Translations under genes and position numbers: made by a program
Origin: Methanomicrobium sp. W14
Lineage (GTDB): Archaea > Halobacteriota > Methanomicrobia > Methanomicrobiales > Methanomicrobiaceae
DNA length: 64,000 nt
Assembly: GCF_017875315.1 (NCBI RefSeq)
Contig: NZ_JAGGMM010000002.1
Coordinates: forward strand, 1 to 64,000
Direction of reading: 5' to 3'
Shown: positions 1 through 64,000 of the stretch, piece by piece
Layout: each line of letters starts with the position of its first letter
How positions within the stretch are numbered: position 1 is the first letter of the stretch
The notes under the pieces: model-generated
What the model was told of the DNA's origin: nothing
What the model saw: the letters and a program-made list of their open reading frames with translations, nothing else
Databases searched by the model: none

Positions 1-506
1 ATTTAAGGCCCTTTCGTGCCTTTTTCACCTGAATACTTCGGCCTTACAATGTGGTCTTTTGCAACTTATAAACCTTCCCTATTTGTTGCACATTTTCAAC
101 AATATTGCACGCACACACCACCCTCAATAACCGTTATCTGAAGGTTTTTTACTTAAATTTCCCACATCGCGCAAACGACCCGAATTTTTTTCTCTGCTGT
201 ATCGCATTTTTCTGCCAACCCCCCGCATAAAAAAATAACCTTACACTGATGAAAAAATTTTCCGGATTTTTCCGAAAATAGCAATAAATCTCTTAAATGA
301 GATAATTTCTATAAATATCTCTTTAAAATACGGATAATGTTATTTTATCTCATTGAATGTGAAATCGTTTACAAATATCTGTTTTTAGAAAATTTAAAGC
401 TCTGATATCTGAAATCCGGCAATCAAAAGACTTACCACACATTGAAAAAAGACCTTTAAAGGGTATAAATGGATGACTTTAATCAGATTTTTAAGGAGAG
501 ATATTC
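1..506. other. AT-rich leader region without a gene
   Basis: No credible reading frame is seen here. The stretch is AT-rich and ends in a ribosome binding site (AAGGAGAG, 492-499) seven bases before the GTG start of the transporter ATPase. A TATA-like GTATAAAT near 460-467 is a plausible promoter element for the opuA-type operon, but its distance to the start is only about 40 bases and no experiment supports it. No repeats or operators stand out. Confidence 0.5.
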
Positions 507-1724
507 GTGGATGAAGAAAAAAGAAACGAATATCCCGCAGGTACAGTAGTACAAGTAAAAAATCTTACCAAAATATTCGGGCCCAAACCTGAAAAAGCGA
601 AAAAATATATCAGTGAGGGCCTTTCAAAAAAAGAAATTTTTGAGAGAACCGGCCAGAACGTTGCCCTGAGAAATATCTCGTTTGACGTAAAATCCGGTGA
701 AATTTTTGTTCTTATGGGTCTTTCAGGATGTGGAAAATCAACCCTTCTGCGATGCATAAACCGCCTTATAACTCCACAATCCGGGGACATCATAATAGAC
801 GGAGAAAATATCCAGCAATTTGATGATAAACAGCTGATAGAACTCAGACGTCACAAAATCGCAATGATCTTTCAGTCTTTTGCACTTCTCCCTCACAAAA
901 ACATCCTTGAAAACGCTGCATTCGGTCTGGATATCCAGGGTGAACCTGAAGACAAAAAAAAGATAAAGGCCGAAAGGGCAATTGAGCTTGTGGGCCTCTC
1001 TGGCTATGAAAACAGTATGCCTTCAGAACTCTCTGGTGGAATGCAGCAGAGAGTCGGCCTTGCAAGAGCTCTTGCATCAGACCCGCAGATACTTCTCATG
1101 GATGAAGCCTTCAGTGCACTTGACCCCCTCATAAGGCGTGATATGCAGGACGAACTCCTGACCCTGCAGGAGAAGCTTCAGAAGACGATAATCTTTGTCA
1201 CTCACGACCTTGACGAGGCTTTAAAGCTTGGGAACAGAATAGGGCTCATTAAAGACGGTGAAATCCTCCAGATTGGTAATTCAGAGGATATTTTGACAAA
1301 TCCTGCAAATGAATTCGTTAAGAAATTTGTCGAAGACGTAAACATGGTAAAGATACTTACCGCATCGGACATCATGAAAAATCCCGAGCCACTTGTAAGC
1401 ATAGATTCGGGGCCAAACAATGCTCTTCATTACATGGTGGAATTTGGGATATCAAGCGTATTTGCAGTATCCAGGGGAAGGAAATACGAAGGCCTTATTA
1501 TGGCGGAAGACGCAACAGAGGCGAAAAAGACAGGAAAAAAACTTGAAGATATTGTAAAAAGGGATATTCCCACGGTCCATGTAACAACCCAGGTCTCAGA
1601 CATCATTCCTGTCCTTGCAGACTCCTCTCTTCCTGTCGCAGTTCTTGACGAAGACGGCAGGATAAAAGGAATTATAGTTAAAGGCTCACTTTTAGCCGCG
1701 ATGGCACGTATGGAGGTCCTGTGA
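507..1724 (+). CDS. opuAA: Glycine betaine/proline ABC transporter, ATP-binding subunit with CBS domains
   Basis: Cytoplasmic ATPase that powers uptake of a quaternary-ammonium osmoprotectant (glycine betaine or proline betaine). In 405 residues I see the long N-terminal extension typical of ProV/OpuAA before the ABC core, Walker A GLSGCGKST at about 71-79, signature LSGGMQQR at 175-182, Walker B ILLMDE at 195-200, and a switch His in VTHD near 232. A C-terminal region from about 285 fits tandem CBS domains, which sense ionic strength or nucleotides in this family. The start is GTG, chosen because AAGGAGAG lies seven bases upstream. The permease begins one base after the stop, so the genes are cotranscribed. 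Substrate specificity is inferred from family; other betaines are possible. Confidence 0.93.
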   Translation: MDEEKRNEYPAGTVVQVKNLTKIFGPKPEKAKKYISEGLSKKEIFERTGQNVALRNISFDVKSGEIFVLMGLSGCGKSTLLRCINRLITPQSGDIIIDGENIQQFDDKQLIELRRHKIAMIFQSFALLPHKNILENAAFGLDIQGEPEDKKKIKAERAIELVGLSGYENSMPSELSGGMQQRVGLARALASDPQILLMDEAFSALDPLIRRDMQDELLTLQEKLQKTIIFVTHDLDEALKLGNRIGLIKDGEILQIGNSEDILTNPANEFVKKFVEDVNMVKILTASDIMKNPEPLVSIDSGPNNALHYMVEFGISSVFAVSRGRKYEGLIMAEDATEAKKTGKKLEDIVKRDIPTVHVTTQVSDIIPVLADSSLPVAVLDEDGRIKGIIVKGSLLAAMARMEVL

Positions 1725-1725
1725 T

Positions 1726-2568
1726 ATGGCAGCAGAAAATTTTTTCCCGAAGATTCCGATAGGAGACGCCGTAGCATACCTCGTAGATGTCATCGAAGAC
1801 TATTTGGGCTGGTTTTTCGACGCAATAAGCTATGGCATCAATTATTTCATAAACGGCCTTCAGGACATCCTGATTTTTATTCCCCCGGTAATTCTTATCG
1901 CCATAATCGCAATAGCCGCCTGGTACGTGTCAAAAAGGTCATATAAAGCCGGAATACTTACAGCAGCAGGTCTTCTTCTGATATTGAACCTTGAACTATG
2001 GGAAGAGGCAATGCAGACACTTGCCCTTGTAATAACTTCGTCTCTGATAGCGCTTGTAATAGGAATTCCTGTAGGAATACACACTTCGCGAAACGATTAC
2101 TCAAATAGAATGATACGCCCACTGCTTGATTTCATGCAGACTATGCCCTCGTTTGTGTATCTTATCCCGGCAGTAATCTTTTTCGGCCTCGGAAATGTCC
2201 CGGGAGTTATAGCAACGATAATCTTTGCCATTCCCCCTGCAATACGCCTGACGAACCTGGGCATACGGCAGGTTCCTAAAGAACTCAACGAGGTCGCGGA
2301 CTCTTTTGGTGCAACGCCCATGCAGAAACTTGTCAAAGTCCAGATTCCGGTTGCAATGCCTTCTATAATGGCGGGAATCAACCAGTGTATACTTCTGGCT
2401 CTCTCTATGACCGTCATCGCATCAATGATAGGTGCGGCAGGACTCGGGCTCAACGTCCTTGAAGGGATACAGAGAGTAGACATCGGAGGAGGTTTTGAGG
2501 CAGGCCTTGCAATAGTCATAATCGCCATAATTCTTGACAGAATCACGCAAAATATCATTAAAAACTAA
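1726..2568 (+). CDS. opuAB: Glycine betaine/proline ABC transporter, permease subunit
   Basis: Integral membrane channel of the osmoprotectant importer. The 280-residue protein has several hydrophobic segments (about 50-68, 77-90, 98-118, 142-172, 218-245 and 258-275) and the cytoplasmic EAA coupling loop at roughly 186-216, containing the ELNEVADSFGATP stretch and a conserved IP-A-MPSIMAG continuation that contacts the ATPase. Its ATG follows the ATPase stop by one base, implying translational coupling. The N-terminal 45 residues are amphipathic, as in ProW/OpuAB. Length and order match a normal opuA operon, with the binding protein downstream. Exact ligand cannot be read from the sequence. 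Confidence 0.92.
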   Translation: MAAENFFPKIPIGDAVAYLVDVIEDYLGWFFDAISYGINYFINGLQDILIFIPPVILIAIIAIAAWYVSKRSYKAGILTAAGLLLILNLELWEEAMQTLALVITSSLIALVIGIPVGIHTSRNDYSNRMIRPLLDFMQTMPSFVYLIPAVIFFGLGNVPGVIATIIFAIPPAIRLTNLGIRQVPKELNEVADSFGATPMQKLVKVQIPVAMPSIMAGINQCILLALSMTVIASMIGAAGLGLNVLEGIQRVDIGGGFEAGLAIVIIAIILDRITQNIIKN

Positions 2569-2725
2569 AAAGCAGAAAAACCCGAAACCACTAAATATAG
2601 TTCACGATAAAGTGTGAAGCGGGGAGGGCCGTAAAGCCTGCGGTTCTCTTATCAGGTATTTTTTTGTCGGAGCATGAATTTAGCTTCGTCATTTCGTTAA
2701 AATGCCACAAGGAAGTGATAACTTG

Positions 2726-3637
2726 TTGGAAAAAAAGATTAAATTTTTGGTTGCCGGTATTGTTGTTCTCTTTTCTATCATTCTGGTTGCAGGGTGTACG
2801 GGAAACACACCGTCCGGGCAGACTTCCGGCAATGCCACTGCAACAGCAGTACAGCCTGAAGACAGTATAAAAATCGGGTATGTACTCTGGGATTCAGAAA
2901 TTGCAAGCACTAAAGTTCTCAAACAGATCTACGAAAAAGCAGGCTACAATGTTAAACTTGTCGCAGTTGATGCAGGGCCTCTCTACCAGGCGCTTGCAGG
3001 CGGTGACGTTGACCTCTCAATATCCGCCTGGCTTCCCACAACACAGGCAAACTACTGGGAGAAGTTCGGTGACGACATAGACTTCGTCGGTCACAACCTC
3101 GACGGCGCAAAGATAGGACTTGTCGTCCCCTCATACGTTAATATCAGTTCTATCGATGAACTGAACTCGGTTTCAGACGAATTTGACAAGACCATAACCG
3201 GAATAGAGCCCGGTGCAGGGATAATGTCAACCACTGAAAAGGCAATCGACGAATATGGTCTGGATTACACTCTTCTTTCAAGCAGCAGTGCAGGAATGAC
3301 AGCACAGCTTACAAAGGCCATAAAGGAGAACGAATCCATCGTAGTCACCGGGTGGACTCCCCACTGGATGTTTGCAAGATTCGATCTGAAGTATCTTGAC
3401 GACCCGAAAGGTGTCTTTGGCGGAGAAGAGTATATCGGATCTCTTGCAAGAAAAGGTCTTTTTGAAGACAATCCAAAGGTCTATTCCATCCTGAAACGCT
3501 TCTACTGGGAGCCTTCTGACATGAACTCTGTGATGTTTGACATAGAAAACGGGATGTCTGATAAAGATGCCGCCGCAAAGTGGATATCGGATAATCCTGA
3601 AAAAGTTAAAGAGATTATCGGCGACGATTCTCTCTGA
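2726..3637 (+). CDS. opuAC: Glycine betaine-binding lipoprotein of the ABC importer
   Basis: Extracytoplasmic substrate-binding protein that delivers osmoprotectant to the permease. The N-terminus is a basic stretch, a hydrophobic core and a lipobox ending VAGC, with Cys24 if translation starts at the TTG at 2726; a Thr/Gly/Ser-rich linker follows and then an OpuAC/ProX-type fold. An ATG at 2702 is in frame, but GGAAGTGA at 2711-2718 sits seven bases before the TTG, so I favour the shorter form. Aromatic residues expected to form the betaine-binding cage (several Trp and Tyr, for example in the SAWLPTTQANYW stretch) are present. About 130 bases separate it from the permease, so it may also have its own promoter. 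Confidence 0.9.
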   Translation: MEKKIKFLVAGIVVLFSIILVAGCTGNTPSGQTSGNATATAVQPEDSIKIGYVLWDSEIASTKVLKQIYEKAGYNVKLVAVDAGPLYQALAGGDVDLSISAWLPTTQANYWEKFGDDIDFVGHNLDGAKIGLVVPSYVNISSIDELNSVSDEFDKTITGIEPGAGIMSTTEKAIDEYGLDYTLLSSSSAGMTAQLTKAIKENESIVVTGWTPHWMFARFDLKYLDDPKGVFGGEEYIGSLARKGLFEDNPKVYSILKRFYWEPSDMNSVMFDIENGMSDKDAAAKWISDNPEKVKEIIGDDSL

Positions 3638-3720
3638 AATAAGACAATCTCAACTTTTTTTACTTTCGTTTTGCCCGGTATTAATATTAAATAGTACAGA
3701 AGTGTCTTCTAAAACTAAAT

Positions 3721-4224
3721 ATGAAAGAAGACACGAACACCTCAAAAAGGCCATTCTCATTTCATTCAACCGTCCTGTTCGTAAAAGACGTAGAAAAATC
3801 GAAGAAATTCTACACTGAAGTAATGGGCGAAAAAATATCTCTTGACCTTGGAATAAACATCGGATTTGAGAGCGGACTTGCATTATGGGACGGAAATTAC
3901 GGAAGAAATGTAATATTCAAAAAAAATTTTGACGAGGATTTCAGTACAAAAAAGTCCCTTGAGCTTTACTACGAAACCGAAGACATGAAAGAAACCGTTG
4001 CCGTCCTGAAATTATCCGGTACGAAATTTGTCCATGACGCCATAGAACAGCCGTGGTGCCAGCTCACAGTAAGGTTTCTGGACCCCGACGGACACATGAT
4101 AGAAGTCGGCGAAAGAATGGACGTCTGCGTAAAAAGGCTTGAAAAAGGAGGTAAAAGTTCTGAAGAGATAGCAAAAATGACCACAATGCCAATGGAAATT
4201 ATAAAGGAGATACTTAAAAATTAA
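3721..4224 (+). CDS. VOC (glyoxalase/bleomycin-resistance) family protein
   Basis: A 167-residue protein whose first 125 residues fit the vicinal-oxygen-chelate fold: FHSTVLFVKDVEKSKKFYTEVMG at the start of the first beta-alpha-beta module (about 14-36), and FLDPDGHMIEVGE at about 119-131, the usual end of the second module where a metal-ligand Glu lies. The last 35 residues look like a small helical tail. VOC proteins include dioxygenases, glyoxalases and antibiotic-binding proteins, so substrate cannot be assigned. There is no Shine-Dalgarno site; a TATA-like TTAATATTAAATAG at 3681-3694 lies about 30 bases before the ATG, suggesting a leaderless transcript independent of the opuA operon. 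Confidence 0.82.
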   Translation: MKEDTNTSKRPFSFHSTVLFVKDVEKSKKFYTEVMGEKISLDLGINIGFESGLALWDGNYGRNVIFKKNFDEDFSTKKSLELYYETEDMKETVAVLKLSGTKFVHDAIEQPWCQLTVRFLDPDGHMIEVGERMDVCVKRLEKGGKSSEEIAKMTTMPMEIIKEILKN

Positions 4225-4274
4225 AAGAAACAGTCCGGAAAAAGAATTTTTTTGATTTGAAAAAATAAAAAAAT

Positions 4275-4655
4275 TCACGTATCAATTTTAGTTATAGCGT
4301 ATTCGAGCATTTCCACAAGCTCTGATTCGCGTATAGGTTTCACAAGGTAGCCTAAAGGTTCGGTCTTCATAGCCCTCTCCTTCATGCTCATATCCGAGTA
4401 TGCAGTTATATATATGACATGAATGCTGTAGTCTTCCAAAAGCTTCTCTGCAACCGATACGCCATCAGACTCACCCTTGATGTTTATATCCATGAGCACT
4501 ATATCCGGAAGTTTTTCCTTAATTCTCGAATAAACCTTCTCCGCCCTGTCTACAACGCCTAAAACCTCACAGCCGAACTTTTTTACCCTCTGCTCTATAT
4601 CCATCGATATTATCGCGTCATCCTCAACGATGAGAACCTTTACACCATTTTTCAT
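4275..4655 (-). CDS. Receiver-only response regulator
   Basis: Single REC domain of 126 residues with no output domain. Acidic pocket residues D12 and D13 follow the VLIVEDD strand, the phospho-acceptor is Asp56 in the VLMDINIKG motif, the switch Thr is in YITAYSD (about 80), and the conserved Lys is in LVKPI near 105. It is encoded just downstream of a HisKA_2 histidine kinase (gap about 20 bases), which is its obvious phospho-donor. Such stand-alone receivers in methanogens may act as phosphate shuttles or allosteric partners rather than DNA-binding regulators; here the kinase itself carries the DNA-binding-like domain. Confidence 0.92.
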   Translation of the reverse strand: MKNGVKVLIVEDDAIISMDIEQRVKKFGCEVLGVVDRAEKVYSRIKEKLPDIVLMDINIKGESDGVSVAEKLLEDYSIHVIYITAYSDMSMKERAMKTEPLGYLVKPIRESELVEMLEYAITKIDT

Positions 4656-4676
4656 AATAACCAGTTAGCCTCTTTT

Positions 4677-5864
4677 TTATATTCCGTCGGCCCGGAACTT
4701 TATATCAAAATGAGTCCCTTTGCCGGATTTTACGTTCATATTACCTGACATCTGCCTTTCAATAAGATTTCTGATAAGGCTCATTCCAAGCGAATTCGTG
4801 GTATAGGGGTCAAATCCCTCCGGAAGACCTTTCCCGTTATCCGAAAAATTTAGCGTGAAAGAGTCTTCACCAATTTTAACAAGAGAGATTCTGACTACTC
4901 CCTCGTTTTTACCGGAAAATGCATGCTTGAAAACATTTGTAAGAAGTTCATTTATCAAAAGTCCGAAAGGTACCGCCACCTCAAACGGGATAAGAACATC
5001 ACCGGCGTCAACGATAACCCTGATACCGGCAGGCACGTCCATAGACTTCCTGAGGTCTTCTACAAGGTTTTCAATGTAGCCTGAAGCAATTACATGCTGC
5101 TGGTCCGAAGACTGGTGGAGATTTTTATGTACAAGCGAAAGTGCAAGTATGCGCCTGTCAGCCTCATTCATAACGTCTTTTATTGACGGGTCCTCTATAC
5201 CCGCCGCCTGAATTCTCAAAAGACTGGATATTGTCTGGAGATTGTTTCTCACACGGAGATGTATCTCGTCAATCAGGCGCTCCTTGTCCTTTAAAGCCTT
5301 CCTTACCTCGGTTATGTCCTCAAGTATTATGGTAATTCCGGGACTTCCGTCATCAAAAACTGTCGGAATAAGCTTGACCATAAAAAAATATTTTCCCTGG
5401 TCATCTTCCCATTCAATCTCCTTTGCATCAGCAGAACCTCGCAAAAGTTCGGTTATTGACCTTAAGACAACCGCATTGGAGACGACCGGCAGTGAAGAAT
5501 CCGGAAGGCGTACGCCCATTATGTCATCGCGATCATATCCGGTGAAGAGAAGGAAGTTGTCATTTACCTGGACTATCCTTTGATCAGCGTTCAAAACAAG
5601 AATCGCATCAGATGAAAAATCAAGCATCGCCGATATCGGAACACGGTGCGAGAGGAAATATACTTTCGCTACTCCAATGCTTCGCATGTCCACGTGTCCT
5701 GATATAAGGAGCATATTAAGATATTTTGAGACCGAATTGCGGTTCATATTCAGAAGCCTGGATATATCGGTTATACTGAGCCCTCTGGGCTCTTCTTTTA
5801 AAAGCTCCATAACCCGGGCCAGTTCCCTTTTGCTCTCCTCAATCTGTCTTGACATAACTTTCAT
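4677..5864 (-). CDS. Cytosolic sensor histidine kinase with N-terminal winged helix, PAS and HisKA_2
   Basis: A 395-residue soluble kinase. Residues about 10-72 look like a winged-helix/HTH domain (ITDISRLLNMNRNSVSKYLN as recognition region), about 78-190 form a PAS domain (SSDAILVLNADQRIVQVNDN onset), and the H-box IHLRVRNNLQTIS places the phospho-His at about 202, followed by an N-box INELLTNVFKHAF (about 308-320) and G-box DNGKGLPEGF near 350. No transmembrane segment is visible, so it senses a cytoplasmic cue, possibly redox or ligand through PAS. The winged helix in the same chain suggests direct coupling between sensing and DNA binding. The paired receiver gene lies immediately downstream. 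Confidence 0.9.
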   Translation of the reverse strand: MKVMSRQIEESKRELARVMELLKEEPRGLSITDISRLLNMNRNSVSKYLNMLLISGHVDMRSIGVAKVYFLSHRVPISAMLDFSSDAILVLNADQRIVQVNDNFLLFTGYDRDDIMGVRLPDSSLPVVSNAVVLRSITELLRGSADAKEIEWEDDQGKYFFMVKLIPTVFDDGSPGITIILEDITEVRKALKDKERLIDEIHLRVRNNLQTISSLLRIQAAGIEDPSIKDVMNEADRRILALSLVHKNLHQSSDQQHVIASGYIENLVEDLRKSMDVPAGIRVIVDAGDVLIPFEVAVPFGLLINELLTNVFKHAFSGKNEGVVRISLVKIGEDSFTLNFSDNGKGLPEGFDPYTTNSLGMSLIRNLIERQMSGNMNVKSGKGTHFDIKFRADGI

Positions 5865-6141
5865 CCTGTAACGGATATTTTTAATTTTAATAGCACTTAA
5901 TGGTTCCTTTAGTGATATGCAATATCGATACGATAGAGAATCCTGCTTTAATTCCTAATCTGACGGACATACATGGAGTTTTCAATAAAATAAAATATAA
6001 AAAAGCCATACATTCACCGGAAAAATAATCTAAAAACCTGTCTGACTTAAAACATTAAAAAAAGAGACCAGCTTAACGCATTAAAAATCCGTTCATCAGT
6101 AAATATTTTTGCCCAACAAAAAAAGACATTATGGTGATAAC

Positions 6142-6963
6142 TTGATAGAGGAATTTCTGGCTGCGGCTTCACTCTGCGGATATATACTTTTTCTTGTGAA
6201 ATGGCGCTTCAGCAAATATTTTGGGGCCTTGGGATGGATCTGCCTTGTTGCAATGATATTCTCGGATTTCCCCGGATACATCCATGAAAATAATTTTGCA
6301 TATCCTCTAATAGCTCTAGTCTCTCTCCCGGCCCTTTACGCAACCATTAAACTTCTGATGAAAGAAAACGCTACCGTTAACAGGGTAACGCAAGGTGCGG
6401 CTTTTGCGTTTATTATATACGCACCCTTCGCGTACATCGATCAGCTCGGAAACCTCCTGATATATGCAAACGTCTTTGTCCTTCAGACAATTCTCGATTT
6501 GCTTGGATTTTCCTACTCCATGCCGCAATGGAACATATTCATGCATGACATATTCAGGGTGGAAATTATCCTTGGGTGTACCGGAATTCAGGCCATTGCA
6601 ATAATGGCGGGAGTTATAGCAGCTGTTTCGTCAACTTATGTGCAGAAGCTGATATCGGCATTTGTCGTCGTTTTCACCGTTGTCATAATGAACTTTATCA
6701 GAAACCTGTTCGTGATATTCGCGTACACTGAGCAGTGGTTTCCGTATTTACCTGAAATCGCGTCAAACGGACAGTACGGTTATGAAAGTTTTTTCTGGGC
6801 GCACAACGTCATATCTGAGTTCGGCTTATCTCTTCTGACTATCATAATACTCCTTTTGGCGCTGCTTAAACTGAACCCTGACCTGAAGGAGTTTATAATG
6901 GACATTATAAGGACATACAAAAAAGAGTTCGGTATCAAATCAAAAAAAGCGTTCAGCGGATGA
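6142..6963 (+). CDS. artA: Archaeosortase A-like membrane transpeptidase, copy 1
   Basis: Polytopic membrane protein of the exosortase/archaeosortase family, which cleaves C-terminal sorting signals such as PGF-CTERM and can attach proteins to lipid at the cell surface. Seven or eight hydrophobic segments are seen. Numbering from the TTG at 6142, the candidate nucleophile is Cys146 in LGCTGIQ, the conserved Arg is Arg187 in NFIRN, and a C-terminal FFWAHNVISE block carries His221 with Glu226. GGTGA at 6133-6137 supports this TTG; another in-frame TTG is at 6109. Copy 2 follows 100 bases downstream with the same blocks but Arg at the position of Glu226. No substrate with an obvious PGF-CTERM tail is encoded in this window. 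Confidence 0.85.
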   Translation: MIEEFLAAASLCGYILFLVKWRFSKYFGALGWICLVAMIFSDFPGYIHENNFAYPLIALVSLPALYATIKLLMKENATVNRVTQGAAFAFIIYAPFAYIDQLGNLLIYANVFVLQTILDLLGFSYSMPQWNIFMHDIFRVEIILGCTGIQAIAIMAGVIAAVSSTYVQKLISAFVVVFTVVIMNFIRNLFVIFAYTEQWFPYLPEIASNGQYGYESFFWAHNVISEFGLSLLTIIILLLALLKLNPDLKEFIMDIIRTYKKEFGIKSKKAFSG

Positions 6964-7065
6964 GAGGTGAAATAAAATATATTCAGTTCACGTAAAATGC
7001 GCAAGTCGTGCCTAAAAACCGATCCGCATATTTTATTGGCTAATAAGTGGTTGGTTTAACATTAA

Positions 7066-7896
7066 ATGGCTGATTTGTTCCTTACCCTTTCGCTCATATC
7101 ATTTGTGCTCTTCACAGTTCCGACAGGACTAAGAAAGTACTTCGGGGCATTCGGGTGGACATTTCTGGCATTGTCCTTCTTCAGCATTACAGCCTCCTAT
7201 CTCTCTGAAAACGAATTTGTGTACCTTTTCGGGGCTTTACTTTCGCTGCCGGTCTTCTATGTATCAATACTCTACTCACTTAAAGGTGACAAAACAGCCT
7301 TCAGAATCAACTTCGTTGCGGCAGTCGCTTTTATAATTTATGCAGCAGTCGCTTTTTTAAGCCCGGTCTCTGATTTTCTCATAGCAGCGCAGGTCGACAA
7401 CACAGTAACAGCACTTGCCGCAATAGGGCACCCCGCATCAGCATCGGCATGGGACACCATACTTAGCAAAGGATATACGGTAATTATAACATTTTCATGC
7501 ACCCCTGTTCTCGGAACCGCCGTAATGGTCGGTCTTGCCGCCGGTGCAAAAGGGAGCAGCCGCGGCAAATTTCTGGCCTGTCTGTTTGCAATAATCTCTC
7601 TTGCAGCGCTTAACATTATAAGGCTCATATTCGTTGTAGTCGCATACTCCGACCAGTGGTTTCCGTATTTTCTGGACATTGCATCAGAAGGATACCCCGG
7701 ATACGAAAGTTTTTACTGGGCACATAATGTCATAGGAAGAATAAGCTTTACAATCCTTGGGATAGTTGTCGCCGGCGGAGGCATGGCACTGTTCGTACCG
7801 TCCATATGGGAGTTCTATTCCGAAATCCTTCATTTTTATTATAAAGGAATCAAAAATATTGCAGATACTTTTTCAACAATATTTAAGTCAAATTAA
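7066..7896 (+). CDS. Archaeosortase-like membrane protein, copy 2
   Basis: Second exosortase-fold membrane protein, 276 residues, clearly related to its upstream neighbour: both carry a YFGAFGW/YFGALGW block in the N-terminal third, SDQWFPY/TEQWFPY and GYESFYWAHNVI/GYESFFWAHNVI near the C-terminus. Candidate catalytic residues are Cys145 in FSCTPVLG, Arg186 in LNIIRL, His220 and Arg225 in HNVIGR. The Cys motif differs from the usual CTGIQ: Pro replaces Gly after Cys-Thr. ATG start at 7066 has no strong ribosome binding site. It may be a second sortase with different substrate, or a partner of copy 1. Function is inferred from family only. Confidence 0.8.
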   Translation: MADLFLTLSLISFVLFTVPTGLRKYFGAFGWTFLALSFFSITASYLSENEFVYLFGALLSLPVFYVSILYSLKGDKTAFRINFVAAVAFIIYAAVAFLSPVSDFLIAAQVDNTVTALAAIGHPASASAWDTILSKGYTVIITFSCTPVLGTAVMVGLAAGAKGSSRGKFLACLFAIISLAALNIIRLIFVVVAYSDQWFPYFLDIASEGYPGYESFYWAHNVIGRISFTILGIVVAGGGMALFVPSIWEFYSEILHFYYKGIKNIADTFSTIFKSN

Positions 7897-7968
7897 AATA
7901 ATTTTTAAAGTAATGGAACGTTTGCTTCTTTTGTTCTGACGCGGATGAATTTGGGGGATGCCTTTTAA

Positions 7969-10173
7969 TTGAAGAAGATAAAAAACAGGCCGGAAAATAT
8001 AAAAAAACTGCATTCATACAAATTTTATCTTTTCACCGCAATCATCCTCATTGTACTTGCAGTAATAATCTCATCCATTTCCGTCGGGTTCATGTATTCT
8101 GTACAGCTTATCCGTGAACATGCTGTACACTCCCAAAATGAGGTCTGTGAACGTATATACTATGATACTGACCTCATAAACCGCGGTCTTGAGATGTACG
8201 ACATGTCGCTTAACAACAGGCTTGAAACCGATTTCAAATATTTTATGGATGAATACGAAAAAAGCGGCAGAAATCCCGATAAAATGAACTTAAGCTCTGT
8301 CGCGGAAAAGACAGGCGACGACATTACGCTATATATTATCAACGAAAGCTATGTGATAACTCATTCCACAAACCCCGGCAGTATAGGCCTGGACTTCAGG
8401 ACATATACCCCTTACTACATCAAATACTTAAGCGACATCATCAACTCCTCAGGATTCTTCCCGGAAAGGGTCTTGCCGGAGTCAGAAACCAGGCTACATA
8501 AAAAATTCGGCTACATGCCCACGCCTGACAACAAATATATCCTTGAAATGAGCCTTTATGACGAAAATTTCAACAACATCAGAAAGGAGCTTAAATACAC
8601 TGACAGCATAGAAAAAATCGCAAATAACAGCCCTTACATTAAAGATATAAGAATATTTGATACCCTGAAAAGAGAGATTGAAAACGATTCATTTAGTCCT
8701 GACGCTGAATTTTCTGCCCTTCTTAATGAGATCTTTGAATCCGGAACCGGAAGGGACGTGAAAGACCCTGTCACAGGAGAAACTGTCAGGTATCTTTATG
8801 TCCCACTTAAAAGCAAAATTTACGGCTCAGACAACAGCCTTATAGTTGAAATGGCTCTTGACGACAGTCCCATTGCTTCATTAACAAACAGCATTGTCGC
8901 CCAGTATGTCCTGATAGTCCTGTTTTCCATACTTCTATGCCTTGGATGCGCCGCTTTGATTTCACGCCACTTCTCTAATGAAATAGAAGGAATAGTAAGT
9001 GACATTTCAGTAATCTCAGGCGGGGACCTTGACCGTAAAATAAGGGATACAAGGGCTCTGGAATTTAAAAAACTTGAAGAAAGCATCAACCTTATGGTCG
9101 AAAACATCAGGGAGAATATCAAAAAATGCACAAAAGCGCAGGATGTCCTCAAAACAGAAAGAGACAGGGCACAGATGTACTTTTCAATAGCTGACGTCAT
9201 CTTTATAGCATGTGATATTGATGGAATTATCCGGGAAATAAACAAAAAATCGCTTGAAGTGTTCGGTTACGCAGAGGAAGAGGCTGTTGGAAAGGATTTT
9301 TTTGATCTTATGTTTACCGACGAAAACAGGGAGACAATAAAAGACATTCTCTCGGACTACATTATGTCAGGTAAACAGACGCCTCTGAATTTCAGGTGCA
9401 GGGCTAAGACAAGAAATGGAAAATTAAAAGACGTTAATTTAAGCACAGTGCTTCTGAAAAACAGTTCCGACAGTTTAAAAGGCTGGCTTACTACAGGTGC
9501 CGACGTAACAGACGAACTTGCAATTAAAAGGGAGCTAGAACTGTCACTAAACCAGAAAAATATCCTTTTAAGAGAGGTTCACCACAGGGTTAAAAACAAC
9601 CTCCAGATAATAATAAGCCTGTTTGACCTCAAGTCATACTGTACTGACGACAAAAACCTCCTGATGTATATAAAAGGGGCAAAGTCCAGAATCAGCGCAA
9701 TGGCCATTGTTCATGAAATAATGTACAGGTCTGACAATTTTACAAAAGTAAACATCCCCGAATATGTAAAAGGAATCGTTTCAGAGTCACTGTCATCTTT
9801 CGGGCAAAAAGAAAATATCAGTGTAAAGTATGATATGGATGAGGTCTTCTTTGACCTTGACAACTCCGTGCCTTTCGGTATTCTTGTAAATGAACTTGTT
9901 TCAAACTCCATAAGCCACGCTTTTGAAGGAGAAGGAACAGGGATAAAAGACAACCAAATTTTCATATCTCTCAAAAGAGCGGATGGAAAGATTATATTCA
10001 CCTTCAGCGACAACGGCTGCGGAATGCCATCTGAAGACGAACTTAAGGGAAAAAACACTATAGGGCTCAACCTTATCATAAATCTCGTCAGGCAGCTTTC
10101 AGGTGTGATGAACGTAATCCGGGAGAACGGAACGACATTCATAATCGAAATAGAGGACTTTGGACATCTGTAA
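7969..10173 (+). CDS. Membrane sensor histidine kinase (Cache-HAMP-PAS-HisKA_2-HATPase)
   Basis: A 734-residue sensor. A transmembrane helix at about 20-43 is followed by an extracellular region to about 308 of double-Cache type, a second helix (about 310-332, VLIVLFSILLCLGCAALI), a HAMP-like linker (335-385), a PAS domain (about 405-520, IADVIFIACDIDGIIREIN onset), then the H-box EVHHRVKNNLQ with phospho-His about 538 and a HATPase with N-box NELVSNSISHAF and G-box DNGCGMPS. Start is TTG at 7969, backed by GGGGGATG about ten bases upstream. It follows the two archaeosortase-like genes on the same strand with a 72-base gap; no regulator lies next to it. Confidence 0.9.
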   Translation: MKKIKNRPENIKKLHSYKFYLFTAIILIVLAVIISSISVGFMYSVQLIREHAVHSQNEVCERIYYDTDLINRGLEMYDMSLNNRLETDFKYFMDEYEKSGRNPDKMNLSSVAEKTGDDITLYIINESYVITHSTNPGSIGLDFRTYTPYYIKYLSDIINSSGFFPERVLPESETRLHKKFGYMPTPDNKYILEMSLYDENFNNIRKELKYTDSIEKIANNSPYIKDIRIFDTLKREIENDSFSPDAEFSALLNEIFESGTGRDVKDPVTGETVRYLYVPLKSKIYGSDNSLIVEMALDDSPIASLTNSIVAQYVLIVLFSILLCLGCAALISRHFSNEIEGIVSDISVISGGDLDRKIRDTRALEFKKLEESINLMVENIRENIKKCTKAQDVLKTERDRAQMYFSIADVIFIACDIDGIIREINKKSLEVFGYAEEEAVGKDFFDLMFTDENRETIKDILSDYIMSGKQTPLNFRCRAKTRNGKLKDVNLSTVLLKNSSDSLKGWLTTGADVTDELAIKRELELSLNQKNILLREVHHRVKNNLQIIISLFDLKSYCTDDKNLLMYIKGAKSRISAMAIVHEIMYRSDNFTKVNIPEYVKGIVSESLSSFGQKENISVKYDMDEVFFDLDNSVPFGILVNELVSNSISHAFEGEGTGIKDNQIFISLKRADGKIIFTFSDNGCGMPSEDELKGKNTIGLNLIINLVRQLSGVMNVIRENGTTFIIEIEDFGHL

Positions 10174-10250
10174 AACCAAAAAGCAGAGCAGAAAAATAAA
10201 ATCCAAAAAACTTTCTTATCACTCTTATTTAAGGAAATCCAAAAAAATAT

Positions 10251-11177
10251 TCAGAATGTATAGATAATGCTGAAAAGCACTTCTCCTGAAACCATAAGAA
10301 TACATGCAAATATAACCGCCGATATGCCGGCAGTCCACCTGAACGCAGACAAAATGTCGCCGCGTGCATCAAAAAGGCTTCTCTCTCCTTCTCCTATAAC
10401 ATATACTCCGGGTTTTACAAAAGCCGTCCTGCAGCCGCCTGCTATAAGCGACATCGGAATGCCTCCGTTGAAACCTCCCCTTTTTTTCCTGTCACGCAAA
10501 AACGTCCTCCACGCGAAAGACAAATTTCCTCTTACCGCAAAATAGAGGACAAGTATAAGACCTGTGAACCTTGCGGGAACATAGTTCAAAACGTCGTCTG
10601 TCCGTGCGGAAAACCAACCAAGCCTTATCCTTTCGTCCATATACCCGAGCATTGCGTCCATCGTATTAAAAGCCCTGAAGAATGCGGCGCCTAAAAGACC
10701 GAAAAACGTGAAATAAAACAGAGGCGACACCACAGAGTCCACGAGGTTTTCCGCCATCGACTCGTACGCGGCCGAAAGAATTTCCTCGTCATTAAGTACA
10801 CAGGCATCCCTTGAAACAAGCATCTGGACCTCGTTTCTTCCACCGCCTGTCATAAAAGCGTTTTCCACACTTTTGACGTGCTCCTCAAGCGACCTCCAGG
10901 CAAAGCATGCTTTAAGGAAAAACGGCGCCCCGACAACAAAAACAACCAGCGGAGCATACCTTTCAAAGAGATAAAACGGTGTTGAAAACAGAAGAGCCGT
11001 AAACAGAGCTAATATTACACCCGAAAACCTCTGCAGGTACTCAGGGTACAGACATGGCTTTCCCCATATACTTATAAAACTTCCGAGAAGTGCAACAGGA
11101 TGAAACCTGCTGTGGGGGTCACCGGTTATCCTGTCGACGATGACCGATAAAACAAGAATTAAGGCCGGCAACGCCAT
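10251..11177 (-). CDS. cbiB: Adenosylcobinamide-phosphate synthase
   Basis: Integral membrane enzyme (CbiB/CobD) that joins adenosylcobyric acid to an aminopropanol-type linker in cobamide synthesis. The 308-residue protein has the typical opening VDRITGDPHSRFHPVALLGS (about 14-33), the internal VSRDACVLNDEE and ESMAENLVDSVVSPLFYF blocks (about 122-155), a DAMLGYMDERIRLGWFSARTDDVLNYVPAR region (172-202), and FNGGIPMSLIAG near the C-terminus. Several hydrophobic helices are present. It overlaps the end of the upstream small membrane-protein gene by about 19 bases. The presence of B12-dependent NrdJ in the same window shows a consumer of the product, though methanogen methyltransferases would be the main use. 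Confidence 0.92.
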   Translation of the reverse strand: MALPALILVLSVIVDRITGDPHSRFHPVALLGSFISIWGKPCLYPEYLQRFSGVILALFTALLFSTPFYLFERYAPLVVFVVGAPFFLKACFAWRSLEEHVKSVENAFMTGGGRNEVQMLVSRDACVLNDEEILSAAYESMAENLVDSVVSPLFYFTFFGLLGAAFFRAFNTMDAMLGYMDERIRLGWFSARTDDVLNYVPARFTGLILVLYFAVRGNLSFAWRTFLRDRKKRGGFNGGIPMSLIAGGCRTAFVKPGVYVIGEGERSLFDARGDILSAFRWTAGISAVIFACILMVSGEVLFSIIYTF

Positions 11178-11683
11178 GCTACTACTACTGCCAGTGTAAG
11201 AATTATTATTGATGCAAAACCGGGGACTTTACCGTAATACATATATCCTGCGATATAAGCAACCCATCCAAGCAAAACAAGGACTATTATCGTGAAAGGG
11301 TAAAGATAATGCTTTTTTTCAGGGACAGGAGACGGAATCTCATCGGTGACGTCGGGTATCTCGAGTTCCCTGTCCCTTACGCTCACATTAAATGTTTCCC
11401 TGACAGTCCCGTAGCCGGTTATAACCTCAACCTGAAAGCTTCCCGTCGGGGCTGCCGAAAGTATGGGAATCCTGAACTCCATCTCATCCTTCAGGTAAAT
11501 ATTTTCATGGAGGAAATGCGTGAATCTTCTGGCGTTTATGACAGAAACCGTTACATGAAGTGGGGAGCCGTGGTTTATCAGTTTCATCACCAAATCCTCT
11601 CCGACTTCAGCTTCAGCCTTTTCCGGAACCTCAATTGAGTTAATCTGCCTTTTGTTTACATTTACAATATAGCCTGTCATCAC
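11159..11683 (-). CDS. Archaeal membrane protein of unknown function with extracytoplasmic beta domain
   Basis: I do not recognise a function. The 174 residues begin with about 120 residues of beta-rich, soluble character (IEVPEKAEAEVGEDLVMKL, later FQVEVITGYGTVRETFNVSVRD), which resembles an Ig-like or CARDB-type domain, followed by a charged linker and two C-terminal transmembrane helices (about 127-146 and 152-170). This topology fits a DUF7524-like archaeal family, but that name is from memory. There is no N-terminal signal peptide, so orientation is uncertain. Its 3' end overlaps cbiB, so translation is probably coupled; the order may simply reflect an operon with the Trm112-like gene and purA upstream. 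Confidence 0.7.
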   Translation of the reverse strand: MMTGYIVNVNKRQINSIEVPEKAEAEVGEDLVMKLINHGSPLHVTVSVINARRFTHFLHENIYLKDEMEFRIPILSAAPTGSFQVEVITGYGTVRETFNVSVRDRELEIPDVTDEIPSPVPEKKHYLYPFTIIVLVLLGWVAYIAGYMYYGKVPGFASIIILTLAVVVAWRCRP

Positions 11684-11718
11684 ATTCCTCCATCAATTAA
11701 AAACCGGTTTTACCGGTC

Positions 11719-11916
11719 TTATTCCTTTTTTTCGCGCGGCAAAAGGTCAGGAATACCTTCGGATATAGGATAATCGACCATGCATCTGCCACAGCTTAAA
11801 GTCCCTTCTATTATGTCCTCTTCGCCGCTTTCAAGCGTTTCCTTCTTCTTTACTGTCAGTTTCAGATCGCCTTTGCACACAGGACAGCACAGTATATCGT
11901 AAGTTGACATCCTCAT
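11719..11916 (-). CDS. Trm112-like zinc-ribbon methyltransferase activator
   Basis: A short zinc-ribbon protein of about 66 residues. It opens YDILCCPVCKGDLKL, then a charged loop and a second pair in LSCGRCMVDYPISEGIPDLLP, which is the Trm112/YcaR pattern. In archaea and eukaryotes Trm112 binds and stabilises several SAM methyltransferases acting on tRNA, rRNA and release factor. I chose the ATG at 11916 because GAGGTG lies nine bases upstream; a GTG at 11928 and an ATG two codons further in are alternatives. It sits between purA and the unknown membrane-protein gene on the same strand, a spacing of 11 to 35 bases that suggests one operon. Confidence 0.8.
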   Translation of the reverse strand: MRMSTYDILCCPVCKGDLKLTVKKKETLESGEEDIIEGTLSCGRCMVDYPISEGIPDLLPREKKE

Positions 11917-11939
11917 CCTAAATGACACCTCTTTTCTTT

Positions 11940-12941
11940 TTATCTTATATCTATTATCTGGCTCATCTCAGGACCTGTAGAGATGAGTTTTATAGGTACA
12001 CCTATATCCTCTTCAGCTTTCTTTAAAAACTCCAGAGCCTTTGGTGTGAGCTGGCTGTACTCCGTTGCGCCGAAGCACTCGGGATCGACATGATCAATTC
12101 CGGTTATTGCGCCTATTGTGCACCCGTTTATCATTGCCGAGTACTTTGCCATTTTTCCGTCCCACCCGCCTATCCTTCTCTCGCGGTGCGTAACAGTTCC
12201 GAACTCCGCTATTCCAAGACGGTGTGACTCTTCACGTGTCATCTCGGTCCCGAACGGACCCTCGCCTACACGTGTCGGGTAGGCCTTGAACACAACTATT
12301 ACGTCATCAATCCTCGTCGGCCCGACACCGTTGTCTGCTGCGATCTGGGAGGCTGATGTGTCCTTGCTTGTAACAAACGGGTATGTTCCGAAATAAAGCG
12401 ATATGCCAAAACCCTGTGTTCCCTCAAGTATAACGTTTTCCCCGCGGTCAAGTGCGGAGTTTATCTCGACGGCTGCATCAGTCAGGTATTTTTTAAGCTC
12501 CGGAATATCCTTTGCCTGCTTTGCCGTTCTGTTCACACGTGCGACATTTGCAGGGCCGCATCCGGTTCCTGTGGAGCCTATTTTCTTGGAGAGATACTCG
12601 TTGCCCTTGTCCTGGGCTATATGCTCGGCTTCTATTATACCACACCTGGCGTCAATAAATATACGGTCTTCTACACCCAGTCTTTCGACTTCATTCTTTA
12701 AAACGTTTGGATCTACAAGAACACCGCTGCCGATAAGAAGCTTTGCGCCGGGGTACACAAAGCCCGAAGGTATCATCCTTACACCGTATTCGTTGTCCTT
12801 TACCTTTACGGTATGGCCGGCGTTTGGCCCGACCCCCCCGCGTGATATTATTGAAGGTTTATCTTTATGTGCTACGTGAGCGACGATCTTTCCTTTGCCT
12901 TCGTCGCCAAAAAAGCCACCAACGATTATTGTACAACTCAT
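11940..12941 (-). CDS. purA: Adenylosuccinate synthetase
   Basis: Catalyses GTP-dependent condensation of IMP with aspartate, the first committed step to AMP. At 333 residues it is the short archaeal type, lacking about 100 residues of the bacterial enzyme. Diagnostic features are the P-loop-like [15 protein letters not shown] at about 7-21, GPNAGHTV (about 38-45) carrying the catalytic His, the STGTGCGPA stretch near 125, [20 protein letters not shown] near 173-192, and the [14 protein letters not shown] block near 250. The start is the ATG at 12941. The large gap upstream carries two origin-box-like sites, so its promoter region overlaps replication-associated sequence. Confidence 0.95.
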
Positions 12942-13253
12942 TTATGTTTCAGTAAAGATGATGACTGCATTCAAGATAAAAGTATCATGAGTACACATTT
13001 TCAGTCGCAAAAACAGGCTGTGGGATGATGAAATCAACCTGGAACAGACACTTAAATAACCATGATTTCAGCCGGACAGCATTCAATAATTATAGCGCAC
13101 AAGAAAAGAATATTGATAATTTCCAAAATAGGTAACTATCTTAAAAAAGATATACTTATTTTATTAAAGATATACCTCACTCCATGAATCATTTAGAAAA
13201 ATTTAATAGAAAAATATCTTCTCAATATTAATTTAAGATTAAATTTATCATAA

Positions 13254-13274
13254 TTCCAGTGGAAATAAAGGGGT
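13254..13274 (+). repeat. Outer origin recognition box, left copy 1
   Basis: The site reads TTCCAGTGGAAAT followed by AAAGGGGT, closely matching the archaeal ORB pattern of a short dyad (TTCCA-TGGAA) followed by a G-string. The core AGTGGAAATAAAGGGGT (13258-13274) is identical to copies at 13469-13485 and, inverted, 21728-21744. Orc1/Cdc6 proteins bind such boxes asymmetrically through the winged helix and AAA+ domain. Confidence 0.75.
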
Positions 13275-13464
13275 TTTTATTCAGTTATTCCCATTTAAAT
13301 CCCTGTCAGAAGCAAACGTTCATTTTCAAACATTTCCGCCTTTTCGAAACAACACAACTTCAGTTTTCCCCGGGTTACGGCTTTAAGGGATAACCAAAAT
13401 TCCTGCTACCAAAAAAAGACCTGCATACTTTTTAAAATCTTTTTATTAAGTGTATAATTATTTT

Positions 13465-13485
13465 TTCCAGTGGAAATAAAGGGGT
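13465..13485 (+). repeat. Outer origin recognition box, left copy 2
   Basis: This site is identical over 21 bases to the copy at 13254 and in the same orientation: TTCCAGTGGAAAT then AAAGGGGT. It lies 3.6 kb left of the orc1 start. Direct repetition within non-coding DNA supports a real protein-binding site rather than chance. Confidence 0.75.
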
Positions 13486-13631
13486 GTTTGACAGCCCTGA
13501 AATCAATATTTTCTCCCTTTTTTACACAGACTACCCAAAACCGCACTTACCTCTCAAAAAACATTTTTTCTCCTTTTACACTCTAAAGTCAAAAAGTATT
13601 TGTAGTATTAAAGGACTGCATTTTCCGGGAA

Positions 13632-14789
13632 TCAGATCTCTGATATGAACTCCTCTATTCTTCCCACCGCAGTCATCAGGTCCTCACGGGATACGGCATA
13701 ACTGCACCTGAGATGATTCTTTCCGGAAGTCCCGAATACACTTCCAGGAACCACTGCAACGTGGTGCTCCTTTAAAAGCCTCTCGGCAAACTCCTCATCG
13801 GAAATACCAAATTCGCTGATATTGGGAAAAGCATAAAAAGCGCCATTTGGCATATGTGTCCTAAGCCCGGCCCTGTTAAGGCCTTTTACAAACAGGTTTC
13901 TTCTTATTCTGTATTCCCTGACCATTTCATGGCAGGAATCGGCAGCGTTTTTCAGGGCTTCTATTGCAGCGTACTGCGATGTCGTGGGCGCAGAAAGCAT
14001 TACGTACTGGTGGACCTTAAGTATTGCCCTGCAAAGCTCTTCGGGGGCGCAGAGGTATCCGACACGCCACCCGGTCATCGAATAGGCTTTGGAGAACCCG
14101 TTTATCGTTATCGTTCTACCCCTGAGCTCGTCAACCGAGGCCGCACTTGCCTTTTCACCTTCATAGGTCAGCTCGTTGTATATTTCATCGCTTATTAAAA
14201 GGAGGTCGTTGTCGACTACTATATCGGATATTGCCTTGTAGTCGTCCTTTGTCATAACACCCCCGGAAGGGTTGTTCGGAAAATTGCAGAGAAGAACCTT
14301 GGACTTAGGGGTTATACTTTCCATCAGGGAGTCAGGAGTCAGTTTGAACCCGTCCTTCTCAAGGCACGGAACCGGAACCGGGGTTCCGCATGAAAGCATG
14401 ACATTTGAGCAGTAGGCGATGTAGGACGGGTCTGCAACCAGCACTTCGTCACCCGGGTCGACTACTGATCTGATTGCGATATCAAGTGCCTCGGACGCTC
14501 CCGTGGTGACAATTATCTCGCTTTTCGGATCATAAGTCTCTCCGTAGCTTTCAGACAGGTACCCGCTTATCCCCTGCCTCAGCTGCATGAGACCGCTGTT
14601 TGACGTATAGGCAGTCTGGCCCTGCTCAATTGACCTTATTGCCGCCTCCCTTACATTCCACGGGGTATCATAATCCGGCTCACCTACTCCAAGAGATATT
14701 ACGTCCTCCATCTCCTGGGCAATATCAAAGAACCTGCGTATGCCTGAAGGAGGTATCCTGCAAACGCGTTTTGATCTAAAGTCTCTCAT
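13632..14789 (-). CDS. Pyridoxal-phosphate aminotransferase, class I (aspartate/aromatic type)
   Basis: Fold-type I aminotransferase of 385 residues. Seen in the sequence: SLGVGEPDYDTP near 31-42, TGASEALDIA (about 96-105), CNFPNNPSGGVM around 167-178 with the Asn that orients PLP, SDEIYNELTY near 199-208, and the Schiff-base lysine in NGFSKAYSMTGWRVGY (about 229-244). The final Arg that binds the substrate carboxylate is in HLRCSYA near 362. Members of this archaeal group act on aspartate, alanine or aromatic amino acids; specificity cannot be read. An Lrp-type regulator gene lies directly upstream on the same strand, a pairing often seen in methanogens and suggesting control by amino-acid supply. 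Confidence 0.9.
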   Translation of the reverse strand: MRDFRSKRVCRIPPSGIRRFFDIAQEMEDVISLGVGEPDYDTPWNVREAAIRSIEQGQTAYTSNSGLMQLRQGISGYLSESYGETYDPKSEIIVTTGASEALDIAIRSVVDPGDEVLVADPSYIAYCSNVMLSCGTPVPVPCLEKDGFKLTPDSLMESITPKSKVLLCNFPNNPSGGVMTKDDYKAISDIVVDNDLLLISDEIYNELTYEGEKASAASVDELRGRTITINGFSKAYSMTGWRVGYLCAPEELCRAILKVHQYVMLSAPTTSQYAAIEALKNAADSCHEMVREYRIRRNLFVKGLNRAGLRTHMPNGAFYAFPNISEFGISDEEFAERLLKEHHVAVVPGSVFGTSGKNHLRCSYAVSREDLMTAVGRIEEFISEI

Positions 14790-15030
14790 TTTTTCCTCTG
14801 CCTTTAAACTAATCTGAAACTACTTTTTTACAATATTTTTTTCTGCATTTCCAACAAGCCGCAGATTTTTTGAAAACTCCTGCAAAAATTTTATTCATGC
14901 TCTTTTTTGCAGATTTTCCACAAACCCGGATATTTGCACAGGTTCTGATATTTATATAATTTTTTCTAATTTTTTTCCGGGTTTTTTCAGCATTTTATTT
15001 TTGGAGGTTTTCAGGAAGAAGCTCTGTTAA

Positions 15031-15522
15031 TCAGAAAGTATACAGGAGCCTGTCTCCCGCCCTTTTTTCCGAAAATTCCAGGCCATTTTCCTTGTAAGTC
15101 TTCATTATAAGTATAGTCCCGGTTTCCCTGACCTGCTCCATGGGCGCTACCTGTTCGGCTACGAACCTTGTTATTTCATGGATATTTTTGCCCACCACAA
15201 GAAGTTCAAGGTCATATGCACCACTTATAAGCCTGAGCGACCTTACCTGCCTGAACTTTGAAATTCTCTCGGCTATTTTATCGTACCCGAAGTCTCTCTC
15301 AGGTGAGACTTTAAGTTCTATTATCGCCGCCACAACTCCTTCACCCGCTTTTTCCCAGTCTATGCAGGCCATATATTTCCTAATTACGCCGGCGCTTTCA
15401 AGAACCTCTATACGCTTTGTTACGTCCTCGGCTGTGAGGTCTACCATATCTGCAAGATTTTCGGGCGTAACACGGCAGTCCTCCTCAAGAAGGGTCAGAA
15501 TCATTCTGTCCTTATCATCCAT
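15031..15522 (-). CDS. Lrp/AsnC family transcriptional regulator
   Basis: Feast/famine regulator of 163 residues. The N-terminal 55 residues carry an HTH (DCRVTPENLADMVDLTAEDV, then a recognition helix through KRIEVLESAGVIRKY), followed by the RAM/AsnC effector domain with VVAAIIELKVSPERDFG and the glycine-containing SGAYDLELLVVG turn that forms the ligand pocket. Effector is probably an amino acid. The 240-base AT-rich gap on its 3' side precedes the aminotransferase, whose expression it probably controls. The last 20 residues extend past the usual RAM end. Confidence 0.9.
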   Translation of the reverse strand: MDDKDRMILTLLEEDCRVTPENLADMVDLTAEDVTKRIEVLESAGVIRKYMACIDWEKAGEGVVAAIIELKVSPERDFGYDKIAERISKFRQVRSLRLISGAYDLELLVVGKNIHEITRFVAEQVAPMEQVRETGTILIMKTYKENGLEFSEKRAGDRLLYTF

Positions 15523-15730
15523 ACTATCACTTTAGTACCCTTTAGCGGATTAATCTTTCAAAGAAAGTTGGACCTCGCAGAATATTTAATTTGGCCAGGA
15601 AAAAATCTTCAAAAAAAGTACATTTCAAAATCACTGTAATTTCAGTTTATTCAACTAACATGGTGCAATGAACTCCAAAAATTATTCAGCCGTTTTTTTG
15701 GAGGATTTATTTTTGATTTTTTTGTAATAT

Positions 15731-17053
15731 CTACCTGAAAAGGGACTTAAACCTTGCAGTGTCTATCCGGCTTAAGCGCTCTTCGTCAAACCTCTCGTCC
15801 TGTGTGAGGGTCTTTTTGATGCCCGATGTACCCGTCCCGAACCACATCTCCTTGGTCCTCCCGTATCTTCCGCGTGAAACGACGCGTGAATTTATGACTC
15901 CTAACATTGTGAGCTCTGATATAAGATCCGTAATTCTTCTGTGCGTCAGAACGTCCAGGTCAAGTGTCTGCGCAACATCGCGGTAAATCTGGGCAACCTC
16001 GCCTGTCGTAAAGACCTGTTTGTTCATCTCCGAAAGGATAAGCATAGAATAAAGGACAGCTTTGCTCTGTGTAGGAAGCGAGGATACGCATACGATAAGA
16101 CTGTCAGTCTCAATCTTCTGCTGGGCCTTTTTCACGTGTTTTTCGGCAACTTTTTCCGCGTTTTCCCTTTCCGCGAGCTCACCGGATATCCTCAGGAGGT
16201 CCAGCGCACGTCTTGCGTCCCCGTGCTCTTGTGCAGCAAGCGCAGCGCAAAGAGGTATAACACCCTCTTCAAGGATATCATCCGCAAACGCAACATCTGC
16301 CCTCTGTTTGAGTATGTCGCACAGCTGAGGCGCATTATACGGCGGGAATACCAGCTCTTCCTCGGAAAGGGACGAGAGAACACGCGGGTCCAGAAAGTTA
16401 GTAAAACGGAGGTCGTTTGATATACCTATCATGCTTATTTTTGCATTTTTAAGCTCTGCATTGAATCTTGTAAGGTTGTAAAGAGTTTCGTCACCGCTTT
16501 TTTTGACAAGCTTGTCTATTTCGTCAAGTACTATAACGTTCACGCCGCCTATCGTTTCGACCATACTCTTAAGTTCAGAGTATACCTGGTCTGTCGGCCA
16601 CCCTGTCATAGGAATGCTTGATCTTGTCGTCTTATCACTTGACTTGTTCTCGATGTCTTCCAGTTCGTTTGCAATCTGTGCAAGCACCCTGTACTGCGTG
16701 TCTATAAGCTCACAATTGAGGTGTATTACATTGCATGCCTTTCCCATCTCCCGGCACGCCCTTTCAAGCTCTGCACCTACGTATTTGACAGACGCAGTTT
16801 TTCCTGTCCCTGTTTTGCCATATATAAGAATATTCGAAGGAGTTTCATTTCGTATTGCCGGGGCAAGGATAGAGGCTATCGAGTCAATCTGGGGACGTCT
16901 GTGCGGCAGGATATGAGGGCGGTACGAATGCCTCAGTACTTCCCTGTTTTTGAAAATACCCCTGTTGTTAAGATACTTTGTAAAAAGTCCGACTGAACCG
17001 GAAACATCTTTTTCACCCAAAGTGATATCACCATTATAACTCTTTTCAGACAA
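15731..17053 (-). CDS. cdc6: Orc1/Cdc6 replication initiator
   Basis: Archaeal initiator that binds origin boxes, opens the origin and loads MCM. In 440 residues: Walker A GKTGTGKTA at 79-87, Walker B VIVLDEID at about 173-180, sensor-1 region MIGISNDLRFTNFL near 208-221, initiator-specific insertion in the AAA+ fold, sensor-2-type HGDARRALDLLRISGELA (about 284-301) and a C-terminal winged helix from about 330, including GEVAQIYRDVAQ and HRRITDLISELTMLGVI. The gene reads leftwards, away from a 1.2-kb non-coding region with paired origin boxes and an AT-rich core. That layout, initiator gene beside its origin, is classical for euryarchaea. Length is slightly above the usual 370-420. Confidence 0.96.
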   Translation of the reverse strand: MSEKSYNGDITLGEKDVSGSVGLFTKYLNNRGIFKNREVLRHSYRPHILPHRRPQIDSIASILAPAIRNETPSNILIYGKTGTGKTASVKYVGAELERACREMGKACNVIHLNCELIDTQYRVLAQIANELEDIENKSSDKTTRSSIPMTGWPTDQVYSELKSMVETIGGVNVIVLDEIDKLVKKSGDETLYNLTRFNAELKNAKISMIGISNDLRFTNFLDPRVLSSLSEEELVFPPYNAPQLCDILKQRADVAFADDILEEGVIPLCAALAAQEHGDARRALDLLRISGELAERENAEKVAEKHVKKAQQKIETDSLIVCVSSLPTQSKAVLYSMLILSEMNKQVFTTGEVAQIYRDVAQTLDLDVLTHRRITDLISELTMLGVINSRVVSRGRYGRTKEMWFGTGTSGIKKTLTQDERFDEERLSRIDTARFKSLFR

Positions 17054-17340
17054 ATTAAAACCTCCATAATAAATAAATCAAATTTAGATCAATTTTTTTG
17101 CGTTTTTTTGAAGTGGATAAACAATGCATGAGCTTCAGTCCATACCGGTGACAGCCAGATAAATATACAGATAAATGTAAATTTGCGTTTTTCCGGTCAA
17201 AAACATGTTGGATTACCCGTAAACTAAAACAAATTTCTTTGATGGAAACTCTTAACCCCCCGGAATTTTCCATGTCCCTTATCCCCTTATTCAACTCCAC
17301 ATTTTTCCGTAACTATAGTCTAACGATGTAATTCCTTAAA

Positions 17341-17362
17341 AACCCCTACGTTTCCAGTGGAA
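17341..17362 (-). repeat. Origin recognition box near orc1 start
   Basis: On the minus strand the site reads TTCCACTGGAAACG then TAGGGGTT, an almost textbook ORB: dyad, then AAC, then G-string. The dyad half TTCCAGTGGAAAA also reads on the plus strand into a weaker G-tract (GGAAAGGA, to 17372), so it may bind in either direction. It lies about 290 bases upstream of the orc1 start, where it could also mediate autoregulation. Confidence 0.72.
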
Positions 17363-17650
17363 AAGGAAAGGATCAACTTTTCCCATACATGTACCGGTGA
17401 ATTATATTTTCTGAGAAGACTTCATTTTCTGCTTTGTTTTATCTTTCCGTAGAAATATTTTCGATAATAAATAGTTGTATAGTAAAATATTGTGAAACTA
17501 TAGATCAGGAATAAAATCAGGAAAACATACCTGCTAAAGTATTTGCTTTTTTAATTCTTGTAAAAGAGTAATGCTAAATCTTGAATTTTTTAGGTTTTTA
17601 AGCTTTCTGGGGCTTAGTTTTAGTTTTTTTATCCCTTTCGGGTGTTCTCA

Positions 17651-17678
17651 GACCCCCACCCCTTAGTTTCTACTGGAA
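17651..17678 (-). repeat. Inner origin recognition box, left arm
   Basis: Minus-strand sequence TTCCAGTAGAAAC, one base, then AAGGGGTGGGGGT. The right-arm copy at 18141 is the same over about 27 bases apart from one position. The extended G-string distinguishes this class from the outer boxes. It points away from the AT-rich core. Confidence 0.85.
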
Positions 17679-17760
17679 AAAAAATTGAGGATGAATCTCT
17701 TTGCCGGAGAAAATTTTGTTGTAGAAAATAAGTTACGGAAAATAGTCATTTGTTTGTCTG

Positions 17761-17945
17761 TAAATAATACTATATAATATTAACTAATTGATTAGTAAAA
17801 AAAGTAAAAAAGTAAAAAAGTAAAAAAGTAAAAAATAAAAAATTATATAATAATATAAAATATGACTGTAAACATATTTTGTAAAAATATACTATAAATA
17901 TATTACAGACAGTCAAAAAGAATGTACGGAGAATAGTGACAGATT
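17761..17945. other. AT-rich duplex-unwinding segment with GTAAAAAA tandem repeats
   Basis: About 185 bases of almost pure A and T between the two inner origin boxes. From 17795 to about 17842 an eight-base unit GTAAAAAA is repeated roughly five times with small variations, and an imperfect dyad (GACTGT at 17864-17869 with ACAGTC at 17909-17914) encloses further TATA-like sequence. Such segments are where archaeal origins melt. There are no coding signs. Confidence 0.72.
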
Positions 17946-18140
17946 AAATTGCGCAGGAATTGAGACTAAAGTCATTTCTTTTTTTACTTTTTCATTCATC
18001 AAATTTCGGACTTGCAGTCCTAAATATCTCTTATTTTCTTTTATTTTCTAAATTAAACAGAAAATTACTGTTATTTCCTTTTTCTGTGTATTTTTTTGCG
18101 CATAATAAAAGAGAAAAGACGGAGAGCATACCTGAAGATT

Positions 18141-18169
18141 TTCCAGTAGAAACAAAGGGGTGGGGGTTT
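18141..18169 (+). repeat. Inner origin recognition box, right arm
   Basis: Plus-strand TTCCAGTAGAAAC, one base, then AAGGGGTGGGGGT, inverted relative to the box at 17651-17678 with 462 bases between them. The pair brackets the AT-rich segment. This divergent arrangement positions Orc1 on both sides of the melting region, as for bidirectional initiation. Confidence 0.85.
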
Positions 18170-18232
18170 ACCTGTTCAAAAAATTCATACATTTTCTAAT
18201 TTTCTTTTTTTATTTCTTCATATTGTCTTCTT

Positions 18233-19105
18233 TTATTTCGTAACATCAAGAAGAGCTACCCTTTCCGCCACAAGTTCGGGAAGTCTGCTGTATCCGGCTA
18301 TTTTAATTTCATCATCCGAGATCTCAAACATTTTCATCAGGGCAGCAGTCTTTTTCTTAAAAATTTCATCAAATTTTTCATCAGATTTCTCTGATCCCAA
18401 CCCTTTAGATGCGTCTTTTTTGGTTTTGTTTAAGTCTTCATCCGGGAATGAATGGAGATTTTGAAGTTTTTCAAGGAAAAAATCATATGCATAAAGACTG
18501 TACGGATTTTTTGGGTCTTTACAGGAGTTGTCAAACGAAAAAAGGCCTGAAAGTTCATTAAAAACTTTTGATATTATTGTACCGGCTGTTTTGCTGTCAT
18601 TTATTCTTTCGGAGCTGTCTACAGCTACACAGATGTAAAGTCTGTTTCTGCCTCTTTTAAATCCCAGAGAACCGGCTTCGCTGCATTGTCTTGTCCCCGC
18701 AGCGTACAGAAGTACTTCCATTTCAAATGATTTTGAGATCTGTTCTCCTCTGCTCCACGCTCTTTTGGCATGAAAGACAGCACTTTTGATGTGCCTGATT
18801 CCTGCAATGTACCTCTCGTCAAGGCAGATTATATGTACATTGTTTTTGTCTTCTGTTTTTTTGAGCTCTTTAAGGTAGTTTTTTACATCTGCAATCTCAG
18901 CAGAAGCTGCTTTTATTCCACAGAAAAGAATGGAGGCACGGTAGCAGGCTTTGTCTTTACTGTCTGTTTTTTCAGGTTCCTCAAAATTTGAATCTTTTGG
19001 TATTTCCACTGAAAAAAACTCACAGCATTCCGTGTTATTCCCCTGACTTTTTTCCTTTATTTCCTCTTTCTCTTTTTCAGTTCTTTTTTTATTTTTTTCT
19101 GTCAT
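18233..19105 (-). CDS. KEOPS complex subunit Cgi121-like, with charged extension
   Basis: Recognised from the Cgi121/TPRKB core: IICLDERYIAGIRHIKSAVFHAKRAW, then MEVLLYAAGTRQCSEA and the SLGFKRGRNRLYICVAVD strand. Cgi121 binds Bud32 and the tRNA 3' end in KEOPS, which makes the t6A37 modification. I start at the ATG at 19105, preceded by TGAGG seven bases upstream; upstream Met codons at 19150 and 19171 lack such a site. At 290 residues it is almost twice the usual length: the first 35 residues are Lys/Glu-rich, and a second charged stretch (KTKKDASKGLGSEKSDEKFD) lies in the C-terminal half. It is followed by oriC and preceded by hel308. Confidence 0.82.
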   Translation of the reverse strand: MTEKNKKRTEKEKEEIKEKSQGNNTECCEFFSVEIPKDSNFEEPEKTDSKDKACYRASILFCGIKAASAEIADVKNYLKELKKTEDKNNVHIICLDERYIAGIRHIKSAVFHAKRAWSRGEQISKSFEMEVLLYAAGTRQCSEAGSLGFKRGRNRLYICVAVDSSERINDSKTAGTIISKVFNELSGLFSFDNSCKDPKNPYSLYAYDFFLEKLQNLHSFPDEDLNKTKKDASKGLGSEKSDEKFDEIFKKKTAALMKMFEISDDEIKIAGYSRLPELVAERVALLDVTK

Positions 19106-19354
19106 TTTTTTCCTCAGGCAGTCTGCATTTTTTATTCTTTTTGATTTCATTTTGTACAAGCGTAAGTGCAAATTTTTTCGCGGGTCAGATTGAAGGTATA
19201 AACCGCAGTTTTAAGCTTTACATGGTTTTTACAAGGCTATTTTTTTACAGGGTTATATTTCCGCTTTTTCAGAATTCTTCAGGACCATTAAGCCCGGCGT
19301 TTAAACCTGTGAAACAACTTTCCGGCTTTTACGGGATATATTTTTACCAGACTC

Positions 19355-21715
19355 TCAGAATTCAAAAATAGATTTCTGTGCCCCTGGTAAAGGATTTCCC
19401 TCGTTTTCTACGGACCCGGAGGATTCATTTTTTTTCGCTTTTTTTTGTTTAGTTTCAGTTTTTGGACTTTTTATGAAATGGCTGCTTTTTTCACCGCTGC
19501 CGCCTCTTAATTCTCTGTCAAAATCAGAGTAGTCCCTTTCTTCCCTTTCAGCCTGGTCCATCACCTGTGCGGCAATTTTTTTCCCGAGAATTGCAGAAAG
19601 TTTTTCAAAACCGGTAGTTTTTATCTTCGATGGCCCGGTTATTCCGTTGTTGAACAGCCTTCTTGCACGTACACGCCCGATATTTCTGAGTTTCACAAGC
19701 GGGATAAGTTCGCGTTTGATACCGTGTTTCATCCTCAGCTCGACTTCTGCGATGCTTCCCTTAAGGTCAGGCGACATCATCCGCGATATTCTTGATGCGG
19801 AGTACAAAAGCCAGTTCATGCCCTCTACGGCGTTGTAAACGTCACCCGGTCCGATACCGAATCTTGTGCATATCATATTCTCGCCGACTTCGGATATCCA
19901 GTTGTCGAGGACCATCGCGGTCTTAAGCGCCCTGTAGTCATCTTCCATGGTTTCATAGGATATCTCAAGCCAGAGTTCATCCTCGTGCTCGTAATAGAAC
20001 TTTTCAAGAACAGGCATATCGTCTTTTTTTACGTAGAGGTTGAACATGTCCGGAGTTTTGCATAGTAGCTGAAGAAGCCCGATATCTGAAAAAACAGATG
20101 CCGTGTCCTCTTCCGAGACCTTTGTCTTAAGTTTTTTAGCATTCATCCCGGCATTTAATAGTCCCTGTTTTTCGCGGAGCACACCTGCAATCATCTCCGC
20201 ACTCGCAGGGTTTATGTAAAGCCTTGACACCAGGTTTCCGTACTCGGTCGCGGAGAGCCTGCCGTCTATATTCGTTATCATTCCGGCAGACTCCAGGTAT
20301 GAAACCGAGTTTTCGACGATCTCGGAAAGGTACCTGCTTTTTTTGTTTATGTAGACGTAAAACGTCCTTTCAAGAAAGTCTACGAGGTCTTTGGAGTCCT
20401 TTACGAATTCTGTTGAAATAAGAGACAAGACCTGTGCACACAGGGCATATTCATCATCAAGGCGGGACCTGACATCCTCTGCGGGGGCGTCAATAAACTC
20501 CTCGTAAAGCCCGTTTGCCATATCCCTGCCCTTTGCAATAAGAACTGACTCACCATAGGGGTCAAGGTGCGGTCTGCCTGCCCTTCCCGCCATCTGCCTG
20601 TATTCGCGGACGGGAATAGGGACCATACCTTCACCTCCCTTAAACCTTAGAAAGTCGCGAATTATTACACGCCTTGCCGGGAGGTTGAGGCCTGCTGCAA
20701 GCGTCGGCGTTGATGATATGACTTTTATTTTTCCGTCACGGAAACCTTTTTCAACAATCTGTCTCTGTTCCTTTTTCATTCCGGCATGGTGAAAGGAAGC
20801 GCCTTTTTTCGTGCAGAGTGCAAGAGTTTTGCCCATGTCTGTCTCTGCGACTTCCCCGAGTTTTTTGCTTATGCTCTCAAGTGCATCTGCATCTGTAACA
20901 CCCGAAGCCGGCTCATATTTTTCGAGGGCTTTTGCCATTCTCTTCGCAAAACCTTCAGCATTTCTCCTTGAATTTACGAAAACAAGGCACTGACCGCCTT
21001 CTGTGATACAGTCCAGGCAGAGGTTTGTGTCATCCTCTTTTGAAGGGGTTTTAACTGGTCTTTCCCCGTCCTCAAAGAATATCGTTCCGCTGTAGTACAC
21101 ACCCTCCTTTAATTCCACCGGGCGCCAGTCAGACGTTACGTGGTCCGCCTCAAGCCATCCTGAAAAAACCCTCGGATTGCCTATTGTTGCAGTAAGGGCG
21201 ATAATCTGCATATTTTCGTTTCTGTACCGAAGTTTTGTTATCACCATCTCAAGCGTTGCACCGCGGTCTTCGGAGTCGATGAGGTGCGCTTCGTCCACGA
21301 CAAGGCAGGAAATCATATCCATCCATTTTGCCCTGTTTCTCAACAGTGAGTCCGCTTTTTCACTTGTTGTAATGATGATGTCGTTTTTCCCGAGATACTC
21401 GTCCTTTTTGTCGAGGTCGCCTGTCGCTATTCCGACCCTGACACCTTTTCCTGAAAATTCGTCGTATTTTTCGGACGCAAGGGCTTTAAGGGGTACAACA
21501 TAAAGACACTTCCCGTTTTTTGCGATGTGGCTGTGCATCGCCATTTCGGCAACAAGGGTTTTTCCGCTTGCAGTCGGAATTGAAATTAAGAGGTTTTTTC
21601 CCTCAAGAAGCCCCTTTTCGATGCACTCGGCCTGTGGAGGGTAAAGCTTATTTATTCCGGATTTTTCGCAGGCTTTTACAAGAGGCTGCGGGAGGCTGAG
21701 CTCGGAAAGTTTCAT
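19355..21715 (-). CDS. hel308: ATP-dependent DNA helicase Hel308
   Basis: Superfamily 2, Ski2-like 3'-5' helicase acting on forked and stalled replication structures. In 786 residues: Q-motif YPPQAECI near 25-32, Walker A IPTASGKT (46-53), motif Ib region TTSEKADSLLR, DEAH box VVDEAHLI (139-146), motif III ALTATIGN (173-180), motif IV-V region STPTLAAGLNLPARRVIIRD, motif VI QMAGRAGRP near 377, a winged-helix and ratchet domain, and a C-terminal helix-hairpin-helix IGRVRARRLFNNGITG. The C-terminus ends in a charged tail. Its promoter side carries an outer-type origin box just 12 bases beyond the start, so expression and replication signals overlap. Proximity to oriC and Cgi121 is plausible for a replication-repair neighbourhood. 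Confidence 0.95.
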   Translation of the reverse strand: MKLSELSLPQPLVKACEKSGINKLYPPQAECIEKGLLEGKNLLISIPTASGKTLVAEMAMHSHIAKNGKCLYVVPLKALASEKYDEFSGKGVRVGIATGDLDKKDEYLGKNDIIITTSEKADSLLRNRAKWMDMISCLVVDEAHLIDSEDRGATLEMVITKLRYRNENMQIIALTATIGNPRVFSGWLEADHVTSDWRPVELKEGVYYSGTIFFEDGERPVKTPSKEDDTNLCLDCITEGGQCLVFVNSRRNAEGFAKRMAKALEKYEPASGVTDADALESISKKLGEVAETDMGKTLALCTKKGASFHHAGMKKEQRQIVEKGFRDGKIKVISSTPTLAAGLNLPARRVIIRDFLRFKGGEGMVPIPVREYRQMAGRAGRPHLDPYGESVLIAKGRDMANGLYEEFIDAPAEDVRSRLDDEYALCAQVLSLISTEFVKDSKDLVDFLERTFYVYINKKSRYLSEIVENSVSYLESAGMITNIDGRLSATEYGNLVSRLYINPASAEMIAGVLREKQGLLNAGMNAKKLKTKVSEEDTASVFSDIGLLQLLCKTPDMFNLYVKKDDMPVLEKFYYEHEDELWLEISYETMEDDYRALKTAMVLDNWISEVGENMICTRFGIGPGDVYNAVEGMNWLLYSASRISRMMSPDLKGSIAEVELRMKHGIKRELIPLVKLRNIGRVRARRLFNNGITGPSKIKTTGFEKLSAILGKKIAAQVMDQAEREERDYSDFDRELRGGSGEKSSHFIKSPKTETKQKKAKKNESSGSVENEGNPLPGAQKSIFEF

Positions 21716-21727
21716 AATCTCAAACCA

Positions 21728-21744
21728 ACCCCTTTATTTCCACT
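21728..21744 (-). repeat. Outer origin recognition box, right copy
   Basis: On the minus strand the 17 bases AGTGGAAATAAAGGGGT are identical to the cores of the two left outer boxes and point towards the orc1 locus from the opposite side. The first half of the dyad is degenerate (AGAGTGG rather than CCAGTGG). It lies 12 bases upstream of the hel308 start. Confidence 0.65.
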
Positions 21745-21977
21745 CTATTTAAATCCAGGGCCTTCTTTAAAGGAAAATAAACTTCTTTAACAGGTTTTAG
21801 TTGCACTGGAAATATACCTCTGGTGTCTTTGGGACCACAACGAAGTAAAGCCGCGGAGTTTAAGAAACACCTGGTATTCAGTGCGGTTTTCATTGAAAAC
21901 ATACTTTTTGCTGCATATTTTTCTCTATTTACAGGGCGTATTTTATTGCATTTTTAATTTTTTCAGATGAAGGCAAA

Positions 21978-22520
21978 TCAATAGTAATAGTCGAGGATAT
22001 TTGTTTTTGCCTCTTTTTTCTTTCTGTCAAGGTATGAGAACACGCTTTCGTGCGGGATCCCTTCGATAAGCATCTCTATTGCTGTACGTGCTGTCTTCGT
22101 CTGCTCTATTCCGCCTATTAAAGCAACGGTCTTTCCGTATACCGAAATTTCGGCGCCTGTCATATTCTCAATCTGTTCACGTGACTTGCCCGCCTTTCCG
22201 ATAATTCTTCCACGGATTCTCTCCATCTGCTTAGGTGAATTGCAGCTTGAGTTCAGGTCTATTATCTCGAAGACCATGTCCTCGTCCTCAAGAAGCGCAA
22301 AGGCTCTTTCAGGTGAGAATCCCCTGCTGACCGCGTGTATAATGTCTGTAGCCTTAAGTACAGCCACAGGGTCTTCAGCCTTTATCGAGACAATTCCCTC
22401 GTCGCTGTCGATTTCAAGGGAAGTCCCGGTTTTCTTTTCAATAAGACGTTTTGTTTTTCCGCCTTTTCCTATTATAACCGCAACCCTGTCACGTGTTATT
22501 TTGATCTCCTGACTTGTCAT
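21978..22520 (-). CDS. KH-domain RNA-processing protein (Pno1/Dim2-like)
   Basis: A 180-residue RNA-binding protein with two KH domains. KH1 has the GxxG loop GKGG in VAVIIGKGGKTKRLIEKKTG (about 13-32), and KH2 has GKAG in RIIGKAGKSREQIENMTG (about 108-126). This is the archaeal homologue of Pno1/Dim2, which helps mature the 3' end of 16S rRNA together with Nob1 and Rio kinases. In many archaea it neighbours rio1; here rio1 is 28 kb away (50749-51537). The ATG at 22520 gives the expected length. About 260 bases separate it from hel308 downstream. Confidence 0.92.
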   Translation of the reverse strand: MTSQEIKITRDRVAVIIGKGGKTKRLIEKKTGTSLEIDSDEGIVSIKAEDPVAVLKATDIIHAVSRGFSPERAFALLEDEDMVFEIIDLNSSCNSPKQMERIRGRIIGKAGKSREQIENMTGAEISVYGKTVALIGGIEQTKTARTAIEMLIEGIPHESVFSYLDRKKKEAKTNILDYYY

Positions 22521-22854
22521 TGCCTGCCTCTTTTTTAATTGTTCATACTATTGAATTTGCGAGCGTAAAATAATTTGGCGGTTCTGGGAATTAAGGAAAA
22601 AACCGGCTGAAAAATTCGCGGAGCTGTCTCTATTGCGTTTTCAGTTCCGCCGGAAAATCTGGGATTTAACAGGGTTTAAACTATTTTTCACCACTTTTTT
22701 TATTCAGGGATATATTTCATGGTTAAAAGAAATGAAGAATTTTTAATTTTTTATGTTGTATTTTTTCTTCACCGGCGTTTTTTTGTGATCAGACAAATTT
22801 ATCTTTGTATTCCCGTATATTGGATTGTAAAAGGGAGCAGGAGGACAGGTTTTC
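22521..22854. other. Divergent intergenic region, 334 bases
   Basis: Separates the KH protein gene (leftwards) and the glutamate-synthase-like gene (rightwards). It is AT-rich and contains a clear ribosome binding site GGAGGA for the right-hand gene. I see no convincing palindrome or RNA gene. Confidence 0.5.
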
Positions 22855-24369
22855 ATGACATATTATCAGTGCAATGTATGCAGGGTTTTTGAGTATGATT
22901 CAAAGAGAGGAGATTCAGTAACCGGAATAAAGCCAGGGACTGTCCCTGCTGATTTTCCGGACGACTGGAAGTGCCCGATATGCATGTCAGGCAAAAGCCA
23001 CCTTGAAAGGGTGGAAAGGGTAGGTGATGCAGAAAAAAAACAGACTGAGGAGTATTTTATAACCTGCCCTGTGTGCGGAGCAAAAAACGTCATTACGTCG
23101 AAAAATATCCATATGGAGTCCGCAGAAACAACTCCGGTGCAGAAGGACGAACCTTCTGTGTGGAACCGCGATTCCGATGAGACCGAACCGGATATGGGAA
23201 TGATTCACAGGATAGCCGCTTCAGGAGAGTCTTTCATAGAGCCGATGAGGACTAAAAAGAAAGTTGTGTCCTGGGATGACATACTGATATGCGGCGCCCA
23301 GATAGCAAAAATTCCGCTGAACGACGACGATTATGTCTCTGCAGAGACCGTTATAGGACCTAACGCAAAATACCCCCTTGTAATAGAGACCCCTGTTTTT
23401 GTAACCCACATGTCATACGGGGCGCTTTCAAAGGAGGTGTGTACAGCTCTTTCAAAGGGAAGCGCTGCGGCAAAAACCGCCGTCGGCTCAGGTGAAGGCG
23501 GAATACTTGAAGACTCGATAGAAAGCTCCTACAGGTTCATATTCGAGTACGTCCCGAACCGCTACAGTGTTACAGATGAGAACCTGAAAAGGGCTGATGC
23601 AATAGAGATAAAGATAGGGCAGTCTGCAAAACCCGGTGCCGGAGGATATATCCCTGCCGAAAAGGCGACCGCGGAGATTTCAGAGATGAGGGGATTTCCC
23701 CCGGGCACTGACATTATAACTCCGGCAAACTACGACGACATAAGATCAGCGGAGGACCTCCTGGAAAAGGTTGAGTGGCTCAGGAAAAAATCGTGCGGAA
23801 GACCTGTAGGAGTGAAAATAGCCGCGGGGAACATTGAAGACGACCTTGAAGCTGTTGTCTACGCAAATCCCGATTTTATAACTGTAGACGGAAGGCCGGG
23901 TTCGACAGCCGGTGCGGGCAAAATAATCAAGGACTCAACATCGGTTCCTACGATTTATGCACTCCACAGGGCGAGAAAATACCTTGACAGCGTCAAAAGG
24001 CAGGACATATCGCTTATAATCACAGGGGGTCTCAGAATTTCTTCTGACTTTGCAAAAGCTCTTGCAATGGGAGCTGACGCGGTTGCTATCGGAACAGCGG
24101 CACTTATGGCTGCGGCGTGCCAGCAGTACAGGCTTTGCGACACCGGGAAGTGCCCTGTCGGTGTCACGACCCAGGACCCGGGACTTAGAAAGAGGTTAAA
24201 AATTGATATTTCGGCAAAAAAACTTGAAAACTTCCTTAATGTTTCAACAGAAGAGCTGAAATCCTTTGCAAGGCTTACAGGAAACAATAACGTGCATAAG
24301 ATGTCTCTAAAGGACCTTTGCACGACAAATTCTGAAATCTCTGACTTCACCGATATAAGGCATGTCTGA
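22855..24369 (+). CDS. Glutamate synthase-like FMN protein with N-terminal rubredoxin
   Basis: Archaeal-type GltB core, 504 residues. The first 50 residues form a rubredoxin-like knuckle (CNVC near 6-9, CPIC near 40-43), a second zinc-ribbon-like CPVC follows at about 71, then the FMN-binding TIM barrel with THMSYGALSKEV, GSGEGG, the AKPGAGG loop and GRPGSTAGAGK, and an iron-sulfur ligand set Cys422-Cys428-Cys433 in CQQYRLCDTGKC. No amidotransferase domain is present; ammonia must come from another subunit or free ammonium. Rubredoxin as built-in electron donor suggests reduction by a ferredoxin- or F420-linked partner rather than NADPH. Single gene, ATG start behind a GGAGGA site. Confidence 0.88.
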   Translation: MTYYQCNVCRVFEYDSKRGDSVTGIKPGTVPADFPDDWKCPICMSGKSHLERVERVGDAEKKQTEEYFITCPVCGAKNVITSKNIHMESAETTPVQKDEPSVWNRDSDETEPDMGMIHRIAASGESFIEPMRTKKKVVSWDDILICGAQIAKIPLNDDDYVSAETVIGPNAKYPLVIETPVFVTHMSYGALSKEVCTALSKGSAAAKTAVGSGEGGILEDSIESSYRFIFEYVPNRYSVTDENLKRADAIEIKIGQSAKPGAGGYIPAEKATAEISEMRGFPPGTDIITPANYDDIRSAEDLLEKVEWLRKKSCGRPVGVKIAAGNIEDDLEAVVYANPDFITVDGRPGSTAGAGKIIKDSTSVPTIYALHRARKYLDSVKRQDISLIITGGLRISSDFAKALAMGADAVAIGTAALMAAACQQYRLCDTGKCPVGVTTQDPGLRKRLKIDISAKKLENFLNVSTEELKSFARLTGNNNVHKMSLKDLCTTNSEISDFTDIRHV

Positions 24370-24425
24370 ATCCGGCCTGAAAGAAAGTATTTTAGTATTT
24401 TAAACCTTTTTGTTCCTTTTTTACT

Positions 24426-24857
24426 TCATTTTACCACGAGAACTTTGCATGAGGCAGAACGGATAACCTCTTCGGCAACGCTTCCCAAAAGAAGCCTTTC
24501 GAGTCCTTTTTTTCCCTGAGTTCCAATAACTATGAGGTCTATTTCCTTTTCCACGGCGAACTTTACTATTTCTGATGCAGGACGCCCTTCAAGAAGTACA
24601 GTTTCGGGCTCTGTGTCTCCTGAAAATGATTTTACCCACTCAAATGCCTTTTCTGCCTCTTCCTTGAGAATTTCGTAAGTTTCGACAAGCGGGACTTCTT
24701 CGGCTCCTGATGACAGGGTGCCTGTATCGCTTACATATACGGCATAGCCCCGGGCATTGCATACACGCATTATTCTTACACCTTCTTCTATGACAGCCCT
24801 GTTCTTCTCGGAACCGTCAACTGCTATTAGAACTTTTTCAAACAATGAACCAGCCAA
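24426..24857 (-). CDS. Universal stress protein, UspA family
   Basis: A 143-residue UspA fold protein. It begins FEKVLIAVDGSEKNRAV (about 5-21) and ends with the ATP-binding signature GTQGKKGLERLLLGSVAEEV (about 116-135; G-2x-G-9x-G-S/T), so it probably binds ATP. Such proteins respond to starvation or oxidative stress; the precise role is unknown. It follows the MFS gene on the same strand with a gap of 36 bases and may be cotranscribed with it. Confidence 0.9.
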   Translation of the reverse strand: MAGSLFEKVLIAVDGSEKNRAVIEEGVRIMRVCNARGYAVYVSDTGTLSSGAEEVPLVETYEILKEEAEKAFEWVKSFSGDTEPETVLLEGRPASEIVKFAVEKEIDLIVIGTQGKKGLERLLLGSVAEEVIRSASCKVLVVK

Positions 24858-24893
24858 TTTAACAACTTCCTTCCTCAGTAAGGGAATAATCCT

Positions 24894-26669
24894 CTACTTT
24901 ATATCACTGTTGGATATATTTTTTGAACCGGTTCTGTATCCTGTTCCGTCTATCTCCTCTATGTATTTGTTTCCGCGCATCGAGCAGAGGAGTGCGGCTA
25001 TAAATGACAGGGCAGCTCCGATGTAGAATGAAAGGTCAAGCGACGGCATGAATGCAACTGCAAGAGTCTCGGGGAACCAGTTGACGCCTGTAAGTGTTGC
25101 AATGGTTGCAGAGGAAATGCCTGCAACGAGGTCAGGTGAGATGCCGGAAAGTATCATCTGAACCGGGTTGTACCCCAAAAATGCGGCAAAAAGTGCTCCT
25201 GTTGCCGGTATCGCACTCATCTCAGGGATGAGAACTGATGCGTTTACAGCCGTCAAAGCCGAAGAGAGAACCGAAGGAAATGTTTTCGTAAGCTCAACTA
25301 CGACTATCGTAAAAAACATTCCCATTGAGAGGACAAAGCCCGAGTTCATAAGGGTCGACATCATGCCTGAGGAAACCCCGCGGTCGCCTGCCGGCACAGA
25401 ATTCATTATGGCAGCAGAATTCGGTGAGGCGAACATCCCGTTTCCAAGGCCCATTATAAGAAGTGCCGCTGCAAAGAGCAGGTAATCAAAGTCGTACGGA
25501 AGAGCCGCAAGGACCAGAAATGAAATTCCTACAAGTAACATTCCACCGGTGCTGAGCCAGCGGGCTCCGTACCTGTCAGAGAGAATGCCTGAAACCGGCC
25601 CCATCAGTACAAAACCGATTGTAAGAGGAAGCATGTATACTCCCGCCCAGAAAGGAGTCGATTCAAAACTGTAGCCGTGCAAAGGCAGCCAGACACCCTG
25701 AAGGAGGATGATAAGAATTATCATGACGCCGCCGCGGGCAAGAGCCGAGAGAAAACCTGCCGCGTTCCCGAATGCAAAGTTGCGTATTTTAAACAGGTCT
25801 ACCCTGAACATCGGGTCTTTTACGCGCGTTTCGACGACCGGGAAGGCCAGAAGCATCAGAAGTCCTGCTATAAGAGCAGTGATTACAAATGGGTCTTCCC
25901 ATCCCATCGGGGAGTCCCCGTAAGGTACAAGACCGTAGGTTATTCCTATGAGAAATACCGTTAAGCCGCATATAAAAAGGAGGTTGCCCCAGATGTCCAC
26001 TTTCTGGGTGTTCTTCTTCCTGTAGGACGGTTCTTTAAGCTTCAGGTATGCCCAGACTGTCCCGAAGATTCCGAACGGGACGCTTATCAGAAATACGTAC
26101 CTCCAGTTGAAGACCGCAAGAAGACCTCCAATTATAAGGCCTACGAACTGGCCGGATATCGCTGCCACCTGGTTTAGCCCGAGGGCTTTTCCACGCTCGT
26201 CAGGCGGGAATGCGTCTGTCAGTATTGCGGCGCTGTTTGAGAATATGAATGCCGAACCGACGGCCTGGACGAGGCGGAAAACTATTATCTCTATTGCTCC
26301 TGCATCGCCCGTGTCGGGCGTCAGAAAAAGAAGAACCGAACCTGCCGTAAAGATGGCAAAACCCAAATTGTAGAGCCTGACACGACCGTACATATCGGAA
26401 AGGCGCCCGAAACTCAAAAGAAGGGTCGCTGTGACTATTCCGTATCCCATGAGGACCCACAGGAGGTACTGGAATGATGTCAGCGGGTTTATGCTGATTC
26501 CGTTGAATATCGCCGGAAGGGATATCAGCAGGATGCTTCCGTTCACTGCCGCCATGAATATTGCTATTGTAGTATTTGAAAGTGCAATCCACTTGTAGTG
26601 AATGCCCCTGCCGTTTTTATCTCCGGCAACAGAATTAATATCTGGTTGACGTTTTGGGTAAATGCTCAT
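24894..26669 (-). CDS. MFS transporter, DHA2-type 14-TM drug exporter
   Basis: Drug:H+ antiporter-like permease of 591 residues with about 14 transmembrane helices. The first cytosolic loop has motif A as [17 protein letters not shown] (around 93-109) and the first helix shows the DHA2-like [13 protein letters not shown] large loop in the last third and a charged tail ([20 protein letters not shown]) are seen. The neighbouring HxlR regulator gene is divergent, and a candidate operator lies in the shared 135-base gap, so the exporter is probably induced by a toxic or redox-active compound. Substrate unknown. Confidence 0.88.
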
Positions 26670-26728
26670 ATTGTGCTCCCTTTAATAATGGCGGATTGCC
26701 CCGGGGCAGAATCTGGCCGGATGCACTA

Positions 26729-26754
26729 TATTATTCGATGTATTTGAATTAATA
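26729..26754. promoter_or_regulatory. Candidate HxlR operator between MFS and hxlR genes
   Basis: An imperfect inverted repeat, TATTATTC then nine bases then GAATTAATA, lies in the divergent intergenic region about 50 bases from the hxlR start and 60 from the exporter start. HxlR proteins are dimeric winged-helix regulators that bind such dyads. Assignment is by position only. Confidence 0.45.
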
Positions 26755-26804
26755 TTCCATACAAACAATTTTGGGGTATACTATCAAAATATAAAGTTAC
26801 TATT

Positions 26805-27266
26805 ATGGCAAGGAGTAAGGATTACTGGTGCTGGGTCGAGGCTGCGGTCAACATTATAGGTGGCAAATGGAAGCTTTTGATTGTCATAACATTGAGGGAC
26901 GGTAAACTGCGCTACAGCGAGATTTTGCACAAAATACCGGAAATAAGCGATAAAATGCTTGTAAAACAACTGCGGGAGCTTGAACAGGACGGGATTGTAG
27001 AAAGGAAGGTGTATGCAGTAGTTCCCCCTAAAGTTGAATATTCGCTGACTCTGGCAGGGGAAAAACTTGTCCTGGTCATGAAAGTTCTTGGTTTCTGGGG
27101 ATTTCGGTACCTTGACGACGATGTCGTTGGCGAAAGACTTTCCAGGGAAAAATGCAGGGATTTGAGGTGCAGGGACCCTGAAAGAATACGTATTTTGCTA
27201 AAGGATATTGAGGATATACAAAAGGATATAGAGGAACAGTTAAAGGAACTGGGTGATGTGTCCTGA
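26805..27266 (+). CDS. HxlR family transcriptional regulator
   Basis: Winged-helix regulator of 153 residues. The HxlR signature is clear: NIIGGKWKLLIVITLRDGKLRYSEI (about 17-41), followed by ISDKMLVKQLRELEQDGIVERKVYAVVPPKVEYSLT. HxlR proteins sense aldehydes, quinones or disulfide stress. The first 30 residues include one Cys (WCWVEAAV) that could be a redox sensor, the usual place for it. Two further Cys (KCRDLRC) lie near 115. A coiled tail rich in Asp and Glu ends the protein. Divergent from the MFS exporter, which it most likely represses. Confidence 0.9.
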   Translation: MARSKDYWCWVEAAVNIIGGKWKLLIVITLRDGKLRYSEILHKIPEISDKMLVKQLRELEQDGIVERKVYAVVPPKVEYSLTLAGEKLVLVMKVLGFWGFRYLDDDVVGERLSREKCRDLRCRDPERIRILLKDIEDIQKDIEEQLKELGDVS

Positions 27267-27507
27267 CTTGTGACTCCCTGTTTTTCCTGAAATTTCTTTA
27301 ATAAAGTTTTTTTGATTTTATGACTTTGCAGGTTAATGTGTTTTTAGAATTCACCGCTTTGGCGGTTTTCATAAATTCTGAGTTCTGCTAAAATATTCAG
27401 TTTTTCAGACAGACCCGGAAAATGTTATATACTCCAAGTATGTGATATATATCTAACAAAATGTTATTTATTTCTAACTGAAGCAAAAGCAAAGGATGTT
27501 AAAATAA

Positions 27508-28080
27508 ATGAAAAAAATAACCACTGATAAGCGTGTTGCAATAACCGCCGTGACCGGTATTGCAGCGTTTTTGATTCTTCTGCTCGCTATGTTTTTGAGT
27601 GGAAACGAACCCGATGCAGGAATTATCGGAATAGCCCTTGCGATAATTCTTCTTCTTGCAGTTGTCGCGGTTATAAAGACCGCAAAGAAGAGAACTGTTC
27701 TCTATGCGGGTGCTGTCCTGGGAGTTTTTATGGCGATAGCTGGAACGGCTCTCTCTTTTGTTCCGGAATTTGATGGCCAGTCAAATGCATTTTCCGTGAT
27801 GATAGTATGTGGCATAATAATGATTGCAATATGCGCAATGAGTCTTAGAAAACCGGCCGGTTCTGATTTGAGGGACGAAAGGTCTCTCAAGATAGGGACA
27901 TGGGCAATATCGTACTCCTGGTACCTTGCTTTTATGTCGGTTATTCTTATGTTCTGGATATCATACTTTGACCTGGCAGAACTCACTGCAGAGGCGGTTT
28001 TAGGGATTCTTATGCTTCTCATGCCTCTGAGTGCGGTTTTTTTCCAGTGGTATTTCTCGAAGAAAGGTGACGTATATTAA
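27508..28080 (+). CDS. DUF2178-like four-to-five-helix membrane protein
   Basis: A 190-residue integral membrane protein with about six hydrophobic segments (15-32, 39-56, 65-85, 94-112, 130-150, 160-182). A conserved DERS motif lies in the last third (LRDERSLKIGTWAISYSWYLAFM), which I recall from the DUF2178 family. That family is commonly encoded beside a short Xre-type regulator, as it is here: the HTH gene starts 20 bases after the stop. Function is unknown; a membrane target sensed or controlled by the small regulator is a reasonable guess. Confidence 0.75.
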   Translation: MKKITTDKRVAITAVTGIAAFLILLLAMFLSGNEPDAGIIGIALAIILLLAVVAVIKTAKKRTVLYAGAVLGVFMAIAGTALSFVPEFDGQSNAFSVMIVCGIIMIAICAMSLRKPAGSDLRDERSLKIGTWAISYSWYLAFMSVILMFWISYFDLAELTAEAVLGILMLLMPLSAVFFQWYFSKKGDVY

Positions 28081-28099
28081 CGATATTCAGAGGGAATGA

Positions 28100-28294
28100 A
28101 TGGATACGAAGATACGGGAGTTCCGGGCGAAAATGAGCATGACGCAGGCTGAACTAGCTGAAATCGTCGGTGTCAGGCGCGAGACGATTGTCTTTCTTGA
28201 GAAGGGAAAATACAACCCGTCCTTGAAACTTGCCCACGACGCTGCAAAGGCTCTTGGCACAACAATCGAGGAGCTGTTCATCTTTGACGACTGA
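28100..28294 (+). CDS. Short Xre/Cro-type HTH regulator
   Basis: Only 64 residues, essentially a bare HTH_3 domain: [56 protein letters not shown]. This is the YgzD/HTH-type companion of DUF2178 membrane proteins. The ATG at 28100 follows the membrane-protein stop by 20 bases with GAGGGAATG serving as ribosome binding site, so the two are coexpressed. It probably autoregulates the pair through the AT-rich 240-base region upstream of 27508. Confidence 0.9.
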
Positions 28295-28458
28295 ATGCTG
28301 AAATTTCTTTTTCAGCTTAAAGACAATGGTTAAATGAGGTATTTACCTTAAATACCCTTGATTTAATACAAAAAAAGAGTTTATTCAAAAATTCATCTAT
28401 TTTTTGAAGAATTTTGGAATATACTGATGTATTGCGTCATTTACAGGGGGAATTTCAC

Positions 28459-29565
28459 TTATAAGACTCTTTTTTCAGAGACTGGGATTTTATAGTCGTC
28501 GAACCACAATGCATTCTGGTTTCTTTTGAAACTCATGAATTTTCCTATATCTTCCCACCTGGCCGACTGGTGGTACTTAAGATATGTTCTTTCTTCGTCA
28601 ACACCCACGACTGCAATTTTTCCGCAGACATGTGACATTACGAACGTAAACCTTTTTGCAAGTCCCGAGCATCTCATCTTTGCCTGTTCCAGAATAAAAT
28701 AAGCCTCCTCAACCGGGACGACGAAATGCCTGTTGCCGAGTGTGGGACGGCACTGAAAGACATAGTACGGTGTGATTCCTGTGAATGACAATTTCCTGGA
28801 TAGTTCTGCCATCGTTTCAGGGTCGTCATTTACGCCGTGCAGGACCGGGGTCTGGTTGGCGAATACCGCCCCTGCCTCCTGGAGGGTATTTACGGCTTTT
28901 ACGGCCTGCCAGGTGAGTTCCTTTGGGTGGTTGAACTGCGTCACTATGTAAATTTTTTTTTCACACGTTGAATATCTTCCGATTATTCCGGGAAGTTTCC
29001 TGTCGTTTAATATCCTGTACGGGTTGTATGCCGGAACTTTGGTTCCTATTCTGATAATTTCGACGTTTTTTATTTCCCTGATTCTGCTGATGATCTTTTC
29101 AAGCCTGTCCGTGGACAGGAAAAGAGGGTCACCTCCGCTCAAAAGGACGTTTGTAATTTCAGGGTGTAAAGAGATGTACCTGAGATCTGCATCTATGTCC
29201 CGTGCGACCCCCCTTTCCGTTTTGTTCATGAAAAGCCGTTTTCTGAAACAGTACCTGCAAAACCCTGCGCACATATCGCTTACAAGAACAAGTGCAGTCT
29301 GCTCGTATTTATGCTCCATTCCGGGTGCGACGACATATCTTGCCTCTTCTGATGCATCAAGCCTTCCCCATTCATCAAGTTCGGCCGGGTCAGGAATTAC
29401 TAGTTTTCTTATGGGGTCTTTTGGGTCGTCCCAGTCTATGAGGGATAGATAATATTCATTAGAGCGGAAAGCAAATTTTTCCTGAACTGCGGCAAGACTT
29501 TTTTTTTCGCTTTCCGAAAGCCCGGGGACTTCTGCAATGTCCGTGATATATTTCGGACTATACAT
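28459..29565 (-). CDS. KamA family radical SAM protein (lysine 2,3-aminomutase-like)
   Basis: Radical SAM enzyme, 368 residues. The [4Fe-4S] motif is CAGFCRYCFRKR (CX3CX2C, about 96-107). Also visible are LLSGGDPL (about 138-145), the SAM ribose-binding region, and the PLP-type context EIIRIGTKVPAYNPYRI. In methanogens the family enzyme AblA makes beta-lysine for the osmolyte N-epsilon-acetyl-beta-lysine, together with the acetyltransferase AblB. No acetyltransferase gene is adjacent, and the protein lacks the typical ~70-residue C-terminal extension of clostridial KamA. It may act on lysine or another amino acid. I leave the gene symbol open. Confidence 0.85.
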   Translation of the reverse strand: MYSPKYITDIAEVPGLSESEKKSLAAVQEKFAFRSNEYYLSLIDWDDPKDPIRKLVIPDPAELDEWGRLDASEEARYVVAPGMEHKYEQTALVLVSDMCAGFCRYCFRKRLFMNKTERGVARDIDADLRYISLHPEITNVLLSGGDPLFLSTDRLEKIISRIREIKNVEIIRIGTKVPAYNPYRILNDRKLPGIIGRYSTCEKKIYIVTQFNHPKELTWQAVKAVNTLQEAGAVFANQTPVLHGVNDDPETMAELSRKLSFTGITPYYVFQCRPTLGNRHFVVPVEEAYFILEQAKMRCSGLAKRFTFVMSHVCGKIAVVGVDEERTYLKYHQSARWEDIGKFMSFKRNQNALWFDDYKIPVSEKRVL

Positions 29566-29657
29566 AAAGTGCAGATTATTGAATGTTATATTTATAGTAT
29601 TCCACTGCTATTTTTAACTGTCAAAGTGGCGGGTCTGAATTAAAAAAATAAAAAAGA

Positions 29658-30062
29658 TTAAATTATTTTGTTGCCGGCTTCAGGTCCGGGCATGCAGTTG
29701 AATACGTCGGTTATTTTTATTACAAGCAGTGATTTTGCAGGAAGGTTAGGGTTTTTTGCAAGAAACATTTTTTTAGCCTCTTCGTATGCCTCACCGGAGT
29801 CTTCCATATGCGCATCGCCTTTAATCTGGCAGCATCCCTTGATTCCCGCACCGTAGAGGTAGACAGCCGCTTTCTTTGTCTCACCTATGTTTTTGGCGGT
29901 CTTGTTCATGAAATTGTTGAGAATCCAGAGGGTCTCTTCGTCTTTGAGGTAAAAAGCACCCATTGGTGCAACATTCGGGACGCCGTCCTTTGACGCGGTT
30001 GCAAGCGGTATGACCTTCGCCTTTGAAAAGGCGTCTTTTATCTTTTCATCAACTTTTACCAT
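29658..30062 (-). CDS. Pyridoxamine 5'-phosphate oxidase-like FMN-binding protein
   Basis: Split-barrel flavin protein of about 134 residues. The sequence ATASKDGVPNVAPMGAFYLKDEETLWILNNF is characteristic of the PNPOx-like family, with KTAKNIGETKKAAVYLYG forming the dimer/FMN-phosphate region. The ATG at 30062 follows GGAAGTGA six bases upstream; an in-frame ATG at 30140 would add 26 residues that have no family similarity and no ribosome site. Likely an FMN or F420-type reductase/oxidase; substrate unknown. No operon partner: the NrdJ gene begins 2.4 kb away and ends 226 bases to the right. Confidence 0.85.
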   Translation of the reverse strand: MVKVDEKIKDAFSKAKVIPLATASKDGVPNVAPMGAFYLKDEETLWILNNFMNKTAKNIGETKKAAVYLYGAGIKGCCQIKGDAHMEDSGEAYEEAKKMFLAKNPNLPAKSLLVIKITDVFNCMPGPEAGNKII

Positions 30063-30287
30063 ATTATTTTCACTTCCTTTTTTACAGTATTTTATTCTTG
30101 CAGTCATTGGTTTATATTTAAGCGTTATAAATCTGTACAATATTGCCTGTACGTATAATTTTATAACCTGATACGTTTTTCCGGATTTTATCAGTTGTCT
30201 TACGGCGTAATTTCAGGGGAATTTTTGGATTTTGGTCTCTGAAAATAAATTTTTTTCCCCGGGACCTGCAAAAGAGTGCAGAAGGTT

Positions 30288-32489
30288 TTACAGGCAGCCG
30301 CTCCAGCCGCAGTTTTTGCAGATTCCCCTGTTGCAGCCTTCTCCGAATTCAAGATCTTCACCGCACTCCGGGCAGACGTTTTTCTTTTCCTTTCCGGAGT
30401 TTGACATTTCAAGAATCTTCCAGTCGTCAAGTGTTGTTATCTGGCTCTTTGATGCAGCAAGGTCAATGCACTTTCCGACAACGTCGGCACAGGAAAGTCC
30501 TTCGGAGTTTTTGTTCCTTATCGCGGAAAGGCAGTTCACTTTAGCAAACTGGCGGACAAACTTCTGGTAGGGGACACCGTTCTGAAGACCGGTTGAAATT
30601 GAGCGCCCGAGTGCGTTTGAGTTGGCCTCGCATCCTCCTATTCCGACTGTTCTTATGAAAACCTCCCACGGAACATCGTTCAGAAGGTTTACAGTGACGT
30701 AAAGACGGCAGCACCCCGACTGGCAGAGATAAGTCTTTCCTGAAAGCTCCTTTGGTCTTGAAACCATTTTTTCGGCAGTAACACTGATTTCGGTCTCGGT
30801 CTTCTCCTTATCTTCATCCTTTGAAAGTTCGAGGACGACGCTCTGGCGGCTTCCCGTCCTGTATATCGTAAGCCCTTTAAGCTTTTCATGCCATGCGAGC
30901 AGGAGAACGTTTTCTATGTCCTCCTTTGTCGCTGAATTTGGCATATTTATTGTCTTTGATATCGAGGCGTGGACGTGCCTCTGGAAAGCCGCCTGCATCA
31001 GGACGTGCGAGCGCCAGTCGATGTCAAGTGCGGTCTTAAAGACTCTTTTGAAATCTCCGGGAAGCCATTTTACGCTCTGGACCGACCCTGTCCTGTGGAC
31101 TGTGTCTATGGCCTCGCGTTTGAGGGCCTTCGCCTCATCTTCGTTCCTTCCAACCGATTTGGCGACTTTTTCAAGCTCTTTTTCAAATATAGGGTGCAGA
31201 ATTTCAAATGTCTTCTGGACAGTGTCCTTTCTTGTGTATGCATAGGAGAATACGGGCTCTATTCCGCTTGAGCACTCCGCGAGAATCGATATGGTCCCTG
31301 TAGGCGCAATTGTCGTGGTTGCAGCGTTTCTCATCTCGTGTCCTTCCCATACACTTCCTTTAAACGCCGGGAAAACGCCTCTTTCAACGGCAATTTTGTG
31401 GGATTCGTCCACCGAGATTTTGTTTACGAAGTCCATCATGTCTTCGCAGAACTTTCTGCCCTCATCGGAATCGTAGGGGATTTTCAGCATCAGAAGGGTG
31501 TCATGGACTCCCATAAGACCGAGGCCGATTTTTCTTGTCTTTTTGGTTGCTTCCTCTATCTGGGGTATGGGGAATACGTTTTTGTCGATTACTTCGTCAA
31601 GGAACCTTACTGCAAGCCTTGTGCTTCTCTCAAGCGCCTGTTTGTCAAGGCTTTCGTTCTTTAAGAACTTTGACAGGTTAATAGACCCCAGAACGCAGGA
31701 CTCGAAATGAAGAAGCGGTTGTTCTCCACAGGGGTTTGTAGTGTCAATAGGCCCGAGCTCCGGCGTCATGTTTTTGCGGTTGATTTCGTCGTAAAACAGG
31801 ATTCCGGGCTCTCCGTTTCTCCATATGCCGTCAACGATTCCCCTCCATATTTCGCCTACCGTTATCTTTTCGCCGCTGCACGGGTGCTTTATCCAGACAT
31901 GTTCGAACTCCTTTGCTTCGACAAGCTCCATAAATTCGTCGTTAATCATTACAGAGATGTTGAAGTTTGAGATGTCGCCCTCCGTCTTTTTGGACTCTAT
32001 GAATTTCATGATATCGGGGTGCCAGACATTGAGGATGCCCATGTTTGCCCCTCTTCTCCTTCCTCCCTGCTTTATCACGTCGGTTGCGGCGTTAAACACT
32101 TTCATAAAGGAAACGGGGCCTGATGCAACACCGTCGGTAGAGTTGACGCAGGAGCCTTCAGGTCTTAAATTTGAGAAGTTGTAGCCTGTTCCGCCTCCTG
32201 TCTTGTGGATTAATGCACCCCACTTTATTGCGTTGAATATCTCCTCTATGGAGTCTCCGACATAAAGAGTGAAGCACGCTGAGAGCTGGCCCAGTTTTGT
32301 CCCTGCGTTCATCAGGGTAGGTGAGTTGGGAAGGAAACGGAGGGACGTCATTTCACCGTAGAAATCTTCAGACTCTTTTTTGTCCTTTCCCATGGCGTCT
32401 GCGACCCTTCTGCATATGTCCCCGAACGAGGACTCGCCTTCCCTGTAGTACCGGGCTTTTAGAATGCTTTCGATAATAGAGCTTGTCAT
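30288..32489 (-). CDS. nrdJ: Adenosylcobalamin-dependent ribonucleotide reductase (class II)
   Basis: Reduces ribonucleotides to deoxyribonucleotides using a cobalamin-generated thiyl radical. In about 733 residues I see SACFTLYVGDSIEEIF, the TGGGTGYNFSNLRPEGSCV loop, NPCGEQPLLHFESCVLGSINLS holding the catalytic Cys/Glu, and the phosphate loop APTGTISILAECSSGIEP. The C-terminus carries a TSCPD-like module and a zinc ribbon CPECG-CKNCG that replaces the redox-active cysteine tail. The ATG at 32489 is preceded by AAGGAG; an upstream in-frame ATG at 32510 is less likely. A 12-base palindrome lies just upstream. The protein needs B12, consistent with cbiB nearby. Confidence 0.94.
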   Translation of the reverse strand: MTSSIIESILKARYYREGESSFGDICRRVADAMGKDKKESEDFYGEMTSLRFLPNSPTLMNAGTKLGQLSACFTLYVGDSIEEIFNAIKWGALIHKTGGGTGYNFSNLRPEGSCVNSTDGVASGPVSFMKVFNAATDVIKQGGRRRGANMGILNVWHPDIMKFIESKKTEGDISNFNISVMINDEFMELVEAKEFEHVWIKHPCSGEKITVGEIWRGIVDGIWRNGEPGILFYDEINRKNMTPELGPIDTTNPCGEQPLLHFESCVLGSINLSKFLKNESLDKQALERSTRLAVRFLDEVIDKNVFPIPQIEEATKKTRKIGLGLMGVHDTLLMLKIPYDSDEGRKFCEDMMDFVNKISVDESHKIAVERGVFPAFKGSVWEGHEMRNAATTTIAPTGTISILAECSSGIEPVFSYAYTRKDTVQKTFEILHPIFEKELEKVAKSVGRNEDEAKALKREAIDTVHRTGSVQSVKWLPGDFKRVFKTALDIDWRSHVLMQAAFQRHVHASISKTINMPNSATKEDIENVLLLAWHEKLKGLTIYRTGSRQSVVLELSKDEDKEKTETEISVTAEKMVSRPKELSGKTYLCQSGCCRLYVTVNLLNDVPWEVFIRTVGIGGCEANSNALGRSISTGLQNGVPYQKFVRQFAKVNCLSAIRNKNSEGLSCADVVGKCIDLAASKSQITTLDDWKILEMSNSGKEKKNVCPECGEDLEFGEGCNRGICKNCGWSGCL

Positions 32490-33134
32490 TAAATTCTCCT
32501 TTGTTTGCAATTGACTTGTCCGGACAAAAAAACAAGGGTTTATTTTCAGTATATTTCTGAAAAACCTTTCACCCCGGTGTATTTCCCGGTTTTCTCATGA
32601 CCTGTAAAAAGCAGATTTTTTGTCTTTGCCTGCTTAATTTGGTGTATTCCGGGATTGCATTTTTAATTTTTTATTGGTGCAAGTCGTTCTCTTTTAAGTG
32701 CAGGTGATTTTTTTGTTTATTGTCTTTGATGCAGTAAGTATCTGTAGTTTGAATGACTGTTGTCTACATACTTTTTCTTTTCTATGCAATAAAAAAAATT
32801 ACCTCTTTGAAGTTTTCATTATTAACTTTGGTCACTATGGATTTCAGTCCTGCTGTAGTGCGGGCAGAAGTTGCAGATTGAGAAGGGGATGTCTTTTTCA
32901 CGGTCACGGATAATGCAGTAAAATCTGCCGCATTTTTTTCCACTTTAAAGCCCCCGGGAAAAGGTGTCCCCACGGGGTGCCCCGGTTTTTCAAGGAAGAA
33001 TATTGTGAATGCCGATATCAGGTAATAAAAAAGCCTGTGCCGCGGTTTGTAGTAGCATGACGCTTTTATGGTTTTTTCATCCCATAGAAACGGCCCTTCC
33101 GAAACCTTCCGCAGCAACGGGCATTTTTTTCAGT
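32490..33134. other. 645-base region upstream of nrdJ
   Basis: No convincing gene. On the right a weak reading frame (32782-33117, minus) has a TTG start, no ribosome binding site and unremarkable composition, so I do not call it. On the left lies the nrdJ promoter with an AAATATACTG-like TATA element near 32550 and a 12-base palindrome. The right-hand third contains the GC-rich self-complementary CCCCACGGGG near 32970, which may be structural. Confidence 0.45.
32516..32527. promoter_or_regulatory. Perfect 12-base palindrome upstream of nrdJ
   Basis: TTGTCCGGACAA is its own reverse complement and lies 27-38 bases before the nrdJ start codon, about 25 bases downstream of a TATA-like element, that is near the expected transcription start. 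Position and symmetry suggest a repressor operator for the dNTP-synthesis gene. It does not resemble the bacterial NrdR box. Confidence 0.45.
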
Positions 33135-33974
33135 TTATCTGCCGAGGTACTTTAAGACAGCAGTCTTTTGTTTGTCATTGTCTTTCTTTATATCTTTAAA
33201 TCTCTCTTCAAATGTTTTCCTCTCACTGTCGTATATTATTCCGAGCGGTATGGGTGATTCGCTGTTGTAGTCCCATTCTCCTGCCGCTTCAAGGGCTTTT
33301 GCGGCAGTTTTTGCATCGCCTTTGTATTCATAGGTATATTTGTCGTAGAGGTCCCTTTTGTTGTAGAAGCTTGCGCATATCTGCAGGACTTCAACCATGG
33401 AAAAGCCCTTGTGGTCCATTCCTGCCTTGATAAGGCTTTCAAGCTGCTTCATTTTTCCGGTATACCCTCTTGCAATAAAAGACGCCCCCGAGCACAGCAT
33501 GAGTTTTAACGGGTTGAACGGGAGGTCACAACCGTCGGGGGGGTTTGTCTTTCCGTGGTAGTCGGACGGGGAAGTAGGAGTGTACTGCCCGATTGTAAGA
33601 CCGTATACGCGGTTGTCGTGTACAATGACTGTTATATCGGTGTTCCTTTTTGCAGCGAAGAGGATGTGTTCAAGGCCCTCTGCGTATGAGTCACCGTCGC
33701 CGACGCAGCATATGACCTTAAGGCCGGGGTCTGCAATTTTTATCCCTGATGCGAAGGGAACCGCCCTTCCGTGGAGTGAATAGACGCTGTTTATGTCCAG
33801 GTAATCGGCAATCTTTGCATGGCAGCCTATTCCCGTCACAAGGACGATTTTTTTTGTGTCTCCTCCCTCTTTTTTGTAATTCTCTATTATCCTTTTCAGC
33901 GAGTAGAGGATTGAAAAGTTGCCGCAGCCCGGGCACCAGGTGTTCTCTGCATCCGTGAGAAAGTCTGCCGGCAT
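33135..33974 (-). CDS. 2-oxoacid:ferredoxin oxidoreductase, beta (TPP) subunit
   Basis: Thiamine-diphosphate subunit, 279 residues, of a two-subunit KorAB/PorAB-type enzyme that oxidatively decarboxylates a 2-oxoacid to acyl-CoA with ferredoxin, or runs in reverse to fix CO2. Seen: WCPGCGNFSILYSL with Cys14 and Cys17 (cluster ligands), a third Cys in GIGCHAKI, the TPP/Mg motif GDGDSYAEGLEHILFAA near 92-108, and NRVYGLTIGQYTPTSP after it. It starts at 33974, directly after the alpha-gamma subunit stop (33975), so they are one operon. Substrate is probably 2-oxoglutarate or pyruvate-like; cannot be decided. Confidence 0.9.
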   Translation of the reverse strand: MPADFLTDAENTWCPGCGNFSILYSLKRIIENYKKEGGDTKKIVLVTGIGCHAKIADYLDINSVYSLHGRAVPFASGIKIADPGLKVICCVGDGDSYAEGLEHILFAAKRNTDITVIVHDNRVYGLTIGQYTPTSPSDYHGKTNPPDGCDLPFNPLKLMLCSGASFIARGYTGKMKQLESLIKAGMDHKGFSMVEVLQICASFYNKRDLYDKYTYEYKGDAKTAAKALEAAGEWDYNSESPIPLGIIYDSERKTFEERFKDIKKDNDKQKTAVLKYLGR

Positions 33975-35645
33975 TTAAAGCACCTCCGCAAGTTTTTCTT
34001 TAAGGGTGTCAGTCGTCATCTGCCTTCCTGTGTAACTGAGTATTCTTTTGTCCGCATAAAACCCGTTTTGTGCCATCAGGTCCGCGAGCTGGCCTGTCGG
34101 GTTGTCTTCGACCACGATGACTTTTTTTGCCCCTGAAAGGGCCTTTTTGAACTGCTCCTTCGGGAACGGGTAAAGGACAACCGGCTGGACCGATTTCAGG
34201 CCGAGATCACCGCATACCCGGCTGCAGAGAGGAGCATTTGACCCCCATGAGATAACAACGGTATCAGACCCGGCATTTCCTGCCTCAGCGACGCATTTCT
34301 CTTTCAAAAGCCCTTTTTGAACTGTTGACGCTTTTTTCAGTCTTTTTTCTGCGAGTTTTTCAAGTGGTTCCGGTCTGTCCGTTGATATTCCGTATTCGTC
34401 ATGCGCCTTTCCGTTGAACTTTACCGGTGCGTCTGCTTCCGTGAAGACGGCATACGGGGATATTCCGTCGTCTGTCAAAAGGTACCTTTTATAAGGCTCT
34501 TTTCCGTCCGCCCTCTTTATCCCGTATTCGTAGTTTTCGCCTTCGACGTTTTCAGGGCACAGTGTGTAGAGCGAGTCGTTTAAGGTGACGTCTGTCAGTA
34601 TTATGACCGGAATCTGGTATTCCCAGGCAAGACCGACCGCTTTTGCCGACCATATGAATGCCTGTTCGGCGTTTCCGGGAGAGAGGACTATTCTTGGGAA
34701 TTCTCCGTGTCCGGCATGGATGACGTAGAAAAGGTCGCTTTGTGCGGTATATGTCGGCGAACCGGTTGCAGGGGACTGCCTCTGGGAGTTTATGATTACA
34801 ATTGGGACTTCCGCGATTCCTGAATAGGAGAGTCCTTCGTTCATGAGACAGAAGCCCCCCCCGGACGTCCCCGTGGCGGCCCTTGACCCGCAGCATGCCA
34901 TTCCTTCAGCCATCAGGACGGCTGCGATTTCACCTTCGGGCTGAAAGACCTTTATGCCGAAATCGTCCTTCTTTGAAGAGAGGAAATGAAGAATTCCTGA
35001 TGCGGGCGACATAGGGTATGCGATGTAGCCGTCGAGTCCCCCGAAGCACAACCCGAGACCGACCGCTTCGCTCCCTGAAACCACTTTTCTGACTGTGTCA
35101 TTTTTGAGTTTTAAAACGGTTTTTTTCTCTTCTGAAAGGTCATACCCTTTTTTTGCTATTTCGATGTTTACTGAGGTTTTGACGGGAAACTCCTTTTCGA
35201 GAACCTGCCTGACATAGTCCCAGTCAAGTCCTATTGACCTGCAGAACGCACCTATTATGCACGAGTTTGCCATTATCGGGATCCCTCCTGCCTCTTTTGC
35301 CGCAGTATCGGCAGGAACTCCTATGCCTTCCGCGTTTTTTATCTTGTCGGAGTTGAATATGACCACGGTGTCACCTGAAATGCGGTCTTTGCGGCTTTCT
35401 ATTGTATTTTTGTCCATTGCAAGAATTATATCGGTTTTTGTGCTTATTCCGCCGGAATTTTCAGGCGAAGCCCTTATAACTGAAAAATTGTGGCCGCCTT
35501 TTATAAGAGACGGGTGATCGAATATCATATATATATAATAACCCAGCCCCGAGAGAATTTCGGCAATGGTCTGACCTGCCCGGTTTATGCCTTCTCCGGC
35601 TTTTCCGCCAATCAGCACTTCTATTTCGTTATTTTGCGGACTCAT
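33975..35645 (-). CDS. 2-oxoacid:ferredoxin oxidoreductase, fused gamma-alpha subunit
   Basis: A 556-residue fusion. Residues 1-180 are the gamma domain (LIGGKAGEGINRAGQTIAEIL; later DTVVIFNSDKIKNAEGI), and 190-540 the alpha domain with YIAYPMSPASGILHFLSSK, GMACCGSRAATGTSGGGF and the pyrimidine-binding region. This is the KorA architecture of halophiles and some methanogens, distinct from the four-subunit Kor/Por/Vor of classic methanogens. The beta subunit follows immediately. No delta (ferredoxin) subunit is present, so electrons go directly to free ferredoxin from the cluster in beta. An MFS gene sits upstream on the same strand with a 58-base gap. Confidence 0.9.
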   Translation of the reverse strand: MSPQNNEIEVLIGGKAGEGINRAGQTIAEILSGLGYYIYMIFDHPSLIKGGHNFSVIRASPENSGGISTKTDIILAMDKNTIESRKDRISGDTVVIFNSDKIKNAEGIGVPADTAAKEAGGIPIMANSCIIGAFCRSIGLDWDYVRQVLEKEFPVKTSVNIEIAKKGYDLSEEKKTVLKLKNDTVRKVVSGSEAVGLGLCFGGLDGYIAYPMSPASGILHFLSSKKDDFGIKVFQPEGEIAAVLMAEGMACCGSRAATGTSGGGFCLMNEGLSYSGIAEVPIVIINSQRQSPATGSPTYTAQSDLFYVIHAGHGEFPRIVLSPGNAEQAFIWSAKAVGLAWEYQIPVIILTDVTLNDSLYTLCPENVEGENYEYGIKRADGKEPYKRYLLTDDGISPYAVFTEADAPVKFNGKAHDEYGISTDRPEPLEKLAEKRLKKASTVQKGLLKEKCVAEAGNAGSDTVVISWGSNAPLCSRVCGDLGLKSVQPVVLYPFPKEQFKKALSGAKKVIVVEDNPTGQLADLMAQNGFYADKRILSYTGRQMTTDTLKEKLAEVL

Positions 35646-35703
35646 AAAAGACTAGATGAGGGGAAATCCAATATATTTTTCCCTGGGGAACCTTTGCCTG
35701 GTC

Positions 35704-37080
35704 CTAGACCCCTGAAGAATTCTCTTTACGGTCTTTCTTCTTTTTATCTATCAGTGCGGCAAGAGCCGAGAGGGCAAGGTATACAAATGCCAGTGCGATG
35801 TATGTATCCTTAAAATCAGAGAGGCCGTTTGTCTGTGAGTCCAGCATAACGCCTAAAACCGCCCCTCCTATAAGGGAGCCTGCGTTCAGGAGAATGTTTA
35901 AAAAACCCTGTGCCGAGGCCCTGTTTTTACGGCCCGATTCTTCCAGCATAAGGTAATATATCGCGTTTCCGGCGACTGAGGCGTTTCCTGCGCCTATAAG
36001 GATGATTGATAGTATAAACACCGTGATGTTCTGTGAAGTCCCGAGAATGAGCATTCCGGCGGCGGATATGATTCCTCCTGCCATAAGAACGGGTTTCGGC
36101 CCTGTGATGTCCAGGAGTTTTCCGATGATTACGGTTGCAATAAGGGATGAGACGGTGAAAGGTATGAGTATGTATGACCCTGCCGGGTCGGAGAGACCAA
36201 AAGCAAGTATTGCATAGGTCGAGAAGAAGTATGTTCCCGCACCTGCGAGATAGCCGAAAAGCGTTAATGCATAGCCTATGCAGGGGTTCTTTCTTTTGAG
36301 CATGTCAAGAGGAAGTATCTTTTCAGGTGACTTTTTTTCAGAGTGCAGAAAGAGGATTATTCCTGCCACGCAAACGATAACGGCGGATATCATCTCCCAT
36401 GACAGGGGAAAACCACCAAACCCGGTTATGAACACGGAAAAGGCTGCTATCGCAACGCTCAGGGATATAACTCCTCTCCAGTCAGCGGTTTTCTTCTCTT
36501 TTATAGGACCGTCTTCCGGGAGGAGGAAAAAGCAGAAAAGAAGAAGTGCTGTTGCAACAGGAATGTTCGCCGCGAAAACCCAGTGCCAGTCGTACCCTTC
36601 CAGAAGACCCGCGACAAGAGGTCCTGTCGCGTAGACCATTCCGATTGCGACACCGAATATTCCTAGAACAGTTCCCCTGCTTTCGGTGAAATTGTCTCCT
36701 ATAAGAATTATCGCAAGGACGGATATTCCGGCGCCTATGCCCTGGAGTGCTCTCCCGATGAGAAAAACCGGGTAGGACTCCGAGAAAAAGACTATTGCAA
36801 GACCTGCGAGAAAGGATGCTGTGCAGAAAAGGTAGACCTTTTTTCTACCGAAAAAGTCGGAGAGTTTTGCTACAATCGGTGAGAAGATGAGAAGGAACAT
36901 CACCTCAATGTTTATCGCCCAGACTATGAGCCGTTCGCTTACACCAAACGATGTTTTGAGAGGATAAAGGATTGGTGAAACCGTTGAACCATCAAGTGCT
37001 ATCATTATCGCCCCCAGAATTATCACTGATAAAACACGTGTTTTTATATTTATATCTGAAAAATTCATAAATATAATCAA
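35704..37080 (-). CDS. MFS transporter, multidrug-type
   Basis: A 458-residue major facilitator with 14 predicted helices typical of DHA2 drug exporters. The first helix carries ALDGSTVSPILYPL, loop 2-3 motif A is KLSDFFGRKKVYLF (about 67-80), and helix 5 has the GPLVAGLLEGYDWHWVF motif C-like stretch near 150. The last residues are a Lys-rich tail. The start is the ATG at 37080, with the two following in-frame Met. It shares its strand with the oxidoreductase genes but is transcribed first. Substrate unknown. Confidence 0.88.
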   Translation of the reverse strand: MIIFMNFSDINIKTRVLSVIILGAIMIALDGSTVSPILYPLKTSFGVSERLIVWAINIEVMFLLIFSPIVAKLSDFFGRKKVYLFCTASFLAGLAIVFFSESYPVFLIGRALQGIGAGISVLAIILIGDNFTESRGTVLGIFGVAIGMVYATGPLVAGLLEGYDWHWVFAANIPVATALLLFCFFLLPEDGPIKEKKTADWRGVISLSVAIAAFSVFITGFGGFPLSWEMISAVIVCVAGIILFLHSEKKSPEKILPLDMLKRKNPCIGYALTLFGYLAGAGTYFFSTYAILAFGLSDPAGSYILIPFTVSSLIATVIIGKLLDITGPKPVLMAGGIISAAGMLILGTSQNITVFILSIILIGAGNASVAGNAIYYLMLEESGRKNRASAQGFLNILLNAGSLIGGAVLGVMLDSQTNGLSDFKDTYIALAFVYLALSALAALIDKKKKDRKENSSGV

Positions 37081-37223
37081 AATATTAACACAAGAACAAT
37101 AAAATTTTTCATTTGACTGAATGAAGAGTTTTTGGCGTCCGTCTTTAAGGTCCGTTTTTTATGGTAATGACCAAAAGTATCCAAAAAAAGGCTTCTTTTA
37201 TAGTCTTGTGACAGAATAGAGAT

Positions 37224-37916
37224 ATGAAAAATACATATCTCGCGGCGGCAGTTCTGGTCTTACTTGCATTGTGCTTTTTGGCAGCAGCCGCAGTTTTATG
37301 CAGTTCTGGTGAAAGCACAGTTACAACCGGAGGCGAACTTTCGGACAACGGTCAGTCTGTAAAAAATATCCTTGATTTGTCTGATTCCGCAATCACGGAG
37401 TGGAGCGGTCTGCCAAGAGACAACTGGAGTTCTGAATTTCAGGAATATATAGATCTGGACAATACCACATATGAACTCCGGAATTATGAAAACGGAATAA
37501 TCAGCTTAAATGATTTTCTTAACCCAGTCATTTCTTTTTTTGACGAAAACCCGCTAAAAGCGGATGAAATATACATCTGCCGGGAAGAATACAACGCTTA
37601 TTTTGATTTTAAAAACGAAAATAATGAGAGTGCAGGAGATGCAAAATATGAATGCCTCTCACCGCAGGAATGCTATAAAGTTACGGCTTTTATGGCCGAA
37701 AACCAGGAATTAAAACAGATATTCGGTGCTACCGGATGTATCCCTGAATATGAAGAGTACTATTTCCTCTGCTATATTAAATGCAAATATGAATCAGGTG
37801 AAGAGGCCTATGTGGTGTTTTCGAATCACCAGGCAGTCTTTTATTACAATTACCAAAATGATGAGATAATAAGTATGTTTGATGACTGGTTTGACAAAAT
37901 TCCAGAATATCATTGA
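37224..37916 (+). CDS. Secreted or membrane-anchored protein of unknown function
   Basis: I do not recognise this gene. The 230 residues begin with a basic Lys and an 18-residue hydrophobic stretch (TYLAAAVLVLLALCFLAAAA), then a Ser/Thr/Gly-rich linker, fitting an uncleaved anchor or signal peptide; a VLCSSGE stretch could be read as a lipobox-like site but is weak. The rest is acidic and aromatic-rich (many Tyr, Phe, Glu, Asp), with four or five Cys (ICREEY, YECLSPQECYK, ATGCIPEY, YFLCYIKCKY) that may form disulfides outside the cell. N-linked sequons are sparse. Isolated gene: neighbours are an MFS on one side and convergent rsgA on the other. Confidence 0.65.
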   Translation: MKNTYLAAAVLVLLALCFLAAAAVLCSSGESTVTTGGELSDNGQSVKNILDLSDSAITEWSGLPRDNWSSEFQEYIDLDNTTYELRNYENGIISLNDFLNPVISFFDENPLKADEIYICREEYNAYFDFKNENNESAGDAKYECLSPQECYKVTAFMAENQELKQIFGATGCIPEYEEYYFLCYIKCKYESGEEAYVVFSNHQAVFYYNYQNDEIISMFDDWFDKIPEYH

Positions 37917-37969
37917 TATTTTTTTTGATAATTTGTCTTATTGTACCCAAAAGTTACTGCAATCAGTGC

Positions 37970-39070
37970 CTAGGTGAACCGGTCTTTCTTGTTTTTTATT
38001 TCCCTTGCCTGAATCTTTATCGCTTTCCATTTTTTCTTTTCGAAACGGTCAAGTCCGATTTCGGATTTCTCCTGTTCAAAGGTAAGCTCTTTTCTGAGTT
38101 TCAGGTAGTTTTCAAGGCGGGCTTCGGAAAGGATTCCGTCGTTTACGGCTTTTTTTACAGCGCATCCCGGCTCTTTTTCATGTCTGCAGTCGGAAAAACG
38201 GCACTCCCGGGCAAGTTCATCGATGTCGGCAAAGGTCTCGCTGAGTCCTTCCCCGGCAGTGCCTATTCCGACCTCCCTTAGTCCCGGGTTATCGATGACA
38301 ACCGCACCGCTGTTTAAAACGAAGAGCTGGCGGACAGTCGTTTTGTGCCGCCCCTTTTCGTCCGACTGCCTGACCTGGCAGGTGTCCTGGACAGAGTCCT
38401 GTAGCAGCACATTGGTAAGAGTCGACTTTCCGACTCCCGAAGACCCGATGAGTGCAACGGTTTTGCCGGGCTGAAGGTAATTGTCCAGAAGTGGTATGCC
38501 GGTTTTGTTGAGGGCGCTTATCATGACGACAGGGACTTTTGCAGCGGCAGGTGAAATCTCCGGGAGGATTTCATCAGGATTCTCTGTAAGATCGATTTTA
38601 TTGATAACAATTACAGGTCTTGCACCGGATGCATAAACAAGTGCGAGATAGCGTTCGAGGCGGCGGACGTTCAAATCGGCACCTGCCGAAGTGACAATGA
38701 AGACCGTGTCTATATTGGCTGCAATGACCTGGTCTAATCCGTCTTTTCCCACAGCACCGCGTCTAAATTCGGTTTTTCTTGGAAGGACGTTAACGATTGT
38801 AAAGGTTCCCGCTTCGGGCTGGTGGAGGACAACCACGAAGTCACCGACGGCAGGATTTATTCCCCTCTTTTTCAGGGCACCGGAGGTTTTGGCCTGAATT
38901 ATGCCTTCCTCAGTGTATATTTCATAATGTGTACGCTGCCTGCATGAGACCCTCCCCGGAATATATTTTTCTGAGTAGGGTGAAAACGCCATTTCCAGTT
39001 CGTCGTCCCATCCAACGGCCCTCAGATTTTTATTGCTGTTTAACCCACTGAAAAAGTTGGGATTTCCCAT
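37970..39070 (-). CDS. rsgA: Ribosome small subunit-dependent GTPase RsgA (YjeQ)
   Basis: Circularly permuted GTPase that assists late 30S assembly. Order seen: OB-fold (GRVSCRQRTHYEIYTEEG and DFVVVLHQPEAGTF), then G4 NKIDLT, G5 SALNKTG, G1 GSSGVGKST, G3 DNPGLREVG, and a C-terminal zinc site CRFSDCRHEKEPGC. This is the bacterial-type arrangement; in archaea it occurs patchily, including methanogens, and may have been acquired by transfer. I start at the ATG at 39070 (MGNPNFF); a Met ten codons upstream (39100) is in frame but no ribosome site favours it. Length about 366, normal for the family. Confidence 0.92.
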   Translation of the reverse strand: MGNPNFFSGLNSNKNLRAVGWDDELEMAFSPYSEKYIPGRVSCRQRTHYEIYTEEGIIQAKTSGALKKRGINPAVGDFVVVLHQPEAGTFTIVNVLPRKTEFRRGAVGKDGLDQVIAANIDTVFIVTSAGADLNVRRLERYLALVYASGARPVIVINKIDLTENPDEILPEISPAAAKVPVVMISALNKTGIPLLDNYLQPGKTVALIGSSGVGKSTLTNVLLQDSVQDTCQVRQSDEKGRHKTTVRQLFVLNSGAVVIDNPGLREVGIGTAGEGLSETFADIDELARECRFSDCRHEKEPGCAVKKAVNDGILSEARLENYLKLRKELTFEQEKSEIGLDRFEKKKWKAIKIQAREIKNKKDRFT

Positions 39071-39277
39071 AATATACAAAGATCTGAATTTTAAAGCCAA
39101 ATATTCTTGCGGTTGAAAGCGTCATGGAAGGATAACGCCTTTCAAAGCCGTAATGGACTGAAGCAGAATTTGTTGAAGACAAGATAAAAAGCTTGGGTCT
39201 CATAGCTGTTCTTTTCGTATGCTGAAAAAAACTGATTAAATATGAATAAATATGAGAATATCTTTTAGAAGATAATT

Positions 39278-40729
39278 ATGTCAGAGCAGTCCGCCGTCAG
39301 GCAGAGGATGTCGCCAAAAGAGCTTCTGATAGTTCTTGTGATATCTCTCGGCTCTTTTATGTCCGGTCTTGACGCAACTATCGTAAACATTGCTCTTCCT
39401 ACTATAGGAAAAGCGTTTGACGTCTCGACGGTTACAGTATCGTGGGTCTTAAATGCGTACCTGATTATTCTTGTAAGTCTTCTTCTGGCTGCATCGCGTC
39501 TCGGGGACATGAGGGGGTACCGCAGGGTGTTTCTTATGGGCTTTGTCATATTTACTTGCGGTTCGGCCGCGTGCGGGATAGCTCCGACTCTTGGAATCCT
39601 TATAGCATCAAGGATGGCCCAGGCAGTAGGCGGAGCCGTTATTGCGGCTCTTGGTTCTGTTATGGTGACATCCTATCTTGCGTCGTCTCTTCGGGGGCAG
39701 GCCCTGGGGTTTGTTGCGATGTTTACGATGCTCGGTGCTGCCCTCGGCCCTGTTATCGGTGGATTTCTGACAAGCGTCTTTTCATGGCGTTTTATCTTTT
39801 ACGTAAACCTTCCTGTGGGAATAATTGCAATAATCCTGGGACTTTATGTCCTGCCGCGTATTTCTCCGGCATCGCCGGACTCAAAACTCGATGCTCCGGG
39901 TGTTCTTTTCGCCTTCATCGCTCTGGGCACTCTCATATACGGTCTTACAACGCTCCAGAGCTCTTCGACGGTCAAGGCTGTTGCAGCACTGTTGATATCA
40001 TTCATATTCTGGGGTGTCTTCTGGGTCCGTGAACGCCGCGCAGGTGAGCCTTTGATAGACTTAAATCTCTTATCCTCAAGGCCGTTTACTCTTCAGAACA
40101 TTAACGTGATGTTAGTCCAGCTATGTATGGCAGGCGTAATGCTTCTTATGCCGTTTTATCTCGAACTTGTAAAGCATGTTCCAACGGACAATGCAGGGAT
40201 GATTCTTCTTGCGCTTCCTGTCGGGATGATCCTGACTTCCCCAATTGCAGGTAGAATTTCGGATGTAATCGGCACCAAAAAGCCTATATTACTCGGGTTT
40301 GCGATGTGCGTACTTGCACTTTTCATGTTATCAACTCTGAGCGCCGAATCAAGCACAGGCCACGCGGAAATATACCTTTTCCTTCTGGGTGCAGGAACGG
40401 GTTTTGCCTATGCACCTTTAAACAGCGCCGTGATGGGTATTTCTCCTGAAAAATCACGCGGTCAGGCGTCAGGCCTTATAAAAATGATGACGAACCTCGG
40501 CTCTTCTCTTGGAGTTGCCCTTGTGATGCTTGTTGCAACGGCGGCTGTCGGGCCGAAGCTTGCCGAGGCTTCGGTTCATAGTCTGGATGCGGTCGAACTT
40601 GCGGGAGCTTTTGATGTCGCGTTTTTTTTCCTGACGTGCATAGAAGTCCTCGGGATAATTCTCATGCTTGCGGTAAAGGACGTTAAAAACGATTATTCGA
40701 CGGAAGGCGATCCTGTGGCGGTTTACTGA
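39278..40729 (+). CDS. MFS transporter, DHA2 (EmrB/QacA) family
   Basis: A 483-residue, 14-helix drug exporter. LDATIVNIALPTIG in helix 1 is the DHA2 motif D1, motif A is SRLGDMRGYRRVFL (about 69-82), and motif C-like AALGPVIGGFLTS lies in helix 5. The C-terminal tail is short and acidic. Promoter elements (AAATATGAATAAATATGAG) lie right before the ATG at 39278, so its mRNA is probably short-leadered. No dedicated regulator is adjacent; the nearest genes are rsgA (divergent) and a K+ channel. Confidence 0.92.
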   Translation: MSEQSAVRQRMSPKELLIVLVISLGSFMSGLDATIVNIALPTIGKAFDVSTVTVSWVLNAYLIILVSLLLAASRLGDMRGYRRVFLMGFVIFTCGSAACGIAPTLGILIASRMAQAVGGAVIAALGSVMVTSYLASSLRGQALGFVAMFTMLGAALGPVIGGFLTSVFSWRFIFYVNLPVGIIAIILGLYVLPRISPASPDSKLDAPGVLFAFIALGTLIYGLTTLQSSSTVKAVAALLISFIFWGVFWVRERRAGEPLIDLNLLSSRPFTLQNINVMLVQLCMAGVMLLMPFYLELVKHVPTDNAGMILLALPVGMILTSPIAGRISDVIGTKKPILLGFAMCVLALFMLSTLSAESSTGHAEIYLFLLGAGTGFAYAPLNSAVMGISPEKSRGQASGLIKMMTNLGSSLGVALVMLVATAAVGPKLAEASVHSLDAVELAGAFDVAFFFLTCIEVLGIILMLAVKDVKNDYSTEGDPVAVY

Positions 40730-40844
40730 AGATTTGAAAAGTAAAAACTCAAAAAAATTTTATGCCTTTTTTTAAGCCCAGGTCCCGTTTTGCGGTGAGG
40801 AAGCCGAAATCCCATGAAGGTCAAAAGTTAATATAAATCGGTAC

Positions 40845-40859
40845 AATAACACTGTTATT
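40845..40859. promoter_or_regulatory. Palindrome in the potassium-channel promoter
   Basis: AATAACA-C-TGTTATT, seven-base perfect arms around one base, lies immediately after a TATA-like TTAATATAAAT (40829-40839), 60-75 bases before the channel start codon. The spacing puts it at the expected transcription start, a typical place for archaeal repressors. The binding protein is unknown. Confidence 0.4.
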
Positions 40860-40920
40860 AAAGTGCAGGGGCTTTTTTGAAAAAGCGGGTGTGCTGTAAA
40901 GAGTTATGGTTTAACTGCGG

Positions 40921-41865
40921 ATGGCTTCTTCTGGCAAAAAATCAGGGATTAAGGCGAGGGTGCACGATGTACTTGAAAGCCCCCCTGAAAACGACAAATT
41001 CTCTTTGAATGTTCATATAGCTCTTGCTTTTGTAATTGTCCTGAATACAGTCTTTGTAGTTATATACACTGTTCCGTCTATAGCTGAAAAGTACTGGATT
41101 TTGATAAACGTCGTAATTTATTTATGTCTTCTTGTTTTTGCAGCGGAATATATCCTCAGGATGTGGTCGTGCACAGATGCACCGACGTTTAAGAGGAGGA
41201 CCCTGGAACGCCTGCACTATGCAACCGGATTTTATATGATAATAGATCTGGTGTCGATAATTCCGCTGTTTTTCCCTTTCATATTTGCGAAGGACTTCAC
41301 TCTTTTGCGGATATTCCGCCTTCTTTCGATATTCAAGCTGGGGCGTTATACGAGGCACGCGGATTCACTCAGGCTTTTGAAGCGTGTCTTCATAGAAAAG
41401 CGTGAAATATTCTCCATAATGGTTTTTTTTCTGGTATTTGTAATACTTTTTTCATCGACTATTATGTATCTCGTCGAAAACCCGGCGCAGCCGGATAAGT
41501 TTTCAAGCATCCCGGCTTCCATGTGGTGGGGGATAAATGCGGTTACAACCGTAGGATACGGGGATGTCGTTCCCGTGACCGCCCTTGGAAAGTTTCTTGC
41601 ATGTTTTATAACTCTTGCGGGAGTCCTTATTCTTGCTCTTCCGTCTGCAATTCTTGCAACCGGCTTTATCGAGGAGAAACAGAAAGACATGAATCTGGAA
41701 TCCTCCCGGTCACCTGAAAATATTGTGGAAATTTTGGAGAGGCTTTCAAAGCTTAAGGAAAAAGGTGACATTACAGAAGAGGAATTTGAAGGGATAAAAA
41801 AGAGTGCTATTAAAAAATACAAAAGTGTTCTGGAAGACGACTCTTCAAAAAAACACGGGAATTAA
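40921..41865 (+). CDS. Voltage-gated-type potassium channel with C-terminal SHOCT domain
   Basis: Six-helix K+ channel of 314 residues. S4-like segment is LLRIFRLLSIFKLGRYTRHADSLRLLKR with regularly spaced Arg/Lys (about 120-147), and the selectivity filter is TTVGYGD near 208-214, with pore helix SMWWGINAV before it. The S6 helix follows (FLACFITLAGVLILALPSAIL). After a short linker there is a 40-residue SHOCT-type module (IVEILERLSKLKEKGDITEEEFEGIKKS, about 265-300), frequently fused to membrane proteins as an oligomerisation piece. Likely function is K+ flux controlled by membrane voltage, important for osmotic balance alongside the glycine betaine system. Confidence 0.9.
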   Translation: MASSGKKSGIKARVHDVLESPPENDKFSLNVHIALAFVIVLNTVFVVIYTVPSIAEKYWILINVVIYLCLLVFAAEYILRMWSCTDAPTFKRRTLERLHYATGFYMIIDLVSIIPLFFPFIFAKDFTLLRIFRLLSIFKLGRYTRHADSLRLLKRVFIEKREIFSIMVFFLVFVILFSSTIMYLVENPAQPDKFSSIPASMWWGINAVTTVGYGDVVPVTALGKFLACFITLAGVLILALPSAILATGFIEEKQKDMNLESSRSPENIVEILERLSKLKEKGDITEEEFEGIKKSAIKKYKSVLEDDSSKKHGN

Positions 41866-42066
41866 GTTAATTACTAAAAAGTTTCAGTTTCTGATTTATT
41901 AACGACGACCTGCATATTTCATATGACCGGCGGTTATGTGGTGAGTACCGTAAAAAAACGATTAAATTACACTGATATAACGTAAAATCCAAAGATTTGG
42001 GCAGGATTTTTTCAGAGTAAAATAATGGAATTTTGAATTAATCGGGTAAAAAAAGTTGAGTTTTTT

Positions 42067-42873
42067 TCAGGCCTGTTCAACGGAAACTGTCCAGTTGCCA
42101 TCGCACAGTACATTCATAAGGTAATTGTTGCTTTCGTTTATCTTCATGGTAACGGTCCCGTTGTAAGGGCCTTCCATGAACGCAAGAGGCATTTCCCTGT
42201 TGTCGTCAAGAATTACGTTTCCGTAGTAGTCCATGAGCGAGACGGAAATAAGCCTGTTGTTCTCTGCATTTATCGTGAAGTTGTATTCTCCCTCGTTAAT
42301 CTGGAAGAAAGGCGTTACCTTCGTCGCTGTTCCGGAGAATGTCTGAGGAACGATTCCGTTTATAACCTGCGGGAATTCGAATTCAAGAGTCCAGTTGGAG
42401 TCCGTTTTTACGCTGATGTTTGCACTTGATGCGTTTTCAAGCGAAAATGCATATGTCCAGTAATATTTTCCGCCTTTCATGGACGAGTTTCTGACACTCT
42501 CGTTGTACGAATTGGAGATATAGATTCCGTCTTTTTCGGTGTCTATGCTTACTGAACTTTCGTCAGGAGTGTCCTGCGTGAGCGTGAACATCGAAACGCC
42601 CTCCGGAAGTCTTACAGTGTCATTCTGGGGACCTTCTCCGACGAGCAGAGTAGTGTATGACATTGTAATGTTATCTGTTTCTGTTGGTTGTGCAGTCTGT
42701 TCCGCTGTTTCAGACGCAACAGGCGTAGCCGTCTCATTTTCTGCCGGTGTGACCTCCGTCTGTGTCGGCGAAGGAGTAGCGTTGTCAGTTGTTCCTGTGC
42801 ACCCTGATGCAAGAACAGCTGCAAACAGGATTGCAATAAAAACTACAGACAAAATACCAAATCTTTTGACCAT
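42067..42873 (-). CDS. Lipoprotein of unknown function
   Basis: A 268-residue exported lipoprotein. The N-terminus is MVKRFGIL, a hydrophobic core, and a lipobox VLASGC with Cys25, followed by about 45 residues of Thr/Pro/Glu-rich linker that is probably O-glycosylated or simply extended. The rest is beta-rich with many N-X-S/T sequons (NETATPVAS, NISVKTDSNWTLEF, GNWTVSVEQ). The end of the chain, NYLMNVLCDGNWTVSVEQA, repeats a motif seen earlier (SNWTLEFEFPQ), hinting at two beta-sandwich repeats. No sorting signal for archaeosortase is present. Function unknown; isolated gene. Confidence 0.8.
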   Translation of the reverse strand: MVKRFGILSVVFIAILFAAVLASGCTGTTDNATPSPTQTEVTPAENETATPVASETAEQTAQPTETDNITMSYTTLLVGEGPQNDTVRLPEGVSMFTLTQDTPDESSVSIDTEKDGIYISNSYNESVRNSSMKGGKYYWTYAFSLENASSANISVKTDSNWTLEFEFPQVINGIVPQTFSGTATKVTPFFQINEGEYNFTINAENNRLISVSLMDYYGNVILDDNREMPLAFMEGPYNGTVTMKINESNNYLMNVLCDGNWTVSVEQA

Positions 42874-43034
42874 AAAAACTTTCTGTTAACATAGTATTTT
42901 TAACTTTATATACGAAAGCGGACTTTTTTTGAAAAAATGAGTCTTTATACAGGTGGATTCGCAGGGCTTTTTGATGCCTTTTACCGGAAAAATGGAGGAA
43001 GATTCGGTTTTTGTGGTTTGTTGCGGGCCTGTTT

Positions 43035-43583
43035 TTACATGCATTCGGGCCACTTGACCATTCTCTCCTTTAAATTCAGGATTTTTCCGTCGACTTCAAA
43101 AGTTCCGTCGCCTCTTGCGTGGAAGGTCCTTTTTTCGGTGTGGTCAGGGTCAGTCCATGCCTTTACTACCTCAAGGATAAACAGGCCGAATTTTTCCACA
43201 AGAGTGGTGTCTTCGACCCTGCATTCGAAGTTTGCAAAACATTCGGAAATCAGGGGGGCTTTCACCTTTTCTGCCGCAACAGGGGTAAGTCCGAATTTTT
43301 TGAACTTGTCAGTGTCCTCTCCTGAGCAGTTTCCTATGTCAACGGTCTTTTCGGCAAGTTCGACTGTCGGGACAGCTATAACGCATTCGCCGTTTTTTGT
43401 AAGGGCATTGAAGCTGTAGTCGCCCGGAACGATTATGCAGGCTATGAGGGGAGGTACGAATTCGACCGCCATGTGCCAGCTCATCGTCATTACGTTATTC
43501 ACTCCGTTGTTTTCCGTTGTAACAAGAACAACCGGGCCTGGCTCTATCAGTTTGTAAACCTCTTCCAGGGGAAGTTCTATCAT
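43035..43583 (-). CDS. Flavin reductase-like FMN-binding protein (flavoredoxin type)
   Basis: A 182-residue flavin split-barrel protein. Diagnostic stretch VLVTTENNGVNNVMTMSWHMAVEFVPPLIACIIVPGDYSFN (about 19-60) matches the flavoredoxin/FMN reductase group, and later NCSGEDTDKFKKFGLTPVAAEKVKAPLI and ANFECRVEDTTLVEKFG also fit. It likely binds FMN and passes electrons, possibly from ferredoxin or NADH. No neighbour with an obvious partner function. The start is the ATG at 43583, without a strong ribosome site. Confidence 0.9.
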   Translation of the reverse strand: MIELPLEEVYKLIEPGPVVLVTTENNGVNNVMTMSWHMAVEFVPPLIACIIVPGDYSFNALTKNGECVIAVPTVELAEKTVDIGNCSGEDTDKFKKFGLTPVAAEKVKAPLISECFANFECRVEDTTLVEKFGLFILEVVKAWTDPDHTEKRTFHARGDGTFEVDGKILNLKERMVKWPECM

Positions 43584-43781
43584 AAAAAGTCCGTAATCAT
43601 ATGACTATTTATACCTGACGCAGGTGAAATGAAAAAAAACAGTGGATAATATACCAGATTTTTGTTACCGGAAAGAATGGATTTATTTGCAGAAATTTCT
43701 GCATTAAAATCATTTAAATGAGTTTAAAAAAGAAATTTTTAATATTCTTTATTATTTGACGGAATTTATTTTGTGGACTTT

Positions 43782-44531
43782 TTAGATCTTTGTCCTTTTA
43801 AACAGGCATGCTCCTGCAAGGATCATAGCGACCGAGAATGCTCCTATGACAGCAAGACATATCAGGGGGTTAACCTGTGAGGCCCCGGTCAGCCCGTACC
43901 TTATTCCCTCAACACCGTATGTCAGGGGGTCTGCGAGTGTCAGCGATTTGAAAACCTCCGGCAGGCTGTCAATCGGAAACATCGCGCCCGAAAGCCCAAA
44001 TATGGGAAATATCAGGAAGCTCATGATGAGCTGAAAACCGTTCATGTCCTCCATTGTTGATGCGATTGCAATCCCGAGGGCTGTAAACGAAATTCCTATG
44101 AGAACCATAAAGCCTGACGCAATCGCAAGTCCTGCTATGCCGGGGAATGCAAGGCCGATAAAGAGCGAAAGGACTAGAATTATTCCTCCCTGCAGGATTG
44201 CCGTTGTTGCACCGCCGAATGTCTGGCCGAGCATTATCTCGACCCTTGAAACAGGAGCGACAAGAGTTTCCTTCAAAAACCCGAACTGCCTGTCCCATAT
44301 TACCTGAATCCCGGAAAATATTGACGTAAACAAAACACTCATGGCGACAATTCCGGGGAATATGAATCCCGTATAGTTTCCGCTGGTTCCTGGTATTGCA
44401 ACAATAGAGTTTAACCCGAACCCGAGGATTATGAGGAAAAAAAGGGGCATTCCGAGACTCCCTACAATTCTGCTCTTTGACCTTAAGTACCTCCTGACAC
44501 TCCTTAGCCAGAGAGTATAGATTGCTTCCAT
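43782..44531 (-). CDS. ABC-2 type transporter permease
   Basis: Six-helix ABC-2 membrane subunit, 249 residues, of an export system. Helices lie at about 25-45, 55-75, 105-130, 135-160, 170-190 and 220-243; the loop SIFSGIQVIWDRQFGFLKETLVAPVSRVEIMLGQ near 66-99 is the hallmark of DrrB-like permeases. It begins three bases after the ATPase stop. Together they form a drug-type exporter with one ATPase and one permease, likely dimerised. The PadR regulator at the head of the operon suggests induction by a toxic compound. Confidence 0.9.
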   Translation of the reverse strand: MEAIYTLWLRSVRRYLRSKSRIVGSLGMPLFFLIILGFGLNSIVAIPGTSGNYTGFIFPGIVAMSVLFTSIFSGIQVIWDRQFGFLKETLVAPVSRVEIMLGQTFGGATTAILQGGIILVLSLFIGLAFPGIAGLAIASGFMVLIGISFTALGIAIASTMEDMNGFQLIMSFLIFPIFGLSGAMFPIDSLPEVFKSLTLADPLTYGVEGIRYGLTGASQVNPLICLAVIGAFSVAMILAGACLFKRTKI

Positions 44532-44534
44532 TTT

Positions 44535-45518
44535 TCAGTGCCTCCTTGCGCCGTGTCTCATTCTCATCCTGTCCTTTGAGTCGGCCTCCTCGTCGCGGAT
44601 GCTCCTTCCGGTGTAATGCAGGAATACGTCCTCGAGAGTGGGTTTGTGCATGGACACTGCCGAAATTTTTACCTTTTTTTCCAAAAGGAAGGATATTATG
44701 TCGGTTAAGTGCTCTTCGGCGCATGAGAGCTTTATCACAAAGTAATCGTCGAAAAATTCGGTTTTGCCTTCCCCGAGGATGTCTTTTTCGTCGATCTTCT
44801 GCCTGTAGTCAGGTGAGTGTATCGTTATTATGTCGCCGCCTATCGTGTTCTTCAGGTTTTCCGGGGTATCTAGTGCGACTATTTTTCCCTGGTCTATAAT
44901 CCCTATTCTGTTGCACAGCCTGTCCGCCTCCTCCATGTAGTGCGTCGTGATTATAACCGAAATTCCTATGTCTTTGTTGAGCTTTTCGATGTACTCCCAG
45001 AGGTAGTTTCTTGTCTGCGGGTCAAGACCGAGTGTAGGTTCGTCGAGAAAGAGGACCTTCGGTCTGTGAAGAAGACCGCGGGCTATCTCAAGGCGTCTTC
45101 TCATTCCTCCTGAGAAGGTCTTTACAAGGTCATCTTTCCTTTCGTAAAGACCAACGAGTTTTAAAAGTTCTTCAGCTCTTTTGATTCTGGTGTCTTTAGG
45201 GATTCCATAGAGCCTTCCGTGAAAGTCCATATTCTCCCATGCTGTCAGTTCTTCGTCAAGGCTCTGGTCCTGGAATACGATTCCTATGGATTTTCTGACG
45301 CCGTCCTCGTCTTTTGCGACGTCGTGGCCGTTTACCTCGGCTTTTCCTGACGACGGCTCTTTCATGGTGGAAAGCATCGATATTGTCGTTGTTTTCCCGG
45401 CCCCGTTGGGGCCTAAAAGCCCGAAGATCTCGTTTTCTTCTATGTCAAATGAGATGCCGTCGACAGCCGTAAAGTCACCGAATTTTTTTGTCAGGTTTTC
45501 AACTGTTACTGCTTTCAT
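44535..45518 (-). CDS. ABC transporter ATP-binding protein, daunorubicin-resistance type
   Basis: DrrA-like ATPase of 327 residues. Walker A GPNGAGKTT at 36-44, Q-loop VFQDQSLDEELT, signature FSGGMRRRLEIARGLL (about 135-150), Walker B VLFLDEPTLGLDP (about 155-167) and switch His in ITTHYMEE. The C-terminal 100 residues form the DrrA-specific regulatory domain, and the tail contains RMRMRHGARRH, a short arginine-rich end. The start overlaps the PadR gene by 20 bases. Substrate cannot be told from sequence. Confidence 0.93.
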   Translation of the reverse strand: MKAVTVENLTKKFGDFTAVDGISFDIEENEIFGLLGPNGAGKTTTISMLSTMKEPSSGKAEVNGHDVAKDEDGVRKSIGIVFQDQSLDEELTAWENMDFHGRLYGIPKDTRIKRAEELLKLVGLYERKDDLVKTFSGGMRRRLEIARGLLHRPKVLFLDEPTLGLDPQTRNYLWEYIEKLNKDIGISVIITTHYMEEADRLCNRIGIIDQGKIVALDTPENLKNTIGGDIITIHSPDYRQKIDEKDILGEGKTEFFDDYFVIKLSCAEEHLTDIISFLLEKKVKISAVSMHKPTLEDVFLHYTGRSIRDEEADSKDRMRMRHGARRH

Positions 45519-46038
45519 CAGGTATCAGCTCTTTTAGTTCTTTCAGGTATTTTTCAGTCAGATCTCTGGCTTTTTCTTCATGTTCGGGTGTAATTTTGTC
45601 AAGGGTGTGTCTGATCTCAAAAAGTGTCTCTGCTGGGACAGGACATTTTTTGTCCACAATCTCGGAGAATATCTTTCTGAAGAGATATACCCTTTCTTCG
45701 GTGCCTTTTCTGTGTTGAATTATTTTTTCAAGCTTTTCTTTTCCTTCATTCGTTATTTCGTAGATGTTTTTGGAGCGGGCTCCCGTCCCGGCTATCCTGA
45801 TAAATCCGTCCTCTTCCATGTTCTTCAGTGTCGGGTACAAAGTCCCCTTGCTCGGGCTCCATACTCCTCCTGTCTTTTCGGACAGCTCTTTTATGATGTC
45901 ATAGCCGCTTTTTGGCTCTTTTTCAAGGGTGTGGAGAATATATATCCCTATAAATCCCCCGTGCCTTCCATGCCTCCGGGCTTCGTCAGGAGTGAAATGC
46001 CTGTGAAATCCGTGGAATTCAAAATCTTTTTCTTTCAT
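45499..46038 (-). CDS. PadR family transcriptional regulator
   Basis: Winged-helix PadR regulator, 179 residues. The core is GFIGIYILHTLEKEPKSGYDIIKELSEKTGGVWSPSKGTLYPTLKNMEEDGFI (about 27-80), then a wing and a long helical C-terminal dimerisation arm (about 100-175). The extra N-terminal His/Arg-rich segment (FHGFHRHFTPDEARRHGRHG) could bind metal. It heads the operon with the exporter, so most likely represses it and itself. A candidate operator lies about 60 bases upstream. Confidence 0.92.
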   Translation of the reverse strand: MKEKDFEFHGFHRHFTPDEARRHGRHGGFIGIYILHTLEKEPKSGYDIIKELSEKTGGVWSPSKGTLYPTLKNMEEDGFIRIAGTGARSKNIYEITNEGKEKLEKIIQHRKGTEERVYLFRKIFSEIVDKKCPVPAETLFEIRHTLDKITPEHEEKARDLTEKYLKELKELIPDESSNS

Positions 46039-46095
46039 CTCATGTCTTTCCTGTTTTATCTCATTATAGTTCGCAATAGCACTGTTCTATAAAGT

Positions 46096-46106
46096 ACTAT
46101 TATAGT
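46096..46106. promoter_or_regulatory. Candidate PadR operator
   Basis: The 11-base perfect palindrome ACTAT-T-ATAGT lies 58 bases before the padR start. Between it and the gene is further related sequence, with TATAGT near 46066 and GCACTGTTCTATA, which may be a second half-site. PadR autoregulation is usual for this family; assignment is positional. Confidence 0.4.
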
Positions 46107-46317
46107 GAATTTGTATTTATAGTTTTTTTTGAGTGCATACCTGTGAATGAGTGCGGGGTAAAAACGGAGCGGATGATATGCTGATAACCAATGGTTAAGG
46201 CGCATTTTTTTCCATGTAAACTAATACCCTGAAATAAGCGTATTTTAAGGTATAATCAAAAAAATTGTATTTCTTTAAAAGTTTTCCGGAGATTTGCTTT
46301 ATTTGTCCTGATATTTT

Positions 46318-46974
46318 TTAAGAATGGTCTGAATGCAAAAGGGGTAAGAAAATATCATCAATAATTTCAGCAACAGTTTCATCCGATATTGGTTCCTGAG
46401 TCAGAAGGATTTCATACCTCAATAAATCAAAGGGCAGCGATATTACCCGCGGACTGATTTTTTCCAGGTTTATCTCACCCCTGAGTTCGGCATTTTTCAA
46501 AATCGCAACCATGGCGGAGTTGAATTTTCCTGTATTCCTCAGGTTTTTTACCCGCGGAAAAGACAAGATAACTTCGTGTCCAAAATTTTCGGCCAGAAGC
46601 CCGTGTATCGTTTCAGCCCCTATAGCCTGCAGGGGTTTTACTGCGTTTTTGAGCAGAATAAGCAGGTCAGAACGCAGGTCACCAGTATCCGGAACTTCAT
46701 CCGGGATTTTTGGGGCATATTTGCGCAGTACAGCAATGACAAGCTTTGTTTTGCCCGGCCAGCGCCGGTATACCGCAGCTTTGTTAGTCTTTGCACGCTT
46801 TGCTACCGCTTCCATTGTAAAATGCCTGTAGCCTGATTCAAAGAGCTCGTTTTTGGCTGCCTGAAGGATGGCATCTTCAAGAACCTCACCGCGTCTGCGT
46901 TTTGCTGAAGAGTGTTTGTTTTGTCCTGCCGCCTGTTCGGACTGCGAAAAATTCTCTTCTTTTCCTTTGTTCAA
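46318..46974 (-). CDS. TetR family transcriptional regulator
   Basis: TetR/AcrR-type repressor, 218 residues. After a polar N-terminal tail the HTH is at about 40-75 (AVAKRAKTNKAAVYRRWPGKTKLV as recognition helix context), preceded by the helix ILQAAKNELFESGYRHFTME. The C-terminal domain is helical and would hold the ligand pocket. It is divergent from a 14-helix MFS exporter, with a palindromic operator in the gap, so ligand is presumably an exporter substrate. The TATA and operator for both genes lie in the same 124 bases. Confidence 0.92.
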   Translation of the reverse strand: MNKGKEENFSQSEQAAGQNKHSSAKRRRGEVLEDAILQAAKNELFESGYRHFTMEAVAKRAKTNKAAVYRRWPGKTKLVIAVLRKYAPKIPDEVPDTGDLRSDLLILLKNAVKPLQAIGAETIHGLLAENFGHEVILSFPRVKNLRNTGKFNSAMVAILKNAELRGEINLEKISPRVISLPFDLLRYEILLTQEPISDETVAEIIDDIFLPLLHSDHS

Positions 46975-47050
46975 CTGCTTTCTCCTCTTTTCAAATTCTA
47001 TTATGTTGCATTTTCCTTAAGTATAATATACCCCTCTGTCCATATTATTA

Positions 47051-47070
47051 GATACGGTACGTTCCGTATC
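47051..47070. promoter_or_regulatory. TetR-type palindromic operator
   Basis: GATACGG, six bases, CCGTATC: two perfect seven-base arms centred between the divergent tetR (start 46974) and MFS (start 47099) genes. TetR/AcrR family operators are typically this length and symmetry. It lies 29 bases before the exporter start, in position to block its promoter. Confidence 0.72.
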
Positions 47071-47098
47071 TTAATTAACTCTGAAGGAAATATTTCGT

Positions 47099-48523
47099 AT
47101 GGCGGAAAACAATACAGTTTTTTCAAAGTCTCAAAAAGAAAAAATAGACCCTTTTGTGATGAAAGCAGCCGTTGTCCTGGCAGCGGGAAGTATTGTACCT
47201 CTGCTTGATTCGACTATGGTCAATGTGGCCGTTAATTCTGTTGCTGTTGACCTGAGTACTACTGTGTCTGTCATTCAGTGGGTTATTACAGGGTACATGC
47301 TGGCCATGGCCCTTGCTATACCTGTCTCGGGCTGGGCCGGCAGTCGTTTTGGAGGAAAACGGGTTTATATTTTTTCGTTAATTCTGTTTCTGGCAGGTTC
47401 AGTACTTTCTTCTCTGTCATGGAACGCCGAAACACTGATTGTATTCCGGCTCATTCAGGGTTTTGGTGCAGGGCTGATGTTTACGACTATGCAAACCCTG
47501 CTTGTTCAAATCTCAGGCGGCGAGCATCTGGGTCTTTTGATGTCATATGTAAGTATTCCCGCTGTAATGGGTCCTGTCCTTGGGCCTGTACTTGGAGGTT
47601 TTATTGTAAGCAGCCTTAACTGGCGCTGGATTTTTTACGTGAACATCCCTGTAACCATAATCGCGGTTCTGCTGACCTGGTATGTAGTGCCCGGGGATAA
47701 AAAATCTGATAATGAGTTTTCAATGGACTGGCCTGGCATATTTCTGCTTTCTCCGGCTATTGCAACCATAATATACGGAATTTCCATGGTCAGTTCCGGG
47801 GGAGGATTTGCAGGCAGTGCAGTCCTTGTGCCGCTTGGTATAGGTATTTTGCTTCTGGGGGTATTCGTTGTCCGTTCTTTGAACCTGAAAAAAAAGCCTG
47901 TACTGGATTTGCGTCTCTTCCGGTCGAAAAATTTCTCGGCCTCCTGTATTCTGCTTTTTCTTCTGGGAGTTGTTTTGAACGGGGCTATGCTTCTTCTTCC
48001 TCTGTATTTCCAGCAGGTTCGTGGTGAAAGTGTTTTGTATACAGGCTTACTGCTGATACCTCAGGGAATAGGGACCCTGCTTACAAGGGGATGGTTCGGG
48101 AGGCTTACCGACAGCTTTGGTTCACGTCAGATAGTAATGGTAAGCCTAGTTATGACCGTATTGGGTACGCTTCCGTTTGCCTTTGCAGATGAGGCTACCA
48201 GTCCGTTGTTGCTTGCGGCTGCTCTTGTTCTGCGTGGAGCTGGGATTGGCGGGCTCTTCAGTCCGGTTATGGTCTCAGCCTATGTCGGAATTGAAAAAGA
48301 ACATATTTCTGATGCCAGCATAGCGACAAGAAGCCTGCAGAATATAGGAGGTGCATTCGGGCCGGCGGTTCTGGCTACAGTTGTCGGGTACCAGCTACAG
48401 GGCGACTTCGTATATAGCGTTCGGGATATTGCAGGTGCATACAATGCCACTTTCTGGTGGTTGATAGTCTTAACCATAATCGGGCTTATTCCGGCTTTGT
48501 TTTTGTCAGTACACAGAAAATAG
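47099..48523 (+). CDS. MFS transporter, DHA2 type (TetR-controlled exporter)
   Basis: A 474-residue, 14-helix exporter. Helix 1 contains LLDSTMVNVAVNSVAVDL, motif A is GSRFGGKRVYIF (about 80-91), motif C-like VMGPVLGPVLGGFIVSS lies near 159-175. Divergent from the TetR repressor gene, with their operator between; the repressor probably senses a compound and releases both. ATG at 47099, 29 bases beyond the operator, has no strong Shine-Dalgarno, suggesting a short leader. Fourth DHA2-like exporter in this window. Confidence 0.93.
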   Translation: MAENNTVFSKSQKEKIDPFVMKAAVVLAAGSIVPLLDSTMVNVAVNSVAVDLSTTVSVIQWVITGYMLAMALAIPVSGWAGSRFGGKRVYIFSLILFLAGSVLSSLSWNAETLIVFRLIQGFGAGLMFTTMQTLLVQISGGEHLGLLMSYVSIPAVMGPVLGPVLGGFIVSSLNWRWIFYVNIPVTIIAVLLTWYVVPGDKKSDNEFSMDWPGIFLLSPAIATIIYGISMVSSGGGFAGSAVLVPLGIGILLLGVFVVRSLNLKKKPVLDLRLFRSKNFSASCILLFLLGVVLNGAMLLLPLYFQQVRGESVLYTGLLLIPQGIGTLLTRGWFGRLTDSFGSRQIVMVSLVMTVLGTLPFAFADEATSPLLLAAALVLRGAGIGGLFSPVMVSAYVGIEKEHISDASIATRSLQNIGGAFGPAVLATVVGYQLQGDFVYSVRDIAGAYNATFWWLIVLTIIGLIPALFLSVHRK

Positions 48524-48643
48524 TGGAGAAAAAAAGATTTGTAAACCGGCCTGGAGGAAAAGAATAAAGATTCAGTAATCAATTTATTTAAAACCCTGAA
48601 TTTTTGTTCTTCCCTGAATCGGAAAAAAAGTTGTCTGAAAAAA

Positions 48644-48850
48644 TTATTCCGATACTTTTTCAAGGATTTTTTCTATATTGTCTATCTTTTTTTCCATCCT
48701 CTCAAGACTCTGCCTGAGAGATATGATTTCAAATTTTATATCGGATATTTCGGCTTTTTCTGCCGATGATTTTTCAGCCATATTTTCAGCCCAGTCTTTC
48801 AGCGCTTTTGTGTCGCCTTCGGTGAATATTCCGGTCAGTTTTGTGTTCAT
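48644..48850 (-). CDS. Small coiled-coil protein, soluble paralogue
   Basis: A 68-residue protein of unknown function, almost entirely a coiled coil from about 25 to the end (FEIISLRQSLERMEKKIDNIEKILEKVSE, heptad-like). It has no membrane segment. Its last 15 residues resemble the C-terminus of the neighbouring membrane protein, which ends KKVDKISDILEKVSE. It is third in a short operon begun by an ArsR-type regulator. It may pair with that tail to form a hetero-coiled coil. Confidence 0.72.
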   Translation of the reverse strand: MNTKLTGIFTEGDTKALKDWAENMAEKSSAEKAEISDIKFEIISLRQSLERMEKKIDNIEKILEKVSE

Positions 48851-48904
48851 TCCAATTATCCTCTTTTTTTTGGTTTCGAAAGTCTTTTTGGAGAGAATTT
48901 ATTT

Positions 48905-49285
48905 TTACTCCGAGACCTTTTCAAGGATATCAGAGATTTTGTCGACTTTTTTCTCCAGCGAGTCCACTGACGCCTTAAGGGTTTTAATCTCGTCACGTGT
49001 TTCGGAAACACCGTTTTTTGCAACCATTGCGTCCATGTAAGTCTCAAGCCATTCCTTAATCTTTGCTCCGGCTATGCAGAGAACGATAATTACAAAGATC
49101 ACAGGCAAAACGTAGTAAAGTATAGAGGCCATGGAAAAGACCATCATGGCAAGACCACCTGCTGTGCCTGTCATCCCGAAAACGGATGCCAGGCATGCGG
49201 CAAAAAGAAGTACGAACACAAGGGCCATGAGTAAAATTACAGCCTTTGTAATCCAGTGAAAGTTTTTGACAGTTTCAAAATTCAT
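48905..49285 (-). CDS. Two-helix membrane protein with C-terminal coiled coil
   Basis: A 126-residue protein with two transmembrane helices (about 13-34 and 40-73, the second long enough to be two) and a cytoplasmic coiled coil (about 95-126) ending DKISDILEKVSE. The end matches the downstream small protein, indicating duplication. Function unknown. It follows the ArsR gene by two bases and precedes the soluble paralogue by 54 bases; together they look like a regulator plus a membrane target. Confidence 0.75.
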   Translation of the reverse strand: MNFETVKNFHWITKAVILLMALVFVLLFAACLASVFGMTGTAGGLAMMVFSMASILYYVLPVIFVIIVLCIAGAKIKEWLETYMDAMVAKNGVSETRDEIKTLKASVDSLEKKVDKISDILEKVSE

Positions 49286-49287
49286 CT

Positions 49288-49590
49288 TTATTCATCTCCA
49301 AGTTTTTCAATGAGGCCGAGGCTGACCGGCAGTTCAAAGGGCAGCGCCCCGTAATATCTCTTAAGATAGGGCGGCTCCTCTCCGACGCGGTTTGTCCCTT
49401 TTACAAGACCCGCCTTTTCAAACTGTTTGAGGTAAATGTTTACCAGTGGACGGGAGATTCCGACCTCTTCTGATATCTCCCGTGCAAATTTCTCTTCATG
49501 CGCAATCGATCTGAGAATGTGAAGCCTCTGTTCGTTTCCAAGAAATTTCAGTACCTTTGCAAGTTCTGTGACTGTCGCAGGTCTTTGCAT
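49288..49590 (-). CDS. ArsR family winged-helix regulator
   Basis: A 100-residue HTH regulator. LAKVLKFLGNEQRLHILRSIAHEEKFAREISEEVGISRPLVNIYLKQFEKAGLVKG is a classic ArsR core (about 9-65). There are no Cys metal ligands of the CXC type, so it probably senses something other than arsenic or cadmium. The operon continues with two small related proteins. The ATG at 49590 lies five bases from a near-perfect dyad (49595-49618), which suggests autoregulation of a leaderless transcript. Confidence 0.9.
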   Translation of the reverse strand: MQRPATVTELAKVLKFLGNEQRLHILRSIAHEEKFAREISEEVGISRPLVNIYLKQFEKAGLVKGTNRVGEEPPYLKRYYGALPFELPVSLGLIEKLGDE

Positions 49591-49594
49591 GAGT

Positions 49595-49618
49595 ATGTGT
49601 TTATTTATTTTTACACAT
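49595..49618. promoter_or_regulatory. Candidate ArsR operator overlapping the promoter
   Basis: ATGTGT, twelve A/T bases, ACACAT: perfect six-base arms immediately upstream of the arsR start. The A/T spacer resembles the TATA box of that transcript, so binding would shut the promoter. ArsR operators are commonly such dyads. Confidence 0.55.
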
Positions 49619-49788
49619 GATAAATTTTTTTGAAAGAATGCCGTTTTAATTCTTTCACGAAAAAAGGGTTAGATGTTACGTCAAAACAAAAAAAGAGCGT
49701 TTTCTAAATTAATCCATGCAGAAAATTTTAGGGAGGATTATTTTTTGTCTGAAAGGGCGGGGCGGGTAGTTTTGATTTTTTTGAAATA

Positions 49789-50151
49789 TTAAAAAAATTC
49801 AGATGAATTCATCAGAACGTACACTAAAATCCAGAGTATCACCAGAAAAATACAGAATTTCGAACCTTCGGGCCAGCCCTCTGTTCCGGGACTAAAAATA
49901 CCGCCTGAAAACGCCTCTCTTACAAAAAAGACTGATGAAACAAGAAATACGATTCCAAGACCTGTTCCGGAAAGGTATACCGGGGTAAAGACAAGGATAT
50001 CAAGCATTTGGGGGATAATTTCATAGGAGATTCCGTAATGCCCTCCAAGCCCGATTGATATGAACAGCATTCCGACAGCTGCGCATAAAAGCGCTGCAAC
50101 AAGGTTCTGAATTTTTCCGGGTTTTAATCCCAGATGATTGCTTATCTTCAT
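49789..50151 (-). CDS. Small membrane protein of unknown function
   Basis: A 120-residue protein with three or four hydrophobic helices (about 15-37, 45-62, 66-80, 98-117). Loops are short; the segment GGIFSPGTEGWPEGSKFC lies between the last two. No recognisable family. The chain is preceded by a positively charged start (MKISNHLGLKPGKIQ), placing the N-terminus inside. It is an isolated gene beside AT-rich DNA and a gene remnant. The ORF has good codon character but a confident function cannot be stated. Confidence 0.62.
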   Translation of the reverse strand: MKISNHLGLKPGKIQNLVAALLCAAVGMLFISIGLGGHYGISYEIIPQMLDILVFTPVYLSGTGLGIVFLVSSVFFVREAFSGGIFSPGTEGWPEGSKFCIFLVILWILVYVLMNSSEFF

Positions 50152-50227
50152 TTTTAACTTCCTTTATATTAATTAAAAATAAGAAAAAGATTTATTGATT
50201 AGATATCAAAATCATCTTTTTCTTAAT

Positions 50228-50455
50228 TTAGATGTATGAATAGAGATAATTTTTCCAAGTTCCACTAATAGATTGGCCTGAAGGTGCATCTACATGCATA
50301 ATTCCGGAAATTTCTTGTGAGTATCCATAACTTCCAATCCATTCAACGCCAAATTTTCCTTTCTTTTCCTGAATTTTGCCAACCTGATATTCAGGTTTGA
50401 TAAAAATTGAGTGAACGCCCCATTTTAATCTCGCCCATGGAGAATACGATATTAA
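50228..50455 (-). pseudogene. Remnant of an exported or beta-rich protein gene
   Basis: Read on the minus strand an open stretch of about 74 codons, ending in TAA at 50228-50230, encodes YSPWARLKWGVHSIFIKPE and later EISGIMHVDAPSGQSISGTW, a protein-like, aromatic- and glycine-rich sequence. No ATG, GTG or TTG start precedes it; the frame opens directly after a stop at 50456. It therefore looks like the C-terminal scrap of a lost gene. It has no obvious family. Confidence 0.45.
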
Positions 50456-50465
50456 TTATTATATA

Positions 50466-50489
50466 CTATCTCACTATGTTCTTGAACTA
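50466..50489 (-). repeat. 24-base repeated sequence, copy A
   Basis: Plus-strand reads CTATCTCACTATG, two bases, CTTGAACTA. A copy with three differences is at 55234-55257. Both lie directly upstream, in the minus sense, of decayed or structured sequence. They could be ends of an old mobile element or promoter elements. Confidence 0.45.
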
Positions 50490-50748
50490 ACATTGAGCTA
50501 TAATAATAATTTGTAGTTTTTAGTTATGTAATAATTATGGATTTGTAAATTAAATGATGATTTGAGATATTTAACAAAAGATTTCTTAGATTGAGCATAT
50601 ATATAAATCATTTAATATAACTCATGTCTCTGCGCGTATATCTTTGTGTGCTCCAGATTTTAATGTTTTTGTTCTTTGAGAGAAGAATCTCTCTGTTTAT
50701 CCTTTATCCAATTTTAGGGATTCTATAAAATATTTATTGCCTTATTTT

Positions 50749-51537
50749 TCACGGCTGCATGCGGTGCTCACCGACAATGTCCTTAAATATCTCCTCTTCG
50801 CTGCGGGTATCGCAAAAACGGCTGAAAAATCTGTTTACATTTTTGATGTCTCTTACAAGAAATTTGACGGCTCCGGGGTGTTCCGGGGTTACCGCCTGTC
50901 CCATGTCGATTATGATGTGCTTCTCCCCGTCATAGAGGATGTTGAACTCCGAAAGGTCGGCATGTACAAGACCTGCATCGTTGAAAAGAGTCTTCATGTC
51001 TGCAAGAACGGCCATATAAACCCTTTCACCTTCTTCTTTTGTAAGGGCAGCCTGCCTTAACTGCGGGTAAGCCTTCTCGTTTTCTCCGCAAAATTTCATC
51101 AGAAGAATGTTTTTGTCAAAAAAAATAGGGCCGGGGCAGTTTATGCCGGCGTCTTTGGCACGCTTAAGGTTTGAGTACTCCTTTTTTGTCCAGGCAAATA
51201 TCACTTCCTTTTTGGATTTCCTGACGGATGAAAATCTCGGGTCGCCTGCCATGTATTCCCCCATTTTGTTGAAGTTTGCAGATTGTATTCTGTAAATCTT
51301 TATTGCAATGGAATTTTTGTCGGAATCCTCACCGTAGAAGACGTTTGCCTCCTTTCCTGTGGAAATTGACCCCCCGATTGCAGATATTTTTCCCTTGTGG
51401 ACCAGTTTATAAAGGGCGATAAGGGTCTGGTCGTCAAAGACGTTCTCCATCACCTTCATCTGGTCGGCATCCTTTATCCTGACGCCTTTTTCCTCGACTT
51501 CGCGGTCAAACTTCTTAATAAGATCAATGTCCTTCAA
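50749..51537 (-). CDS. rio1: Rio1-type serine protein kinase
   Basis: Atypical kinase of 262 residues acting in small-subunit rRNA maturation. GGSISTGKEANVFYG (about 54-68) is the RIO P-loop, catalytic loop LVHADLSEFNILY (about 189-201) with Asp and Asn, metal-binding DMGQAV (about 211-216), and the N-terminal helical part belongs to the RIO1 subfamily. In archaea it usually neighbours the Pno1-type KH gene and eIF1A, but here the KH gene is far away, at 22 kb. The right side of the gene abuts AT-rich intergenic DNA. Confidence 0.95.
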   Translation of the reverse strand: MKDIDLIKKFDREVEEKGVRIKDADQMKVMENVFDDQTLIALYKLVHKGKISAIGGSISTGKEANVFYGEDSDKNSIAIKIYRIQSANFNKMGEYMAGDPRFSSVRKSKKEVIFAWTKKEYSNLKRAKDAGINCPGPIFFDKNILLMKFCGENEKAYPQLRQAALTKEEGERVYMAVLADMKTLFNDAGLVHADLSEFNILYDGEKHIIIDMGQAVTPEHPGAVKFLVRDIKNVNRFFSRFCDTRSEEEIFKDIVGEHRMQP

Positions 51538-51846
51538 TAACGCACCAGTTTAGATTATTTTTATTATCCTGAAAAATTGTTCTTTACTTAGATAATTCTA
51601 ACCATTCGGGATAAAGGGTGGGGGAAAGTTTCGTGAGACCTGAGTGCCGGCTGAAAAAAACTATATGGGGGCTGAATCACGAAATCAATTAATTTATGAG
51701 GCCTGAAAATGAAGGGCAGCACAAATATGTTATTTAATTAGTAAATGTATATTTTTAACTAGAAATAGTTATTTTATATTATAGATATATCCAATGTGAC
51801 AAAAGTATATGTTGTATATCCTCTCAAATCTTCAAAAGAGGATATT
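51538..51846. other. Intergenic region, 309 bases
   Basis: AT-rich region between rio1 (leftwards) and an orphan sensor-like gene (rightwards). Includes an ORB-like G-tract ATAAAGGGTGGGGG near 51612-51625 that lacks the preceding dyad, so I do not call it an origin box. TATA-like sequences TATTTTATATTATAG near 51770-51785 may serve the right-hand gene. Confidence 0.45.
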
Positions 51847-52359
51847 ATGAGAATTTGTATTAGAGCAAAAATTCTTATTGTAATGCTTGCAGTTCTTGGT
51901 TTTGCCTCTTTGCAGGACTCAAATGCACTAAGCAGCTATATAGCGTCAGAAGCGAAGTCAATTGGTGAGATGTCAATAGAAGAGAGCACCACGGCTCTTA
52001 CAGGCCTCGGGGTAAGGCTTGTCAAAACAAAGGCAGAAGATGTGGCAGGGCAGGTTGAGATATACCTGAAAGAGCATCCTGATATGACAATAAGAGACCT
52101 TCAGAATGATGAGTATTTTCAGTCTATAATAGTTCAGCCTGTCGGTGAAACCGGTTTTACGACGGGAATGGATGCCGACAGTCTTGTCATACTTTTCCAC
52201 AAAAATCCTTCTGACGTGGGAATTAATCTTCACAGCCTGAAGGACTCAAATCCGCAGTACTACAAACTCCAGCAGAGCGGCTGGGGATATATTGATACAA
52301 GCGGCTATTACAGGTTTATCCAAAAATCCGGGATTTATTTTATTTTTATGATTCCATAA
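51847..52359 (+). CDS. Orphan Cache-like sensory domain protein
   Basis: About 170 residues with an N-terminal hydrophobic segment (IRAKILIVMLAVLGFASL), then a Cache-type fold: IEESTTALTGLGVRLVKTKAEDVAGQVEIYLKEHPD, QPVGETGFTTGMDADSLVILFHKNPSDVGINLHSLKDSNP and a WGYIDTSGYYRF strand. Such domains normally sit in front of histidine kinase or chemotaxis modules, but here the chain ends after the domain. I start at the ATG at 51847, preceded by AGAGGA; a GTG at 51796 is in frame. It may be a periplasmic ligand binder, a truncated sensor, or a small regulatory partner of a kinase. Confidence 0.72.
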   Translation: MRICIRAKILIVMLAVLGFASLQDSNALSSYIASEAKSIGEMSIEESTTALTGLGVRLVKTKAEDVAGQVEIYLKEHPDMTIRDLQNDEYFQSIIVQPVGETGFTTGMDADSLVILFHKNPSDVGINLHSLKDSNPQYYKLQQSGWGYIDTSGYYRFIQKSGIYFIFMIP

Positions 52360-52387
52360 AATTTTATTGAAAAATAAATCACCTTTG

Positions 52388-53248
52388 TTAGCTGTTTTCA
52401 CTTATATATTCCATAATTTCAGCATTTTTTGGCATTAAATATCCTATAGTAAATCCTTTTACGTCAGTTCCCGCGTAGACATATATTCTGGCTCCTTTTT
52501 TTGCACTATAATTATAGTATTTCAAATAATCAGAAGAGTTGCGGGTGTTTAGATCATCATATAGAACAGGGAATACCTTTTCTATTGATTTATACGGGTT
52601 ATGCGATGAACCAAGCTGGCAGAATGAGTTGTCTTTCATCATGTACGCTTCTCCGTCATTGCCCATAAGTAAAGACCTTGAAAGGTATTCGCCGGTTATT
52701 TCATTGCATTTTGTTATTATCTGGAGGTGTCCGTCGTCATTTTCAATGACCATGCCTGCGGTGTACCTTGGTGAACTTATTGTCTCGGCTTCTGCACCAG
52801 CAACAGGTGCCGGGATTGTTTCATTAATTTTTTGAGTTGTATTCTGTGTTTTTTCAGGGACTGTCGTGTTAGTTTTATTGCTTGTCGCAGTTTCATTAAT
52901 TTTTTGAGTTGTATTCTGCGTTTTTTCAGGGACTGTCGTGTTAGTTTTATTGTTTAGCGTAGTTTCACTGATTTTTTGCGTAATATTCTGCGTTTTTTCA
53001 GGACTCCTCGCAGGAATTATATTGTATACAGCAATTTCACTGATTTTTTGCGTAATATTCTGCGTTTTTCCAGGAGTTATCGTGGGAGTTGCGTTGTATA
53101 CCATGGTTTCATTGATTTCTGTTGAATTTTGTATTTCTTTCAGTACGTTGGCAGACGCCTGGTATCCAGTACAGCCTGCAAAAAAACAAAATACTAAAAG
53201 AACGACCGGAATTAATGCTATAGCCAGACAGTTAAAAATTTCAGCCAT
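52388..53248 (-). CDS. Lipoprotein with 72-bp tandem-repeat stalk and unknown C-terminal domain
   Basis: A 286-residue exported protein. Signal with lipobox FCFFAGC (Cys about 27), then a stalk of four 24-residue repeats (consensus KTQNITQKISET with TNTTVPE), each with two or three N-X-T/S sequons, then a globular domain from about 150: SPRYTAGMVIENDDGHLQIITKCNEITGEYLSRSLL and later KGARIYVYAGTDVKGFTIGYLM. It resembles archaeal surface lipoproteins in which a glycosylated stalk holds a binding domain off the membrane. Repeats 3 and 4 are nearly identical at the DNA level, so copy number probably varies. Function of the head is unknown. Confidence 0.8.
   Translation of the reverse strand: MAEIFNCLAIALIPVVLLVFCFFAGCTGYQASANVLKEIQNSTEINETMVYNATPTITPGKTQNITQKISEIAVYNIIPARSPEKTQNITQKISETTLNNKTNTTVPEKTQNTTQKINETATSNKTNTTVPEKTQNTTQKINETIPAPVAGAEAETISSPRYTAGMVIENDDGHLQIITKCNEITGEYLSRSLLMGNDGEAYMMKDNSFCQLGSSHNPYKSIEKVFPVLYDDLNTRNSSDYLKYYNYSAKKGARIYVYAGTDVKGFTIGYLMPKNAEIMEYISENS
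52819..53106 (-). repeat. Four 72-bp tandem repeats in a lipoprotein gene
   Basis: Units begin at 52819, 52891, 52963 and 53035, each recognisable by TTTCA(T/C)T(A/G)AT, with a fifth partial start at 53107. Period is 72 bases, 24 codons, so the frame is preserved under gain or loss of units. The two left units differ by only a few bases, the two right are more diverged and share GCGTAATATTCTGCG. Confidence 0.85.
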
Positions 53249-53302
53249 ACAACTAAATGCATATCAATAAAGATAAGTTTTGCGGCAAAAGAAGTATTTT
53301 TT

Positions 53303-54253
53303 TTAGAGTCCCAGGTAGTCCCTTGCAGGTGCAAGGACTTCTATAAGGCCCTCTGTGCATGCCGATTTTAAGTCTGCGGGATGAATTTCGCCTTTTGCAT
53401 ATGAAGTCTCGCATTCCCCGTATGATATAATCTCACGGTCCCCCCCGAATTTTTCAGGGCGCCTGAGCGTTATGGAATCAAGTCTTGGGAAGACATGGTA
53501 TTTGAGTACCTGCAAAACCGGGTTTTCCTCGATTTCAGGCGGGCAGAATGCCTTTTTCATTTTTTTTCTTATATTATCCTCGGTGTCTGCGACTGAGATA
53601 TAGTTGCCCTCTGAAGAGGACATTTTTTTGCCGTTAAGGCCGTTTAAAATCGGTGTGTGCATACAGACCGGTGTTTTCGCCCCTATTGACGGGAGATACT
53701 CGCGTGCAAGCATGTGAATTTTTCTCTGGTCGATTCCGCCGAGAGCAAGGTCTACACCAAGAGTATGGATATCAACCATCTGCATTATCGGGTAGACCAT
53801 CTGGGATACATGAGGTGCGTCCATGTTTCTTCCGACCTCATCCATGCTTCTCGTCGCACGGTTGAGTGTTATCTGCTGCGCAAGCTTTAGGACATTGAGC
53901 TGGTATTCAGGATTTAACTCGACATCCGTTCCGAGTACAAACTCGACGTTTTTTCCTTTAAGTCCGACAGCTTCAAAGCAGCGGCGGTTGTATTCTGCAA
54001 GCTCCCTTACCTTTTCCATGTCGCCTTTCTGGTTTAAAAATGCGTGAAGGTCTGCCAGAAGAACCTTTACCTTAAATCCTGCCTCACGAAGGTCCATCAG
54101 TTTGTTTATTGTGACGAGGTGTCCGAGGTGAATCTCCCCTGAAGGTTCGTATCCTGTATATACTGATTTTTCAGGTTTTTTCAAAAGCTCCTTTAATTCG
54201 TCCTCTGTTACGACTTCAACAGTATTTCTTATTGCAAGTTCGTATGAATCCAT
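53303..54253 (-). CDS. tyrS: Tyrosyl-tRNA synthetase, archaeal type
   Basis: Class I aminoacyl-tRNA synthetase, 316 residues, lacking the bacterial C-terminal S4 domain, as usual for archaea. HIGH motif HLGHLVTI (about 42-49), YPIMQMVDIHTLGVDLALGGIDQRKIHMLAREY (about 156-188) lining the tyrosine pocket, and KMSKS-like GKKMSSSEGN (about 209-218). The Tyr-binding residues are in SVYTGYEPSGEIHLGH. Start at 54253. Confidence 0.96.
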   Translation of the reverse strand: MDSYELAIRNTVEVVTEDELKELLKKPEKSVYTGYEPSGEIHLGHLVTINKLMDLREAGFKVKVLLADLHAFLNQKGDMEKVRELAEYNRRCFEAVGLKGKNVEFVLGTDVELNPEYQLNVLKLAQQITLNRATRSMDEVGRNMDAPHVSQMVYPIMQMVDIHTLGVDLALGGIDQRKIHMLAREYLPSIGAKTPVCMHTPILNGLNGKKMSSSEGNYISVADTEDNIRKKMKKAFCPPEIEENPVLQVLKYHVFPRLDSITLRRPEKFGGDREIISYGECETSYAKGEIHPADLKSACTEGLIEVLAPARDYLGL

Positions 54254-54423
54254 CCATTATAATTTTTGCATGGATGGAGGATTAAGGTATTTGTGGGTTT
54301 TGCTCTTCAAGAAATTTTTGCATCCTTGTCTTGAATATTTTGAATATTTGAAAAGAATGTTTTGTTGTAGATTTATTCTGCATATTGCAGTGTTATATTA
54401 CTGAAGAGAGATACCTGTCAGTC

Positions 54424-54918
54424 ATGGAAGAAACGGGTAATAACCAGGAGACTGAGAGAAACGAAAAAAAGGCTGACTATGCCGTTCTTGAATTTTCATC
54501 CGGCTACAATTGCTCGCAGTCCGTATTAAGTGCATTTGCGGCTGAAATGAATGCCTGGAAGGATGATGCCGTAAAATACGCGGCAGGCTTCGGCAGCGGT
54601 ATCGGGACGGGAAAAACATGCGGTGCATGCACGGGCGCTGTTATGGCGGCAGGCCTTTATACGTCGGGAATCGAGGACAATGACGAGAGAAAGAGCCGTA
54701 CATACGGTATTGTGAGAGAATACTTTAAAAAATTTGAAGAAAGGTTCGGGAGTTCTGACTGCAGGCAACTCCTCGGCTATGATATCATGGACAAGGAAAA
54801 GGTGAAATCACTTCCAGGGGATAAAAGTCCGAAAACTTTCTGCCGGAAATTTGTCAGGGAAAGCGTTATGATTATGTCTGAAATCATTGATGAGGACAGG
54901 CTGAAAAACCAGGAATAA
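54424..54918 (+). CDS. C_GCAxxG_C_C family redox protein
   Basis: About 165 residues, recognised by its cysteine pattern: CSQSVLSAF, then FGSGIGTGKTCGACTGAVMAAG (the CGACxG core), and two further Cys near SSDCRQLLG and TFCRKFV. This is a putative redox-active family often annotated as C_GCAxxG_C_C. The function is unknown; possible metal or disulfide chemistry. I start at the ATG at 54424; a Met at 54385 is in frame but adds an unusual N-terminus. No Shine-Dalgarno site supports either. Gene is single and downstream of TyrRS, divergent from it. Confidence 0.86.
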   Translation: MEETGNNQETERNEKKADYAVLEFSSGYNCSQSVLSAFAAEMNAWKDDAVKYAAGFGSGIGTGKTCGACTGAVMAAGLYTSGIEDNDERKSRTYGIVREYFKKFEERFGSSDCRQLLGYDIMDKEKVKSLPGDKSPKTFCRKFVRESVMIMSEIIDEDRLKNQE

Positions 54919-55057
54919 ATATATTTTGAAGATTTTTCTGAATACCTGTTTATTAGTGGTATTAAAGGTAATTTCTTTTGAAAATAAAGTCAGTCATAAC
55001 AGATTTGGTCCGAAAATCCTGGTTTTTGGATTTTAACTGAAAAACAGGAAAAAATAA

Positions 55058-55105
55058 GATGCACCAGACGTTTGCATGTGCATGGACAATCGCCTTTTGT
55101 GCATC
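55058..55105. other. Long-range stem in intergenic DNA
   Basis: GATGCAC at 55058-55064 pairs with GTGCATC at 55099-55105, and the enclosed sequence has a further internal TGCATGTGCA self-complementary part. Such nesting is characteristic of folded RNA. Direction is unknown. Confidence 0.4.
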
Positions 55106-55163
55106 ATGTGTCTTCCCTAAAACATTTCTTAGGATATCACTGGATTTACCAAAACTGACTTTT

Positions 55164-55195
55164 AATGGCAGACCCGGCGTATTAGGTCTGCCATT
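55164..55195. other. Perfect 11-bp hairpin
   Basis: AATGGCAGACC, a ten-base loop, GGTCTGCCATT. The arms are exact complements over 11 bases, well above chance in this size of sequence. It lies about 250 bases after the nearest upstream stop, so it is not an obvious terminator; no T-tract follows it directly. It may be part of a small RNA or an element end. Confidence 0.6.
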
Positions 55196-55233
55196 CTCCC
55201 CCGTTAACATAGTGGTACCCGTTTTTATTTATT

Positions 55234-55257
55234 CTCTCTCACTATGGGCTTGAACTA
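55234..55257 (-). repeat. 24-base repeated sequence, copy B
   Basis: Reads CTCTCTCACTATG, two bases, CTTGAACTA on the plus strand; copy A is at 50466-50489 with three differences. In the minus sense it precedes the hairpin by about 40 bases. Confidence 0.45.
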
Positions 55258-55351
55258 TCGAAAAGTCAGGACTTAACCGTTCAGAATGAGTCTGAAAGGA
55301 AAATTTTCTGCACAAGGATGATATAGGATTTGTGTCCAATATAACTTTCAT

Positions 55352-55936
55352 ATGTCCAAAATATTAGACATAACTGAGAACCACCTGAAAATACTTTCAC
55401 TGTACACGAATGGCTATGACAGTGATTATTATATAAGGGAAATCTGCCGGCATGTTCCTGTGTCCCACGGTGCGGCGCAGAATATCCTGAACAGTCTTGA
55501 GGAGAAGGGGGTTTTGTACTCTGAGATCAGAGGCAGGTTAAGGGTCTTTAAGCTCAGGAATACTCCTGCGGCCAAAAATCACATACTGCTTGCAGAAAGC
55601 TACAAACGGCTTAAATTTTCGGAAAAATATCCTTTTGCGAACCGTATAATCTACAGGGTTCTTCCGGCTTTCAGCTGCCCGCTTGCCCTTTTCGGCAGCT
55701 ATTCATCAGGCCTTGCGGAAGAGCATTCCGATATCGACCTTCTCTGCGTGGGGGATTTTGACCTGCCCCTGGTTGAAAAAATATCGAAGATGTTTAGAAC
55801 AGAGATAAATGTAAAAAAATACAATCAAGAAGTATTTAAGGAGGGCCTTCATGACCACCTTCTAAAAGAGGTCTATAAAAATCACGTATACCTTAAATGC
55901 CCAGAATTTTTCGTTGAATGGGGACTTGAAATATGA
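55352..55936 (+). CDS. HTH-MNT nucleotidyltransferase protein
   Basis: A 194-residue fusion. N-terminal winged helix (about 8-65, CRHVPVSHGAAQNILNSLEEKGVLYSEIRGRLRVFKL) followed by a minimal nucleotidyltransferase domain with LFGSYSSGLAEEHSDIDLLCVG (about 115-136), the GSX10DXD motif that binds the NTP and metal. MNT proteins of this class are antitoxins that AMPylate or otherwise neutralise HEPN RNases, and the winged helix suggests autoregulation of the operon. The HEPN gene starts within its stop codon (ATGA overlap). The pair could be a toxin-antitoxin module or a housekeeping regulator. Confidence 0.88.
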   Translation: MSKILDITENHLKILSLYTNGYDSDYYIREICRHVPVSHGAAQNILNSLEEKGVLYSEIRGRLRVFKLRNTPAAKNHILLAESYKRLKFSEKYPFANRIIYRVLPAFSCPLALFGSYSSGLAEEHSDIDLLCVGDFDLPLVEKISKMFRTEINVKKYNQEVFKEGLHDHLLKEVYKNHVYLKCPEFFVEWGLEI

Positions 55937-56397
55937 ATGAGATGAACTGGTGCAAGGACAAAAGAAAAGGTCTGAAACTGACCGAACCAAGCGAAAACCT
56001 ATCGGAAGCCTATTTTGAAAAGGCCGAGGATTCTCTGGCTGTAATGAACTCACTTGACTCGCCTGACTGGATAATTTCGACAGGATACTATTCCATGTAT
56101 TATTCACTGTATGCCGTTTTGATGAAGGTAGGCGTGAAAAGCGAGATCCATATCTGCACTATAGCGTTTATGAAAGAGTGTCTCCGTGACTTTTTTTCCG
56201 AAGAAGAGGCGGAAAGAATGGACAAAGCGAGACTTATGCGGGTCCAGTCCCAGTACTCGGTTACACGTGAGTTTTCGTCTTCCCAGGCCGAAAAAATAGC
56301 TACCGCTGCGCCTTTGTTTCTTCTCAAGTGCAGGGACGTCTGCGATAAGATGACACACCCTGATATGGAGAAAATACGAAAGAAAATGGCGGACTGA
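55933..56397 (+). CDS. HEPN domain protein
   Basis: A 154-residue helical protein; the first 30 residues are a charged tail and the HEPN fold covers about 25-150 (YFEKAEDSLAVMNSLDSPDWIISTGYYSMYYSLYAVLMK as the first helices, and FLLKCRDVCDKMTHPDMEKI at the end). HEPN toxins usually have an RX4-6H RNase motif in the last third; here the nearest pattern is RDVCDKMTH with seven residues between Arg and His, so catalysis by the classic motif is uncertain. It overlaps the MNT gene by four bases. Role inferred from partner and family. Confidence 0.85.
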   Translation: MNEMNWCKDKRKGLKLTEPSENLSEAYFEKAEDSLAVMNSLDSPDWIISTGYYSMYYSLYAVLMKVGVKSEIHICTIAFMKECLRDFFSEEEAERMDKARLMRVQSQYSVTREFSSSQAEKIATAAPLFLLKCRDVCDKMTHPDMEKIRKKMAD

Positions 56398-56453
56398 TTG
56401 GGTTTTCGGAATAAATTAAAATATTTTTTTAGTTTTGTTTTTTTCTTTTTTCC

Positions 56454-58172
56454 TCATACCACTTTCTGCTGAAGGCTGTATAGACGTGCATAGAGTCCGT
56501 TTTTTTCAAGCAGAGTTTTGCTGTCGCCTTCTTCTGCAATTCTTCCTTTGTCAAGAACAACAATCTTGTCGGCTCCTGCGATTGTTCTCATACGGTGGGC
56601 GATTACAATGACTGTCCTGTCCTTTATGAGCTTTGATAATGCCGACTGTATAAGTGTCTCGTTTTCGACATCGAGCGACGCCGTCGCTTCGTCAAGAAGA
56701 ATTACAGGTGCGTCCTTTAAAAGTGCTCTTGCAATTGATATCCTCTGCCGTTCCCCTCCTGAAAGCGTAGCCCCGTTCTCGCCTATTACAGTCTGGTAGC
56801 CGTCAGGCATTTCTGAAATGAAATCATCGCACTGTGCAGCCCTTGCAGCGGCGAAAACTTCCTCGTCGGGAGCGTTTTTTCTGCCTATCCTGATATTCTC
56901 CATAATTGTATCTCTGAATAAAACGACGTCCTGGAAGACTATCGAGAAATTTTTAAGAAGGGTTTCAGGCTCAACTTTTGATACGTCCTGTCCGCCCAGA
57001 AGTATTCTTCCGCTGTCGGCATCCCAGAAGCGTGCCGCAAGTTTTGCGGCCGTACTTTTTCCACTTCCTGAGGGTCCTGCAAGAGCCGTGACTTTGCCCT
57101 GCTCTGCCGTAAAGAAGACGTTTTTTAGGGCTTTTTCATCGTTGTACGAGAACGAGACGTTTTCGAATACTATGTCATATCCTTTGTTTTCGCATCTGTC
57201 TGCACCTTCCTGGACCGGGTAGTTTTCAATCTCCTTCATGCGGTCTATCTGGACCATTGCGTCGAACATTTCGGCCGTCTGCATGAACACCGTTGAAAGC
57301 GGGTCGTAGATACGTGCCGCAACGAGAAGAAATACAAGGTATATGATGACTGATATCTCTCCCTGTCCTAAAAGGACGGCTCCCGCAAGAATTACGGCAG
57401 CAAAGCCGATTCGAAGCACAGCTGTCCCGGACGAGATGAAACACCCGGTTATAACCTCCGATTTCATGGATGCCGATATCACATCATCGAATTTTTTGTC
57501 GAGACCTGCAAGATACTCGTCCTCGCGCCCGCAGGCCTTTATATCCTTTACAGCCTCAAGGCACTCCTGGACACCATCGGATGCAGCACGCCTGGTCAGT
57601 ATTTTTTTCAGGCTGTATTTGTCCTGTAGTCTTCTGCTTCCTATAACAAGAGCAAGGGATACAGGAAGAGCTGCAAAGAGTGCAATCGACATGCGCCAGT
57701 CTATCACGAAAAGTCCGGCTGAGGCAAGAATTATTGACAGCACTGCACCGAATCCCTGCGGGAAAGCGTGGGAGAACGCATGCTCGAGAGCAGTGCAGTC
57801 TCCCATCATTGTATTTGTAAGGTCGCTTAAGTCGCGTTTACCGAAGAACGAAAGGGGAAGTTTTCTTATCTTCTCTGCAAGTGCAATGCGCCTGTTGGCA
57901 CTCTCGTTGTAGGAGGCGACGTACGTAAACTGGTACTGGAGAAGGTGAACGGCATAGATTATTGCAAGTATAACCGCACCAGTTCCAGTGTAAAGCCATA
58001 TGTTGAGGGAAGGTGCGGGTTTTCCGAGTAAAGGGCTTAACAGTACGTCTATAACGACTATGAACAGTGCTACCGGAAGCATAAGGCTCAGGTCGGCCGC
58101 GGTAGAGAATATTATTCCTTTTTTGAGGTCATCGGCTCCTTTTTCACTCAGTGAGAACTGTTCACGCAGCAT
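56454..58172 (-). CDS. ABC exporter-fold transporter, subunit 2 (fused TM-ATPase)
   Basis: Half-transporter of about 572 residues: six transmembrane helices in the first 310 and a nucleotide-binding domain after it with Walker A GPSGSGKST, signature LSGGERQRISIARAL, Walker B VILLDEATASLD and switch His IAHRMR. I start at the ATG at 58172, preceded by AAGGAGGTG; a longer frame to 58361 would read into the upstream gene. It overlaps that gene by 11 bases. The pair matches heterodimeric IrtAB/YbtPQ-type transporters, usually of siderophore or lipid-like substrates; near a feo cluster, an iron role is conceivable but not shown. Confidence 0.9.
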   Translation of the reverse strand: MLREQFSLSEKGADDLKKGIIFSTAADLSLMLPVALFIVVIDVLLSPLLGKPAPSLNIWLYTGTGAVILAIIYAVHLLQYQFTYVASYNESANRRIALAEKIRKLPLSFFGKRDLSDLTNTMMGDCTALEHAFSHAFPQGFGAVLSIILASAGLFVIDWRMSIALFAALPVSLALVIGSRRLQDKYSLKKILTRRAASDGVQECLEAVKDIKACGREDEYLAGLDKKFDDVISASMKSEVITGCFISSGTAVLRIGFAAVILAGAVLLGQGEISVIIYLVFLLVAARIYDPLSTVFMQTAEMFDAMVQIDRMKEIENYPVQEGADRCENKGYDIVFENVSFSYNDEKALKNVFFTAEQGKVTALAGPSGSGKSTAAKLAARFWDADSGRILLGGQDVSKVEPETLLKNFSIVFQDVVLFRDTIMENIRIGRKNAPDEEVFAAARAAQCDDFISEMPDGYQTVIGENGATLSGGERQRISIARALLKDAPVILLDEATASLDVENETLIQSALSKLIKDRTVIVIAHRMRTIAGADKIVVLDKGRIAEEGDSKTLLEKNGLYARLYSLQQKVV

Positions 58173-59973
58173 CCGGTACACCTCCTTTGACTTTGGTACC
58201 CTGAATCTTCCATGAGACCGACTTCCTGTAATCTTTCCACATATTCGTGTATAGTCCGCCTTTGTCCATAAGCTGTTCATGTGTTCCTTTTTCGGCAATT
58301 CTTCCGTTGTCGATGACAAGGATCTGGTCTGCGTCCTGCACTGTTGAGAGGCGGTGTGCAATCATAAGAACAGTTTTGTTTCTGGTAAGTTCCCTGAAAG
58401 CAAGCCGTATTTTGTACTCGTTTTCAGGGTCTGCAAAAGCTGTCGCCTCGTCGAGGATTACAACAGGAGTATCCTTTAGAATGGCTCTTGCAAGAATTAT
58501 CCTCTGCTGCTCGCCTCCTGAGAGAAAGATTCCCTTTGTGCCGGTTACGGTGTTGATGCCGTCAGGCATTTTTTCAATGATGTCCGTGCACTGCGCCGCT
58601 TCTATGGCTTTTGCTATATCCTCTTCTGATGCATCAGGTCTGGACGCTTTTATGTTGCCGAGGATGCTGTCTTTTAGGAGGTGTGAGTCCTGGAATACGA
58701 AGGAAATATTCTCCATAAGAGTTTTCGTATCGATTTTTTTTACGTCTGCACCGCCCAGGCAGACTTTTCCTGAATCGACGTCCCAGAAACGGAGAACAAG
58801 ATTTGCAATTGTTGTTTTCCCGCTCCCTGAAGGACCTACAAGAGCGGTTGTCGTGCCCTCAGGGACATTGAATGTCACGTCATCGACCGCCGAAAGGTTT
58901 GATTTCGGATACCTGAACGATACGTTTTCAAAAGAAATATCCCAGCCATGAGGCTTTTCAGGGTTCACAGGCTGCTCAAGTGGTTTTTCATTTAGTATGT
59001 CCTCAATCCTTTCAAGAGATTCAAGTGCAATCATCCTGTAGGACGATGAGTACATAATTTTCAGAAGCATCGCTGCGCAGGCGGGCGTAAAAACCACATA
59101 GAAAATAAAGCTCAGTACGAAGCTCATATAATCTCCTGCAACACCAGCAAGGAGAATCCCTGCGGGGACGAGAAGGAAGAATGCACCGTTGATGACTGTC
59201 AGAAAGGCAGTCATCGGCCTTTTGCACGAGACCGCATACGCTGAAGCGAAATCACGGTACGCAAGTATAGAATTCCTGAAATTCTTGAATGAATGAACAG
59301 TCTGCCCGAACACTTTTACAACAGATATTCCCCTGATGTATTCGACAGCCTCGGTATTCATATCCTCAAGTGCGTTCTGGTATTTTTTGAGCCACTCCAC
59401 TCCTTCCTCGCCTATCATCCTTTTCTGGATGAGAAAGCCTGCTGCAAGAGTCAGGAGGCTTAATGTGCCAAGACGCCAGTCGAAGTAAAGAAGCATTATT
59501 ACGACCGCAACAGGCGTTATTAGACCTCCTGCCAGATCAGGCATCTGGTGGGCGATGAAATTCTCGGTTGACATTGTGTTTTCGTCGATTATTTTCCGCA
59601 TTTTCCCGCTTGATTTTGACGTGTGAAAGCCCATCGGAAGTTTTACGATATGGTGCATTATGGCAGACCTCATGTTTCTCTCCGTCCGAAACGCTGCCGT
59701 GTGGGAAAGCATAAGTGCGGCGAAGTAGAGTGCGAATCCTGCTGTTGCAGAACCTACGGCAATCCACCCGTATTTCAGGAGTACTGCCATTTCGGGATGC
59801 ATATTGGCTTCTGCCTGGACCAGAACCTCCTGCATCACGTAATATATGCAGATAAAAGGTACCAGCACAAAAACGGCGCTTATCGCCGACAGGATGCAGG
59901 CCAGTATTAAATATATCCTGGACTTTCCCGCAAATTTGAATAAGCGGAGAATCTTTTTGTTATTGTCATTCAT
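58162..59973 (-). CDS. ABC exporter-fold transporter, subunit 1 (fused TM-ATPase)
   Basis: A 603-residue half-transporter with six helices in the first 320 residues (start KSRIYLILACILSAISAVF), Walker A GPSGSGKTT, signature LSGGEQQRIILARAI, Walker B VVILDEATAFADPE and switch His IAHRLS. The Walker B-adjacent motif differs from its partner: this copy has AFADPE, whereas the partner has ASLDVE at the D-loop, so the two ATP sites are not equivalent, as in heterodimeric exporters. It is the first gene of the pair; the second begins inside its 3' end. The 304-base gap on its right holds the promoter. Confidence 0.91.
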   Translation of the reverse strand: MNDNNKKILRLFKFAGKSRIYLILACILSAISAVFVLVPFICIYYVMQEVLVQAEANMHPEMAVLLKYGWIAVGSATAGFALYFAALMLSHTAAFRTERNMRSAIMHHIVKLPMGFHTSKSSGKMRKIIDENTMSTENFIAHQMPDLAGGLITPVAVVIMLLYFDWRLGTLSLLTLAAGFLIQKRMIGEEGVEWLKKYQNALEDMNTEAVEYIRGISVVKVFGQTVHSFKNFRNSILAYRDFASAYAVSCKRPMTAFLTVINGAFFLLVPAGILLAGVAGDYMSFVLSFIFYVVFTPACAAMLLKIMYSSSYRMIALESLERIEDILNEKPLEQPVNPEKPHGWDISFENVSFRYPKSNLSAVDDVTFNVPEGTTTALVGPSGSGKTTIANLVLRFWDVDSGKVCLGGADVKKIDTKTLMENISFVFQDSHLLKDSILGNIKASRPDASEEDIAKAIEAAQCTDIIEKMPDGINTVTGTKGIFLSGGEQQRIILARAILKDTPVVILDEATAFADPENEYKIRLAFRELTRNKTVLMIAHRLSTVQDADQILVIDNGRIAEKGTHEQLMDKGGLYTNMWKDYRKSVSWKIQGTKVKGGVPDAA

Positions 59974-60277
59974 TTAAAAAATCACTCTTTTTGTAATATC
60001 CGGGTCTTTTTTTTGGCCGAAATATAGAAGTGCCTAAAAAATGCATTGAATTGATGATTTTTCTAAAATTTTTAGGACTTCCCGGAAAACCCTGGTCTCT
60101 GTCCTCCAAAAAGAATCCATTTCTGCACCTGTTTTCTAAAAAACTTTATGTTACGGGTTTTAAAAAAACCGGTGCAAACTTTGGATTTTAGAACTATAAG
60201 AAAGACTTTTGTTTTCATGAGCCCTCTTAAAAAAATCCCTTTTTAAAAAAATATGTTTTAAAAAGTGTTTTTTGTAA
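59974..60277. other. Promoter-containing gap upstream of the ABC pair
   Basis: About 304 bases, AT-rich, with no gene. It separates the ABC pair (transcribed leftwards) from the 3' end of the feo-linked membrane protein. A TTATGTTACGGGTTTTAAAA stretch near 60147-60166 is the most TATA-like region but too far to be sure. No palindrome stands out. Confidence 0.4.
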
Positions 60278-60757
60278 TCAGTCTTTTTCCGCCTTTTCCG
60301 CAAATCCCCACCTGTAGTATAAATAAAGGGCTGCAAGGGTGAAGGGCAGAAGTATTACGGCAGGTGCGTAAGGCGGCATGAAGTACCCCAGAAATCCTGA
60401 AAACGAGTTCAGAAACTCCGGAGCGTCCTTAGGTGCCGGAATGCCCCCGCATATCATCGCAAAGATGTCGCAGCCTGCAATGACCCAGATCATTATTGAT
60501 CCGAGAAGCACTTTTGAGAACTGCTGGATGTATCTTATATCGCTGCATCCCGAAAGTATGAGTATACCCCCGAAGAGAACGACAAGACCGCCCCAGGCCC
60601 ACCTGAAGAAGTCATCGCCTGATATGCTCATTATCCCTAAATCTATACCTCCTGAAATCCCCGACCATACAAGTATGTCGGCGATTCCAAGTGCAACCGC
60701 TGCAATTCCTATTATTGCAAAGTAAACCGATGCAATACTGTTATTGTTCTGACTCAT
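60278..60757 (-). CDS. Membrane protein downstream of FeoB
   Basis: A 159-residue four-helix membrane protein of unknown function (helices about 10-28, 48-66, 78-96, 128-147). It begins right after the FeoB permease stop (TAA-A-ATG), so is almost surely translationally coupled and part of the feo operon. Glycine/cysteine positions include SGCSDIR and AGCDIFAMICGG. No known Feo accessory family is recognised; FeoC-like proteins are small and soluble, unlike this one. The N-terminus chosen avoids an upstream TTG inside feoB. Confidence 0.72.
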   Translation of the reverse strand: MSQNNNSIASVYFAIIGIAAVALGIADILVWSGISGGIDLGIMSISGDDFFRWAWGGLVVLFGGILILSGCSDIRYIQQFSKVLLGSIMIWVIAGCDIFAMICGGIPAPKDAPEFLNSFSGFLGYFMPPYAPAVILLPFTLAALYLYYRWGFAEKAEKD

Positions 60758-60758
60758 T

Positions 60759-61973
60759 TTATGCAACCCCCAGGAGTATTCCTACTGCGTGTATTATTCC
60801 GCCGTATGTGAGTGCAACGACAAACAGCACCAGAACTGCCGCCAGAAGCTCTTTCCATCCTTCCTTTAGCATGACCACAAATGTCGCCACACACGGGAAG
60901 TATATCGAGATTAAGACGACGGCTGTTATCATCTGGAATTTTGTCATCGCGATTGCCGAAAGCTGTGCTACTGCAAGGTCCTTTCTCAGGAATGCCGCAA
61001 CAAGTGGCCCTGCTGTCTCTTTCGGAAGCCCGAACCATGTAACGAACAGGGGTTCAAGTGCGTTTGAAAGCCACTGGATTACACCGGCAAGGTAAAGAAC
61101 GTTTACTATCAGGACACCGAACAGAACGAACGGGACTGCACTGACCAGAAATCCCTTTGTCCTCATCCCGAGCTTTTTGAGTATGTTCGACCTCTGCGGC
61201 ATGTGGTAGGGAGGAACGTCTATAAGGATTTCAGGGTTTTCTCCCGGGATGATTCTGCTGAGGATATAGCCGAATACAAAGTATCCTATCACCAGGAGAA
61301 GCATCACGTATCCGACACTTTCAGGTATCACCTCAAGCATCACACCGAGCTGTGCTCCGCACGGGATGAACAGTGCGATGAGTGTCATCATCATGAAACG
61401 CTGTTTTCTGGTTTCAAGAATTCTTGTCGACGTGACAGCAGGCACGTTGCACCCAAGTCCGAGTATCGTAGGGACGATTGCATATCCGTGAAGCCCGATT
61501 TTGTGCAGGAAAGTGTCCACAAGGACTGCAAGTCGCGGCAGATATCCCGAATCCTCGAGAAGGGCCATCATGAGATAAAATATGAACACAGCCGGAAGTA
61601 CCACACCTATCGCTACGAAAAGACCTGATGTCAGGACGCCGAAAGCTTCGAAACAGTTGTCTGCCGTCGGGTCACCCACGAACAGGAAATACAGAATGCT
61701 TCCCGGGTCAGGCCACGCCGACTGTATCCAGGGGAGGAAGTATTTGTCGAAAAACTTAACGAAAAATCCGTCAGTGCATAGTGTACCGGCAAAAGAACTG
61801 AATATGCTCCAGAATGCATACATTACACCGATTGCGACGGGTATTCCTGTAAGGGGTTTTACCGTAAGCTCTCCTATGATGTCGCGGACTTTCTGGGTGT
61901 AGTGTCCGTTCTTAATCACCTGTGACGATATCTCGTCGACGAGAGACCATCTCGACTCTTCGCTTAAGGCCAT
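60759..61973 (-). CDS. feoB: FeoB ferrous-iron transporter, permease part only
   Basis: Membrane domain of FeoB encoded as its own gene, about 404 residues. It carries the two Gate domains and central FeoB_C region: YLMMALLEDSGYLPRLAVLVDTFLHKIGLHGYAIVPTILGLGCNVPAV, where the conserved Cys and the Pro-rich loop form the pore, then TRILETRKQRFMMMTLIALFIPCGAQL, and the C-terminal LVAAFLRKDLAVAQLSAIAMTKFQM. Translation starts one base after the G-domain gene stop with GGAGGTG inside that gene's tail as ribosome site. Canonical FeoB is one chain of 700 residues, so here the GTPase must associate in trans. Confidence 0.92.
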   Translation of the reverse strand: MALSEESRWSLVDEISSQVIKNGHYTQKVRDIIGELTVKPLTGIPVAIGVMYAFWSIFSSFAGTLCTDGFFVKFFDKYFLPWIQSAWPDPGSILYFLFVGDPTADNCFEAFGVLTSGLFVAIGVVLPAVFIFYLMMALLEDSGYLPRLAVLVDTFLHKIGLHGYAIVPTILGLGCNVPAVTSTRILETRKQRFMMMTLIALFIPCGAQLGVMLEVIPESVGYVMLLLVIGYFVFGYILSRIIPGENPEILIDVPPYHMPQRSNILKKLGMRTKGFLVSAVPFVLFGVLIVNVLYLAGVIQWLSNALEPLFVTWFGLPKETAGPLVAAFLRKDLAVAQLSAIAMTKFQMITAVVLISIYFPCVATFVVMLKEGWKELLAAVLVLFVVALTYGGIIHAVGILLGVA

Positions 61974-61974
61974 T

Positions 61975-62580
61975 TCAGGCACCTCCGCACCCGCCGCAGC
62001 CTCCACACCCTGCACAACCGGGTGAGGTCGCGGGTTTTGTCTCTTTTCCTTCAGAACGAAGTTTGATGTCTTTTATTTCTGCGTACTGGGCTTTTCTGAT
62101 CATGTCCCCGAGCTGTTTTAAACCCTCACCTGCTATTGCGCTGGTCTCAACAACCGGAACCCCGAGAATTTTCTGGAGTTTCACATTGTCTATTGAGATC
62201 TCCTTTTCACGGGCGGAGTCCATCATATTCAGAACGACAATGGATTTCAAGCCCTTTTCGATAGTCTCAAGGGCAATGTAGAGCCCCCGTTCTATTCTTG
62301 TCGCGTCAAGGACAATGACCGCGATAGCGTTCCTGTGCTTCTCAATCATCTTTACGCAGACTTCTTCGGCCTTGTCCCTTGGTTCAAGCGAGTAGGCACC
62401 GGGGACGTCAATCACTTCATACGTCTTTTTGTCAATTACCACGCTGCCTTTCGTAAAATCGACAGTTGTACCCGGGTAATTTGAAACGACGGCGTTTCCT
62501 CCCGTAAGGCGGTTGAAAAGAACGCTTTTCCCCACATTGGGGTTGCCTATAAGAAGAATTGTATCATTTTCTTTTTCCAT
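61975..62580 (-). CDS. FeoB GTPase domain protein with cysteine-rich tail
   Basis: The cytosolic G-domain of FeoB as a separate 201-residue protein: G1 IGNPNVGKS (about 11-19), G2 Thr in PGTTVDFTKG, G3 DVPGAY, G4 NMMD and G5 ETSAIAGEG, followed by a helical guanine-dissociation-inhibitor-like portion and a tail with five Cys in CAGCGGCGGCGG. That tail resembles a CGGCGG metal-binding motif found at the end of some FeoB proteins. The permease gene follows. It is preceded by a FeoA gene. Splitting at the G-domain/permease junction seems real: both halves have good ribosome sites and no frameshift is needed. Confidence 0.92.
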   Translation of the reverse strand: MEKENDTILLIGNPNVGKSVLFNRLTGGNAVVSNYPGTTVDFTKGSVVIDKKTYEVIDVPGAYSLEPRDKAEEVCVKMIEKHRNAIAVIVLDATRIERGLYIALETIEKGLKSIVVLNMMDSAREKEISIDNVKLQKILGVPVVETSAIAGEGLKQLGDMIRKAQYAEIKDIKLRSEGKETKPATSPGCAGCGGCGGCGGA

Positions 62581-62623
62581 TTTTATTTCTCCGCAAGTAT
62601 TTTTTAAACAATAAAATTACGGT

Positions 62624-62863
62624 TCATTCCGGGGTTTTCGGGTTTGTGACATCAACGATGATGCTGTAAGCCTCGTTTATTCCTATCGCAACCTCGACTT
62701 CTCCTGTTACGACGACAACCGGACCTTTTATCGGCTGTTTTGTTATCATCTTCACCTTTTTCCCGACACGGATTCCTATCGGGCTTAAGTTGTGGGATGA
62801 GCTTTTGATTTCCTTAATAAGGCCGGTCTCGCCGTACTCCATTTCAGGAAGCTTTTTTTCCAT
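62624..62863 (-). CDS. feoA: FeoA protein
   Basis: An 79-residue SH3-like FeoA. The core LIKEIKSSSHNLSPIGIRVGKKVKMITKQPIKGPVVVVTGEVEVAIGINEAYSIIV matches the family. The ATG at 62863 follows AAGGTGA; a longer frame to 62932 lacks this. FeoA is thought to dock on FeoB and tune its GTPase. It is separated from the G-domain gene by 43 bases. Confidence 0.9.
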   Translation of the reverse strand: MEKKLPEMEYGETGLIKEIKSSSHNLSPIGIRVGKKVKMITKQPIKGPVVVVTGEVEVAIGINEAYSIIVDVTNPKTPE

Positions 62864-63429
62864 AAATTCACCTTGAACAATAAACGGCTGCCGGATTTTT
62901 AAAAACGGCTTTTTTAAGCAGTTTTTTGACATTTATCTTCCTGAGAAAAACAGGGATAAAATCACCGGCGCCTTTCACTTAAAATGTTTGAAGGTTAGGA
63001 ATGGATTAACAAGACCCAAAATTTGTTATAATTCTTTTAAGAAGCCAAAAAAAATTCGGCAGAATAAACAAAACCTAAAGGCCGACCTGATAAATTTAGG
63101 GTAAAAAATGTAATCCGGCCTGTATTTTTGTGAAATAATCAAAGAAATTGTGTTTTTAGAATTTACCGGAGTAAAGTATTTTTTCTGCACGGAAAATTAT
63201 TTTGGGGAAGTGAAGACAGAACGGCCCGACTGCCGTTTTTACAATGAATATTATTTCAGGAAAATATCTGGGATAATACGCGTATTTTGGTTAGTTCCAG
63301 GGAAATCCAAAATAAAGAAATCTGAAAATAATTAAAGACTAAAAAAGATTATTGACGTTTAAATGACGAAAAAGTCAATCTTTCCTAAACTGCAATTATA
63401 TTATTCCGGAGGGTTTCGTATCTTTTTTT
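62864..63429. other. 566-base AT-rich gap within the feo cluster
   Basis: Gene-free region between the two FeoA genes. It should carry the promoter of the feoA-G-domain-permease operon. I see no dyad matching a DtxR/IdeR-like box with confidence, and no RNA gene. Frames on the plus strand in this gap are low-complexity and are not called. Confidence 0.45.
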
Positions 63430-63654
63430 TTAGCATCTGTCAATGATTATTCTTCCGGCTATGCCTCTTCCTATTGCAAGAGTCGAGCCGTTAATGTCAA
63501 GAACAACGGGTCCGCAGGAGCAGTCTATCATTCTTACAAGGACGCCTTCAGAAAGGCCACGCAGAGAGAGCTGCTGTTTTATTCCCTGGCCGCCTTCAAC
63601 TCCCCTTACAAGTCCTTTTTCGTTTTTTCTAAGGTTTATAAGTGTGCTCTCCAT
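63430..63654 (-). CDS. Second FeoA-like protein
   Basis: A 74-residue protein of the same SH3-like family: GLVRGVEGGQGIKQQLSLRGLSEGVLVRMIDCSCGPVVLDINGSTLAIGRGIAGRIIID. It is shorter and has a CSCG pair absent from the other FeoA. Two FeoA-like proteins in one cluster are common in anaerobes. The ATG at 63654 gives a normal length; ribosome site is a weak GAGATAA. It may be a separate transcription unit because of the 566-base gap downstream. Confidence 0.86.
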   Translation of the reverse strand: MESTLINLRKNEKGLVRGVEGGQGIKQQLSLRGLSEGVLVRMIDCSCGPVVLDINGSTLAIGRGIAGRIIIDRC

Positions 63655-63836
63655 TTATCTCACTTTCTTTCAATTTATTTTTGAATTTTAGGTGCGGATG
63701 AATATGAGCCGAAAATTGTTCGGGGTACGCAAAAAATTCTAAAAAGTAAATCTTTGGGTAAATCCAGAATGAAGTCGGAATAATTTTGGGGACTTTTTCT
63801 GCTTTTGTCAGATTTTTGCCGGATATTTTTATTAAT

Positions 63837-64000
63837 TTACGGTTTTATTCCGGTGACGCAGATTCCGCTTCCCTTTGTACGTTCATAAATTATTATTTCG
63901 GTAAATCCGGCGTTTTTCATTGCCGAAGAAAGCTCGTCACCTGTAAAGACTGACATGTCGATATATTTCAGCCATTTTTCCGCATCCTTTTGTGAGGCGG
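63837..64000 (-). CDS. SAM-dependent methyltransferase, C-terminal fragment at window edge
   Basis: Only the last 53 codons lie in the window (stop TAA at 63837-63839). The sequence KWLKYIDMSVFTGDELSSAMKNAGFTEIIIYE, ending with a GICVTGIKP strand, resembles the final beta strand and helix of a class I SAM methyltransferase, where a hairpin closes the Rossmann sheet. The catalytic core is off the right edge, so the specific substrate is unknown. Gene is on the same strand as the feo cluster. Confidence 0.6.
   Translation of the reverse strand, partial: ASQKDAEKWLKYIDMSVFTGDELSSAMKNAGFTEIIIYERTKGSGICVTGIKP

Follow-up and report, generated by a model that had tools for sequence, protein, structure and literature searches.

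The window, by which we mean the whole 64,000-nucleotide stretch of DNA analysed here, belongs to a genome of the order Methanomicrobiales and contains a 1,179-bp intergenic gap (17054-18232) between orc1 and cgi121, upstream of orc1. The orc1/cdc6 initiator gene (15731-17053, minus strand) has a TTG start with GGAGGT upstream, and its protein passes the family profiles TIGR02928 (453.6 bits) and NF001625 (588.8 bits), which identifies it as Orc1/Cdc6; among solved structures, its best matches are 2qby (chain A, Cdc6 homolog 1) and 2v1u. On the other side of the gap lies cgi121 (18233-19171, minus strand), which encodes a subunit of KEOPS (NF011465); beyond it come hel308 and a krr1-like gene with a KH domain. 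The order krr1-hel308-cgi121-[oriC]-orc1-asnC-aspC-[boxes]-purA is widely kept among orthologous loci, for which the comparison set comprised 80 named loci and further loci from other genomes of the order, a class-level search having contributed genomes of this same order only. No conserved gene was seen between oriC and orc1, and an Rfam search of the window gave no match. As in euryarchaeal origins of the oriC1 type, an orc1/cdc6 gene adjoins the gap.

Within the gap stand two extended origin recognition boxes (ORBs), an orc1-side box, ORB-R (17652-17680, plus strand; ACCCCCACCCCTTAGTTTCTACTGGAAAA, of the form CCCCCACCCC...TGGAAAA), and a far box, ORB-L (18139-18167, minus strand), which repeat analysis identified as its inverted copy. 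Together they form an inverted repeat of 29 nt, with 28 positions identical (one mismatch) and arms separated by 458 nt. The first-pass annotation of this DNA had recognized the near-identical inverted boxes, and its figures of about 27 positions and 462 bp are corrected here; its count of two boxes falls short, as there are five or six, the others being a third box, two satellites, and one degenerate copy. The inverted pair is not a chance occurrence, because the four exact matches of CCCCNNNNTTTCNANTGGAAA in the 2.54-Mb genome are all confined to 13.4-18.2 kb of the contig, and the reversed pattern has no match in the same 2.54 Mb. Among 120 genomes of the order, CCCCNNNNTTTCNANTGGAAA gave about 100 matches and the reversed control 0. 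The box core occurs at 13253 (one mismatch), 13464, 17343, 17659, and 18140 of the window's contig, and the remaining one-mismatch matches elsewhere in the genome occur about as often as those of the reversed control. Recurrence of the paired boxes at orthologous orc1 loci, set beforehand as a check on the origin reading, was found; related loci are not independent, so that conservation counts here and below overstate the evidence, yet they span several families.

Between the two boxes lies an AT-rich core (17760-17909), the presumed duplex unwinding element (DUE), delimited by composition and a stability scan. Its G+C content is 10-13% throughout (60-bp windows), and the 80 bp at 17825-17904 are the least stable of the 64-kb window, in agreement with the extreme AT-rich segment that had previously been noted between the boxes. 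Inverted ORBs thus flank a presumed AT-rich unwinding region, and this arrangement recurs: where an inverted pair is present (58 loci), it encloses the 80-bp stability minimum of the upstream gap in 50 cases, against 18 expected from length alone. The core also holds a tandem array of AAAAAAGT (17798-17842; period 8, 5.8 copies). The first-pass annotation was right that a GTAAAAAA array is present, but as a conserved part of the origin this candidate was rejected, as the array is missing from the oriC segments of two close relatives (L004 and L084), the nearest of those read, both viewed in full.

The GC skew places a switch close to this locus, with a resolution of tens of kilobases that comes mainly from a closed genome of the same genus (G019; 92% Orc1 identity), sampled as 40 segments of 20 kb. 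In this genome, the cumulative skew minimum lies between 2.21 and 2.26 Mb, with a second sign change near 1.17-1.22 Mb, and the inverted boxes are at ~2.270 Mb and orc1 at 2.271 Mb, so that the switch is ~14-54 kb from the boxes; a permutation test of the difference in skew between the arms on either side of orc1 gives p = 1.5e-4. In another genome, whose record starts at orc1 (G037), the first half is mostly positive and the second mostly negative at coarse sampling. Within the window, the skew is -0.073 to the left of the orc1-side box and +0.011 to the right of the far box, with the cumulative minimum near 22.5 kb, and 10 of 11 further samples along the window's own contig to the right are positive. 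A skew minimum far from the locus, which the earlier reading had named as grounds for abandoning it, was therefore found neither in the same-genus genome nor along the window's own contig.

On the grounds of sequence, position, synteny, conservation, and skew, we are highly confident that the window holds a chromosomal replication origin of the oriC1 type of a Methanomicrobiales archaeon, and the first proposal of an oriC here gains support from the inverted pair, the Orc1 assignment, the skew, and the boxes at orthologous loci. Orc1 produced from the adjacent gene would bind the two inverted extended ORBs, with their TGGAAA ends facing the AT-rich core, and the bound protein would promote melting of the core and loading of MCM between the boxes, after which forks would leave bidirectionally, as described for oriC1 origins (PMC4010727, PMC12141716). 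The prediction is in itself an ordinary one of the textbook oriC1 kind; we found no experimentally mapped origin for Methanomicrobiales in the open-access literature. What is new to a specialist is the satellite boxes, a position-specific G-string, and an element inside the DUE, for none of which we found a description for this order in the same literature. The genome also encodes two further Orc1/Cdc6 paralogues (NF001624, another subfamily), L003 at G000:C3:612163-613224 and L002 at G000:C2:106842-107888, and since it does, a second origin using other boxes is possible; no ORBs of the oriC type were found near these two genes. One of them adjoins a tyrosine recombinase gene.

The boxes of the window are not alike. 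The ORB motif given for Methanomicrobia by Ori-Finder 2 and DoriC, TCCA[GC]T[GT]GAAA[CT][AG]A[AT]GGGGT (PMC4164010), is found at five of them with 0-2 mismatches, namely 0 in the satellite boxes, 1 in the proximal box and in ORB-L, and 2 in ORB-R. The motif likewise lies next to orc1 here, but the satellite boxes fit it better than the oriC pair does, and a plain motif scan consequently ranks the satellite pair first. An extended "G-string," by contrast, is confined to the inverted pair among the window's boxes. Three or more consecutive C in the second run before CCCC were counted in 69% of ORB-L and 85% of ORB-R boxes, compared to 0% of proximal and 6% of satellite boxes, the contrast for ORB-R being partly a selection effect, as some boxes had been chosen for a C-rich extension. 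In the oriC1-cdc6A origin of Haloarcula hispanica, an AT-rich region similarly lies between inverted, G-string-ended ORBs beside the initiator gene, and the extended G-string is essential there and was called halophile-specific (PMC3936714). At the loci compared here, the G-string is limited to the inverted pair, and its presence in methanogens weakens the idea of halophile-specificity. The G-rich inverted repeat found just inside the ORBs of haloarchaea (PMC3936714) was not seen at this locus.

The proximal ORB (17343-17363, plus strand) adjoins a weak TATA-like sequence, TTTTTAAG (17335-17342, minus strand), of the probable orc1 promoter. Across loci, the orc1 side of the proximal boxes is AT-rich and often TATA-like (77% AT, compared to 55% for the satellites), and because these TATA-like bases adjoin the boxes on the orc1 side, they suggest autoregulation by Orc1. 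Judged by its position and by analogy, the proximal ORB probably lets Orc1 repress its own gene. As a separate observation, some 70 bp after the proximal ORB (..AGGAATTAnATCATTAGACTATAGTTACGGAAA..GTGGAGTTGAA..) seem conserved among the window (17240-17342), L004, L084, and L085, and this stretch sits in an orc1 leader of ~250 nt.

Two satellite ORBs (13464-13484 and 13253-13273, both minus strand) lie 3.6-3.8 kb past the orc1 start in the gap between aspC and purA, beside an AT-rich segment (13133-13252) that ranks third among the least stable 120-bp stretches of the window. Of 65 loci, 38 carry syntenic boxes, and none occur in shuffles or in the 47 purA-DUF gaps used as controls; the remaining 27 loci are of the Methanoregula/Methanolinea type and keep the upstream boxes. 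The satellite pair behind aspC probably titrates surplus Orc1, by analogy with oriC2 of Haloarcula hispanica, in which the downstream ORB cluster, oriC2D, lowers origin activity, probably by titrating Cdc6E (PMC3936714); like the roles proposed for the proximal box and the DUE element, this one is drawn from position and analogy. Both systems have an extra cluster of ORBs downstream of the initiator gene, but oriC2D has 11 ORBs in 722 bp, whereas here there are two, associated with an oriC1-type origin and placed behind two further genes. Kept in several families, the satellite pair offers a candidate site for titration of the initiator.

Given how well these boxes fit the published motif, each of them exactly, it could be argued that replication starts at the aspC-purA cluster (13133-13484), or that this cluster is one of two equal halves of a bipartite origin around orc1, with the upstream pair as an accessory. 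The synteny in 38 of 65 loci and the adjoining segment, one of the least stable of the window, would fit such an arrangement, as would the Methanoculleus satellite boxes, which face each other ~215 bp apart. Nevertheless, when the two gaps are compared, the upstream one proves less stable in 58 of 65 loci, the cluster is missing from all 27 Methanoregula/Methanolinea-type loci while their upstream boxes are kept, and the boxes lack the extended G-string and are arranged in tandem rather than inverted in the window, which makes either arrangement very improbable. That the satellites are instead Orc1 operators for purA or aspC, with no part in titration, is a less remote idea that we still regard as unlikely. 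In Methanogenium-type loci the second box is a constant 107-110 bp before purA, and Orc1 paralogues can regulate transcription, Orc1-2 being a damage-response regulator (PMC9738581); outside the Methanogenium type, however, this distance differs between loci by hundreds of bases, and the first box is nearer the aspC stop.

Titration of Orc1 by the satellites is the reading that we consider most likely. Several minor observations concern the boxes outside the upstream gap. In most relatives, the satellite boxes are ~190-215 bp apart in the aspC-purA gap, whatever the orientation of the second box. A motif scan also located a degenerate ORB between krr1 and hel308 (21728-21747, minus strand), and a box is found there in 9 of 40 relatives. 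Single ORB matches far from orc1 occur in L101, L102, L103, and others, mostly of families 5 and 6; the distal match in L101 was rejected as a true box and taken as chance, as it lies inside a coding gene.

A further feature, conserved across the order, is a composite, TTTATATA-N17-ACAAATGRCTATTNTC, which lies inside the DUE and keeps an almost constant spacing to the orc1-side box. In the window, it consists of a TATA-like box, ATTATATA (17771-17778, minus strand), reading towards orc1, and a motif, ACAAATGACTATTTTC (17738-17753, minus strand), of which this is the only exact copy in the genome. An EM motif search in 52 loci, covering the 130 bp that adjoin ORB-R towards the DUE, returned ACAAATGgCTaTTtTC with a score of 432, compared to 256-270 for shuffles, at 53-82 bp, mostly 53-66 bp, from ORB-R. 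In 77% of 39 loci and in 2% of shuffles, a TATA match of at least 7/8 precedes the motif by 23-27 bp, this interval having been set after seeing the data (the first was 26-31), and the independent check is provided by held-out loci. A held-out set of 20 genomes from the order, including some near to training loci, has a TATA at 72-88 bp from an ORB in 8 cases, against 0.8-1.8 expected, and among 17 loci of other orders or classes one occurs in 6, against 1.4-2.0 expected. A small open reading frame from the ATG of the motif was considered and rejected, as the frames vary from 5 to 69 codons and showed no conservation.

The element looks tied to the origin, because its distance to ORB-R is near-fixed while that to the orc1 start varies from ~200 to 1,670 bp, yet it is a promoter in form. 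We give about an even chance to the interpretation that the element (17738-17778) is the main orc1 promoter and nothing else, in which case its conservation would be uninformative about origin function. The TATA stands 23-27 bp before the motif, which is the archaeal spacing from TATA to transcription start, BRE-like purines precede it, and the whole is oriented towards orc1. Against this, a main orc1 promoter would have to account for a near-constant distance to ORB-R combined with a highly variable one to orc1, and a second TATA-like sequence is present at the proximal ORB in many of the same loci. As a part of the origin, the element probably acts in its opening or in transcription across it. 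We propose only tentatively, and consider it rather doubtful, that TTTATATA-N17-ACAAATGRCTATTNTC represents an undescribed cis-element of Methanomicrobiales origins, perhaps also of other Halobacteriota, required for opening of the origin, positioning of MCM, or transcription through it, and functionally comparable to the ucm of Sulfolobus. Were this true, the DUE element and the conserved satellite ORBs would form a regulated origin module.

The Sulfolobus ucm is the only comparable conserved element in an archaeal unwinding region that we found in the open-access literature. In oriC1 of Sulfolobus, as here, inverted ORBs (ORB3-DUE-ORB2) enclose a DUE with a conserved non-ORB element, but the ucm is placed halfway between the two ORBs, and UBP binds its hundreds of copies across the genome (PMC12141716). 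The element described here lies close to one ORB and resembles a promoter, and the genome contains only one exact copy of it. Since the exact motif is single-copy and matches with two mismatches are no commoner in the genome than in the reversed control, we do not class it as a ucm. How archaeal Orc1 directs melting and the placement of MCM is poorly understood, and the near-fixed spacing between motif and ORB makes part of this question testable.

Two features of other kinds were also observed. A palindrome ~2-20 bp inside ORB-R has arms that differ between genera yet stay complementary, and it reaches p ≤0.05 in 27 of 76 loci, compared to 4 of 76 control segments. Its carriers include L016, L017, and L021-L028 of the Methanoculleus type, L019, L097, and L098 of the Methanofollis type, and L006, L093, and L094 of the Methanogenium type; as a feature of the window, this palindrome between motif and ORB-R was rejected, being not significant there or in the nearest relatives, and the window's genus was found to lack it. 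Far from the origin, at 52818-53118, the window contains a tandem repeat of ~four copies, 81-86% alike, with a period of 72 bp, and as this period is a multiple of three, the repeat may be coding.
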